From the NCBI GenBank assembly GCA_029204225.1, contig CM055100.1, positions 29,092,649-29,156,648 on the forward strand: 64,000 nt of DNA, in the 5' to 3' direction. Position 1 is the stretch's first letter. Each line of letters opens with the position of its first letter. Under the pieces are notes generated by a model, which made no database searches, was not told the origin of the DNA, and saw only the letters and a program-made list of their open reading frames with translations. This document shows positions 1-64,000 of the stretch, in pieces. The stretch is from Diphasiastrum complanatum. Lineage: Eukaryota > Streptophyta > Lycopodiopsida > Lycopodiales > Lycopodiaceae. Made by a program: the position numbers and the translations under genes.

Positions 1-1
1 A

Positions 2-223
2 CCATCAACAACATCATCTGAGATTTCTCAATTAACTACTTATCAAGAAATGACTCATGTAACACAACCTATTACAAGTGTTAATTTCTCATTTTTCGAT
101 TCAGATATTGGAGAGACAATGTTAAAAAAATATTTTGATGAATTAGAAGAATTAGCGAGTGATGATTCACAAGATTCAATTCACTCAGTCACGGATTCAA
201 GTAAATCTACAAATTCTCGTTAG
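2..223 (+). pseudogene. Open coding-like stretch at the left edge, probably 5' part of the DUF7869-type gene
   Basis: One frame stays open from base 2 to a TAG at 221 (73 codons) with no start codon, so it enters from outside the window. The peptide is rich in Ser, Thr, Asp and Glu (for example ELEELASDDSQDS), like a disordered linker. It lies upstream of, and on the same strand as, the decayed DUF7869-type sequence that follows, so it may be its N-terminal part. The next 500 bases are broken by stops in all + frames. I recognise no domain here. Confidence 0.3.
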
Positions 224-719
224 CTTGTTGACCGTCAATGCACAATAAGGCCCACCTCTCAAATCCCGATTTTGATCAAATTTAAAAGAGCTATATTTAT
301 TGAAAATCTTGAAGTACAGAACTAGTTGAGGTAAATGAACAATTTGATGGTGATACAGATATTCAAAATCAAAAGATTTATATACCTTCTCAGCCTGTTC
401 AAGCAACTACAAGTGGCACGAGATCAATTTACAAATCTGACTTCAAAAGAAAAGAAAGATATAAGAGATACTTGAAATCTTCATCATTTTTGGCAAAATG
501 TCAAAAAAAATTGATTATAAGAGAAGAGATTCGGAAGATACAATGTATTATTTGTTTTTCATCCTCTTGCTTACAAGCATCAAAAAAAATTGAGGGATTG
601 AGATCCAATTTTTTTTTTTGAGAAGTAAAGATGAAAAGAATTGATATTTGTGTGCAACAGTGAGACCTTTGAAAATTCATGACTTCAAATAATGCACACG
701 GCTTCAAAAAGATCCAACA

Positions 720-2160
720 TTACAAGGATCTCTTCAAAGTCGAACTGTTTTTTCTGATGCTTTGAATGTTATGGCTTGGGTAAGCATTTTTTGTGGATGT
801 GCATGGAGAAAAATTACCAGATTCGTTATATTTTCACTTGCTAGATAATTTTACAAAATTGGAGATATTTTTTATAGGAGTTTTCCAAGAGAAAAAATGT
901 TGCCTATTAAAGTTACTCGTATTTTTTTAGGATTTGGAAAAGAGATTTTGGTTTGGTGAATATTCCTAAAAAAATCATGAATGATAGTATGTTCTACTTG
1001 CTAGTTGTTAAATCTGCCAAACAACTTGCAAAGACCAATGATGAGAAAGGCAAAAACTAATTGAATGTAAATACTTTTAAACCTTTTTTTTTATTTTTAT
1101 GTTAAATTTCAAAATCATTAATGTTATGATATTATTATATTTTTATTAAATATCTTGATTGTATTTTTAGTGGATATTGCAAAAGCGGTTCAAGTGCATA
1201 GAGATCAACAAACAGTTGAAAAAGAAAACTGGCCAAACATCGAAAGAAATATTTGGAATGTCCGCAAAAGTGTCACGGCCTTGCCATTGATGGCATGGAT
1301 TAGAAAAAAATGATGTTACCTCATTTTGTTAGCGTGCCAAAAAATTTAAATGAGGCAAATTATATTCAAGTTCATCTTGTTGGAGCACTTGTGTTTAATG
1401 GCACATTGGAGTCGAAAGAATTTTTTTAATATCCCAATATTTGAAATGATTCAAATTTGACAATTACCATTATACAAAAGATAATTTGTGAGTTTGGTGA
1501 TAATCTTTTGGAATACTCTATTTATATTGTTAGGGAGAATAAAAATCAACCTTTCTTGGCTTACTTGTCCATGTTGGTAGAGAAATGTTTTTTAAAAATA
1601 AAAATAAAAATAGGATTTTTGTGGGTGGGTCACACCCACGATTAAATTTGATCAAATGTTCAGCTGTTTTTTCAAAAGACAGAGACATAAGAAGGCATTC
1701 TTTTTACCAGTGCTTCAAAGCATTGTCAGAGAATCATACGTGCCAAAGCCAAATGTGTCGTTAATTTAACACATATGATTTTCGTGAATATATTAAGACG
1801 TCCAACGAAACAGAGTGTTGTGTTGCCACTATTAATGACATTAGCTTTCAACATTAGTTCAAAATCAAATGTAATGAAACTGCCATCACATTGTTATGGA
1901 CACATTGTTATGGAGCAAACAATTTTCAAGTTTAGCCTCATGAGTACCTTCTGAAGGAGTACGATTTTTGCTCAATATGTCATTGGCTCAAATCAAGCTT
2001 GTTGCGCTGTCTCCCTTGAAGTCCATGCTAGAAGAACAAAAAACCCAAAGAGAGCATCGTGAGCTTGATCCATTTGCCTCATTAGAATTTAGAAAAAGTA
2101 CTACATGTCCATTGGTTGTGCACCACTTCAACGAATGCTTTTTTGAGAAGGTACAAATTT
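720..2160 (+). pseudogene. Decayed DUF7869-type transposon gene
   Basis: Translating the + strand with frame changes recovers several blocks typical, to my recollection, of the plant DUF7869 domain. These are LAIDGMD near 1280, LPHFVSVPKNLNEANYIQ from 1316, ENKNQPFLAYLSMLVEKC from 1531 and GFLWVGHTHD ending near 1642. In intact members the last block continues as GHTHEDID. Here it runs into a TAA two codons on, and at least three other frameshifts or stops separate the blocks. DUF7869 proteins are found in many copies in plant genomes, often in transposon-like settings; their biochemical role is not established. Reading continues weakly to about 2160. This is a dead copy. The domain name is from memory and is the least certain part of the call. 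Confidence 0.5.
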
Positions 2161-3201
2161 GAAATGTTATAAGTAGATCCGAAGGGCAAGAGAAAGTGAT
2201 TGGCAAAAAATCAACCAAGAGATGACGATTTGAATTTACAAGATGTAGAAATTTTGGCATTTAATTTTGAGCTAACAATGAGCAATCATCTACGAAAATC
2301 AACTATATTCATATTGCAAGAATGACTTGGATTAATGAGACAACCATCATTCTCAACTCGTCATCAATAGAGAAAAGTTGACTTACAAGATTTTTTTTAT
2401 CAGCATTGGATGTAGATTCTGAGGACGATAAGCCAATCGACTCTAATGGAAAAGACGTGTCGTCCACCTCATTGGTTGAAAATGAGAGTGTTCAAAATAT
2501 GTCAAGTTCTGAACTGAGAGGCATTAGTAAAAATTTCTCAGAAAATGTACTTTGAAAAAAAAAATATGTATAATATAATTTAAGCCCTTTTGTATTTTAA
2601 TGGCATTTGGACTTTTAAAAATTATGTTTTGTCTTAAAATATTATGTTGTATCTAATTATGATGCTTTTATGAAGTTTGCAGGAAAAAAAAAAAAAACTT
2701 GTAGTGCTTTATTGAAAATATGCATTTTTTGGGATTTCTTTTTAGATAATTTAGAAAATTCCTTAAAAAAAACCATGATTATGGCCTAAAACTAGGACCA
2801 CTAAAAAACACCGAAAAAAGTTACTCCTTTTTAGGTCAAAGTCCCAAAAATGTCATCACATTTGACTAGCTTCATTTAGCGTGCTACCACGTCAACTAGA
2901 CAATTGACAGTTTGTTGATTCAAGTCAGAGTCACATAAGTTGGAGTTGAGGGTGACAAAGGTTTGAATGTTCAATTCGATAGTTGTTCGAATCATTCATT
3001 TGAGCATCCATCGATAGTTGACACTCGAAACTGCTTCGATAGTTCGATCTTCTTTGAAAGTTTGACTGCCTTCAATAGTTTGACTATCACATAGATAGTT
3101 GTCTTCAATTATCGTGTATTTCTGCAGACTATGCGAGGATGCGAATAAATATGCAACAACATGAATGAATCTAGATTGACTATTGGATTTAGGGAGAGAA
3201 G
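2161..3201. other. Non-coding stretch with degenerate TCGATAGTT repeats
   Basis: No convincing coding sequence is seen. From about 2940 to 3125 the DNA carries repeated near-copies of GATAGTTCGAC/GATAGTTTGAC at short intervals. The same motif family reappears in inverted orientation (TCGACTATC) inside the adjoining LTR at 3460-3590. Confidence 0.5.
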
Positions 3202-4240
3202 TGTTGGATTTTAATTTATTCCTAGTAACCTAAATTTATCTTCTGAGTACTCCTACACAATATAAATATTCACTCTCTACAATAGTCTATAGAAATGAAC
3301 AATTATTTGAAACAATCTACAGTTTTACAAGCATTGTCGAACAATTTGCAGAAATACACATAGATTCGAAGCCAAGCAATGAATCGACTCCAACACTCCA
3401 CACTCAAGTTCAAAGTCAAGCTGTCAAGCAAAACGATCGACATCAAATTAACACGATCGATTGTGTGCATTGTTCACTATCGACTATCAACAATCATCGA
3501 CTATCCACTATTGAACTATCGACACTATCAGACTGTCTCCACTATTGAATTGTCGAACACTATCAAACTATCAACTGTCGAATGGTATCACTCGAAATGG
3601 AGCTCTTTCTCTGTTGAATCAAATCCAAACTACATCACCATTCAAACATGCTACTATATATAGTCTAAATAGTTTAGTCTTATCTTGTAAACTAGGCTAC
3701 ATCGTGCTTAACACACCAGCTAGCCACGATCTCTGTAACCTTGTACATATATACAATATTAAAAAAAAGACAATGATGCGTGATTTAGAGTTTGAACAAG
3801 AACTCGATTGTATCAGAATTATCTGACTCCTCAAAGTTAGAGATTTTGAGAGAGAGTGAGAGTAATTCAAAGTGATAGAGATATTGTTTCAATCTACTAT
3901 AACAAGCATAGTAGGATCATAGCGCATAACACACTAGTACTGTGAACCATTATCGGGCACATGATTCACCCTTTTATGATCTGATCGTTGTTATCACAAT
4001 AGCTTAATATATAGATTTTCTTTGTTCTTCACGTGCATTAGTACTGTCGAATGCTCTCTTATTTGTTTCTCTTTTTCATTTTGATACCCAAATATTCTAC
4101 CAGTCAATCGAATGATCAAAGTAATTGTCTGAATTCAGTAGTTCAATTCAATCCTTATTGTATTCATTGTTTTTCTTTGTTTGGATATAACTCATACATC
4201 CATGAGGTGTCGAGTTCAATAATCATCTAAAGATCCAACA
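3202..4240 (+). repeat. 5' LTR of the truncated copia element
   Basis: The segment begins TGTTGGAT and ends ATCCAACA, perfect 8-bp terminal inverted repeats of the TG...CA type expected of an LTR, and it is followed three bases later by a tRNA primer site. Length is about 1039 bp. A TATA-like run (CTACTATATATAG) sits near 3650, a plausible U3 promoter. The 3460-3590 segment is a cluster of short TCGACTATC/GAACTATCGA near-palindromes. Confidence 0.8.
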
Positions 4241-4243
4241 AGG

Positions 4244-4256
4244 TGGTATCAGAGCA
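4244..4256 (+). other. Primer binding site for initiator-Met tRNA
   Basis: TGGTATCAGAGCA, three bases after the LTR end. It matches the canonical plant copia priming site complementary to the 3' end of initiator methionine tRNA. Confidence 0.85.
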
Positions 4257-4319
4257 GGTTTGAATTATCAATTGAATTCACAATTATTACCATTCTTAGA
4301 AGCCTTTCACTTTTGTTGG

Positions 4320-6475
4320 TAAGACGAAAGATAGGTCAAAGTTAGAATGCTTCTATTGTGGAATCAAAGGGCATTTTGCTAATGATTGCTTCAGGAAGAA
4401 GAGAGTCAAGGTGAGAAGCAAACCAATCTAACTATTGATAGATGGTGTTGATGAACAATTGTCAAATGATGCTTTTGTTATGTCATCATGCTTGTTGGCT
4501 AATCATGGAAACATTGATCCTTGGTGGATTGATAGTGGAGCTACATCACATATGACATTTCATGAGGAGTATTATGAACATCCTTGATGGCTTTTGAAGG
4601 TGACAAGAAGGTTATCTACACAGCCAATAATGGTGAGTGTGCAATCAAAGGAATTGCACAATTCCTATTTCCCTCTCTACTGATAGGAATATCAATTTGA
4701 AGGATGTTTTGTTCATTCCATATATTACTAAGAATCTTCTTAGTGTGAATCACTGATGCTTGACAAGAAATTCAAAGTGGAGTTTGTTGGTGATGCTTGT
4801 TTGATCAAGAAAGAGTATGAATTGATTGCAAAAGGGAAGAGGCAAAGTAAATTGTTCAAACTTGATGCTTGTGTTGTTGCTAACCAAGTTGGATGCATGG
4901 CAAAAGAGCAAATGTGCAAGAGGTATGGCACAAGAGGTTGGGACATCTCAATTACAAGTCATTGGAGGTGATGGCAAAAGGGGAAGTTGTTTTTGATCTC
5001 TTTAATAGTTCAATTTTTTCGTTCTTTTTGAGAAAGCCAAAGTTGTCCTTAAAACAAGTTGAAGGTGCCCTTAAAAAATTGGCGAAGGTGTCTTTAACAG
5101 TTTAACCCTTAAAAATAGAGGACCTTCAGGAATTTTCTCTCTCTTCGCATTTTTTGAGAAAATGCAAAAGGGGGCAAAAGTGTTGAAAATAGTTAAACTG
5201 TTGAACTGTGAACAAGTTGACTTCTTTCAAAATAATTGAACGGAAGAAGAAGGGGTAAGTGTTGCAGTTTTTGGGAAAGTGCAAAAAATGCGAACTGCGA
5301 CACTTAGTGTATTTTTGCGGACTGCTAAAAAATAATGTAAATCTGCAGACTTGTTCTAAATGCAAGTTTTGTGGAAGTCCATGAAGATGGCCAAGTCTTC
5401 AATGACTTCAAGTTATTAAACTTAACATCTGAACTTTAAATTATGATACAATTGGTTACCCTTTGCTGGAGATCAACCGGAAGTCTGTTGTAGACATTCT
5501 TCAGGTAATTGGTTGTCTAAGTTATGATTCACCAAGGAGGCAGCTGTGGGTTTGATTTCCAACACAATTCTCTAGCAAGATCAAGTTCTTGAGGAGTGAG
5601 AATAGTGGTGAGTACACTTCTACCGAGTTCAAGGCTTTTTGTGATGAGCATGGGATCAAGAGGGAGTACACAAGTCCAAGGACGCCACAACAAAATGGAG
5701 TGGCCGAGAGGAAGAATAGAACCTTATGTGAAGGAGCTAAAGCTATGAGGTTAGGTGCAAATCTTCCAAAACCATTTTGGGATCACGCTTTGTTGTGTGT
5801 TTTTTCTATGCAATAGGTGACCGAGTGCTATTTTGGATGGAAATACCCCTTTTGAGGTATTGTTTGGAAGAAGGCCGAGTGTCAAGTTCTTCAAAACTTT
5901 TGTATGTATATGCTATATCAACATCACTCTTGATGATAGAACCTAGGAGGATTCATCTTCAAAGAAAGGTGTGTTTGTTGGCTATAGTGAGGTAAGCAAG
6001 GCTTACAAAGTTTTTATTCCTTCTACTAAGAAAGTGATCATTGGAAGAGATGTCATTTTTGATGAGGAAAACTTTCCAAAAGTGTCTTCAAGTGGTAGTG
6101 TGGATGTTGGATCTAACATTCTTGATGATGGCATTGTTGATGATACTTTGGATGTTGATATTAAAGAGCCTAGTTCAAATCAAAAGCCAAGGAGGACATC
6201 AAGGAAAAGGGAACAACCTTTGAGACCCACTTATGATGAGAAAGGTAAGCAAGTTGTTGTTGGTACAGATTTTGCTTTCCTAACCTCTTTTGATGACCCT
6301 ACATGTGTAGATGAAGCAAGTCAAAAAGAGGAGTGGATTCAAGCAATGGATCTTGAGTATCAAGCTCTTATGGAAAATGAAACATGGAGATTGGTGGAAC
6401 TTCCAAAGGACAAGAAAGCTATTGGATGCAAATGGATCTTCAAGGTGAAGAGAAATCGAGAACAATGTCTCAATT
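4320..6475 (+). pseudogene. Copia gag-pol remnant (zinc knuckle, protease, integrase, start of RT)
   Basis: The remnant shows, in order: a zinc knuckle (CFYCGIKGHFANDC near 4350), the retropepsin active-site region (DPWWIDSGATSHMT near 4515), the GAG-pre-integrase signature (WHKRLGHLNYKSLE near 4928, in another frame), integrase core residues (SENSGEYTSTEF, then TPQQNGVAER, 5589-5715), the integrase C-terminal part (VFVGYSEVSKAYKVFIPS from 5974) and the reverse transcriptase entry (EWIQAMDLEYQALMENETW near 6330). Between these lie stop codons and frame changes. Only the last stretch, 5971-6477, is open for more than 150 codons. A full-length relative of the same order lies at 10690-14658. Confidence 0.85.
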
Positions 6476-7382
6476 AATTTTGGAGTTTTTAATTTTTTAG
6501 GACTATTTTCTACATATGCTACCAAAAGAGCCAGATAAGAAAAACAATAAAAACTTACTAATTCTTGAAGTGGGATTTTCTCAAGTTCGAATCTCATTTC
6601 AATACAACTATAAGCCAAACAAGACAAATTTGATCAACAAGTCACAATTTAGTTAACTTTCTAAAATTTATTAATGCTTTGTCTAATATCTATGAGTACC
6701 TAATATAATTGTCCAAAATTAGTGTCAATCCAAATAACATAGACAACTTTTGAACATAAACATTGATATAGAATTTCAAAAGAAACATAAACATAATTTG
6801 ATATTTAAAAGAAACATAAACATCAATGAATCATATACTACTTTGAACAAGCTGTATTATAAAAACTCTCATAGAAATCTAATCACAATGTGTATATTTA
6901 TAATTAATGGTCTTGGGCCAAGCCCTACATTAGTCAAGAGACTATTACAAAAGAAGCACAACTTTGGTGCAATTCTAGACAAATTTGTAGAAGTTTAACA
7001 TTTTAGACTAGTGATTTACTATCTCGTTATTCTAAAGGTTGAGAATTAGAAACTATTTTCAACGTTTAGAATTTCTAAAAGTCGTTAAACTTTCTACATC
7101 ATGATTCCTCATGGTCTTACAATACACATGCCATGGAATATGATTTACTTATAATAGGGTGACATGCCCACACCCTAGCATACAAAAAGTCAGCTTTCTA
7201 CAAAATTGCCAAGTTGGATTTACAACTGAATTTACAGAAGGAATTACACGTCTTTTGGAGCCAAATTTGGCCTTGTGGCAGATTCAGAATCTACCAACAC
7301 TCACTAAATTAAATACATTACAAGTCCAATAATTATGGCGACAAATATTGTAACCATGGCTCTACAACTACAATCATGAACT
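6476..7382. other. AT-rich non-coding DNA
   Basis: No reading frame with recognisable content on either strand. The stretch separates the truncated copia element from the 3' end of the minus-strand pseudogene. Near-repeats of AAACATAAACAT occur at 6750-6825. Confidence 0.5.
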
Positions 7383-9196
7383 CTACTCATCAATATCAGC
7401 TGCACATTCATCGGATAATTTGGACAGGTATTCTTTGATGTGTGCTACTGATATTTCCGGAATAGATATTGATTTTTCCACAGTATAGTCATGTGCTTTA
7501 ATTGTTTTTTTTGCCTTTGATTTCCATGCATGAACAACTGTATCTACATCCATATATTGTGGTTCGTCATTGTTCGGAATCCATTCTTTCTCTAAGCAAT
7601 TTTTGTACAGCTCCGAGTTGTGAACTTGTCTCTGGTTTCTACGTCGTTGATTAGATTTTGGTTCATACCATAATGCTTTAAACTTTGTGGCCAAGCCCTT
7701 TGAGTTTTTCTTCACTTCGACAACTTTTGCCACCCAAATAGGTGTGGAACCCTCCACAACATCTTCATCTGGAGGCCGCATTGCAACGAACTTGTCCAAC
7801 ACAACTTCTCTATGTGGAATGAATTCAACCAGAGGTGCATCAGCTTTTCGTCCACAAAACCTCCGAGGTAATAACTCTACATCCATTTTGACCTCATTGA
7901 TCGAAGTTGATACAAGTGAATTGAAAGTGTGCCGGTGTTTCCATGAAACTTGTACACAATGGAATAACGTGCCTTAGCAATTACTTGTCAAAACATTCCA
8001 TGGGAGATTTCCAATAGATTCTGATATGCTTTTATGCATATAGCTTTAGCATCCAACGCAGATTTGAAACGCAATTTTGGTTCCTCCAAAATATCAAACA
8101 TTGCATCTGACTTTTCTCGTCTATGAAAAAAACATTTCAACATCTGCAATAATTGATTATGCTTATCAGCTTCTCGTTTTCTCCGCACACCTAGTCGCAA
8201 GTCTTCACATTCTTTGTAGGTAATTTGTGGAATGCACAACTTACTACAACATGGTTGCATCAATGTTTCCCTTATATTTTTTGACGATAAAACATATTCT
8301 GTCTTTTTTGGTGCAACATAAGCAAGCACACGTTTTCTTTTGAGACTCTGAGTAGTTCCAAAGGATGCTGAATCTACTTGAGGCTCTCTTTGTACATCTT
8401 CCAAAAGTTCATTTGCTTGTGACCATCTTGATCTTGTAAGATTGTTTGTCATATTAGCATAATGTAATATGTTGCTTGTGTATTCATGTTCATCGAAATC
8501 GAATTCCGAAAAATCTGAATTACGTCGGGTGGATGGATCTACACTTGCAAAAATTGGCGACTTCGGTATATGCTTTGTTTAATGCTGATTTCAGAACGAA
8601 ATCTTTTATTTTTGTAGTTATCAAGAGCCTCTCCAACATCCTCCACATCTATAAGAATATCCGAGTTATATGCTGATGCAGATATATTAGTGCGAGTGAC
8701 CACATCCTCGACATCTATCAAGATATCCGAATTATAGTTACTTGTTCTTGACATATTACGATCATGAGAAATATCTTCGATTCCTGTCAATATCCGAGTT
8801 ATAGTTACTTGATCTTGACATATTACGACCTTGAAAAATATCTTCGATTCCTACCAAGATATTCAAGTTATAGTTACTTGATATAGTTGTATTACAATCA
8901 GCAAATCTGTTTTCTACATCTACTGATCTTGTCGACATTTTTTTGGATGCTACCCCTTTTTGAACCACAAGGATGACCCAGCATTTTCTTCATGTTGTTT
9001 CTATTTGAACATTTAGAATAATACGTAAAGCACTCACTTAATGGTTCAGTAAATGATACATGTTTTCTCTTTTTAGTATGCAAAGCTAGCTTTCACAAAC
9101 ACCAAATCATTGTTTGATTTTGCATGTAGAAAGGGTCTCCGTCATCTGTCGTGACATTCACAATATATCTTTTTGTTGTAATTGAAGTCACCTTCA
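7383..9196 (-). pseudogene. Broken minus-strand gene, 3' part (transposon-like, possibly DUF7869-associated)
   Basis: Several - strand blocks read as one protein. From the N-terminal side they are: KVTSITTKRYIVNVTTDDGD starting at the copia junction (9196); HTKKRKHVSFTEPLSECF near 9080; a 22-23-residue tandem repeat (8960-8620); FSEFDFDEHEYTSNILHYAN near 8500; a Cys-containing block PCCSKLCIPQITYKEC (about 8250); and a Lys/Arg-rich tail with IPEISVAHIKEYLSKLSDEC ending in a stop at 7383. Two breaks separate the blocks: a TGA near 7995 and a frame change near 7910. A third frame change lies in the tandem repeat. The PCCSKLC block followed by a charged tail recalls the N- and C-terminal parts of DUF7869-type proteins with the core missing, but this is a guess. 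Its 5' part continues beyond the copia insertion at 15146. Confidence 0.45.
8620..8960 (-). repeat. In-frame tandem repeat, 66-69 bp unit
   Basis: The anchor TTATAGTTACTTG or its near-copy recurs at 8666, 8732, 8799 and 8868, giving periods of 66, 67 and 69 bp. On the minus strand the unit encodes about 22-23 residues like NYNSDILIDVEDV. The 67-bp unit lacks two bases compared with the 69-bp unit, which shifts the frame, so the repeat is split between two overlapping reading frames. Confidence 0.75.
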
Positions 9197-9878
9197 TGTT
9201 AAAAATTCACAATTCTAGCTTGACTAGTTTTGGTCATATGACTTGTAAATAGTTAGATGGTCATGATGTGGCTTGTCACACGTGCCAAATAGCATAGGAT
9301 TCCATTCATAAGGATGTTCTCAAGTAGACCTAAGTGTTAGAACCTTTGGAATGAGTCCAAATTATGCTTAGATACAAGGGAGAAAAAATAGGAGCTATTT
9401 TTGGTAATTTTTGCATTGTTGAGGGATCTCCAAGATTCCAACCCTAACTTGGTAGGGATGAAAGATCCACCAAAATTAGCATTAGGGATAGGTTTAGGGC
9501 TACTCATACCTGCCCAAAACCGTGATGGATCATGTATATATAGGTGATGATATCTCACCAAAATAAATCAAGCAATTTCATGTTTTTTCTCTCATAATGG
9601 TGCAATTGCTCTCTATGTTCATAATTGTTTGAGTACTTGTGATTACTAATGATTATAGGATTGAATGTAGGTCTGGTGTACAGTACTCAGACTGTGGGAG
9701 GCCGTACTTTCACACGTGTGAAGCCTTCTTCAAGGATTTGGGCCATTTAGTGAGGTTCAAGCATAGATTTTTGATGGATTTTGATGGTTCAACTTGTGCT
9801 AATCTTATGAAATTATAATCTATTGTTTCCCTCATCATTTCAAGTGTTTTAGGATCCTTATTTGCTGTAATTTTTACA
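9197..9878 (+). repeat. 5' LTR of the young copia element
   Basis: Starts TGTTAAAAATT and ends TTTTTACA just before the primer site. A TATA-like ATGTATATATAGG lies near 9533. Its first 473 bp match 14673-15145. Confidence 0.9.
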
Positions 9879-9891
9879 TGGTATCAGAGCC
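9879..9891 (+). other. Primer binding site (initiator-Met tRNA)
   Basis: TGGTATCAGAGCC directly abuts the LTR end. This is the standard priming site of plant copia elements. Confidence 0.9.
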
Positions 9892-10689
9892 TAAAGGCTG
9901 AAATGAGCTAAATCCTTGGTTTGCATTCAATTTGATCACAATTTTTGATCTAAATCTTGTGTAGATTGGATCTTAGCATCTAGTATTGATTCTAGAACTC
10001 AAAGTGAGTCAAATACATTGGAGACTGGTGTTGTGTGACTTCATTTGCAGGTGTTTAGGTGTCTAAAACCAGAGGCAAAGTTGAATTCAATTCACATTAC
10101 CAAGATTGCAAGTTTTGCTTGCTCCAAGCATTGATTTCTAAGCGAGTTTTGGAGGTGATTTCATAGAGAAGGCTTTCTAGCATTCAAGGAGAGGGAAGAT
10201 CAGAGTTTTGGGGACTCTTCAAGGCTGTTCTAAGGTGTAGTAGGCACCTCCTAAAGTGATTTAGGTTCAGTCCAACCATTGCTTGACTTATGCACCAAAT
10301 TAGATCAATTTTTCATCAATTTTGATCATTTTTTGCTTGTGATTGGATAGTAGATTGTGTTGCATCCTCATTAAGTTCCATTTAGATCTTTTACAAGTGA
10401 TTTTGGAAGTATATTAGGTTGCTGAAATTCACTCTTGATCAGATCATTTGGAAGCTTTAATGTTCTTTATAGAAAGAGGGGCAATTCTACTAGTATTGTC
10501 TACTTCAATCAAGCAAGTGCATTGTTTCTAGTATTCTATGATTTGATTTTGTTAGAGATCATTCTTAGATCTTTATAGGAAGTCTATTACTGATCTTTTC
10601 AGGTCCCTAAGAAGTGGGATAAGGTAGTCCTTCAATCAAATCAATAGAAGTAACCTTCATTTGTGTCAAGTCCTTGATTAGGAGACTAG
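9892..10689 (+). other. Untranslated leader of the copia element
   Basis: About 800 bp between the primer site and the gag start codon. No open frame of note. It would hold the packaging signal, which cannot be located by eye. Confidence 0.6.
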
Positions 10690-13600
10690 ATGGCATCTAT
10701 AAATGCATATCTTTTGGATACTAATGAAAGGCTCAACAAAACTAACTATTCCATATGGAAAGTTAGAATGGAATCTATCATGATCATGCAAGATCTGATG
10801 GAAATTGTAAATGGTAAGGAGGGTGAACCTATTCATCCTCAAGAAAAAGCCAAATACATCAAGAGGTGCAATGTTGCACTACATTGCATAAAAATGAATG
10901 TTGCAAATGAACTCTTAAGAGAGGTAGGAGATTGCACTTCAGCTCAAGATGCTTGGGAGACTTTGCAAAAGGTCTATGAATCCAAGAACCAAACTAGAAT
11001 GTTAGCTTTGAAGAATCAAATCTATAGAAGCTATCAAAAGAAAGGAGAGAGTGCACATACTTTTGTCCTAAGAGTAAAGGAATTGAACAAAGAGCTAGCC
11101 TTTATAGGTGACCCTATCAAGGATGAAGAGCTTGTTCAACTCATATTGAATGGACTAAGCTTTGAATTTGACAATTTGGTTCAGGGATATGCAATTATGG
11201 GTAAGCTACCCATACTTGAAGAACTCCAAGGCACACTCATGACCGAGGAATCAAGAAGGAGCCAAATGCAAGAGAGGATGGATAGGCTTTCCATCCAAGG
11301 TGGAGATGACCAAGCTCTCTTCACCAAAGGCAAAGGCAAGTCCAAAGGCAAAGGATCAACATTCAAGAAGTATACAAAGCTTGAGGATCAAGAAGGACCC
11401 CCAAAGGCATCTCCATCAACCACCAAAGTCAAGAAGGACAAATCAAAGGTGAAGTGCTACTATTGTAGCAAGATGGGGCATTATGCCTCAGAATGCTTCA
11501 AGAGGAAGCAAGATCAAAGCCAAGCCAACATGAGCAAAGAGGAGGAGGAGGAGAGTTCACATGAGGACTCTCTCATGATGTCCATATTTTCTTCAACAAG
11601 CTTCAAAGGAGAAGATCCTTGGTGGATTGACTCGGGTGCTAGTTCACACATGACTAGTAAAAGGGAGTTTTTCTCTTCTCTCTTATCTTATGATGGACCT
11701 ATAAAGTCTATCTATACAGCAAATGATGAAGCTTGTAAGATTGAAGGAGTTGGTAGCATTCCCCTTTGCTTAGGATCTTCCAAAAAGATCAACATAGAAG
11801 GTGTTTTGTACATTCCTACAATAACAAAGAATCTACTAAGTGTTGGCCAAATGGTAGACAATGGTTTCAATGTTGACTTTGCTTCAAATGAATGTTTCAT
11901 CAATAAGAAGGGTAAGATAGTGGCTAAGGGCACTAGACTTGGCAAACTTTATAAGCTGGATGCATTTGTGGATACTAATGTTGTCATGTTGGCCGAGAAG
12001 AGCAAGATATCTACCTTTACTTTATGGCACAAAAGACTTGGACATGTCAACTCGGGTTCCATGGAGGCTATGATCAAGGAGGAGTATGCTTTAGGCCTAC
12101 CAAGGTCTATTGGGAAGGAAGACAAGGTTTGTGAAGCTTGTGCCTTATCCAAGGCACATAAGAAGGTGTTTCCTAACTCCATCACAAAGTCATCTCATCC
12201 TCTTGAACTCATACACTCGGATGTGCACATTGCTAGCACCAAATCTAATGGAGGTTCATCCATGTTTTTAACCTTCATTGATGACTACTCAAGATATTGT
12301 TGGGTGTTCTTACTTTCCTTCAAGTCTCAAGTATTTGATACTTTTGTAAAGTTCAAGTTGTTTGTGGAAAAGCATCATAATCATAGCATCAAGATTCTTA
12401 GAAGTGACAATGGTGGAGAATTCATCTCCAATGAGTTCAAGGCCTTTTGTGAGGAGGAAGGGATCAAGAAAGAGACTTCTTGTCCTTACACTCCTCAACA
12501 AAATGGAGTTGCTGAAAGAAGGAATAGAACATTATGTGAATGTTCTAAGGCTTTAAGATTAGATGCTTGTTTGCCCAAATCCTTTTGGGGTGAGTCTCTT
12601 GTATGTGCAAACTACTTGATGAATAGGGTGTCTTGCAAAGCAATTGAAGGCAAAACTCCATATGAGATGTTGTATGGAAAGAAACCCAATCTTAATCACT
12701 TGAAAGTTTTTGGGTGTATATGTTATGTGCATGTGCCATTGGAAACAAGAACCAAGGAGGATCCATCTTCCACAAGAGGGATCATGCTTGGATATGCAAG
12801 CTCAAGCAAGGGCTACAAAGTCTATCTCCCATCCTTGAACAAATTTGTTGTTTCAACGTATGTCATCTTTGATGAACATCATATGCATATGCTTGAAGAA
12901 GGCTCAAGTGCTCCAACAATCAAGAAGAAGATGGCCGAGGAGCAAGATCTTGGTTTTGAGGAGGAGCTCATGGAGGAGCAAGCACCAAACCCACCTATCA
13001 CACCAAGGAGATCTTCAAGGGCAAAAGTGGAGCCATCAAGGCTCACATATCAAGGCAAAGGACAGCAAGTTGAGGGTATCTCATCCACTTCTTATGCTTT
13101 ATCTAGTTTTGAAGAACCGTCTAATGTTGAAGATGCATTGAACTCCAAAGAATGGTATAAAGCTATGTTGGATGAGTATGATGCCTTGATTGAGAATGAA
13201 ACTTGGTTGCTTGTTGAGAGACCTCAAAGGAATGTAATAGGATGCAAGTGGGTCTTCAAGCTTAAGTTGAATGCAAATGGGAGTGTTAACAAACATAAAG
13301 CAAGATTAGTTGCAAAAGGTTATGCTCAAGAGAGAGGGATAGACTATGAGGAAACTTTTGCACCCGTGGCCAAGATGGTCACAATAAGACTAATCATTGC
13401 ACTTGCATCACATTTTGGATGGATTCTATGTCAAATGGATGTCTCTAATGCTTTCTTGAATGGTTTTTTGGAAGAGGATATCTATATGGAGCAGCCACAA
13501 GGGTTCATCAAGCATGGAATGGAGAACAAAGTATGTCATCTCCAAAGAAGCATCTATGGCTTGAAGCAAGCCTCGAGATCTTGGAATTCAAGACTACATT

Positions 13601-14658
13601 GCTATCTTATTTCACTTTCTTTTGTTCAAAGTGAATATGATCCCACTCTTTACATTAAGTTTGATGATGTTGGTATTGTACTTTTACTCATTTATGTAGA
13701 TGACATCATCATTAGTGGAAATAGTGTTGATGGTATTGAAAAAATCAAGATAGATCTATCCTTAGAGTTCAAGATGGTAGATCTAGGGTGTCTTCACTTC
13801 ATCTTAGGCATAGAAGTACTTAGAGAGTCTGATTTTATCTTTATAAGTCAAGTAAACTATGCTCAAAGTCTTTTGAAGAAGTTTAAGATGGAAGTATGCA
13901 AAAGTGTTGACACACCAATGGAGCAAGATGTAAAAGTGCCAAATGAAGATGATGAAAGATCCTTCATGGACATCACTTTGTTTAGGCAACTTATAGGTTC
14001 CTTAATGTGGATCACTATAACTAGACCAGATCTTAGCTTTAGTGTATGTAGGTTGAGCCAATCCATGCAAAAGCCATTGAATATCCATTGGAAAAAGGCT
14101 AAGAGGATTCTAAGATACATCTCGGGTACATTGGATTTTGGGATTCTATATAGAGGAGATGTGATTAACCTTCATGCATTTAGTGATTCAGATTTTGCAG
14201 GGGACAAGAGGGATAGGAAATCAACAAGTGCCTATTCAACTTTCATAGGAGAAGGTGTGGTTTCATGGCTTTCAAAAAAGCAAGAAACTATATCTCTATC
14301 TTCAACCGAGGCCGAGTACAAAGCTTTGACAACCACTACAAAGGAGGTACTTTGGATCAAGAGATTATTGGTGGAACTAAAGATCATGGATTCAGAGGAG
14401 GCACCAATCATCTACAATGACAATATATCAGCCCAACACCTTGCATCTAACCCAATCTTCCATGCAAGATCTAAGCACATTGAGATATGCCATCACTTTG
14501 TGAGAGAAATGGTGCAAGCCAAGGAGATTGCTTTGGAGCATGTTCCAAGCAATGAATGTGTAGCTGATCTACTTACTAAACCACTTCAAAAGACACCTTT
14601 TATGAAGTTCAGATCATCACTTGGAGTGATTAGTAAAGCAATGATTGAACCAAGCTAG
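10690..14658 (+). CDS. Ty1/copia gag-pol polyprotein, intact
   Basis: An uninterrupted 1322-residue polyprotein with all copia domains in order. Gag (UBN2-like) occupies roughly residues 1-210 (LNKTNYSIWKVRMES near 15). A CCHC zinc knuckle CYYCSKMGHYASEC is near 255-268. The protease active site WWIDSGASSHMT is near 310. GAG-pre-integrase WHKRLGHVN is near 445, with the paired CEAC later completing a His2-Cys2 site. The integrase core has HSDVHIAS (~505), RSDNGGEF (~568) and QQNGVAER (~600). Reverse transcriptase has QMDVSNAFLNG (~914) and the catalytic LIYVDDIIIS (~998). RNase H has AFSDSDFAGD (~1162) and LSSTEAEYKAL (~1205). Copies of this kind drive reverse transcription and integration of the element. 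I see no missing catalytic residue, so it could be functional, although the 3' LTR is truncated. Confidence 0.97.
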   Translation: MASINAYLLDTNERLNKTNYSIWKVRMESIMIMQDLMEIVNGKEGEPIHPQEKAKYIKRCNVALHCIKMNVANELLREVGDCTSAQDAWETLQKVYESKNQTRMLALKNQIYRSYQKKGESAHTFVLRVKELNKELAFIGDPIKDEELVQLILNGLSFEFDNLVQGYAIMGKLPILEELQGTLMTEESRRSQMQERMDRLSIQGGDDQALFTKGKGKSKGKGSTFKKYTKLEDQEGPPKASPSTTKVKKDKSKVKCYYCSKMGHYASECFKRKQDQSQANMSKEEEEESSHEDSLMMSIFSSTSFKGEDPWWIDSGASSHMTSKREFFSSLLSYDGPIKSIYTANDEACKIEGVGSIPLCLGSSKKINIEGVLYIPTITKNLLSVGQMVDNGFNVDFASNECFINKKGKIVAKGTRLGKLYKLDAFVDTNVVMLAEKSKISTFTLWHKRLGHVNSGSMEAMIKEEYALGLPRSIGKEDKVCEACALSKAHKKVFPNSITKSSHPLELIHSDVHIASTKSNGGSSMFLTFIDDYSRYCWVFLLSFKSQVFDTFVKFKLFVEKHHNHSIKILRSDNGGEFISNEFKAFCEEEGIKKETSCPYTPQQNGVAERRNRTLCECSKALRLDACLPKSFWGESLVCANYLMNRVSCKAIEGKTPYEMLYGKKPNLNHLKVFGCICYVHVPLETRTKEDPSSTRGIMLGYASSSKGYKVYLPSLNKFVVSTYVIFDEHHMHMLEEGSSAPTIKKKMAEEQDLGFEEELMEEQAPNPPITPRRSSRAKVEPSRLTYQGKGQQVEGISSTSYALSSFEEPSNVEDALNSKEWYKAMLDEYDALIENETWLLVERPQRNVIGCKWVFKLKLNANGSVNKHKARLVAKGYAQERGIDYEETFAPVAKMVTIRLIIALASHFGWILCQMDVSNAFLNGFLEEDIYMEQPQGFIKHGMENKVCHLQRSIYGLKQASRSWNSRLHCYLISLSFVQSEYDPTLYIKFDDVGIVLLLIYVDDIIISGNSVDGIEKIKIDLSLEFKMVDLGCLHFILGIEVLRESDFIFISQVNYAQSLLKKFKMEVCKSVDTPMEQDVKVPNEDDERSFMDITLFRQLIGSLMWITITRPDLSFSVCRLSQSMQKPLNIHWKKAKRILRYISGTLDFGILYRGDVINLHAFSDSDFAGDKRDRKSTSAYSTFIGEGVVSWLSKKQETISLSSTEAEYKALTTTTKEVLWIKRLLVELKIMDSEEAPIIYNDNISAQHLASNPIFHARSKHIEICHHFVREMVQAKEIALEHVPSNECVADLLTKPLQKTPFMKFRSSLGVISKAMIEPS

Positions 14659-14663
14659 ATAGT

Positions 14664-14672
14664 GAGGAGGAG
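14664..14672 (+). other. Polypurine tract
   Basis: GAGGAGGAG immediately before the TGTTAAAAA start of the 3' LTR; primes plus-strand DNA synthesis in LTR elements. Confidence 0.8.
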
Positions 14673-15145
14673 TGTTAAAAATTCACAATTCTAGCTTGAC
14701 TAGTTTTGGTCATTTGACTTGTAAATAGTTAGATGGTCATGATGTGGCTTGTCACACGTGACAAATAGCATAGGATTCCATTCATAAGGATGTTCTCAAG
14801 TAGACCTAAGTGTTAGAACCTTTGGAATGAGTCCAAATTATGCTTAGATACAAGGGAGAAAAAATAGGAGCTATTTTTGGTAATTTTTGCATTGTTGAGG
14901 GATCTCCAAGATTCCAACCCTAACTTGGTAGGGATGAAAGATCCACCAAAATTAGCATTAGGGATAGGTTTAGGGCTACTCATACCTGCCCAAAACCGTG
15001 ATGGATCATGTATATATAGGTGATGATATCTCACCAAAATAAATCAAGCAATTTCATGTTTTTTCTCTCATAATGGTGCAATTGCTCTCTATGTTCATAA
15101 TTGTTTGAGTACTTGTGATTACTAATGATTATAGGATTGAATGTA
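14673..15145 (+). repeat. 3' LTR of the young copia element, truncated
   Basis: Matches 9197-9669 with two mismatches, then ends at TTGAATGTA. The last 209 bp present in the 5' LTR are absent. Confidence 0.9.
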
Positions 15146-15300
15146 CCAACAAAACATGTTCCACTTGATTCAGCAGTTAAGACATTTCCAAATGCAACCA
15201 CTTCTTTCCGAAAAAATAAGACAATTGGAACATCTTCTCTCGAGCAGTCCATGTAGTGACCTTGAAAAAAATCATAGGTACACTTTATGTTAGGATTTGC
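15146..15300 (-). pseudogene. Upstream exon fragment of the gene split by the copia insertion
   Basis: On the minus strand this reads HYMDCSREDVPIVLFFRKEV and continues VAFGNVLTAESSGTCFVG up to the exact base where the copia 3' LTR begins. The protein resumes on the other side of the element at 9196 (KVTSITTKRYIVNV). The G-x-V/L, FVG, then VKV pattern recalls a domain common in plant En/Spm-type transposon proteins, but the match is weak. Some codons are missing at the junction, consistent with a deletion during or after insertion. Confidence 0.5.
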
Positions 15301-15384
15301 AATGCTATTGGATGTATAATTAGCAAAATTATGAAATTTTAATAAATTTATATAATAAACAAAATTATGAGACTGTAACAAAAT

Positions 15385-15620
15385 TATGAAACCTTAGCCC
15401 TTAGCTCTTGGCCCTTAGTCAGTGGCCCTTAACTCGTAGCCCTTAGCCCATAGTCGTTGGTCATTGACCCTTGCCCCTAGGCCCTTAGCCTTAGCATTTT
15501 GCCCTTAATTTATATCCCTTGGCCCTTGCCCTTGGCCCTTACCCCTAGGCCCTTGCCCCTAGGCCCTTAGCCCTTAACCCTAACCCTTGTCCCTTAGTCC
15601 GTAGCTCCTAGTCCTTGACT
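15385..15620. repeat. Degenerate CCCTTAG/CCCTTGGC minisatellite
   Basis: About 230 bp built from 7-10-base units such as GCCCTTAG, GCCCTTGG and CCCCTAGG. It superficially resembles telomeric DNA but does not match CCCTAAA runs. Confidence 0.85.
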
Positions 15621-16625
15621 TTTTTATATGTTTTGTGAGCTTTTTATCTTGTCATTATTATTACTTTTGTATTTCTTTAACGTCTTTTACTAGTTTACAA
15701 TTTCTTTTTTTATGTTTTTTTAATTAAGGTTAAATCTTTTCAACGCGTTCCAGATCTTTTTTGTAGGGTTTTAGGTTTTCTAGAGGGTTTAAGTTTGTAT
15801 TATGATTCTTTTAAGATTTAACACCATTTTTAACAATATTTTTTTTTTCATATTTCTCAATATCTAGTTTTTTTTACAAGTTACAATTATTTGTAATATC
15901 ATTTTTTAATGTTTTTTTTTAAAATTTTATTTTGAAAATTAAGTTTTTTTTGTACACTATTTTGGTTTTTGTTTTTTTATTTTTTTTTTATGTTTATTTT
16001 TGGTTTTTTGAATATTTCGTTTTTTTTACACCATTTTATTTTTTTTAGATGTATTCATTTATTTTACTGGACACTATTTTGATATATTTTTTATGTTATT
16101 TTTTAGTTTTTCGGAAAATTTTATTTTTTTTGACACTATTTTGTTTTTTTTTGATTTTATGATTTCTTTTGTGCTATTTTTGGTTTTTTCGAGATATTAT
16201 TATTTTTTATACTATTTTGTTTCTTTTAAGATTTTTTCAATTTTTTTATGCTATTTTTTGGTTTTTTTGAAATTTTATTTTTTTTACTCTATTTTGTTTT
16301 TTTGTATTCTATGGTTTTTTATTCTATTTTTTGGTTTTTTCATAAATTTATTTTTTTTTGACATTATTTGGTTTTTTTAGGGTTTTATAAATTTTTTTTA
16401 ATGTTTTTTTTGTAGTTTTTTGTTTTTTTGAAATTGTTTCTATAAAATGGTGTTTTTTTGGAATTTTTTAATAGTATTTTGTCTTTTTAGATTGTTTCCA
16501 CCATTCTAATCTTATTTGTCATTTTTTATGCTTGTTTTCTTAAGATTATTTTTTGATCTTTTATAATATTTTTATCTCTCTTGCGTTTTTTTATTTTCAT
16601 GTTTTTTTCCCTACTTTTGTATTAG
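15621..16625 (+). repeat. T-rich low-complexity DNA with ~60-bp periodicity
   Basis: About 1 kb dominated by T on the + strand, with recurrent modules TTTTTTGACACTATTTTG, TGCTATTTTTGG and TTTTTCGA. These suggest an old degenerate tandem array rather than random T enrichment. The long open frame across 16093-16380 (Phe/Leu/Tyr-rich) is a by-product of composition. Confidence 0.7.
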
Positions 16626-16794
16626 CAAGTTCATGGAAGCACTTAATAATCCCATAAGCATTTGGTGCAACATTTTTTAAATCTATATATAGACTCTTCA
16701 ACTAGTGGATTCTACAAAAATTGGGAGCATAAACTTCCATTTTGTAAAATGGACCCCCAAAAATGGAGATCTTGGGTCTTCTTGAGATCTTATG

Positions 16795-17045
16795 TCCTGA
16801 TGACACGTGGCATTCCATTTGTCCCATAAGTATTTATGAAATTTGACAATGGGAAAAAAAACATAAGTAAAACCCCCCTACAATGATAATTTACAGTGAT
16901 TTTTGAAATCTTTAAGCTTTCATATAACAGAGCTACTTACTTGAGATTTTTTTGCTTCCAATATTTTTGCTAATACAATATGGTAAATAATTTTTTGCTT
17001 TTCTCATGGGTTTTTTAGGTAAATCTAATTTTCAGTTAAATAATG
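16795..17045 (+). repeat. Left copy of a ~230-bp inverted repeat (pairs with 22270-22507)
   Basis: Read in reverse complement, this segment aligns with 22270-22507. Shared landmarks are AAGCAAAAAAAT, AGTAGC, TTTCAAAA, GGACTTATTTATG-like and CTTATGGGACAAATGG. The outer tip CCATTTGTCCCATAAG also occurs at 19488. A third, direct copy of the inner half lies at 24977-25127. Probably terminal repeats of a non-autonomous element family. Confidence 0.7.
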
Positions 17046-18180
17046 TTAATATATGTATGGGTGGACGCAAGGGGGGGGGGGTTTAATTTATATACCCCCC
17101 CCCCCGGGCACAATTATATATATAAAAAAAATTAATGGGGGAGGGGGGCGGGTGGGCGCAGGGGGGAATAAATTGAAAATTTAGTTTATTGCGGCGGGTG
17201 GGCTGGGGGGGGGGGGGGGGGGGGGGGGGGGATGCTTTTAAAAAAACGGCTGGTGGGAGGGCCTAGAAATTTAAAATAAAAACATTTTTTTCGAATTCCA
17301 ACCTCCATCCGTCGTGGCGGGTGGGCGGGGGGAGGGGAATATAAAAAATTCGAGTCGTCAGAAATTCGAGTCTTTCCGGAAAAAATCGAGTCTTTCCAAA
17401 AATTGCATTTCTTGCCTTCGCAAAAATGTCGTTTGAAATCGCGAAAATTTCGCGAAGTCGGGCATCGTGAAAATTTCGCATTGCTTGCCTTCGCGAAATT
17501 TTCGCGAAAGCAGACATCGCGAAAATTTCGCGAAGGCAGGCAACACGAAAACATTTTCCCGAAAATTTCTGGAAAGACTCGAATTGTCGACGACTCGAAT
17601 TTTTGGAACGACCCCCACCCGCCGCGGTGGGTGGCCGAAGGGAGGGGAATATAAGAAAAAGTTCCAAAAATTCGCGATGCATGCCTTCACGAAATTTTCG
17701 CGAAGGCAGACATCGCAAAAATTTCGCGATGCCTTCAAAATTTTCTCGAAATTTTTTTTTACAGCTGGAGGAGGAAATCGAGTCAGTGGCAAAATTCAAG
17801 TCATTGGAAAAGTACGATCATTTGGAAAAAATTCTATCCATTGAAACAAATCGAGTCGTTACAAAAAAAAATTGCGTCGTTACAAAGGAATTCGAATCAT
17901 TGGAAAAATTCGAGTCTTTCCAAAAGATTCGAGTCATTTGAAAAAACTTTAATAAACTAATTTTTTAAATTATTCCCTCTTCCCCCCCCCCCCCCAGGGA
18001 GGGGGGGGGGGGGGGGGGGGGGGGGGGATTTGAAAACATTAGAAAAAAAAATTTAATTCTACCCCCGCCCACCCATCGCGGCCCACTTAGCCTAGCCGTC
18101 GCGACGACTGGGCGTGGGGGGGCTTTAATTAGTTTTTTTAATTAAAAAAAATTCAAAAACCCTCCCAACCCGCTGCGTAG
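17046..18180. repeat. GC-rich fold-back repeat block
   Basis: A mosaic of G and C homopolymers (for example 17205-17231 and 17985-18027), GGCGGGTGGGCGGGG modules each followed by GAGGGGAATATAA, and TTCGAGTC units. The half from 17310 to 17470 is roughly complementary to 17470-17630: GGCGGGTGGG...TTCGAGTCGTC on the left against GACGACTCGAA...CCCACCCGCC on the right. This makes an imperfect hairpin of about 320 bp. The open frames crossing it on both strands are repeats, not genes. Confidence 0.7.
17430..17735. repeat. Array of GCGAAAATTTCGC palindromes
   Basis: At least six near-copies of the palindrome CGCGAAAATTTCGCG, separated by short spacers that alternate between AAGGCAGGC and GCATCG/GACATC. 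A second, larger array is at 21886-22215. Confidence 0.8.
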
Positions 18181-18202
18181 ATCAATTTTTTTAGTGAGAA
18201 AA

Positions 18203-18204
<2 letters not shown>

Positions 18205-18271
<67 letters not shown>
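18205..18271. repeat. (AT)n microsatellite followed by (ATTT)n
   Basis: About 33 AT units, then four to five ATTT units. Confidence 0.95.
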
Positions 18272-19538
<1,267 letters not shown>

Positions 19539-20237
19539 TTAGAGAATGTATGACCAAGTTTCATATGCAACTTTATATGCAAATCTTAAATGGCAAAAAG
19601 TTGGTGTTCTTTTTGTTTTTGCATGCATTCTTAGGCTCTCTCAACTTGCATGATGCATCAACAATTATAATCAATGCTAAATTAAAGAACATATTGTCAA
19701 AGTGGAACTCTCAGATAGAAAGGCTGTGAAAGATCAGCCTAACCAGAGAATGTGCAAAATTTGCAAATTGAAGTTTTGCCTTTCTGCTTTAATTCTGAAG
19801 TTTTCTAAGAGTGACAAATCAGTAGTGAAAGATGACAACGTTCCAGAATGAAGCTTTTTGTGTCATATAGTGTTGTGAAGTTCTTATCTTGCAGAACAGC
19901 CTTCAACCTTGCAATGTGAACTGCTCCATCTTTACAATGAAGTTTCATCCCCTCATATTGTGGTGAAGTAGTCGAAGAATAAATTTTCTATGCCATGCTA
20001 CTTAAGAACAGTTTATTTTTAAGGTAGAATATTTTCTTGAAGGTGTCATAATGCACGATAGATTTACATGGTAGGACATTGACGATGGTCATTGTATGAA
20101 AGATGTAAATGCATAGATCCTGAGATGCACAAGAACTGGAGTTAAGATGTCATGTAAAGAAAGTGTAGGGAAATTGTGCTCTAGTGATTTTTAATGCATG
20201 ATCTAAAAGCTCCAACAAAGCTGACCTTAAGGGAGGG
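19539..20237. other. Unassigned DNA, possibly 3' internal part of an LTR element
   Basis: No open frame of note. It ends in AAGGGAGGG, which looks like a polypurine tract, directly before a TGTTGGAAATAAT LTR-like start. Confidence 0.35.
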
Positions 20238-20390
20238 TGTTGGAAATAATATTGGGTAATGCCACTTTGTTGACTATTAATGACATACTTGAAATGTACT
20301 CATTAATGTACATGTGGTAAAGGCCCAATGTGCCTCTAAGTGGAGTAAGTCACTTTAGGGCCCTTCTAATGTGAATGGGGCTATGGCTAT
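20238..20390 (+). repeat. Possible LTR fragment after a polypurine tract
   Basis: Begins TGTTGGAAATAATATTGGG directly after AAGGGAGGG, the usual junction of a plant LTR element. No matching copy is present in the window and no CA end is evident, so this is tentative. Confidence 0.35.
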
Positions 20391-20474
20391 TTGTGAGGAG
20401 GCATAACCTCCTCCTCCTCTCTCTCACATATCTTTCTCTTATGGTGAGGCTCGACGAATATTCTTTGACTCAAT

Positions 20475-21322
20475 TCAATACATATCCTTGCCCCAAACGT
20501 AACCAACATCATCATAGTAATATGCATCGAGATTGACATTTGTTTCCTCCTCAAACTCACCCAATCCATCATAATTATCGGAGGATGATACAATGTCATA
20601 GAGGCCTCCAGATATTGTTCCAGTCAGATTAACCCTTGGCTCCAGTGGACGTTTTCCAGCCTGTCCAACCGGCTTGGCTGTCCTTCAACCAACATAAATT
20701 TCATCTTTTGGGTGGCGTCGTTTCAATATAACTTTTTGTCGTGCTTGTTTTCTACCTCCAGATAGAGTTGGAGCTGAGGATGGTGTCAGTTCTGTCTTAG
20801 AGAATAATACCACTTCCATTCCTCTCAACTCGCTGACTACGGCCGTGGCAATTTCAGTTGTCTCCATCATTGTATTTTCATGTTCTCGCATCATTTCATG
20901 CAAGTTTTGAAAAAAAATCATCCCATCGAGTAAATTTCCATGATATCTACACAATGCACCAGTTGAGTCATGAATTTCAGGTGCCTCCGTATAATGCACT
21001 GTATCCGAACAAGACAGAACAAAATGGCATTCTTCTCCATTAGAACCTCGAGTCATGAATTCAACCCTTTCAATCAGCATGGTTTCAGACATTATAATTG
21101 CCCGCACCACACCTAAAGTTTCAACATCTTTCATAAAAAATCTAGGCTCACCAACCGATAATTTGGAGACAACGATGAAGATTTTCATGTACTGGCCGTT
21201 GGAACTAGGCTTCTGAACAATTTTCCATGCCTTTGTAAAGAAAATTGGATTCGCATCACCAATGGGCATGAGGACAGTCTCTTCTGCTGCGTAGAAAGCC
21301 TGCAAACGCTCATCATATAAAC
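20475..21322 (-). pseudogene. Unidentified protein-coding exon with one in-frame TGA
   Basis: The frame enters after a plausible acceptor (TTTGCAG near 21317), reading AFYAAEETVLMPIGDANPIF. It stays open for about 210 codons to a TGA at 20685-20687, then continues in the same frame for exactly 69 more codons to a TGA at 20475. The segment after the first stop looks coding (KRPLEPRVNLTGTISGGLYD, then an acidic, Tyr-rich end DAYYYDDVGYVWGKDMY). Features visible: mixed alpha/beta composition with HFVLSCSDTVHY, a basic stretch GRKQARQKVILKRRHPKDE before the stop, and an acidic C-terminus. I do not recognise the family. It could be a transposon gene or a degraded host gene. The single stop is most simply a point mutation. 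Confidence 0.45.
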
Positions 21323-21361
21323 AACATTCATATGAGAAGACGAAAACATAAAGTTTTTAAT

Positions 21362-21860
<499 letters not shown>

Positions 21861-21885
21861 ATTCCCACCTGCAGAAAAATTTTTC

Positions 21886-22215
21886 GTGAAATTCTTGCAA
21901 AATTTTCGCGAGGCATCTCCCGCAAAAATTCTTTCGCGATGCCTTCGCAAAAATTTTGCGATGGCAAGCATCGCGAAAATTTTGCGCACAGGCATCGCAA
22001 AAATTTTGCGAATCGTGTGCAAAATTTTCTTGCGCGATTCGTGAAATTTTCACGCGAGATGCCTTCGCGAAAATTTTCGCGTGCGATTCACAAAAATTTC
22101 GCGTGTGATGCCATCGCAAAATTTTTGCGAAGGCATCGTGAAAATTTCGTGCTCGCGAAGGCATTGCGAGATTTTCACAAATCGCGCGCGATTCACCAAA
22201 TTTTTGCAATGCCTA
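21886..22215. repeat. Second array of GCGAAAATTTTGC palindromes, ~25-bp spacing
   Basis: Roughly a dozen near-copies of GCGAAAATTTTCGC at intervals of about 25 bp (for example near 21946, 21971 and 21995). They are separated by GGCATC or its complement GATGCC, so the spacers are inverted with respect to each other as well. Confidence 0.85.
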
Positions 22216-22269
22216 CATTGTTTGGGGGGGGGATTTATAAAAAAGCATTTAAAACAAAAGGTTTTTTTT

Positions 22270-22946
<677 letters not shown>

Positions 22947-22960
<14 letters not shown>

Positions 22961-23026
22961 GAGCCTTTTAGTCAATGTAGAATTTTTAAATTGTATTTAA
23001 AGTTGCCTCCTACGTGAGAGCCTTTC
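22947..23026 (+). repeat. Two 22-bp direct repeats, 57 bp apart
   Basis: TGCCTCCTACGTGAGAGCCT begins at 22947 and again at 23004. Confidence 0.85.
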
Positions 23027-23209
23027 ATTGAACCTTATTGTTCAGAGTTAGGTTAAGAGTTAGAGCACTGAAGAGATATTTTTCTCTTCTTAGTTAGTTT
23101 GGTTTTTGTTTTGTTGTTTTGACGGCATTGCTCCGTCTTGGTGCCATCAATTTTGATGTACTTGTTTCATCTTATATGCCTTTGGGCATGGAAAAAGATG
23201 TTAATAAAG

Positions 23210-23213
<4 letters not shown>

Positions 23214-23270
<57 letters not shown>
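23214..23270. repeat. (CT)n tract
   Basis: About 28 CT units, followed directly by the gypsy fragment. Confidence 0.95.
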
Positions 23271-23273
<3 letters not shown>

Positions 23274-23400
23274 TCAGCGATATATAAACGATATATTTCA
23301 TCCATATCTAGGTCAATTCATAGTTTTATTTTTAGACAATATCCTCATCTACAATAGAACCCTTACGGAGCACGTGAATCATATCAAAGCAATGTTGCTT
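23271..23400 (+). pseudogene. Ty3/gypsy reverse transcriptase fragment
   Basis: After the CT tract the frame reads RYINDIFHPYLGQFIVLFLD then NILIYNRTLTEHVNHIKAM. This matches the gypsy-type catalytic region, where the usual sequence is VFLDDILIYS...EHxxHL. The second catalytic Asp is replaced by Asn (LDN instead of LDD), and the frame ends soon after. Only about 43 residues survive. Confidence 0.7.
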
Positions 23401-24976
23401 TATGGTCTTGTATCTGCTTCAGTTGCAGATTTGCCTTGTCCTCTTGCTGTTTTGAAATTGTAAGCTCATTCTTGAGTTTAATGAGCTTATGGGCCATGAG
23501 AATGTTATTTTTTTACAACTCTCCGATTCAGATTCAATGACCATCTTTTCTTCCATTATTTTCATGATAACGTGGCCTAATTGTTGATGGAGGAGGCCCA
23601 TGATATCTTGTGAATCAAGAAGAGTGGTCACTTCATGAATTTTTGATGCTTAAGCTCTTGTCGACATCCAAATCGTATCTATCATTGAATTGGTTCCAAG
23701 TGCTACTTGCGTCTGACCTGCCTATTGTTGATCAAAATAAAAGGAAGGGGAAGGGGGGGGGGGGGGGGGGGGGGGTGTAAGCAACTTCAAACGAGAGAGT
23801 GTCATTCAAAGGATTGGAGTCATTCATCAAATTCATGAAATATTGTGTGCTAGGAGAAATTGCACGAGTTTGTGTATCAGGCGGGGTGGGAGAAGGAGGT
23901 GTATAAAATGGAGAGATAACAAGTAAAATGAAGATCCGATGGTAATAGAAGGAATAGAGATGGTGGTCGAGTCAGATGTGTGAGACAGTATCGGAGAGGT
24001 AACTATAGTGGCTAAATGAAGAATAGGTACAATGTTGGGAGAAACAAATATAGAAGCACCAATTAGCGTTGGTTACATAATACACTGCTGTGGTGATGTG
24101 GGAGGTGAGGTGGGTGAACTCTTTCGCTACATGTATGTCATCGACTATGAGAAGAGCTCACTTGTTGAGTACTTGTGGTTGGTGTAGTTGTTGTAAGGAC
24201 AGATTGTCATCAAAAATCCTAGACTTGATTTTTCATCACTGTTGTAGCCACAACATAAGGAAGTGGCCCTGCCATGAAATTTTGGGAGTTAGGCTCAATA
24301 GCCTTCTTGAGCTCAACTATAATGGTGTCATGCAATTTGTAAGGAACTACCGTAATTGCTGCAAATTTCTGATGGCACTCCACCAATTAATGCAACAGGA
24401 ACAAGGTGATGCACTCCTCTTGTAAATTACCTACTGCGATGAATTGGTTCAAGAGGTGTGTCATAGCTTTCAGCGTAGGATCAATGATGGCGCCAATTAG
24501 GTAACCATCATTGGTTTGGAATTGTGGAACTATGGCATCTACATGAGGGGCTATAGTGGCTGTAACTAGTACCTATGGGATGGGGATGGATGTGTCTCCA
24601 TAACTAATCCGATGGCAGCAAGGGTTGCCTCAGTCACGCACCTTGTGTGTGACATCTTGGTATTGGATATAAAATCATAACTTGGTCTCATCCCATGTAC
24701 CAAAAGCCATAAAAACTAATTCCAAATTTATTGCATTATCAAGGAAAACAGCGTAAATGTCATTGCTTTAAGTAGTGGTTCAATTGGAGCCATTTTGCTA
24801 CTTTCTCCATGCTAGGGAGCACCAAGATATCATGTTCCGGAGGCACATGCCTTTGGACAAGTGATTTTTGAAAATTAGGACCATTAATATCAAGATGAAT
24901 TCTAAGAAGGTTGGGCTGTTTTAATATACTTTTGTCCTGTACCAAATATTTGCCAATTCCACGGAAATGTCGTAAA
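23401..24976 (-). other. Unassigned DNA with a coding-like minus-strand stretch
   Basis: A G homopolymer sits at 23752-23775. On the minus strand, 24580-24400 reads TIAPHVDAIVPQFQTNDGYL and on through AIIDPTLKAMTHLLNQFIAV, with further scattered coding-like text down to 24000. Stops and frame changes interrupt it. I do not recognise the protein; a decayed transposon gene is the simplest idea. Confidence 0.3.
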
Positions 24977-25127
24977 ACTTCTTCCCCGCCCACACTACTT
25001 AATTTAGTAGATTAGAATTAATGAAAAAGGCATGGAAGAAGCAAAAAAATTTGAAGCAGGTAGCAATTCACTCTAATACAAGAAAGCCTAAAAATTTCAA
25101 AAGACAATGTAAATAAGCATTGTAGTT
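24977..25127 (-). repeat. Third copy of the inverted-repeat family (inner half)
   Basis: Runs from CCCCGCCCACACTACTTAAT to AAATAAGCATTGTAG and aligns with 22276-22445 at high identity, apart from a gap of about 18 bp. It lacks the outer tip. Confidence 0.8.
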
Positions 25128-25367
25128 TTGCTATTTATGAATTGCATAAAGAGGCGCATCTAAAGTATTGAGTCTTTGCAATGAAATTCTTAGCAACATG
25201 GCACAATTTTTTTATGTGTATGTATGAAATTTCTATTATTTATAAATTGCATAAACAAATGCATCTTAAGGATTGAGTTTTTGCAATGAAATCCATGCGC
25301 CATGGCAAAGCTTTTTGTGTTGCATAAATTCCATTGACCAACTTAAACACATACTATATAGCGGATT
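25128..25367. other. Non-coding DNA with an imperfect ~110-bp tandem repeat
   Basis: The text around TGCATAAAGAGGCGCATCTAA (25143) recurs as TGCATAAACAAATGCATCTTA (25249), each followed by a GAGTCTTTGCAATGAAAT-like phrase. Confidence 0.5.
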
Positions 25368-25496
25368 ATGGAAGGAGCCGGGCACAGGCCATTCTGCCCG
25401 GTAAGGATTTCCAAAAAATTTGGGCTCGACCGGGCCGAGCCCAAATTTTTTGGAAATCCTTACCGGGCAGAATGGCCTGTGCCCGGCTCCTTCCAT
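25368..25496. repeat. Near-perfect 129-bp palindrome
   Basis: The arms 25368-25428 and 25436-25496 are exact reverse complements over 61 bp, and the seven-base centre (ACCGGGC) pairs internally apart from one mismatch. Arms include GGAAGGAGCCGGGCACAGGC and the complement of it at the right end. A transcript would fold into one long hairpin. It lies about 1 kb upstream of the MORN gene start codon. Confidence 0.95.
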
Positions 25497-25712
25497 TGCG
25501 TAATGGGTCTTTGACTTTTCCACATGCCATTTACAAAGCATAATCAGCAGTGTGGTTCTTTTGGACCAATGAGAAATTGCCACGTGGTAGTCTGACGCAC
25601 ACAGTTTGACGCGGACTGACGCGCAATCTGACGCGCGTTTGGAATGTGCTTCAAAATTTTATAATTTTTTAAAAAAAATCCAGTGACATTTTATGATTTT
25701 TAAAAAGCCCAA

Positions 25713-25800
25713 AAAGTGGGCGTAATGAGCACAAAGAATCCATTACATAGTATTTATTGGTTTTTGCCACAAAGCAACCCAAACAAATTACGCCCACTTT
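25713..25800. repeat. Short inverted repeat, 14-bp arms
   Basis: AAAGTGGGCGTAAT at 25713-25726 and ATTACGCCCACTTT at 25787-25800 are exact complements with a 60-bp loop. Confidence 0.85.
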
Positions 25801-26495
25801 CCCTAACGCTTTCATCATGCTCTTTTGTCAAAAGGTGCACGCTCTATGACTTCCATATTTCGATAGCGTCTTTCTACGTGAACTACTAGTCTTTCTAGGC
25901 TTGTCGAAGCCCGTCTGGATAGGCGTCTCTCTCTCGCTCTCGCTCTCTCTCTCGCGGAGGCGCGAGAGGTTATACGTGACGAGGACCTTCGCACGATCTC
26001 TCGGAGAACAGCACTACAGATTGCTATATGCTTTACATACGGTGTTGGTGAAGTATGCAATTCTAGATTCAGAAACTAGATAGTTTGGAGGGTATACGCA
26101 ACGCTAGCTCTATAGTTTGCTACAGTAAATCCACACTAAAGCATCCAACTTCAGTTGTATTAGTTTTTGGCAGAAGAGGTTGCAATGCAGAAGCTTTTGC
26201 TCATTTGTGATGCGAAGCTAATGTTGTCAGTATACAGTATCTATTGGGTACTGATCAAATTGATGATCGGCTCGGTTTTCTGTTTGATGGAGTATAGCAG
26301 CTGCATCTTTGATTGAGATTGAGAAGCTAACTACAGACTTGACAGTAATGAAGTAAAAGTGCAATTTCACCTCAATCTAAAAGCTTAATTTATTTCACTT
26401 AGCTCTCGGAATCACAAAAGCACCTTCAAAACCTGTGTTAAATATTTTTCGATCGACGACAATCCACATCTCGCCGTTCTGATGCATGTGGTAGG
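25801..26495 (+). other. Upstream region of the MORN gene
   Basis: No coding sequence is supported. A CTCTCGCTCTCGCTCTCT pyrimidine tract is at 25925-25955, a common feature of plant 5' regions. No TATA box can be assigned with confidence. Confidence 0.35.
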
Positions 26496-29074
26496 ATGCG
26501 AACCAGTCCGAGGGTCTCAAAGCCCAAGGTGGAGAAGGAGCAGCTTTGGAAGACAAATGATCAGAGAGCCAACAAAGAAGGCTATCGACGCAACGTCTAC
26601 TGGGTTTCAGGGGACCTGTATAGAGGCGAATGGAAAGCTAACAAAAGAGATGGTTAAATAATAAACCTTGCTTAATTAGTCCTTACTATTGAACTAGATA
26701 TATTGCTTTGAAATTCGATTGCAGTGGATGAGGTGATTCAGGTGAAGGCTTACAGATAGACCAAGATTTGATGGGATACTTACATGGGCTAACAACAACT
26801 TATATTCTGAAAAAGTTTAGGGATGTTGCTTCCGATCATGGCCTTTATGATGTTAAATGTTGACGAGTGTGCAGGGTTAGGCGTTCATTTATATAATAAC
26901 GGCAACCGGTACGAAGGAGAATGGAAGAATGATAAGCAAGAAGTCAAAGGAGCACTTTTGGTTGTAGATGGAGGCAAATATCATCCTCTGTATAAAGGCG
27001 GCTGGAAGGGAGGCACTTTCCATGTGAGTATTTGCAGGTAATGTTCACTCCTTATGCTATAGGTCCACGGTCACTAGTCAATGCAGCATTTTTGTTAGTA
27101 CACGGTTATCATGTTCATTGCTCATGAACTATTGTAGTGGCCGCAGTATGAGAGTAAGCTTTTACTTAACAAGCTCAAGCTCTCTGATCTAAGCATATGC
27201 ATCAATCTCCAGAAAAGATGTGCTAGTTCACTGAGTCCTGATTTGCTTTCCATTTGAAGTGTAGAAACAGTGGAAACATGGAGTCTGGACGTTAACTGAT
27301 ATACTTGAGAAATTTTTGTTTCGTCGCCTGCTTATCTACTATTATTCCAAAGATATTGAAACAAACAATGCACACTCTGATAATTTTTTTGTGCAGTGAG
27401 AGATCAACCTCCGAAGCTGTCTAAACATTATAAGCTGCAGGCTGCAGTAATGCCTTCCAGCTTTTTCTTGCTTTCTCTCGAAATTTCTCTGGACTCATTT
27501 GAATGGCTTTATAATGCGGCTCAGCCAATTAACTTGGATTCTGTCTGTGTACCTATCGTGTACGAGAACGATCGGAGTAAAATGATAGCTTTTAATCGAG
27601 TTAGGACCTATCCATAGCTACGGCATAAGTCGATCTCTAGTATCTACGTGTATGCGAGGAAGGTAAACATGGGCAGTAGGCCTAGTATTGACGGTATAAC
27701 GTGCCAACAAACGAAGTTTGAGGTGGGCTGGTATAACTAGACGCTCGTATAGCCTTATAGAATCTGCTGCGAAACTTTTTTGAAAATTAGGTGAATCACT
27801 GCGATATCATCTATAAGTTTCAATTTTAAGCTAAAAGTTGCTACTTCGCAGAAGTGCATTAGCAATTTTCTGTTCAGTGTTTGAACTAACGCACGCTAAC
27901 CTTGAACTAAAACAAGCTGATTGATAGTAAAACTTTGCAAGAACAACTTTCTGTTCTATCTTCGAACTAAGATACGATAATTTTGAACTGAAACAAGCAA
28001 CTTGTAAAAGTTAAAAAATTAAATAGGTGGGAATGTCTCACTGTTGAATGTTCGAGGTACGTCTCATCTTATGTAGTTTAAGTGAATCTTATATTTTGTA
28101 GCACACTTCAGTAGTTAACTTTGGCGTTCTTCAAGTACCAGTTCATGTGTACACAACGAACAGTATACTGTGTAGCATTCGGGTACTGAAAACTTTGGCG
28201 TACTTCAAATACTCTAAGGACAAACCAGTGTCAGGGGCGCACAGAAGTATGGTGCCAGGTGGCAACGTTGCGATTCGCCACTTTGTATGATTCATAGTTT
28301 TGAAGGAGCCATGCTATTTTTTCCGACTATTTCTGTACAAGCGTAGTGTTATATGTAGCTTGGTGCAGATAATTAGAAGTTATGGCAATTTCCATGATAA
28401 CGTGTTGGTGTAGGGAGCAGGTGTATTATACGGAGAACAAGGAGAAATCTATGATGGGCAGTTTGAACAAGGGATGAGGAGTGGATTGGGCAAGCAGACT
28501 TACTGGTGCCCCACCTCAAAAGCTTATCACAACTATTCCGGACAGTGGGCAAAGGACAAGCGTGAAGGCTTTGGGACATTGAAAAAGGGTAAAGTCTGCT
28601 ATGTTCACGAACTTCCGAGAATCGAACGTTTTCTCTAAGTTCATTGCACTGAGCTTCATAACTCCTGATCTGATTTGCTTCATATAGATGGACCAAATCT
28701 GTTTCACTTCTCCAAGTCAATTCAGACATGCTTAATATGCAAAAATTGGGATAAATCAACAAGCTGAAGTAAATTTATATAATCCACTTTGAACACCTGC
28801 CACGCAATCATAATTTGAACCTCTTCACAATGTGGCAGTTAACGGTGAGTCATACGAGGGATTGTTCAAGAATGACCTCAGAGATGGAAAAGCGGTACTT
28901 TACTATGCAGATGGAAAGTCCAAATATGAAGGCTTATGGAAGGAAGATCAAGCTGTCTGCGGGGCATATCTTAAAATAGACGGAGGCTGCCTGCCTCTCC
29001 TAGAGGTTGAAAAGTCTCAGCAAATAGCTGACACTTTCATTGCCGAAGCCATTCAACTCACTAGCAACAAATAA
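26496..29074 (+). CDS. MORN-repeat protein, MORN3-like, four exons
   Basis: Exons 26496-26652, 26875-27023, 28414-28588 and 28839-29074 join in phase across GT-AG introns of 222, 1390 and 250 bp, giving about 238 residues. The ATG at 26496 is the one in frame with the repeats. After a basic N-terminus (MRTSPRVSKPKVEKEQLWK) come about seven MORN-type units: YRGEWKANKRDG, YEGEWKNDKQE, YKGGWKGGTFHG, YDGQFEQGMRSG, YSGQWAKDKREG, YEGLFKNDLRDG and YEGLWKEDQAVCG. The Leu-Trp-Lys start, the VYWVSGDLY entry into the first repeat and the overall length fit animal MORN3, a protein tied to cilia and sperm. MORN repeats are short beta-hairpins that bind membranes or protein partners. I infer a role in flagellated sperm; the sequence alone does not prove it. 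The second repeat has Val where Gly is usual (QEVKG). Confidence 0.85.
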
Positions 29075-30355
<1,281 letters not shown>

Positions 30356-30399
30356 GATTTCACATAGTCCCCCTTGACAAGTCAAGAAGAGTTCAAATT

Positions 30400-30465
30400 C
30401 CCTGAGCCAGAATTCGATCCTGAGCCAAAATTCGAGCCTGAGTCAAAATTTGATACTGACTGCAT
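30400..30465. repeat. Three ~20-bp tandem units
   Basis: CCTGAGCCAGAATTCGAT, CCTGAGCCAAAATTCGAG and CCTGAGTCAAAATTTGAT follow one another. Related text (AAATTCGATCCTGA) is inside the LTR at 31752-31766. Confidence 0.75.
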
Positions 30466-30473
30466 ATTGCCTT

Positions 30474-31108
30474 CTATTTAAATTTGAACATCTGATTTTT
30501 GAAATACAAAGCTTGATGATCCGACCCTGTGCCTGAGGAGGTTGCAGATCTTTTGGCCTCCTCTTGTTGAAGTAATGAAATCACTCTTGAAAGGGTGATC
30601 TTCTCTTGGATCGAAATTGCTGGGACCCAATTCTCATAGGCCTCAGGAAGACTCAATAATAGAGTCATGACAGCATCGGTATCTTCTATGCTGAGCCAAT
30701 TGTAGTCATCTGGTGCATGAGATTTTGAAAAGTGTTGATATGGCTCGAAACACTTACTACTTCAGACATTCTCAAGGTGAAGAATTTCTTCCTCAAATGG
30801 AGTTTGGAGGAGATGTCCCTAATATCGTAGAGGGTTGCTAGAATGTCCCATGCATCTTAGCAGTCTAAGCAGCACGTATGTGACTGATTTGATTGTCTTT
30901 GATGTTGAGTGATCATGGCAATAGCCTTGCCATCTTTGAGTCTCCATTTGGTGATAGTGACTACATCACCTTCAGGTTTAACTTCTGTGCCATCAACGAT
31001 GTCCCACAGTTCCTTGGCTAGTAGTATGACCTTCATTTTGAACTTCCAGAGATGGTAGTTACTCCCATCGAATCTGTCGATTAGAGAAGAACTAGTAGAT
31101 GGATCCAT
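30474..31108 (-). pseudogene. Copia gag fragment
   Basis: The first frame starts MDPSTSSSLIDRFDGSNYHL and continues WKFKMKVILLAKELWDIVDG, the UBN2-type gag entry of copia elements. A second frame (30668-30474) carries LLSLPEAYENWVPAI and LLQQEEAKRS, the later part of gag. Stops and a frame change lie between them. No zinc knuckle or protease follows. Confidence 0.75.
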
Positions 31109-31238
31109 TCTGGTTGAGCAAGATCGTTGGTAGAAAAAATGATTTCATGATATTGTTGGTTGCGCACTTGCTAGAACAATGTCTTGATAGAAACAAGACT
31201 TGATAATCTACAGACAATGTGCAGATTATTGAACAGCC

Positions 31239-31251
31239 CGCTCTGATACCA
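31239..31251 (-). other. Primer binding site (initiator-Met tRNA)
   Basis: TGGTATCAGAGCG on the minus strand, directly after the LTR CA end. Confidence 0.85.
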
Positions 31252-31865
31252 TGTCGAAAATCAGTGGGAATGAGCGGAAGCTGATGAGCGAGCTTGGTGT
31301 AGGATTGGAAGCGCGACAAACAACAGCAGTATGTCCAAATTGAATGATTCAAACAAATGCACAATGAAACGATACAGTAGTGGGACTGAAAATTTGCTAT
31401 CTGATTAATATCAAACAGTGAGTACATTGCTTGGAGTGATAACTTCAGCTTACAGTCGTTGACCATGATAACGCTAGTTATGAAAAACTCAAATAATTAG
31501 AAGAAGTTTTTTGATGAAGATTCTAGGATCTATATCCTACAAAATATCTACAACTACCTTTTGTTGCAGTTATTACAACCGCCTCATTACTGTTAATGCA
31601 AGTACAAAGTGGGCAGACTGTCAACATGAAGTCGTTGGGTCGGACAGTATCGAAATTTACAAGTATCAAAAAATGACAATATATATATATATATATACTG
31701 ACTTGAAAAATATAAAATTTTTTGAGTCGATCCAATATCAAAAAATTCTAGAAAATTCGATCCTGAATTTTTCGATTCTCTGCTCAGGAAATCGATCCTT
31801 CTATTTCTGGTTTTTCAGGATGCTCATTATTGAATGAATTTGAGGCTGAGTATCGAATTCCAACA
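31252..31865 (-). repeat. 5' LTR of the minus-strand copia element
   Basis: On the minus strand it starts TGTTGGAATTCGATACTCAG and ends GATTTTCGACA, 614 bp. A TATATATATATATA run lies near 31680-31696. Confidence 0.75.
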
Positions 31866-32300
31866 CAAAGCTATGTCAAGCCTATGAGAATTGTGGAGAA
31901 TGTACATGTGAAGGTCACAGATATTCACTTTGTCATTAACTTCATTGTCTTAGATCTTCCAAAAGCAACATCATCCTATCAACTTCTATTAGGAAGACCC
32001 TAGCTAAAGTTAGCCAAAGTACTCCATAACTGAGGTACAGACTGAATCACACTTGAGAATCGAGATCGAACGGTGAGAGTTGATCCCAATATCTGGACGA
32101 TCAAGCATGCTACCCCACTAGAGGAGACAACTTCATCCACCACTAACCACATGATCTACCAAGACCAAAGGAAGCGACACAAGCCATTGGAAATCCATCA
32201 AGATTATGATATTGATATCATCAATTGGATTGAGGCCCTAGCTACAATCAATTGTATGAGTTCCATAAAAGGATTGATCTCCCTACTTCGATAAATCAAT
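31863..32300 (+). pseudogene. Ty3/gypsy protease-region fragment
   Basis: The + strand reads VENVHVKVTDIHFVINFIVL then PKATSSYQLLLGRP followed by a TAG in place of the usual Trp of the LLGRPWL motif, then LKLAKV. This is the distal half of a gypsy-type retropepsin and its flap. The catalytic Asp-Ser/Thr-Gly is not present, being on the other side of the copia LTR. An acidic stretch follows to about 32294. Confidence 0.6.
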
Positions 32301-32935
32301 TGAGAGCTCGAGCTGAGATCCACAGCGCAAAGATCGATCACCCTTGATGATGAGATCGAAATCGAGGTGAACATGGTTGAGCTATCATGGATCCCATTAG
32401 AAACACCCCCCGAACCCTGTGAGGAAGAACTCATTCCTTGGTGTTCAGTGATCACCCTAGAAGAGGATGTGGAATATTTAGATGAACAAGCGTTAAGTTA
32501 CTGATCCACATCGTTATGGAAAGAAGTTGATACCAAAAGATGTACCTAGAATCCCACCTCTGGCCAAGATCTCTAAGGAGCCTCGCCTCATGAATGCATA
32601 TCAATACAAGGTCAACATGAGCCATTGGGACAATCTTGTAAATGAAGCCATAATGTGTGTGGACACCACTATGTGGGATCCCACTGAGAGGACAATTACG
32701 CCAACAATCCCACCAACTTACTCATGCTCTGTCAGCAACCAAGAACCCAACTGCCAATCAAAAGGAAAGGCTAAGATGGGTTGTGATCTTCCACAACTCA
32801 TGAATACCAAGATTCAATCGGCGGATGATACATCTAAGACATCAAAAATAGTCTCCACGACATGCACCTCTCCATTAAGGATCCGAACTTTTTCAAGATC
32901 TTATACAGTCCTCTATATCTAGGGGACGATTAGTA
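32301..32935 (+). pseudogene. Degenerate coding DNA, probably continuation of the gypsy element
   Basis: An open frame at 32527-32922 (131 codons) includes LMNAYQYKVNMSHWDNLVNE and a Pro/Thr-rich stretch. No domain recognised. Its position after the protease fragment makes a gypsy spacer region likely. Confidence 0.4.
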
Positions 32936-33026
32936 ATGCTAGCCGGTACGCATTACACTTGAATCCATCGGGATTCTCCAAAAATAACCAACCCCCCACT
33001 TGGAAGTCTCTCGATGATCTTTTCAG

Positions 33027-34300
33027 GCTTGCATAATGTCGGTCCCCATCCTGGGTACACTAGACATTCTCACGTGCAATCCGTAGCATTTCCTGCATAT
33101 CATGTAGGAAATCTTGGGTTCACTAGACATTCTCACGTGCAATCCGTAGCATTTCCTACATATCATGTAGGAAATTCGCTACTTTCTGAAACTTGAACGC
33201 CCCGAGTCTCTACCGCAATGGGTGATATAGGTTTAAAACTATACGCACGCACGGGCTATAACCGGTAGCCAAATGCTTACTATACCCCAATCTCCATCAA
33301 GGTGACTACCTCTCTGAGGAGATTGCTATGAAAATATGAACATATATCTTAACTGATCTTTATCATGTAGGTAGTCTTTCTTTTAACCGATCAAGTATAA
33401 CTAGAATCTGAACCATGATTCGTCAATCATAATTCATCGGATTCTTGTCCTATACTCAATAAAAGAACGTGATACCCTCACATAGGCAACAACAATGATC
33501 AAAAATTCTTTTAAGCTTAGAGTCATCTCTAGTTTAGCAAATATGACTGAAAAAAGACCAGCGAACTTCGAATTGCGAATGTTCATAATGTCACTTTGGT
33601 AATCCGTAAAGCCAAAACAGATACTCTAATAATTATTTGGTCTTTACCCAAATAAACATAGTCGATTTGTAAGATGGTCAGTCATTACCCAAATTCCACT
33701 ATCTTGTTTATTCATCTAGGGTAATCTACCATGAGCACAATCCTCTTCTATAAATTAGTTATTCCCTAGAATTTGATTTATGATTCACCAATCCCAACTC
33801 TCCAGATTCTCGAGACCATACCATATCATAAGAGTGTATTACAATTCTTAAAAGACACATTAGTTGTTCATAGCAATCTCCTTGAAGAGGTAGTCACCTT
33901 GATAGAGGTTGGGGTATAGTAAGCACTTGGCTACCGGTTATAGCTCGTGCGTGCTTACGTATAGTTTTAAACCTATATCACCCATTGTGCTAGAGACTCG
34001 GGCGTTCAAGTTTCAAAAAGTAGCAAATTTCCTACATGATATGCAGGAAATGCTACGGATTGCACGTGAGAATGTCTAGTGCAATCCGTAACATTTCATG
34101 CATATCATGTAGGAAATCTTGGGTACACTAGACATTCTCACGTGCAATCCATAGCATTTCTTGCATATCATGTAGGAAATCCGCTACTTTCTGAAACTTA
34201 AGCGCCCGAGTCTCTACCGCAATGGGTGACATAGGTTTAAAACTATACGTAAGCACACACAAGCTATAACTGGTAGCCAAGTGCTTACTATACCCCAATG
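33027..34300. repeat. Repeat mosaic: one ~300-bp unit in +, -, + order, with 63-bp tandem units
   Basis: The unit seen at 33050-33330 contains TAGACATTCTCACGTGCAAT twice, 63 bp apart (33061 and 33124), then GAGTCTCTACCGCAATGGGT and CCGGTAGCCAA. It returns inverted at 33866-34080 and direct again at 34081-34300. The junction of the inverted and direct copies (about 34080) has almost no spacer, so the last 430 bp can fold back on itself. Confidence 0.8.
33716..33870 (+). repeat. Arm of a ~150-bp inverted repeat (pairs with 35895-36048)
   Basis: GGTAATCTACCATGAGCACA through CATACCATATCATAAGAGTG matches the reverse complement of 35895-36048 at roughly 90% by eye. The arms are 2 kb apart. Confidence 0.8.
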
Positions 34301-35552
34301 GGTTTTATGCAAGGAAGAAAATTCATGATAACAATCTATTCTTTTGAGTTAATCTTTGGTTGAGACTTTGGTTGTGAAATAGCACTCTTTGATAAATATT
34401 CTCTCTTAGAGGATAACCAAGTTGCAGGATTCTCGGTTATGAAAGTGTTATGTATAGATCAAGAGATATCTGTAGAGATATGCTATGTAGTGAATCTTTG
34501 TGGGATCATTAAACCTTTTGTACAAACTTTTAATCCTGTGGATCTACAAAGTATTCCATAAACTAAGTCATTTGCATGCATAAACTAGTTGTTGGTACAT
34601 AGGCATATTGATGAGAATTGTGTTTGAGACAATTTCTCGCTAGGTTATAGTAATTTCTCATTGAGAATTGCTTATTGACCTAGAATTGATTTAGAATCAG
34701 ATTTAATGGAGCATCTTCCCACACGTAGAAAAAGTCTAAAATAGTTTATGTTGTTGACTTTAGAGGTTTCCTAAGTTTTTATGTCAAGCATCTTTGTGTA
34801 GAATTGTGATAGGGCCAGAAATTGGCATAGGTGGCAAATTGGTCAAATCCACATGTAATGCCTCTATTGAGCCAAAAGTAGTTTATGATGCAATCTCAAG
34901 TTAGTTAAGCTTGTGACACTTGTGCTAATGTAATTTGATGAGTGATCAAGTCAAAGTGTTGGCCTTGGTCAAGGGGTCCAATAGAAATTGAGAAATTCTC
35001 ATGAAGGGTCCAATGGAATTGCAAGATGGATGCATCACTCATCAAAGCAATACCTCTCATTGAACAACCAATAGGACGTTCACAAGGACCCTCTTTAGGA
35101 ATCAACCCGAGACACTTGACTCAACTATTGGCAGATGTTCTTCATATTGCCCACATACTTATGTGTACGTCCTCTTCAACCACTGGCTTCCCATCCACCT
35201 TGCATTCCTCCTTCCTGTGGGTAGCGGCAAAATTGATTTTTTTAGGAATAGCACGACATCCTCTATATATATTTTCGTAATTGTACTTTGGTCGATGGCT
35301 AAGACATTTAAATATTTTCTAAACCGATACAACTAACCAAGTCAAAAGCGTTACTTCTGAGTTAGTTGTGGAAAATCAACAATAGTAATCGTACTTACGT
35401 ATATTATTATTGAAAGGTATTGCTTATAAGTCACATCAGTTATGAGTCATTTTGGATTCATTTATTGATGGGTGTGCATAGAATACACGAGAACTTTTGG
35501 GACTTATCTTTTCCCGTTCGGAAAAGATGGAATGCTATCCCGGAAGACTCAA
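34301..35552. other. Unassigned DNA inside the inverted repeat
   Basis: Short frames on both strands (for example 35026-35280) with no recognisable domain. It is probably the interior of the element bounded by the 33.7 and 36.0 kb arms. Confidence 0.35.
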
Positions 35553-35735
35553 GAGAGTTGGATAGTTGTGGGTTGCCAAAAGTCAGAGCTTCATGTACTG
35601 AAGTTCTTGTGAATCTTAAGTTATTCTAGCCTTTAGAACTTAGGAGAGTTGGATAGTTGTGGGTTGCCAAAAGTCAGAGCTTCATGTACTGAAGTTCTTG
35701 TGAATCTTAAGTTATTCTAGATTAGAACTTAAGAG
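35553..35735 (+). repeat. 91-bp tandem duplication
   Basis: GAGAGTTGGATAGTTGTGGG through CTTAAGTTATTCTAG occurs at 35553 and again at 35644, essentially identical. Confidence 0.9.
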
Positions 35736-35894
35736 AAAAATCTAGACATATTCTAGATTGGGACCCTAACTTTGGGATGACAATTTGTGCCATATCTAAA
35801 GTGAGGGTATTCTTGTGATTACAATCCTTTTATTGACACCGAGTGTAAGTTGGAAAAGTTTGGAACTTTTTAGATGGAAAGGACTTTCAAGAAC

Positions 35895-36048
35895 AACTCA
35901 TGTGTCTTTCAAGAATTGTAATACACTCTTATGATATGGTATGGTCTCGGGAATCTGGAGAGTTGGGATTGGTGAATCATAACTCAGATTCTAGGGAATA
36001 ACTAATTCATAGGAGAGGATTGTGCTCATGGTAGATTACACCTGCTAT
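35895..36048 (-). repeat. Second arm of the ~150-bp inverted repeat
   Basis: Complement of 33716-33870. Confidence 0.8.
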
Positions 36049-37160
36049 TAAGGCATTTCAATAGTTGCTTTACATTCTTACATACATAAGCAAACTATAG
36101 TTACAGATTTACATCAAGTAGGTTTCTCAAAGGCTGAAAAACAGGGTACATGTTGCCCAATTTTTTGCAAAAACCCTGATTTGCAGGTTGCCTCATCCTA
36201 TAACTCAGAATAGGCTTTCATGTAACCCATACCATCCAAACGATGGCTTTACTGACTCACATTAGCCTGCAAAACTTGTTAGTTTGCCAAAAATACAGCA
36301 TAGTCCTGTAAATCACCATAAACCCGCCATGCAAATCTTGTAAGAAACCACCAACACTCATAGCCAGTGATTAGTCTTTTTTGTGCTTCTTTTCCTGCTT
36401 TTCCTCTGATTCAAGCCAAGACTTGCTCAATAAAAAACAAAAGACAGCCAACAAAACCGCCTAAATCACTATTTAACGAACAAAAAGTTGTAAAAACCAT
36501 CACTCACTCTAATTGATCCCGTTGCTAACGGAAAAGTGTCCCTAATGAAGTAAACGGCAACACTAGTGCATTGAAAACGAGAAATTTACTTCCTGAAAAC
36601 CAATATGAAGTGTCTAAAAATCGAACCGATTGTATACCCGGTAGTGCACTTACCACACAACCAATTACACTTCAAACAAGGAAATCCAAAGCAACACAAG
36701 GGAACCTGATGGTGGACAAACCAACCCAACCAAACCTAGATCAAACGGATCTAGCCCCCAAGCTATGGATCAATCACACAGAGAGGAATGAGGCATCATA
36801 CCAGCAGCATCCTGCCACCGGTCATGCTATCAAGCATACACTAGTGAGAGCCCAATAGCTATACTTATACCCTCCAAGGCCCATGCACCACTAGTAGTGC
36901 ACTGTGACACCTCATTGGACACCTCTGCAGCCTATTTGGGCCACGTCATCCAGTTCCCCAATGACTCACTGATAGACCCATACAAATCCACCATCAAGTG
37001 TTTAGGCCAAAAACCATTAATTATAACCATGCACACATAAGGGCCCCAAATCCCTTATAGTCACAATTAACTTACGGGTTGTCGGTCTACCGGTCTCTAG
37101 CATGGACACGCTACCCGAGACCAGTCATGGGCATGGCAACGTCGGTCTGTCAATATAGCA
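36049..37160. other. Unassigned DNA
   Basis: A 95-codon open frame (36571-36858) is rich in Thr, Asn and Gln and has no recognisable motif. Nothing else is supported. Confidence 0.3.
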
Positions 37161-37169
37161 AAAACGCGA

Positions 37170-37735
37170 AAAACTCGAAGGTGCCCTTTAGACTAAAGGT
37201 ATGCAAATCCTGAAGGTGCCCTTAGACTTAAGGTGTGTAAATCCCTAAGGCGCCTATAGACTGAAGGTAACGAAGAAGGCGAAAAAGGCGAAAAAGGCAA
37301 AGGTGCCTTAAGAATGGTTTCTAAGGCATTCTGGCCAGCCTTATACTGAAGGCAGCGAAGAAGCCGAAGGCGCCTTACACTGAAGGCAACGAAGAAGGCG
37401 AAGGTGCCTTAGACTAAAGGCAGCAAAAAGGCAAAGGTGCCTTAGACTAAAGGCAATGAAAAAGTCAAAAAAGCTGAAAAATGGTTTCTAGGGCATCCTG
37501 GCCATTTTGTCCGGAAATGGTTTCTAAGTCATTATGGCCAGTGTATGGCATTTTTCGCGAAGGCACAAAAAAGGCGAAGAAGGCGAAAAAGCAAAGGTGC
37601 CTTAAGAATGGTTTCTAAGGCATTCTGGCCACTTGGCCATTGTGTTGCATTTTTCAAGAAGGTGCAAAGAAGGCGAAGGAGGCAGAAAAAGCAAAAGGTG
37701 CCTTAAATCGTTTAAGGCATAGGAAAAAACTTAAA
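37170..37735 (+). repeat. Degenerate minisatellite of AAGGTGCCTTAGACTAAAGGC type
   Basis: Units of about 30-40 bp combine GGTGCCTTAGACTGAAGGCA with GAAGAAGGCGAAAAAGG. A longer phrase (GAATGGTTTCTAAGGCATTC followed by TGGCCA) recurs at 37311 and 37607 and, altered, near 37480 and 37525. Confidence 0.8.
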
Positions 37736-37799
37736 GGGGAAAATTGTGAAGGTCCAAAATCATGTTCTCGGCCTTCCGTTTTCAAGATGCTCATAAAAC

Positions 37800-38975
37800 T
37801 TGATGATTTTCTTTAAGGCTCAACATAAATCTAACACAACACTCACATCCAATGGATCCGACCCATCCCAACTAGAACAAATCTTATTGGGTGAAGCTAC
37901 TACTACGCAAGTGCCACCTACCAACACCACCACCCTTCGAAAGAGCAAGTGGGTGCAGGAGTTACTCAAGAGAATGCCCTCTTTCAAACTCTCTCCCCTG
38001 CCTAAGATACCCGAAGAGATCAGCTCACCACCTAGGGAAGCAGCATGAGATGATCAAGAGAAGTCCCAACCAACCTCCATGGCAACCACAACTGCTCAAG
38101 GGGCCTAAGAAGACCAAAGGACGGAAAGTATTATTGAAGATCAAGGGTGTAGATCACCGACACACACCTATACGACGTATCATGATGGATCTCCTCCTCC
38201 AGATGTCTATGATAAGCGTCCGGCACCAGAAATACTAGCCCAAGAGAACCAGCAATACCAAGCACAGCTACGGGCCCCCCATCAATAGGCATGCCAACTC
38301 CACTGATGTCTGACTTTGGAAAGCCACTAAAGAAGTTGATGTGCCAGCAGCTAGTGCTCTTTCACATGCACATGGGCTCCTCAAAGATCGGCTCCATCAC
38401 CACAAGTTGGCAACCAAGGAGAAAAAAGCTCAAGAGGCATCTGAGCAACAAATCCAGAGCTTGCATCAAATCCAAAGACGGATCAGGCACGAGCTACCAT
38501 GGCCAAAATGTAGTAGGAAATGGATGCCATTAGAACTAGCTTCAAATTTTATCAAGCCATGGTCCCTGCCCTGCAAGCATCTCGGGAACGGCCGAGGCAA
38601 AAAAAGAAGCGAACAGAGCGTCAAGCCAATACGGTGTTGGCCCAAGCAAACAATGATCCAGACCAGTGGCAGAAGAAGTGCCTAGATCACCAAGAAACTA
38701 TTTACTTCTATCTTGTAGTGCCTCCAATGTCGGACACCAATCCTGTCCCCATGGCCAAGTATAATGAAGTCATTGCAAAACTTCAAACGCATAAAAAGCT
38801 ACTACATGATTTCGCAGCCAAGCACATTTGTTGAGGTAATTGGCAAACTTGAGCAGTAGAATGACGAGTTGGAAAAGGAGTTGGATGACTTGTTAGTGGC
38901 CCAGGGACCTCCAGCCACCTCTCAAGACACCCAACCAACCACCACTAGCCAAGGGGCCCCATCTGAGCCTGCAAG
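37800..38975 (+). pseudogene. Degenerate coding DNA, unidentified (gag-like?)
   Basis: Successive + frames carry long helical, Gln/Lys-rich peptides: AQENQQYQAQLRAP near 38240, KLATKEKKAQEASEQQIQSL near 38410, and a 104-codon frame at 38520-38834 with FYQAMVPALQASRERPRQKK and KYNEVIAKLQTHKKLLHDFA. Frame changes separate them. Composition resembles the coiled-coil part of a retroelement gag, but I recognise no domain. Confidence 0.35.
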
Positions 38976-38978
38976 TAC

Positions 38979-39060
38979 TTGTTGCCTTAGCTTCACATTT
39001 TGGTTGGCCTTTACATAAGATGGATGTGAACTATGCTTTTCTAAATTGTGAGCTAGAAGA
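38979..39060 (+). pseudogene. Short copia reverse transcriptase fragment
   Basis: VALASHFGWPLHKMDVNYAF then LNCELEE matches the copia reverse transcriptase block (compare LASHFGWILCQMDVSNAFLN in the intact element at 13400-13460). About 27 residues only, joined directly to unrelated sequence on both sides. Confidence 0.75.
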
Positions 39061-40270
39061 AATAGGTGTTCATGGATCTATGTAGGGGTGAGTAGCCTCT
39101 CCGCCTGTCAAAAAGGGTTAGATCACATGGATAGATGTCTAACTTAGATTTAGTTGTTTACTCTAGAGCTAACACTACTTTACCCCTTCCTCATTCACAA
39201 TTGAGCAACTAGATATGCCCGAGGGTGAACCATCTAGCACAAGCTCTTCCCGCGCAACCCTCCAGCATGACACCACAACCAGCAAGGAAGAGCATCAAAC
39301 ATGTATTTAAGAAGCCCCAGACTCTAGAGGAGTAGGTCCAAGAATTCCAAGACAAATACTCGGATGAGCAAATTATATGTCTTTCCATGCTCTGCAACCG
39401 ACGTCAAGGGCAAATAAAAATAGGTAATCGAGCAGCTGGCACCTCAACCCACGCAACATTCTATTTAAGGACAACAAAAAGGCCCTAACGGAATACTTCT
39501 GTGTTCCTTGGTACCTACGCGTGGACCCCCGTTTTGTGACAATTCCATAACAAGATCCATGATCGGAGCAACAGGATGCCAGTGCACTTCCCAGCTGGCC
39601 CATTATTCTTAAATCCAAGGACAAGAAGAAACAAGCCAATTTTCAATACGCACTGAAGCAATTTTTCTAAAATATTGCTTTTCAATAGCTCCCATGCTAC
39701 GACAAGCAGCTCTCAACTGCAAGGAGCTCTCCTTCCCGTGTTCTCTTGAATTCCATTGGGACAGCTCTTTAGGTCCCTTGTGTTTCAATCCCAACACCCC
39801 TTTCTCTAGCATGAAAAGACGAGATCAACTAGCCCACATTTATTATCGAGCGGCAATGACATGTTTACAACATTCCAGCCGCATGGAAGAGTGGCAATGC
39901 ACCCAATGGTTGCATCGTAGTTGACATGTCTTCGACCCCCTCATAGACAACACCACCTTAAGGGCCTAGGCAATGGATGGCTATGGAAAGCTCATTCAAG
40001 AAACCTGCAAACAAACGATATAGTTGGAAGCTTCAACAAGAGCCCCTTATTGGTTAAAAAAAAAAACATCCAATAATTGCCATGGGACTGGCCACCGATT
40101 AGCAACGGGAGAGTGTGGAATTGGAGCAAAAGGCCAAGGTGCATTTCAATGGAGCTGGTTGATAAAACCAAAATGGAGGACAAGTACTACTTGCACCTAT
40201 CAGACTCGGTGTCAAATGTTGTCACCTCCTTGATTTCATCGCTTAAATATGGAATAAAATTTATATAGTT
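39061..40270. other. Degenerate repetitive DNA, no gene supported
   Basis: Short coding-like snippets on the + strand (for example DNKKALTEYFCVPWYLRVDP near 39470) are interrupted by stops every 30-60 codons. Probably the remains of the same element as 37.8-39.0 kb. Confidence 0.3.
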
Positions 40271-41372
40271 CTGATTTTTGTTGGTATACGACATGGACAA
40301 CACACTTAATAATCACAAATCATCAATGACAGGACATCTAATATCTCAGTTCAGATTCAAGTGAGGATTTTCTGTGTAAATTGTAATTGTTATCTATTAA
40401 AGTTCATTCCATTTCCTTATGCCACCAATTATAGAATTTGCCCTTTCACCTTAGGTGTCTTGGTAGGATGAAAAAATGCTTGTCACAAACCAAAACCGTA
40501 CCACTTTAATTGCTTTCTTTATCCATGGATTATAATAATTTACTTGGATTTGTCTAACGCTTTCGGTAGAGGTTGTGTGATGATCCCCAGGGTATAAAAA
40601 ATAGTCATATTGATTCATTTCTTATCCCGTCCAGGTTTATATTTCAAAGCCTAGCCCTGAGTCCATTTAAGCTTGAAACTTTCGTAGGGCACAGAGCTTC
40701 ATAAAAGTTTTAGCACAAAAAAGTTTTGCCTTGTAATATTCTTGTTACATAACACTGCAAAAGAAAATCTACTCACTTTCAATATCTTGCTTTACTTTGC
40801 AGCAAAATGTTGCATATTTGTCACCAAAACTTTGAGAGACTATCATGATATGATATTGAAGAATCCTTGAATTATCCAAATAATTTAGGATACAAAGTCT
40901 GCAACCTATCAAGCAAGCTTGTCAAAAATAATAAGGGTCTATGTATATCAACCCTTGTCCTACCAAAATTAACTTGATACCTGACTTAGTATAGCATCCC
41001 AATGGTTGCAAACACTTATAGAATATTGTACAGTGGCTGCTGCTGCTATTTAGAACACTGATTTCATGTGCTCCACACTTGGTGCGCTTTGATTGCACAC
41101 TCGGTAGACTCAAAAGCATCTTCCAAACCAATTTACAGTACCCATCAGAGAACTGACAGCTGCAGACCATTTTCTGCTTCCTGAATCCTAAGAGTAAAGC
41201 TCTTCTTTATACACTGTCACCTGACAGTGAAAATATACCTATCTCTCTAAAGTTCCAAGGGCAATCTGCCAAATTTCCAGCTGGAGCACTATAGTCCCCA
41301 GTGATCACACCATGAAGCCTATTGATCAGCTACAACATTTAATGATTCATTATCTTTGTATAAATGGTGCTG
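40271..41372 (-). other. 3' flank of the helicase gene
   Basis: Lies directly after the helicase stop codon on the minus strand and should contain its 3' untranslated region. No poly(A) signal can be assigned with confidence and no other gene is seen. Confidence 0.4.
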
Positions 41373-42530
41373 TTATTGTTCTGAACTGGGGAACATGTCA
41401 TGACATGTTGCTTCCAGCAATGAAATTATAACCTGAACAAGATAGCGCTCTGCATCGGAGTGTGCTCTTCCACTCACCCATCTTTCTAGAACCATATCAA
41501 AGGCTTGGCGAAGTTCCAGCAACAATAGACCTGCTCTTCGGTCAATATGAAACTTGAGCCAACCTTCAACTTCTAGAAGCATCCAGTCACCACTGATTGC
41601 AGCTCCAGAATCTGAAGAAATAGAGACATTCCAGCCTAACAGGACTAAAGCTAGTGGAGGAAGAAGGGTGCAACCACGAAGATAAATCTGACTGGTCTGG
41701 ACCTTCTCCTGATATATGAGATAATAGTGCTTATTTGGGTCTAAATGCTTCTCGTTCACAACAGATGTTGGATGGATAAATACTCGTCCATTTTGCACAC
41801 AAAATCCAAGGCGCCATCGGTAAGCATGCTGTGTGGCATTCTTCATGCCCTTTGATTCTCGGCACAGCTCTGACTTTGCAATGTTTGGATACAAGCCAGC
41901 AGTAAGGATGCATCGTGCCACATGTGTCCTTGCTTCAAGATCAGAAGTTACCCAGGTGTCAAAAACCCTTGCCTCAGTTATCGTTTTCTCAAACTGATAC
42001 CTCATTCCTGCAATCAGTTTCATTGTCATTGGAGCCAAGAAATGCCTCTCACAAAATGAATGTCCTTGACCAGCAAGATTTGCTTTTTTCCACTGTTCAA
42101 AAGCACTAACTAGGACTAGATGATCACTTGCATATGCACTATTTATTGCAAAGTTTTCTCGCATTTTATCCGCCTCGTCCCGCTTGGATATGGGCACAAC
42201 AAATGGATCTTTAAAACAAGCAGCAGCTGCAATTGTTAGTAACGGATCAAGGCATCCAAGCAATGTCCCATAAATGAGCATTTTCCCAAATCGAGGATGA
42301 ACAGCCAATTTGGCCAATGTCCTCCCTAATGGTGTCAAATTTTCATATTGGTCGATGGCACCAAGTTGCCGAAGTACCTTGACAGCAGCAAATACAGATG
42401 TTCCTTTTGGTGGCTGTAAGGCCTTAGAAAGAAACATTGCAATATCATTCATGCCAGTGTTGACAGCCATAGTGCCTTTTAGTTGGGACATGTTACTTCC
42501 AGGACTGGCCGCTTCTGCAACCTGGGAGGA
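41373..42530 (-). CDS. Helicase last exon: ratchet and OB-fold region, stop
   Basis: Begins [20 protein letters not shown] after the acceptor TTGGCAG and runs 385 codons to the stop. It includes [60 protein letters not shown] and the OB-type segment [20 protein letters not shown]. The downstream end is Leu-rich and helical. Confidence 0.95.
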   Translation of the reverse strand, partial: SSQVAEAASPGSNMSQLKGTMAVNTGMNDIAMFLSKALQPPKGTSVFAAVKVLRQLGAIDQYENLTPLGRTLAKLAVHPRFGKMLIYGTLLGCLDPLLTIAAAACFKDPFVVPISKRDEADKMRENFAINSAYASDHLVLVSAFEQWKKANLAGQGHSFCERHFLAPMTMKLIAGMRYQFEKTITEARVFDTWVTSDLEARTHVARCILTAGLYPNIAKSELCRESKGMKNATQHAYRWRLGFCVQNGRVFIHPTSVVNEKHLDPNKHYYLIYQEKVQTSQIYLRGCTLLPPLALVLLGWNVSISSDSGAAISGDWMLLEVEGWLKFHIDRRAGLLLLELRQAFDMVLERWVSGRAHSDAERYLVQVIISLLEATCHDMFPSSEQ

Positions 42531-45500
42531 CTGCCAATCACAAACAAAGTTATATTACAGCCCCCCCTCCCCCACATACACACACCTGGCATTATAATTA
42601 ATCCCACGTTACTACTAGCGAACTGTTCATTATTTCATAACCTTGGAGCTGCAACTTATAGCATACAATACTGACGAATACTTCATTGGTAGTGATCCCT
42701 CAATTTGTATCCAAGCCTACTCTAGTATGAGTGTAATTGAGGTTGTCAACTTGCACAAGTGAAAAATTCCTGAGAACTTTGAACTAACCACATTGGGTGC
42801 TGCAATAGCTTTGATCTGCAAGCACAACTCTTCAAGAGGTACACGCTGCATTTCAGGAATCTGATGCTCCAACATCCTTGCATGCACCTGTGACCTTCTT
42901 CAAAAATAATCAGCTTTTCCACCAAAAATTGGTGATAACCTTTACATGCACAAAATTTGAGCACTCTTCCTAACCTAGAGGCATTTCTCTTCAGCAGAAG
43001 AAACATTGTGTGCATAAAAACTTCAAGAATCTGCAAGAACCTATCAATTAAGTTTTCCAAGATTGTATTTCACTGACATGGATATATGTAGCACCAGTTG
43101 GAGTTTCAAATTTCGTGTATTACTGTTGTCAATGATATAGAAATTCTGACGTCTCTAAGAACTTGGTCTTCTGAGCACGGAGAGGAGAGTTATATGCATA
43201 TCCTGGGTAGCTACTTGGTCCTTGGGTCTCCATGTTATTATTAACATTTCGACTTCATGGTTTGTAGCCTTATGAACCCATCATTTATTTAGCCAAATTA
43301 TTTCTCACATTTATGTCTTGTGCAGCTATTATTGGGACCTAATTAAGAGTCACAGATCTCTAGCCTTAATTTAGGGCTCCAGAAAATATGAACAAGATGT
43401 GTTTGGAGATTAGACAGTTGCTTAGATCGGCTATCATATTCCTGTTTAAATTTGTCAGCTCTTTCACATTTGTTTCAGCTGGGATACAGTCATCCATCAT
43501 ATTCAGCTTAATCAGAATTCCTGTCACTATTTTTTAAAGTGTTATCAGGTTGTTTTGATCGTAACTTGTTATGTCTAGGATATTTTAAGGCATAAAAGAA
43601 ATGAACACCTCAGGCGATACAAAGCTTAATATCCAGGCTCAATGATTTTGTCCGATCATTCTCAAACCATTCAACTGATATCAACAAAAAACAACCAAAT
43701 GCTTGGATAAAAAATGCAAACTTCAAACTGCCAATGGAATCAAAAACAAATTTCTGCACCTACAACATTGCAAAGTACAAAAGTGCCAAAGTTCAACCCA
43801 TAGACACAAACAAATTCTCTTTTTAACAACAGAACAATCAATACGAACAAATATTTTGAGAAAAGCAAAACCCACATCTCTTGTGTACAGTCGAAAACAA
43901 AAACCAGCTTGAACACGTCCTGCTCGACCCTGCCGTTGACGAGCACTAGCCTGAGATGTCCACTGCAAGAACATTTTGTCACATGTCTCACATTGCATGT
44001 AAATCCGTCAAAGATATTGTACCCCCAAAAAAATAATCTCAAAACAATACTGCACTCAGTCAGACTGTTTTCCTGCTGAGTGGAATATGGATCAATACAT
44101 TAATTAGGTCATTGGTGTCCACCTTGCTTGGCCCCAGACCACTAAACTTGCATGCAATGATGCAAATAATAGAAGCCAATCAACTATCCCTCAAATTCTT
44201 GCTTCAAATGAAACTATGCATAAAAAGGTGAACAACAAATATAAGGAAAATGTGAACTTTATTGACTATTGAAAATTATTACTTTTTGAGATCCCACCAA
44301 AGCATTGTTAATCTGTGTAGTCACCTGAACTCTCATTGTCGTCATATTGCGTGATGGGTCAAACTGCCGATGCTTTATTTTTCCACAATCAACAACGTAC
44401 ACGACGTCATCAATTGTTACACTTGTCTCTGCAATATTTGTAGCTAACACAACCTGAAAATCAAAATCAAGGATTACAATCAAAGCTCAGCAGAGTAAAA
44501 CAAATTTAACCACAAAGTTTTACAATAGTGTCTCACCTTACGCATCCCACCAGGTGGATGAGTAAAAGCACCACGTTGTTCACCTGCTGAGAGTTGGGAA
44601 TGCAATGCCATGATGGCCATGCCCTTGCTTGCTGGCGTTTTAGATAGCCTATCCCTTAGCATTGCTATCATATCCCAGCCCTAATAGCATCATGCAACAT
44701 GCAAGATTAACACTGGGCATTGCAATGTTCACAGGTCGAAGTAAACAAGACTGTTGCAACAAGCATTGACCTGTCATAAGTTTCAATCACAAAACTCACA
44801 GGCAGAAAACATAAAATTGCTCCAGCACCCTTTGCAAAGTACTGTGCAATCCAGGATATAACAGCAGCTGCAAGCTCGAAATCAATATCCTCTTCATCTG
44901 AACATCCTAGCTTTCTCTGTCTTGTAGCTGGTGGAAAAAATTGTCCCATGAGCTGTGGTAAATCTTCCAAATAGTAAACTTGTACAGGATGAATCATTCC
45001 TGGAATGTTGACATGAGGGCAACCACCGAAATACCTAGAACCGGCTCAATCTCAGTACCAACAAAATGAGAGAATAACAAATGACAATCGTAAGTCCACC
45101 ACAATCTTGCCATCCTTTTCAATTTGTAATGGTGAATGTCTAAAATCAATCTTGAACCGTGAAAACATGCAAGATGATACAAGAAAATAATTTAATTACT
45201 TTTTTGTTTAACATAAGAAAGATTGCAACAAATATCAAAAAATTTACAATAATTGGACTATGATGACCACATATACTATGTTGGAAATTGCACATTATAG
45301 TAGCTTATAACTTTTCAAAACATCTGTGAGCGTAGTTTTGTCAAATATGTATAAATCATTTGCTCTCAAAATAATTGTATGTTATGATGAATCTTGTAGT
45401 TGGTTTCCTCTCCTACCTTCAAACCATAGTTGCAGCGAATCGCGATTCGCCAGCTTCGCGATTCGGGAAGCGCGATTCTGCAAATCGCAATTCGCTGCAG

Positions 45501-48500
45501 CGAATCGTGGACAGAATCGCAAAAAAAAAAAAAAAAAAAACCCGATTTTCGGCCTCCTCGCGCACAGAACCGCGCCAGTAGTGGAGGAGGCAAATTTTTT
45601 TTCTGAGAGCCGTGGGCGTCCAATCTTCGCAAGTGAATACTTGGCAGGCATCTACTCGACGATACGGAGTTGGTGTGCACGGTGCCGGGTGGGTCTGAGC
45701 TTCGTGGAGAGCGAAACGACCAAATTTCGATATTTGGTAAGTGTAGGCTTGATTTTTTGCAATTGTTGACATTGAGCTGTAGGCAACCAAATTGAGCGTA
45801 GTCTGGCTCTAGACCACCTTTCTTCACGCCCACAGTGATTTTTACAGCATCAGTTTCAGCCGTCACGACACGCCTAGCGAGATTTGAACACCACATTCCA
45901 AATGCTTGTGTATTTTGGCCATTTCCACAGAATGGCTTGTTGGAAACCGAGTGAGGTGATGTCTGAGCCTAGAATGCATTTCCACATGCTTGCACAGACT
46001 CCTATGACCTCCGTTCCGCCCGTCTACGTTTGTATCACAAATTTCAATTTTCATGCCCTGATTCCATACTTTTTAGGGTTTAGACGTGGACCATCGTGCA
46101 AACATCTGCTAGGGGCGCGGTTTAGGCCCACACTGCACTCCTTTATGCCTGCACGGACTCCGACGCTAACGTCAGTCGCCTGTTATCCCTCATACAGAAA
46201 TTATTCTATCCCATGCCCTAATCTCATGTTCTTCTTTGGCACTTGATATAATGTGTGAACTGGAATCGTTCTGATGTATGCTCTGGTATTTTGAGCTCTA
46301 TTTGAGCTCGGTAATGTTGTTCAATGCAATGTATTTTTTTAATTCACATGTATAGGCCCCTAGTGGACCCACGAGTCCCTACAAGTTAGTTTCATACTAA
46401 CTTGGGCCTAAAATATAAATGACCATGGTTACACAGATCTCAACCTTTTGGGTCATAGTAACCTATGGCTTCTACATCATTTACATTTATTATTCTAACA
46501 CCCTCCTTAAATGAAAATGACATGTAGAAATGACATGTATTCACTAAGTAAGAAAATCCGCATGTTGCTTTAAATTCAAAGCTTCACAAAGAGCTTTAAA
46601 TCGAACTCTAGGCAATGCCTTAGTGAACACATCTGCAATATTATCCTCCATGGGACAATATTCAAGCGTGATGTCGCCATTATGAAGCTTCTCCCGAACA
46701 AAGTGATAGTGGATCTCGATATGCTTTGTTCTTGCATGAAATACTAGATTTCGTGCAATGGCAATAGCACTTTGACTATCCGTAAATAGGAGAATAGCTG
46801 AGGGCTGGCCATGCTTCATATCGACAAGTAATTATCTCAGCCATATACAGGCTGCTTCTTGCTTAACCAAGAAACTGCAAAATTTCCAATGAAAAAGCAA
46901 TGACCGCTAGTAGAGCGTCTAGTGTCTTAATCTCCACCCCAATCCGAGTCACAAAAACCAGCCAAACATGCATCATCACCAGAAGGATAAAATAGACCAA
47001 GTGTTTTACTTCCTTGAAGATATTGATGGATCCTCTTCAATGCTTTCCAATGTGATGTCAACGGAGCATGCATGAATTGACTCATGAGAGAAACACTACA
47101 AGATATGTCCGGTCTTGAGCCATATAAGTAAATGAGACTCCAACCGCTTGACAATATAGTGTAGTATCAGATAGTTCACCACCACTTTGATTACTTAACT
47201 TCAGGCCCGTCTCAATTGGTGTAGCAACCGGCTTGCAATCTTCCATTTTGAAACGCTTCAAAATCTGCTTAATGTACCGCTGTTGGGTAATGAAGATTCC
47301 AGCCTTTCCTTGCAAAAACTCAAGACCAAGGTAGAAATGCAATTGGCCTAAATTTGATGTATCATAAACTGAAGCAAGATCAAATTTTAAGGCTGCAATA
47401 TATTTTTCATTACTACCTGTAATGATAATATCATCAACATATAGTCCAAAGTGTTCTGAAATTGGACTATGCTGTCCAAAGTTTTCAACAGGTCGTTCCT
47501 CTTCATAAATCTGCTCCTCCTGATGAATTATGGGCTGTTCGCTTGAAGAACCAGTGGGCTGTCCATTAGAGGATGATGGCAGTCCCTCCTCTTCAACATT
47601 AGATGGTGATACCAAATCATACCAAACTTCGTAAGGAGTCAAAATCTTCAAGGCTTTAGTTGGGCACCGATTACTAATTCCTCTCGGCAACACCATTTCG
47701 TTGCGGTGTGTAAGGTGTAGTAATTTGATGTAAGATGCCTTTGCTTTGAAGAAACGTGCCGAACGTACTTTTAATGTATTCCCCTCCTCGGTCGATACGT
47801 AGTATCTTCAAAGTATGCCCAAATTGATTTTCTATCATAGCTAGAAAATCAAGTATGCATCCTTCGCATACATGTCCTTCGGGATGCTCCATATTTGGAA
47901 TGCCTTCCACCATGTTGAATTTCTTCAACATATTCAAACTTCCAAAATTGAGGTGCCCGTACCTCGCATGCCATAGTTTAGCCAACTCCAATGCATGTGA
48001 ATTAGTAGCAACCAGACCAAAGGATGTCAAAGCTTTAGGTTCATAAATATCCAACAAAAACAAACCTCCTCGCAATGTTCCCGAAGCAACAATTAAAAGT
48101 GATCTCTTTGGGTCTTTTATAAGACATTTGTCTTCTTTAAATTCTACAATCAATCCTTGATTCATGATTGTTGAGACCGAAATGAGATTTTTCTTAATCT
48201 TAGGAACATAAAGTACATTTCGAATGTACTTTTCTTCTCCATTGGGAAGAATGAGGGGTATAGATCCAATGCCTTCAATTGGATAGGAGGTGTTGTCAAC
48301 ACCTTGAACCTTGCTTCCATCTTTGATTTTCATAAGCTTTGTGAAGACGTCTCTATGGTGAGTCATATGGCGTGTAGCTCCGCTATCAATCACCCAATCA
48401 ATGTAAGAAAAAACAGCAACCTGCAAAGCTGAAGTAGTGTTGTTTTCTGCTGAAAAACCAGCAAGTCGAGAAATGGTAGAAATCTCATTTTGATTAGAAA

Positions 48501-51500
48501 TAAGATTGTTAGTGACAAAAGCAAAATCACCATTGAAAGAATCATCCTCCTTTTGATGTTCTAATGAAATCATGGCTGTATTTGTATCAATACCTTTCTC
48601 TTTATCCTCAGTAAGCTTCTTCCTACATTCCTTTATGTGGTGCCCAAACTTTTTACAATAATGGCACTTACCCTTCTTTTTGGATCCTTGATCTTGGCCT
48701 TCCTTGGATTTTTTATCCTTGGAAGAAGAAGGCTTACCTTTCCACTTGCCCTTGCCTTCGCCTTTGGTGAAGAAGGCTTGATCTTCTTGTTCACCACAAT
48801 TAATCCTTGTTTGCTCTTCTTGGAGAAGTAAGCCAACAAGCTCTTCAAAGGAGATTTGTTGTCCCCTAAGAGATATGCTTAAAGTAGACACAAATGGAAG
48901 ATGGGAATGAGGAAGTGAATTAAGAGTAATTGAAACAAATTGAGAGTTCTTGACAATTTCGTCAATGCTAAGAAGCTCTTCACGAAGATCCTTGATCTTC
49001 ATTAAGTGATTTGAAAGCGTATCACCCTCTTGCATCTTCAATGTTGAGAGTTGATTACGTAGAAAAAGAACTTTCGCCGTATTCTTCACTTGGAACATCT
49101 TGGCAAGTACTTCCCAAGCACTCTTGGAAGTCTTGCATGATCGAATGTGAGGTAGGATTGATCTCTTCACGGATAGCACTATGACCGAATGTGCTTGTGC
49201 GTCACGTCGATCCCACTTCTTTTGTTCTTCGGAAGACACCTCCACATATGTTGAAGAAGTAGCTCTTGACGGTGTAGTAGGTGTCAAACTAGGTGGCCTC
49301 TCTTCATCACCACTTACAACTTCAAACAAACCTTTAGCAATAAGGAGGTTTTTGATCATGTAGCACCACAAGGAGAAATTAGTTCCATCCAACCTATCTT
49401 CATTGAACAAAGAACCTATAGATTCAGATTCTTTAGCCATTTTTGAAAATTCAACTAATAGTAGATGGGAAAAACAGATTCCAAGCCAAAATCTACTAAA
49501 AAATCAGCAAGATCAAAGCTGAATTAATGAGCACTATAGATTGCAATACACCACATGCAATAGCTCATTCACAAGAAGATATAGGTGGCTGTATTCTGCT
49601 GAAATAACAGAATACTAACTAATATGCAGGCTTCCAATGAAGCCAAAACCACAACCAGAACTTTTGTGGTAAAATGGTGTGCACTCAATGTGCTTATGGA
49701 GCAGATGGTAGGACCTTCTTCCAGGCTCAAAAACAGAAAAATTTCAGCCACTAAAAATGTGTCAAAAACACATTTGTCTTCAAGGTAGATGGGCGCCCTC
49801 CTACAAGAAGAAAATCTGAAATTTGAAGCATGTAATCTGATTTCAATCACATGAAAACTGGTTGAGCATGGGCGCCCTACTGCTGGCTCCCAAATGAGTG
49901 GAGGTTCCAAGCTTTTCCCTGCAATTTCCTGCACAAAAAACAAGAAGGAGCCGAACAGTTCTCTCTCCACAAAAATCAGAAAAATTCTGATTTTTATGAA
50001 CCAAAAGAGGAGAAATGTGGCTGCCTATTGGGTGCCCTCCAACAAGCAATCAATTCTGAAAAATGGCTCTGATAGCATGTAGGAATCCAAAATCAAGACT
50101 GTTCATTAACACAAAGTATTCTCAAAGAGAAGAGAGAGATGGTTAGATGACCCTCTTGTAGAAACTTGTGGACAGCCAATATGAACAGTAGATTGCTTAA
50201 CAAAAGTGTGTCTCATACAAATGAATGGCTACAACCTTCATGACTGTTTGATGGCTATCTAGCTACCATAAGTTACATAAAATAACTAAGTATCCCAAAT
50301 AACAAGTTAGGTACTTAATTCACATGTATATAGGCCATCTCGACCTTTTGAGTCATAGTAATCTATGGCTTCTACATCATTTACATTTATTATTCTAACA
50401 AACCGCACGCTCAACCAAAGTACAAGAGTGCATAGTTAATTAGAAGTTTAGCATAAACTTTTCTTGTGATGACTAGCTTAAATTTTCTTGTAATTCCCTC
50501 ACTGGGAGTACATATCAAAGGACCGTAATCAAAACAGGGAGAGAGAAGTGCAAAAGAAGCGACAGAGTACTATGTGTCAAATTGTCGACTTTGTGTTGAA
50601 CTGTTGACTCTATCTAATACAGAAGGGGAGTTTAAAGCACACTGTTCTTCTAGCATTGCTTATGTTATACGAATTTCTTTGATTGTGATATTGTTTGTGA
50701 TTCACATTAGTCTAGACCCTACTTTCCATTTCATATATATCATCACACAACAAAAAGAACAGGATAAAGTCCGGACCCCTTGACAAGGAAATGTTTCTGA
50801 GAATGGGAATTATGGGAAATGATACATCATCATGGCCTTTTTTAACTCGAATTACATGGCAAGGCATTGTATGATTTCCAACCCAAAGTTATCCTAAACC
50901 CCAACTTAAAACAAGCCCATCACACAAGGTAAGCATTTTCTAAAGAGGCACTGTGGTAGTAGTAGCAATCAAATATTTGGAACCACCAAATTTGACATGT
51001 GTGGAACGCATTTCAAAAGTTTAGAGAAAAATTTCAGAGAATTGGAACCTTTTCCGTACTTTTTCATTGGGTCAATACATGAAAGTTTATACTACAAAAT
51101 ATGCAAAAATGCACATTGCCAACCAAGTATATAGACATGCACATCCATAGAACCCACGGTTCTCAGAACCGTGGCTCCTGGGAACCGTGGGGTGAACCGT
51201 ACCACGGTTCATGAACCGTGGTACGGTTCCTCTATATAATTAATTAATTAATTAATTACCAGATTTCAGACACAGATTTGGACCTGATCCATAATAGATT
51301 TGGACAGACAAATAGGAACTGATCCCATAGAACCCACGGTTCCCAGAAACGTGGGTCCTGGGAACCGTGGAAGGAACCGTACCACCTGTGGTACGGTTTA
51401 TCTAAATAATTTATTGATTTATTTATTTATTTATTTATTTCCCCCCAAAACCCCTCAATGCTCGTTTTATGTCCCTCATTTCACATTTGTTGTGGTAGAG

Positions 51501-54500
51501 ATTGAGAGAGAGGGCGCTTTGGTTTGAGAGAGAGGTCTGCTCAGATTGATGAGAGAGAAGAGGGCAGGGTAGAGAGAGACTGTAGCGGCCTTTGTAGAGA
51601 GAGAAAATTAAAGTTTAGTTGTAGGTGTGCTTTTTTGGGTCAAAAATCAGGTTTTTTGACATTCCCTCATGCAAATAGGTCTATTTTTAGGGTCATAGAG
51701 AGAGATTGGGACAGTCTAGAGAGAGACTGTACCAGCCTATCTAAAGAGAGAATGATAGGGTTTAGGGTTTAGGTTAGAAAACAGGTTTTTTGCATTATGG
51801 AGGGCCTTTTCTGGAGGTTTAGGGGTTTAGCTTGATAGGGTTCAAGGTTGGCATTCCCAGGTTCATTGCATTGCGTGGGAGCGCATATCCACTTATCCAG
51901 GACCGGTTTCCTCTGACCGAACGGTAACTCATTTGTTTTTTCTTGCACTTCTTCCGTACTTCATGTTTCCTATACCGTCCCACACCATGCCTGCTGGAGA
52001 TATGCCTGAGCTATGGGGTGAGGTAGACCAAGACCCCGAGTTCGTTAGGTCTGACATTCGGTCTGGGACGCGTGGATGGACGTAGGTTTTGTCATGCTCG
52101 TTTTGTCAGCACTCTCACTAGGTTGAAAGGCCATCTCCTTGGTGTTGTCAAGGGTGATGGCAAATGCTTAGGCTCCCTCCCTTGCCCACACATGCCTGCT
52201 CAGGAGCGTTGTAGGCTCATTGACATATACAGAGCACGATTGACGCAGGCCGGTATGTCACTAGATCCTGATGTATATGCAGTAGTGTCATCCACCCCAC
52301 AGGATCCACTAGCTCCTCGTCCACCACCACCACGTCCTCCTCAGTTGATGCACATCCACCACTCGTTCCTCAGCCCACTGCACCACTTCCTACCGCACCA
52401 CCACAGCCCACTGCACCACGTCCCGCCCCTCCTTCTGCTGCATCTATTCCAGTGGGTGCATTTCCACAGCATCCTCCTGCAGTCACTCAGATGACTCGCC
52501 CAGTGCAGACATTCCGATGTCTTCGCTCTGAGTCGGCACCAGATGGTCTCTCACAGGACACCCAGGACATACCATCCACTTTTCCCACACATCAGGATGA
52601 TTCGGACTCTGATGATGAGGATAGTGATGATAGACAGCATGATGAGGCTGGTTCTTCTGGAGCTTCTTCACCACCATCTCAGCAACCCAGCATCCCCCTC
52701 AGCCACCGCAGGCCCAGTTTCCCCCCCAGCCTCGGCACCCCCCTGCCACTAACATACCTCCTCCTACTCCTCGTAGGGGTGCTTACCGCACTAGGGCATC
52801 CTCCAAGTTTCGCAGCTCCCAGTATAGACAGCAGTCCATGGGGGAGTCTTTCCAGCCCCATGTCAAGGCAGAGGCCCAGTAGGCTTTGGCAAACATGATC
52901 TATGGCTGAACCTGCCATTTGCCATTGTTGACACGGAGCCCTTCAAGAGGGCTATAGCTACAGTTGTTGCTGCAGGTCCACGCTTCAGGCCACCCGTGGC
53001 TGAGGCTGTCGAGGACAGGTATGGTACTTGATGGTCATTTCAGTCATTTATTGTTTTGGAATCTGTCTAGTGTAATTGAAATAAGTTTGCTCTCATCTTC
53101 GCATCTTCGAATTTATTCGTTGACATGTCATTAACTATGTGAAACAGGATGGTGGTGTTGCGGGACATCTGGGAGCACATGTGGAATTGGTTCCATAGGC
53201 CGATTCACGCTGTTGCCCACCTGTTGCACCCCATGTGGCTATCTGAGCGGCAGGCATCAGACATGGAGCTAGGTTTGGATCGGTTGAGATACTTGGATGG
53301 AGCCGCCAGACACTTCACTGACATAGATGTTGTTGAGACACAGTACATTGCCTTCAAGAGGCAGGTTGGTGTGTTTGGCCATCACACGGTGCTAAATCCC
53401 AGCAGGCGGGAGAGAGCGGTGACTTGGTGGAACCTCTATGGTTCTGCATGCCCAGCAAGCTGGCCTTGCGAGTGCTATCACAGGTATTTCTTTACAAACC
53501 AAATTCGATATGATAAAAAATGGGTGTCAAATGGATGAAATCAACTAATGCGCTTTTTTGAATTTCATGATTGTCAATAGGATTGTTCTTCCAGTGTATG
53601 CGAGCGCAACTAGAGCACATTTTCATTGATCCACACGAAAAGGCGTAATTGCCTTTCTATTGCACAGATGACACGGCTGGTCGAGTGACAGACTTGCATC
53701 TATTGTGGACCCTCTAGAGGTGTTGCCCTCGGATTGTTTACTAGGCGTTGATGATCCCACTGATTCCACCACACCCATGCCGAGGGCTAATGTTGTTGCT
53801 GACATTGCGGCAGAGACACAGAGAGAGAGAGAGACAGAGATGTTGCGGGTTAGACGATTATTGATGGACAGAATGGGTCATGATCAGGATACAGGTGTTG
53901 GCCAGGGGACAGGTAGGGGCATGGGTACTGATGAGGAGGATGAGGAGGATGATTTGGGTATTCCTGCTCCAGGGTTGGAGACCATGGCTGAGGCCGAGCT
54001 TGAGGTAGACATAGACTATGGCTTGGAGGATGATCGATTACAGAGGATGATGGCAGGGATGTATGAGCCAGATCTACCAGAGCAGGATGTGTATTGACCT
54101 GATTCACTACCAGAGGATATACAGCATGAGAGAGAGACGGTGGATGCAACACATGTTGGGGATGCTAACCATATGGCACAAGACGCTTTTGCAGGGGATA
54201 CAGCAGAGGGTGGAGATGCTTGTGCCACAATGGAGGGATGGATGGTGTGCAGGATTCACAGGCCCCTGCAGATGTTCATGATGATGATGCCCGCCGTGTT
54301 CGCCAGAGGACCATGTCAAACCTCCTTTGGTATGGACGGTGAGGATGACATTGATGATCTAGGGTGGCTCTCACCACATGCACGTACTCAGCCACACCCA
54401 GCACCATTAGCTGGTATATATACGACTGGCACTCGTGCGGCTCCTACTCGTACAGCTCCCAGGCATACAGCGCTGACATATACGGTACCTCATGCTCAGC

Positions 54501-57500
54501 CACCCACTCCAGTTGCTGCATCCACTTATACAGCTGCCCCCCACATTCCACCACTGGCACCTGCACGTCGCCTCCCTAAAAAATCTCGTCATGTTACACC
54601 AGCTTTTCCGATTGGTGTACAGCCTCGGCCTCATCTTACAACAGCTGCACCACGGCCTACTCCTGCCATGCCAGAGGGTTCCACTCATAGACCCCTTCTT
54701 CCAGCAGGTTACTATCCACGAGGAGCTATCCCTACCCAGCCTGAAGTACAGCCGTATTCATACACTCCGCCTACATTTAGGGTGCCTGCATCTCGTGCCA
54801 CACCCATTCCTGCATCAGCGGTACTTCCTACTACATCTACTTCCACAGCACCAGCTCGGAGGCATCCAGGAAGGCCTCTAGGATCTGGCAGGGGGTCTTC
54901 CCAGAGAGGCAGAGGTCCGTCAGTGCTTTGGAGAGGCTTTGAATATATTTGTTTAGGCCCTCCTCCTTCTGCTGCAACTTGGCAATCTCCTAGTGCCCTG
55001 CTTGTTCGTGTTGTTGAGCTAGAATCAGCTCTTGCTGTAGCTTGGTGAGGTCTGCTCGTAGCTGTGTATTATTTGTTGCCAACTAGTCAGACAGTGGCAC
55101 GTAGACAGAGAGGGAGGCTGCGTGGCTCTAGCAGAGGTGCATCTCACATCACTTTGTCAGCGACACAGATTGAGGGAGAGGTTTTACATGACTTCAGTCA
55201 GGCTGTGACAGAGGAGGATGAGTTAGATGATTTTGATGATCCGGATGCCACACAGGCATCTTGAGGACATGTTGTAGATGTTGTCATGTTGTTCATTTTT
55301 GTTCCATTCACACTGTGTTTTTTTGAGGTCAGACCCCAGCCGTATGTGGCGAGATCTATATGATGAGATTATATACAAAGCATCTCACTTGGTTTCCAGA
55401 TGGATGGCTAGTTGATGTGCATTGTGTACACTGAAAAAATGGCTTACTATGATAGCCTCCCCCCCTCTCTGTCTCCCTCTCTCTCTTAACAATTTGGGTA
55501 CATTTTTAACTTTTTTGGCCCTTTTTTTACCTTTCTTTTGGGCTGTTTTTGGGGATGGGTAGTTAAAAAAAAAGGCCATTAAATAATCTAAACTCCCTAC
55601 AAATCTGCTTTTTTTGGCATTTTTTTTGGGAAATTGAAATAAAATTTAATTAATTTATTGATTGATTAATTGTACGGTTCACCACGGTTTTGGCCAAAAA
55701 TTTGACTGAACCGTATGGTTCACTGTACGGTTCTCAGAACCGTGGTGAACTGTACACGGTTCATTAATTCTATGATGTGCAGCACATCATAGAATCTCCT
55801 TGACTGCTATAGTATCCACCTCAAGTTGACACATTTTAGGAATTCTTCTCAAAGAGAAAAAAAAAAGACATCATTGCAATGACTAAGACACAAACTACGA
55901 GGCTTAGAGAATCGTCCTCAGCTTATCCCAGTTTTTTGATAGAACCAAAGAAAAAAAAATCTATTGAAACAGCAGCCAATGTCATCTCAATTTAGACTAG
56001 ACCTGGTAACTGGGGTTCTATGCCACATGAAATCAGGTAGCAGGTTTGGACCACCCTATACCTTAACTTTGAACTGCTGCTCATTCACTAGCTGTCATTC
56101 TTAACAGGCCAGTGCAAGAATTTTTGTCTAGTCTCAAAAAATGAATCCTTTGTAGTAATAACAAGGTAGTAGGCACCTTGTGAAGATCGAAGCATCCAAA
56201 GTAGCGCTCATTATGACAACATGCAAATATGGATGAACATTTAGCAATTCGCGGACAACCACAAGAAGAAAGTCTGTGTCCAACTCCCGTTCATGAACCT
56301 CATCAACAATCACATGGCTTACACCTGCTAGACCGTCAGCTTTCTGTCATTCCAACATTTCAAGTGAGAACTACGGCAGCACTCGGCAAGAATAAAATGC
56401 AAGGCAAGGAAAAATCAACACAAAACCTTCACATCCCATAACAATGAATTTCATCTCATTGGAGGCAGCAATGAAACAAGGGGATTCTAAGGCCTTCATA
56501 ATTTCTAAGCAATCAAACACTTTGTGGTGCTATGTTGCTGCTTTTGAACAACACATTATAGGCTTCTGTTTGATAGAAAAGGACTTCTACTGGCTAGTTC
56601 CAATGAAGTTCTATCAAAGATGGAGAAAATTAACATGTTAAAGAGTTGCGTATCTGATTATTAATAACAAGTTTCTGAAAAGACACCAACAATACTACAG
56701 AAAAAGCATTAAGCTTTTTATCCTTCATTTATTTGCCATCATTATACAATGTCTTAACTTCTCAAACAGACGGCAAGATGTGCGCCAGCGACAAAATTCT
56801 CAAAAGGATGCAATCTATATGACAGAGGATTGTTATGCTATAAAGAATCTTGCTGTAGACTCAGAAACCCAAATATAGTACAAAGAATAACTTCACAAAA
56901 ATGTCGCCATCATAGAATAAAATCCTATTTAAACATGGAGATAATCTCAGTAAGTTATAAACCTTGAAATTGTAGGCCATGATCTTTTGACAATGAAAAA
57001 TGCTATATACTCTCATCTCCAATAAGTATTTTACAAACTGAAAGGCCTAAACAGGTGATATAAAAAAAGGTGGATACGCATAAAAGAGAACAAATAAGAA
57101 ACATATTGATGATAAGTCTAGGATGGTGGCCGAAATAACAAACAAAATCTGCAACCAAGTTTATGGAGTCCACACTCAACGTCTTAGATCACTAATCAAA
57201 ATTCAAATCATGTATAGAATCGACTATTTGCTACAACATCCCTTCTTGTGACATCAATTTTAGAAGTAATTAATGATAATGTTAGTTTCCCATAGGTTAC
57301 TTTGACCCAAAAGGTCGAGACTTGTGTAACCATGGGTTAGGTTTATTATTTAGACCATGTTAAGTCAGTTTTAGTTGAGTTGGACCCAATTTTGGTCCAG
57401 TAGTAATTCGTGGGTCCAAGTAAAGTCTAATTATGTTAAGGGACCCTATCTTGACTTTTGGGGGTGCCCTATAATTAGTAGTGGGTCTTGGAAGGTTCTA

Positions 57501-60500
57501 GAACTTAGGGTTTGGAAGAGTCTAGGCCCTTGGAAGGCCTATTTATATGTACCCAGTGTTCATTTGTAATTCATTCCCTTTCAAGCATTGCTACTACTTT
57601 CTCTCTCCTTGAGGGCGCCTAACCCTCTCCCTCTTCTTCTTCTTCCTCTTTTTCTTCTTCTTGTATATGGAGATTGAATGTTAGAAGGATCTTGGCACTT
57701 TGATTTCCTACAATCAATGCCAAGAGGTAGGTACCAAGCACATATATAGAGCTCCTCCCATGTGAAATTTTAATAGTTCAACATACTAAATGACCATCCT
57801 TCTCCAGAGCCAAAGTCAGCCAGGAAGCTCTTACATGATAAGAATCTCTCGACACATTGCATGGTGACAAACACTAATCTACCTGCGTTGAAATACATTT
57901 TGTTCAACTAGTTTTAGCCTCTAGACTGCTTTCAGCTTTCTGCTTAGCACACAATATTTATCCAATCTGCCAAGTACGGCGTTCCACTTTTTCTTGCATA
58001 ATTTGAAGAAATTCTTTATGTTAAGTCTCAAGAAAAATCTTTTAGACCTAGTGAAAAACATAGCATCCCAATGTATCCAGACGGGGCTTTGGTTGCACAA
58101 CTTACAGACCAAAATCCAAGAAGGTGATCTCCCCTTTTCAGATCCCTATCTCAAAAACCTGCTGTTAAGTGGTTATTTAAGAGCTCAAAGAACTATTCTG
58201 ATTTTGCACACTAGTAAGCATCATAATTGCACCGGAACAGTGGCATCCCATAAGCAGGGCTACCTTTTGTACGCAAGGTTAGGAGAGTGAGAATGGTGGA
58301 GAGGGAGAAATAGGAGACCAAAACGAACGTTAGATGTATCCATCTTTTGTCTTCAGACAAGGGAAGAAATTGTGAGCAGTTACCAAGGTTTTCATGCTTT
58401 CTTTGGAGAAAATCAACACAATCACTTTCTGGCTACTATGCATCTTCTTTTTTTTAAGCTGTAGTCTATCTTTTTGTCAAATTCTTGTTGTTAAGCTGTC
58501 CCATTTCATTTGGTTTGTTTCAGCATAGGTAGTGGCTTTCAGCATCCAAGTTGGTGTAGTGCAGGCTAGCACATCAAGGGGCTTACATTTCTGTTGCAAG
58601 GTTTTTGAGCAGACATTTGTATCTACTAGAGTATTGTTAAGCATATTAGGAAGATTTTACAATGTTTTGGTTGTTCATTTTGTACCTATCAATATTTCAG
58701 CCTGATTTTTCAATCTTTGAGTGCTTGATTTTCTATAGCCATGCTTGTGGAGGGAAAATGCATTTGGGTGGAGGTGAATTTCTTTCTATATGTTCCAACC
58801 CATCAGGGCGCCTTGACTAGGCATTGCAGCTTGTACTCCCATTCTTGCAAACGTAAGAGATCGACTTATGGCTGTATGGGGGATTAGGTTCTGGTGAGTC
58901 AGCATTGGAGCCACCTCAGTGGCTTTCAATGCTACAAGTTGGGCCAGTTTTGTAATCAATAACCTTGAGAGGACGTAGGCACTCACATAGTACCATCATG
59001 CATAGACCCCTGGAGGCTATATATTCCTACATGAACTCGCCCATCTACACTTCCAATTTGACAACCTTTGCTAACGGGTTCCTCTCTCTGTCATTCACAT
59101 ATCATGGCTCAGAGGTGAAGCTTTTGGGAATTGATCATCAGCTTCTATTTGGTTGGGTGGTTCGGCACCACAATGTCCTTTCAACATAGTTAAAGAGTTG
59201 TAATGGTTATCAAAGGGTTGTGTCTCCTAGAATTGGTTGTAAAATAAGTCCTGTTTCTTTGATACAGGACAACCAGATGATTAAGTATGACTTTGGAATT
59301 TAGTAAATTATGATTGATGAATCATAAGCGTATAAGTGTTTATGGTTGACGTATCAAGATCAGTTACTTGATTGTTTGGAGCTATAATGATTCCAATGAA
59401 ATGATCAGTGAGTCTTGATTCTTGACTTAGACAAGAAATTAGATCAATATTTAAAAGTCTAGTTCTCTTTTCTCCAGAGAATTATTGAGAATGTATGTAT
59501 CTCACAGGCATTCTAATTGAGAATATTATTGTTCTTGAGGATAATTTGCTTACTTTAGTGGATGATACCCTGCTACAAATTGTAGTTTGCAAGTGCTTGT
59601 GTACGGTTTTGAACCTAGATATCCTGTTGTTGTGGAGACAGGCAAATCTATTAAGATTCAAATGGTTGTTAATCTCTTGCATGAGATGCTAGAGATGGGG
59701 CATTTGACTCATGAGAGTATCTAGGGTACTCAAGATTGAGTTGAAATTGTATGAGTCTTGATGGATCTCCTAGAGGTTCCAGTTAGTTGAACTAATATGA
59801 CTTGGAATGTTTGGATGTTCTAGGGGCATTCGTACCAAGAAACATTATGAATCCTCTACGAGAAATTGTGGATAGTTTTGGACTATAATTAAAACGAACT
59901 TCTTTAGCTTTTGGACTTGATCTCTAGAGTGAAGTGTTGATTCACCCAGTGTTTCATGTGAATGGAGTTTATGTGAAGATGCTGCCTTTGACTTATAGAG
60001 AACCAAACCCAATCAAATGATTTATGGTTATTGTATCTTGGAACCTGAGATGGTATGCTGGTGTAGAGATAAACAATTGGAAATTCATTATATGTTTAAG
60101 TACTTATTCAAATAGAAAGGTCAAACTAAGGATAATGATTCTTGGGTTAAAAAAATTGAAAGCTTAAGGATTTGTTTACTTGGCTTTTCTTTCCTGTTCT
60201 GTGGACGGAACCTGCTTGAGGGATGTCACGTCTATGTTCAGTACAGAGAGGATCTGGAGTAATCCTTGACATGGTCAACTGGCCCTCCGGTGTTCGAGTT
60301 ATTGGTTACACCTCAAATAAATTCCAATTCAAGGCCATTTTCAAAACTAACAATCTTAAGAGGACCAGGCACTCGCATAGCGACGCGTGGAGAATTGCAT
60401 GGTATGTGACAGTCATATGCATGGAAGGCGAATCAATCGTAGCTTTTACTATCTATAAAAGTGACCTTTGACACGCATGTAATCATGGACAGACCTCCTA

Positions 60501-62352
60501 CAGGAACTCGCCCATCTACACTTCTAATCTGACAGCCTTTGCTACCAGGTTCCTCTCCTATCTATCATTCACATACCGTGGCTCGGGTCGAAGCTTTTGG
60601 AAATTAATCATTAGCTTCTATTTGGTTTGGTGGTTTGGCTCCACAGTGTCCTTTTGACACATTTGTAAGCTTGATGCTGTAAGGGCCTGATCAAGGCCCT
60701 TCAACCTCTTTGGTTAAGGAACTTTTCTCATTAACTCTTCTTGCATCTCCAATATTAACATTAGCAATTGTTTCATTTGCAACTCCTAATTGGTCACACA
60801 CCTTTTGGGCCCCCAGAAGATTAGCGAGCATTGATATATTTATGTTTAACCATTTAACTATGTGTATAATGTATCAACTCGAAGGTCTTGTTGATAGGTA
60901 TCAACTGAAATGTATAAACTTAGCATTACTTATTCAATAAAAATAGATAAATATTTAAATAAAATAATCAAAACGATAAGAAAAAGCCAAGTATGCCATA
61001 TTTTGGAATAAGTACATTCCAATAAGACAAGAAGATAATGGAAAATGGAAAGCACTGCTGAAAGCAAGTCTGCCACCATCCCATGGGCCATAAAAGTTAA
61101 AATAGTCGTGGACACATCTGATATTTCTCACAGAGAAGGCTCTCAAAAGGCCCGGAGAGAATTTTAATCAGAGGATAACGCATACTATCTCCAATCTTAC
61201 TCTTTGCCATTCCTAAGCTCTCTGGCTAGATCCAAGTGCCACTGTCAAAGATACTAGAAGGGAACCTCAAAAGTGTTCTTATTCATTCGGCTCATAGTTG
61301 CCTGTTCCTGAATTGAACATGTTCTCCCTGAATTTTGATTTATTTTTGGACATACTATGTTTTTGTGTTGTTTTTCATGAAAGTTCAGATCGAGGCGAAG
61401 CCTTTAGCTGTCAATGAACAAAACAACCATTTGCACATACAATACAAATGTGATCCTCCAAAACCGCTTCATTATACGAGTGAAAAATTTGATCTGGGAG
61501 TGAAAAGATGTTGCATCTGATTATGACAGTGATGCCGGTACAAATTTGTGTCAATATAAGGAGGACAAAAATGAACGGGATGCTGCTAGTAAGACGGTGG
61601 AAAACGACATTTGCAAGCCTACTAATTCATGTGTGGTGAGGTCAAGGGACAATGTCACAATACAGTGTGAGAGTGAAAATGCTGGTAATGAGTGGTGATG
61701 CCTGCATGAATAGTAATATGAATAAGCTCTCATAACAGCTTCTGGATCTCCCAATGTAACTTGTTTCCCTAGAAGAGGCACAATGATGAAAAACGGGAGG
61801 AAGAAAAGGGAAGAGAACATTCCTTTTTTTAGTACTTTTGACTAATTCTTTGATCGCATTTTTTGGGGAAGTACGCCAGTCATACAGTAAGTTCTGACCC
61901 CAAAACCTCGGAATGGTTTTTGAGATTCGGGTGAACAGCTTGATCAACAAGTCCCATATTTTCAAAATATGGGGAGCTGATGACTCAAGATATCCTAGTG
62001 GGAAAAGTGCTGATGGACATCACATATCTTAACAACTAAACATAAGATTCTTAACCGAGAAACGTAATTCCAATTTTAATCCTACTATCATAGAAAAAAA
62101 AAATTGCAGTTTGTTATCATTAAAACTCAGGAAACACAAGCAGCCAAATTGATAAAATTTGAAACTGGTATACTAACATTCAAGAGACATGCAGAGTAAG
62201 TAGCTCTTGCCTGTAGTCGACGCAAGAGAATGCCAGTTGTGCAGTATAATATGCTTCCATGACGTCTGGGTGGCATGTCCTCTAATCTGATAACATAGCC
62301 AACACTTTTTCCTAAAGGTTCACCTCGTTCCCATGCAACTCGCTCTGCAACA
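41373..62352 (-). CDS. DExH-box (DEVH) helicase, 5'-incomplete, eight exons in the window
   Basis: Exons on the minus strand: 62352-62211, 56343-56177, 45034-44800, 44680-44537, 44453-44325, 43962-43876, 42887-42789 and 42530-41373. All phases agree, giving about 719 residues. Superfamily 2 motifs in order: [13 protein letters not shown] (Ib region), [19 protein letters not shown] (II), MSATLDAS (III), GWDMIAML and PPGGMRK (IV region), [13 protein letters not shown] (V) and [11 protein letters not shown] (VI). The winged-helix/ratchet domain follows ([28 protein letters not shown]), then an OB-fold-type C-terminus ending near the stop with no double-stranded RNA binding domain. These are 3'-to-5' RNA/DNA helicases related to DHX29, DHX36 and DHX57; I cannot place it more finely. 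Motifs I and Ia lie outside the window. Introns of 5.9 and 11.1 kb hold transposons, but every visible exon is clean. Confidence 0.93.
42789..42887 (-). CDS. Helicase exon: start of the winged-helix domain
   Basis: Thirty-three codons, [20 protein letters not shown] then [13 protein letters not shown]. Acceptor GGTCACAG and donor GTTAGT. Confidence 0.9.
43876..44680 (-). CDS. Helicase exons carrying motifs IV, V and VI (three exons)
   Basis: 44680-44537 encodes [20 protein letters not shown] through [10 protein letters not shown]. 44453-44325 encodes [20 protein letters not shown] through MRVQ. 43962-43876 encodes [20 protein letters not shown] through LYTRD. The three are 144, 129 and 87 bp, all phase 0, with short introns of 83 and 362 bp. 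Confidence 0.92.
44800..45034 (-). CDS. Helicase exon between motifs III and IV
   Basis: Starts [20 protein letters not shown], the usual FGG-P...IPG-HPV block after motif III. It then contains an acidic insert ([11 protein letters not shown]) and ends GAILCFLP at a GTGAGT donor. Confidence 0.92.
45035..45420. other. Helicase intron sequence next to the exon
   Basis: First 390 bp of the 11.1-kb intron (45035-56176), with no recognisable element. Confidence 0.5.
45421..46100. repeat. CATAGTTGCA...CGAATCGCGATTCG repeat element
   Basis: Starts CATAGTTGCAGCGAATCGCG with several GCGAATCGCGATTCGC palindromes, then an A19 run. Its later part (45960-46080, CAGACTCCTATGACCTC region) matches the reverse complement of 63573-63660, and its start matches 63168. 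Probably one non-autonomous DNA-element family with terminal inverted repeats. Confidence 0.55.
46340..46500 (-). repeat. 3' LTR of the intronic copia element, truncated
   Basis: Starts TGTTAGAATAATAAATG after the polypurine tract and includes GGTTACTATGACCCAAAAGG. After CATGTGAATTAA it diverges from the 5' LTR. Confidence 0.75.
46544..47696 (-). pseudogene. Copia integrase tail, RT and RNase H remnants
   Basis: 47696-47082 reads [20 protein letters not shown], then an acidic linker ([15 protein letters not shown]), then [16 protein letters not shown]. The first half of reverse transcriptase is missing between the last two. 47154-46927 continues with [20 protein letters not shown] and [11 protein letters not shown] of RNase H. 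46819-46544 gives the end: [30 protein letters not shown] and ADVFTKALP. The pieces are separated by frame changes. Confidence 0.8.
47674..49440 (-). CDS. Copia gag-protease-integrase frame with an internal in-frame deletion
   Basis: The frame encodes 588 residues. Gag begins [17 protein letters not shown] near residue 18. Zinc knuckle [14 protein letters not shown] is near 261 and protease [12 protein letters not shown] near 350. GAG-pre-integrase [13 protein letters not shown] is followed by CEGC, but the sequence then jumps directly to [19 protein letters not shown]. The first part of the integrase core, including the region of its first catalytic Asp, is therefore gone, a loss of very roughly 70-80 residues with the frame kept. 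The second catalytic region reads RIDRGGEY, with Arg for the usual Asn. It ends [11 protein letters not shown] and then shifts frame. It cannot make a working integrase. Confidence 0.85.
   Translation of the reverse strand: MAKESESIGSLFNEDRLDGTNFSLWCYMIKNLLIAKGLFEVVSGDEERPPSLTPTTPSRATSSTYVEVSSEEQKKWDRRDAQAHSVIVLSVKRSILPHIRSCKTSKSAWEVLAKMFQVKNTAKVLFLRNQLSTLKMQEGDTLSNHLMKIKDLREELLSIDEIVKNSQFVSITLNSLPHSHLPFVSTLSISLRGQQISFEELVGLLLQEEQTRINCGEQEDQAFFTKGEGKGKWKGKPSSSKDKKSKEGQDQGSKKKGKCHYCKKFGHHIKECRKKLTEDKEKGIDTNTAMISLEHQKEDDSFNGDFAFVTNNLISNQNEISTISRLAGFSAENNTTSALQVAVFSYIDWVIDSGATRHMTHHRDVFTKLMKIKDGSKVQGVDNTSYPIEGIGSIPLILPNGEEKYIRNVLYVPKIKKNLISVSTIMNQGLIVEFKEDKCLIKDPKRSLLIVASGTLRGGLFLLDIYEPKALTSFGLVATNSHALELAKLWHARYGHLNFGSLNMLKKFNMVEGIPNMEHPEGHVCEGCILDFLAMIENQFGHTLKILRIDRGGEYIKSTFGTFLQSKGILHQITTPYTPQRNGVAERN
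50065..50077 (-). other. Primer binding site, one mismatch
   Basis: TGCTATCAGAGCC, differing from the canonical TGGTATCAGAGCC at the third base. Confidence 0.8.
50078..50400 (-). repeat. 5' LTR of the intronic copia element
   Basis: On the minus strand it runs from TGTTAGAATAATAAATG to GGATTCCTACA. Compared with the 3' LTR it lacks about 75 bp after GGTCGAGAT. Confidence 0.8.
50401..51137. other. Helicase intron sequence between the copia and hAT elements
   Basis: No recognisable coding sequence or repeat. Confidence 0.5.
51146..51440 (+). repeat. Duplicated subterminal repeat of the hAT element
   Basis: CATAGAACCCACGGTTC starts at 51146 and 51326. Each copy contains four or more GGAACCGTGG or GTACGGTT motifs and ends in a short AT-rich tandem, (TTAA)n in the first and (ATTT)n in the second. 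Confidence 0.85.
51989..53720 (+). pseudogene. hAT transposase remnant (BED finger, start of DUF659, C-terminal dimerisation part)
   Basis: Begins [20 protein letters not shown]. After a frame change comes a BED-finger-like block ([18 protein letters not shown], 52087-52140). A Pro/Ser-rich linker leads to [20 protein letters not shown] (about 52910-52970), the opening of the DUF659 transposase core. The sequence then splices (intron 53019-53147) directly to [20 protein letters not shown] and on to EQ-type C-terminal sequence. After a second intron (53484-53580) it reads CSSSVCERN, a TAG in place of the usual Trp, then [18 protein letters not shown]. The middle of the transposase, which carries most catalytic residues, is missing. 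There is also a frame change near 53450. Confidence 0.7.
53705..54097 (+). pseudogene. Acidic C-terminal tail of the hAT protein
   Basis: Open frame with [20 protein letters not shown], then [20 protein letters not shown], ending PDLPEQDVY. Acidic tails of this type follow the dimerisation domain in plant hAT proteins. Confidence 0.5.
54140..55048 (+). CDS. Proline-rich 302-residue reading frame inside the hAT element
   Basis: Open from an ATG at 54140 to a stop at 55046-55048. Composition is dominated by Pro, Ala, Thr, His and Arg ([37 protein letters not shown]), and it ends with a short Leu/Ala helix ([16 protein letters not shown]). The first 60 codons overlap other frames and may not be translated. 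I recognise no domain. GC-rich sequence makes long frames likely by chance, so this could be non-coding; an accessory hAT reading frame is the alternative. Confidence 0.3.
   Translation: MDATHVGDANHMAQDAFAGDTAEGGDACATMEGWMVCRIHRPLQMFMMMMPAVFARGPCQTSFGMDGEDDIDDLGWLSPHARTQPHPAPLAGIYTTGTRAAPTRTAPRHTALTYTVPHAQPPTPVAASTYTAAPHIPPLAPARRLPKKSRHVTPAFPIGVQPRPHLTTAAPRPTPAMPEGSTHRPLLPAGYYPRGAIPTQPEVQPYSYTPPTFRVPASRATPIPASAVLPTTSTSTAPARRHPGRPLGSGRGSSQRGRGPSVLWRGFEYICLGPPPSAATWQSPSALLVRVVELESALAVAW
55064..55264 (+). pseudogene. Short acidic reading frame near the hAT 3' end
   Basis: [20 protein letters not shown] followed by [18 protein letters not shown] and a TGA. A basic then acidic peptide, possibly the end of the previous frame after a frame change. 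No domain seen. Confidence 0.3.
55660..55781 (-). repeat. Right subterminal repeats of the hAT element
   Basis: Five or so GTACGGTTC/GAACCGTGG motifs in 110 bp, mirroring the left end. Confidence 0.8.
56177..56343 (-). CDS. Helicase exon: motifs II and III
   Basis: Begins after the acceptor AATGACAG as [20 protein letters not shown]. It contains the DEVHE box and SAT motif ([13 protein letters not shown]) and ends in AG at a GTGCCT donor. The final AG plus the first G of the next exon restores an Arg codon. Confidence 0.92.
56344..57279. other. Helicase intron sequence
   Basis: First 940 bp of the 5.9-kb intron (56344-62210). No recognisable element. Confidence 0.5.
57280..57712 (+). repeat. 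Solo LTR related to the intronic copia family
   Basis: Starts TGTTAGTTTCCCATAGGTTA and ends TTTCCTACA, with no primer site or gag after it. The block CATAGGTTACTTTGACCCAA plus AAGGTCGAGA and GTGTAACCATGG matches the LTR at 46500-46400. The TTCCTACA end matches the LTR end at 50078. Flanking five bases (GATAA and ATCAA) are not identical, so the target duplication is lost or the ends are off by a few bases. Confidence 0.7.
57713..58959. other. Helicase intron sequence, no gene supported
   Basis: A 98-codon + frame at 57994-58290 has no recognisable domain. Part of 58500-58960 may belong to the left LTR of the following gypsy element. Confidence 0.35.
58960..60680 (+). mobile_element. Ty3/gypsy remnant with two LTR-like direct repeats
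   Basis: 58965-59195 and 60354-60670 share long blocks (AACTCGCCCATCTACACTTC; GAAGCTTTTGG; AGCTTCTATTTGGTT), so they look like LTR copies with the second bearing an extra ~80 bp. Between them, 59920-60215 reads [16 protein letters not shown], then [15 protein letters not shown] and [11 protein letters not shown]. This is the end of a gypsy polyprotein, after integrase, where many gypsy elements carry PVFHVS-L. Stops and frame changes interrupt it. The 3' LTR may start at TGTCACGTC (60225). Confidence 0.55.
60681..61387. other. Helicase intron sequence
   Basis: No supported feature. Confidence 0.4.
61388..61700 (+). pseudogene. Coding-like fragment of unknown origin, opposite strand to the host gene
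   Basis: One frame reads [20 protein letters not shown] and [21 protein letters not shown] one-base shift near 61509 leads into [20 protein letters not shown] and [20 protein letters not shown] before a stop at about 61697. The codon-like composition over roughly 100 residues with one shift suggests a captured gene fragment or pseudogene. No domain recognised. Confidence 0.35.
61701..62210. other. Helicase intron sequence next to the GC-type donor
   Basis: No supported feature. Confidence 0.5.
62211..62352 (-). CDS. Helicase exon: motif Ib region
   Basis: Acceptor GATATGCAG, then a T completing a codon begun in the previous exon (Ser), and [20 protein letters not shown] to [10 protein letters not shown]. 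The donor appears to be GC (CTACAG followed by GCAAGA). No GT at this position would keep the frame and the conserved RRLQ end. Confidence 0.85.
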
Positions 62353-63167
62353 CTGCATATCACAAACGTCTTATAAATCTAATCTGTACGTGGGTCCATG
62401 AAATGCTTACATCCAGTCACCATAACTACACTCCTTGCATGAACAAATGGATGACAATCAAAAACAACCAGCATCTGTAAAAAGGCTTCAGAACAAAAGT
62501 AGCAAGGAATCATTATTCATTGTTTAGGAATGCAAAAAAGTTTTCATTTCTCTACATATGAGACGCTTCAAACTGGAAAAAAGAACTAGCTATTTATGCA
62601 GTATAGAGCATTACGAACCCAAGATTCTGTGTTTCAGTATCATAGTTTCCGCAAATATCTAAAACCTCGTTCATAGTCCACAAAGAAATGACACTTAACT
62701 CTTTGGGATCACAAGCCTTATGAGTCAAGACAAGTATCTCAAAAGATTGGTCCAAATTTGGTTGCCATTTCTTAAGCAGCATATTCAATAGAATCAATAC
62801 CACAATAATTCTCAATTCTGCCGCCTCAAAAATAAACGGACATTCTGGATGTTAATGACAATCTGCTAAGGAAAAGCTCATCTTTCCGGCAATTCGGGGT
62901 TGAACCACCCATGAACATTTAACAAAAGCACCTTCTGTTCTTTTTCTGCAATTATCTACACAATCATTCTTCCATGTGAGACCAAAGGGAATGGTATCAT
63001 AGCAAATATTATCTCCCTAGATTGATACAGAACAGCTAACCTAGAGCTCCCAACGAATCAAAGCAGAACGTGTTGATCGACATGACGAATGGTTCCTCAA
63101 TTTCGGAGCGACACAGCACATGACAAGCCATCAAGAATGGTTCATCGACTATTCAACCTATAACATA
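62353..63167. other. Upstream helicase intron
   Basis: No sequence resembling helicase motifs I or Ia is seen on the minus strand here or further right, so the next upstream exon is beyond the window. Confidence 0.5.
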
Positions 63168-63700
63168 GTTGCAACAGTGATTCTCGAATCATGAATCGAA
63201 TCGCGATTCACAAATCGTTGTCAAAAAAAATAGTGATTCACTAGAGAGGAAAATTAGAGGATTGTAGATAGACAAGTCTCCAGTAGGTTCAGGTCTGCCA
63301 CAAGCAGTTACGTAAATACTGTTGAATGTCATTTGGCAATGAACCTTACTGAAACGTAGTGAAATGCACATTGAACCATGCCAAACCATACTAAGTCATA
63401 CTAAACAACCATAAACTGTAGACAATGCTACTGAACTGGAGCAGATCCTATTGAACCACAAAAAACCGTACTGAACCGTAAACAGCCCTACTGAATTGTA
63501 AAAAACCATACTGATTATAGAATATAAATTACATCATGGGATTCAAAGTTTAGGGTTTAAAAGCTTCCAATGCGAACGGATACAGACGAAACGAAACAGC
63601 ATAGGAGTCTCTGTAGGCATGTAGAAACGCAATGTAAGCTAAAACATCACCTCAATCAGATGCTTCTAGGCTAGTTCATGAAACCGGCCAAAAAACACAT
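63168..63700. repeat. Second CATAGTTGCA element with CTGAACCGTA tandem repeats
   Basis: Begins CATAGTTGCAACAGTGATTC and carries GAATCGAATCGCGATTC. From 63355 to 63520 it has seven or more units like CATACTGAACCATAAAC/CGTACTGAACCGTAAAC of about 17-20 bp. The 63573-63660 part is the reverse complement of 45960-46080. Confidence 0.55.
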
Positions 63701-64000
63701 GGAGTTAGGGTCACTGCCTCCGGAACAACGGAAAGATCAACGCCGAATGCTCACACGCGAATGCCTTCACTTTACGAAGTTCTGTGAATAATTCCGTTGC
63801 TATCAAGTTATCATCATACATCTTTCATGTGGATTCCACACTTTGTTTCAGTCTCTTTCAAGAGGAATTAGTTTGCTAGGGCAAATTGTGAACTTAAAAT
63901 AGGAAATAACAATGTGGCTGGTGAAATCTCACCAGAAAGGTTATTCAGCTCATCTAATATCAACATGTAAGTGTGTGACACTATGTTATGGATCATAGTT
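63701..64000. other. Unassigned DNA at the right edge
   Basis: No feature seen. Confidence 0.4.

Follow-up and report, generated by a model that had tools for sequence, protein, structure and literature searches.

A MORN3/FAP207 family gene in the lycophyte Diphasiastrum complanatum, likely encoding a radial-spoke-base protein of the sperm flagellum

Gene structure and surroundings

The window, a 64-kb stretch of the Diphasiastrum complanatum genome (C9:29092649-29156648), contains a MORN3/FAP207 gene of four exons on the + strand. The coding sequence runs from an ATG at 26496 to a TAA ending at 29074 and comprises 717 nt including the stop, or 238 residues. The joined frame has no internal stop, all three introns are bounded by GT..AG, and the G+C content is 46% in the coding sequence compared to 38% in the introns. 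The parts of the gene are as follows.

Exon 1, 26496..26652, + strand: start codon, N-terminal module LWKTNDQRANKEG, beginning of MORN unit 1 up to KRD(G)
Intron 1, 26653..26874, + strand: 222 bases, weak GTTAAA donor (ATG followed by GTTAAA), TGCAG acceptor
Exon 2, 26875..27023, + strand: end of MORN unit 1, unit 2, beginning of unit 3
Intron 2, 27024..28413, + strand: 1390 bases, GTGAGT donor
Exon 3, 28414..28588, + strand: end of MORN unit 3, unit 4, most of unit 5
Intron 3, 28589..28838, + strand: 250 bases, GTAAAG donor
Exon 4, 28839..29074, + strand: end of unit 5, units 6 and 7, C-terminal helix (in the model), stop codon TAA

FAP207 matched 4 of the 2069 open frames of the window, exactly the four exon frames, with E-values of 3.6e-12 (exon 1), 8.6e-8 (exon 2), 1.4e-5 (exon 3) and 2.6e-7 (exon 4). 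No match at E<10 was obtained in any of 50 Markov-shuffled windows. An earlier note on this DNA had described a four-exon gene for about 238 residues with seven MORN units, and the coordinates, reading frame, splice borders and motif scan all agree with that description. The gene is real and apparently intact.

Elsewhere in the window there are Copia elements, one of them with a 1322-codon open frame at 10690-14658 that encodes gag, integrase and reverse transcriptase domains, and, at 41373-42554 on the - strand, part of a helicase gene (HA2 and OB-fold domains) that is probably of the DEAH type. Tracts of GA/CT dinucleotides, each about 100 to 270 bases long, lie at 18801-18918, 19216-19486, 22509-22619 and 30248-30350; three of the four are perfect, and similar GA/CT-like tracts (Glu-Arg runs) were seen in frames of three other MORN loci of the genome (L003, L004 and L030). 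Across the 64 kb, no RNA family reached its gathering score and no tRNA was detected.

Architecture of the protein

Motif scanning placed the starts of seven YxGxW-type MORN units at residues 42, 65, 92, 115, 143, 166 and 190. Pfam detected MORN with an E-value of 1.5e-28, six stretches passing individually and the count of seven coming from the motif scan, and no other family scored above the cut-off in the 238-residue protein. The protein has the array of the MORN3/FAP207 family, seven MORN units in ~240 residues, and ahead of the repeats it carries the N-terminal module LWK..D..A.K.G. When residues 1-40 were used as the query, three of 177,635 distinct PDB sequences matched at E<=1: FAP207 (4.6e-6) and two MORN3 sequences (0.009 and 0.016). 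The last MORN unit contains a CG pair at residues 201-202, a family trait derived here from four aligned sequences.

An AlphaFold2 model was built from an eight-row alignment, a single-sequence run having been unusable (pLDDT 33.9). A C-terminal helix was predicted at residues 217-236 with low confidence (pLDDT 47-63 by blocks). The C-terminal 52 residues as a lone query gave one match, a thaumatin-like allergen at an E-value of 0.44, which was taken as chance.

Relationship to FAP207 and MORN3

The full-length protein was searched with phmmer against the same 177,635 distinct PDB sequences, giving 25 matches at E<=0.01. The top matches were Chlamydomonas FAP207 (2.3e-39), bovine MORN3 (9.9e-31) and human MORN3 (3.4e-29), followed by MORN1 of Plasmodium, Trypanosoma and Toxoplasma (1.2e-26 to 4.7e-24). 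Further down, at 1.9e-8, came a chain annotated as phosphatidylinositol 4-phosphate 5-kinase. With FAP207 as the query, the matches ranking after itself were bovine MORN3 (2.9e-41), human MORN3 (2.8e-38) and Plasmodium MORN1 (5.8e-38). The nearest solved relative of the window protein is FAP207 by score, with bovine MORN3 slightly nearer by identity (75/189 vs 70/198; 74/189 for bovine MORN3 in a four-way alignment). The protein aligned colinearly with both FAP207, its best PDB match, and MORN3 across the array. Among 5040 permutations of the repeat order, 14 others equalled or exceeded the native score with FAP207, and 25 did so with MORN3.

Because MORN repeats are alike, two lines carry the case for orthology: the module ahead of the repeats and an alignment that stays colinear along the full length. 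The fold is compatible with both and adds a third. On the sequence comparisons made here, the N-terminal module is the part that discriminates best among MORN proteins. Foldseek with the AlphaFold2 model returned two axonemal MORN3 structures (8j07 and 9fqr) as the top matches, MORN1 tying by Z, and the structural alignment with 8j07_c1 extended to model residue 233, with the low-confidence helix region included. The predicted fold is compatible with a MORN3/FAP207 identity. Six peptide patterns matched two stretches in viral contigs, none of them a relative, and 24 stretches matched in GTDB contigs; two bacterial MORN proteins served as outgroups.

The earlier note had called the gene MORN3-like, pointing to the start of the protein. 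Sequence matches, module and colinear alignment bear a MORN3 assignment out, the predicted fold agrees with it, and FAP207 and the two MORN3 sequences were alone in the PDB in matching residues 1-40. We read the window gene as the putative land-plant orthologue of FAP207/MORN3.

Other MORN proteins of the genome

The 1.745-Gb assembly (5176 contigs) was searched for MORN sequences, and 39 matches were found at E<=0.001. In an exon-wise search with FAP207, long unsplit arrays ranked first, with ten places above exon 1 of the window gene; since long arrays gain from the number of their repeats, loci were not ranked by the sum of their repeat scores. Two joined proteins, that of the window gene and that of a second gene on contig C19 (copy B, below), scored 388 and 385 against FAP207, compared to 107-270 for the top-scoring open frame at each of 20 further MORN loci (L003-L010, L030-L032 and L064-L072), which were scored frame by frame and not as joined genes. 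C2930, C1004 and C1942 were left out of this comparison though equal in score to contigs that were included. A bacterial MORN array scored 284 against FAP207. The N-terminal module scored 92 in the window gene and 76 in copy B, and none of the 902 frames from the 20 other loci exceeded 47, a value reached in a frame with no MORN repeats; in 1000 shuffled versions of the window protein it reached at most 45.

These scores bear on whether the gene might encode a plant-type MORN protein of the PIP5K-like or Arabidopsis MORN3/MRF1 kind, resembling MORN3 by its repeats alone and acting outside cilia. The fold and motif are common to MORN arrays, of which the genome has many (the 39 matches), some other loci give better single-exon E-values to FAP207, and a flowering-plant MORN3/MRF1 exists: the leaf-expressed AT1G21920 (MRF1) is the gene called MORN3 in a Nicotiana benthamiana leaf study (PMC12404439). 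Against this stand the gap in score between the two joined proteins and the 20 other loci, the restriction of the N-terminal module to the window gene and copy B among the loci compared, a comparison made without the MRF1 sequence, and the finding of no kinase or FtsZ-like domain by Pfam. We regard a plant-type protein of this kind as very unlikely. Best matches to PIP5K- or ARC3-type proteins, named beforehand as evidence that would speak against MORN3, were absent as far as tested.

The two specific identities were also considered on domain content. A PIP5K-type protein was rejected on finding MORN alone by Pfam, no PIP-kinase domain after the array, and a frame that ends at 29074. ARC3-type MORN proteins have an FtsZ-like domain ahead of the MORN array; this identity was rejected on finding no such domain by Pfam and just 41 residues before the first YxGxW motif. 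Some of the 20 other loci carry the motif YDLMLNLQLGIR and are presumably of the PIP5K type; no kinase domain was detected in the five frames scanned from these loci. A further multi-exon MORN gene that has no MORN3 module lies at about 3389-4448 of L070 on the - strand (C9:56111888-56112947), and might encode a radial-spoke-head MORN protein.

A second copy and gene fragments

The genome search with FAP207 turned up the N-terminal module once more, on contig C19. The gene there, copy B, has four exons with GT..AG borders throughout and encodes 242 residues.

Copy B exon 1, C19:12452345-12452528 (L029 2346-2529): GT..AG borders
Copy B exon 2, C19:12458665-12458813 (L029 8666-8814): 149 nt, as in the window gene
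Copy B exon 3, C19:12468382-12468556 (L033 8383-8557): 175 nt, as in the window gene
Copy B exon 4, C19:12485306-12485526 (L035 5307-5527): GT..AG borders

Exons 2 and 3 are equal in length in the two copies (149 and 175 nt), indicating that the intron positions are shared. The introns of copy B have expanded to about 6, 10 and 17 kb and hold retrotransposon-like frames. Of 229 aligned residues, 120 (52%) are the same in the two proteins. For the pair, pN was 0.293 and pS 0.782 (saturated), giving a pN/pS of 0.375 (bootstrap 0.30-0.46); no synonymous distance was calculated because this pS exceeds the Jukes-Cantor limit. These values indicate an old duplication and past purifying selection on the pair; the pN/pS belongs to the two copies jointly and is not assignable to one branch. 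The copies differ in the N-terminal module (LWK..DQ in the window copy, RWK..DL in copy B) and in MORN unit 2 (QEVKG in the window copy, REGHG in copy B).

A genome search with the window protein returned the window gene, copy B and three exon-4 fragments.

About 3 kb beyond copy B, C19: exon-4 fragment
L062 4693-5224 (C3): partial copy of intron 3 and part of exon 4
L063 about 3360-4413 (C4082): partial copy of intron 3 and part of exon 4

The C3 and C4082 loci share about 99% identity, match window positions 28613-28960 at about 81% identity, and adjoin a piece resembling window positions 25501-25746. This looks like a captured or rearranged fragment of the window gene.

Such partial copies, the weak first donor site and QEVKG in unit 2, where copy B has REGHG, could be taken to mean that the window copy is decaying while copy B does the work. 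We consider this improbable: the frame of the window copy is open throughout, its introns have GT..AG borders, and it retains LWK..DQ, whereas copy B has RWK..DL. The two long-separated copies might conceivably have divided the job between different radial spokes (e.g. RS1 and RS2) or between sperm stages, unlike the single FAP207 described for Chlamydomonas, which serves both spokes, but we give this rather a small chance.

Axonemal genes in the same genome

The assembly was also searched for other axonemal proteins, and the following exons were found.

RSP3 exons, C20, two inverted copies: profile positions 9-152 of 229
RSP3 copies, C20:16063573-16065648 (-) and C20:16173043-16175118 (+): about 110 kb apart, equal scores
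RSP4/6 exons, C20: profile positions 92-480 of 493, with gaps
p28 (axonemal dynein light chain) exons, C17, two copies: profile positions 6-186 of 187, gap at 132-143
p28 copies, C17:2288007-2290484 (-) and 2460720-2463198 (-): direct, about 173 kb apart, equal scores
FAP206, one exon, C19: profile positions 193-239 of 272

Some of the RSP3, RSP4/6 and p28 matches read through one stop, and the paired RSP3 and paired p28 exons represent either recent duplication or assembly redundancy. None of 14 control genomes matched RSP3, RSP4/6, p28 or FAP206. The CFAP91 domain gave no match in the assembly and none in the controls, a blank that does not speak for absence of the gene. Exons of RSP3, RSP4/6, p28 and FAP206 are present, as they should be in a plant with swimming sperm.

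Proposed function

In Chlamydomonas, models put FAP207 at the bases of both RS1 and RS2, and docking of dynein c at RS2 goes through FAP207 and p28; Tetrahymena mutants lacking dynein c also have less Cfap207 (PMC12399478). Mouse MORN3 has been fitted at the RS2 base (PMC10774353). In Emiliania huxleyi, a MORN3 homologue is among the highly haploid-specific transcripts, beside flagellar components (PMC2784329). Seedless vascular plants have flagella solely in their sperm (PMC6027899).

By analogy with FAP207, the plant protein would consist of one MORN sheet and belong to the ciliary axoneme, sitting on the doublet microtubule where the bases of RS1 and RS2 lie. There it could form part of the RS2 seat where inner-arm dynein c docks via p28, and it may help to relay spoke signals to the inner motors. 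Sperm are the sole ciliated cells expected in this plant, so the gene should be on in the antheridium, with expression probably limited to sperm. We consider it highly probable that the gene is the land-plant FAP207/MORN3 orthologue, encoding a spoke-base adaptor with dynein c docking in the sperm flagellum; the adaptor role, taken by analogy, is likely. An apparently intact plant MORN3/FAP207 of the beating flagellum means that the plant probably still makes swimming sperm.

A MORN3-family protein could instead act while sperm are being built, on manchette-like microtubules, as has been proposed for mouse MORN3 with MEIG1. Mouse MORN3 is found in the manchette and its placement there depends on MEIG1 (PMC4352978). 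However, MORN3/FAP207 is part of the axonemal repeat in structures from Chlamydomonas, from human respiratory cilia and from bovine sperm, and Morn3 knockout mice are fertile (PMC6735960). A role in sperm building rather than at the spoke base thus has only a slim chance of being correct in our view. Since the knockout mice are fertile, a strong phenotype is not to be taken for granted for a spoke-base adaptor in the plant either.

The family is already known, and the window gene is an ordinary MORN3/FAP207 member. Among the literature matches listed, which lay mostly outside subscription journals, no description of a land-plant FAP207 was found. A MORN3/FAP207 gene can mark a land plant as having swimming sperm, and its product is a candidate component of the radial-spoke base in plant sperm, through which spokes act on the inner dyneins. 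In the Cycas genome paper, 58 flagella-related genes were used and Ginkgo is given as having no RSP2, RSP3, RSP9 or RSP11 (PMC9023351). Tracing FAP207 across cycads, Ginkgo and conifers would show whether the spoke base vanishes along with the spokes, and the presence of two old copies in one genome opens the way to a test for split roles.

Comparison with known MORN proteins

The flowering-plant MORN3/MRF1 (AT1G21920 and the N. benthamiana gene) shares with the window protein the name and the MORN motif, as compared by description only (PMC12404439). The other MORN arrays of the genome (20 loci) have MORN repeats in common with it, but are devoid of the N-terminal module and score lower against FAP207. 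Human and bovine MORN3 (PDB 8j07 chain c1 and 9fqr chain MS) have the same N-terminal module and seven units in order, the bovine protein being about 39-40% identical to the plant protein. Relative to the plant protein, bovine MORN3 has a unit 4-5 loop shorter by about five residues, and in FAP207 this loop is two residues longer. FAP207 of Chlamydomonas reinhardtii (PDB 7jts, 7ju4 and 8glv) is 35% identical to the plant protein and is colinear with it over residues 12-209, with the N-terminal module QLWKTxDQxAxKEG, the CG pair in the last MORN unit and the longer unit 4-5 loop in common.
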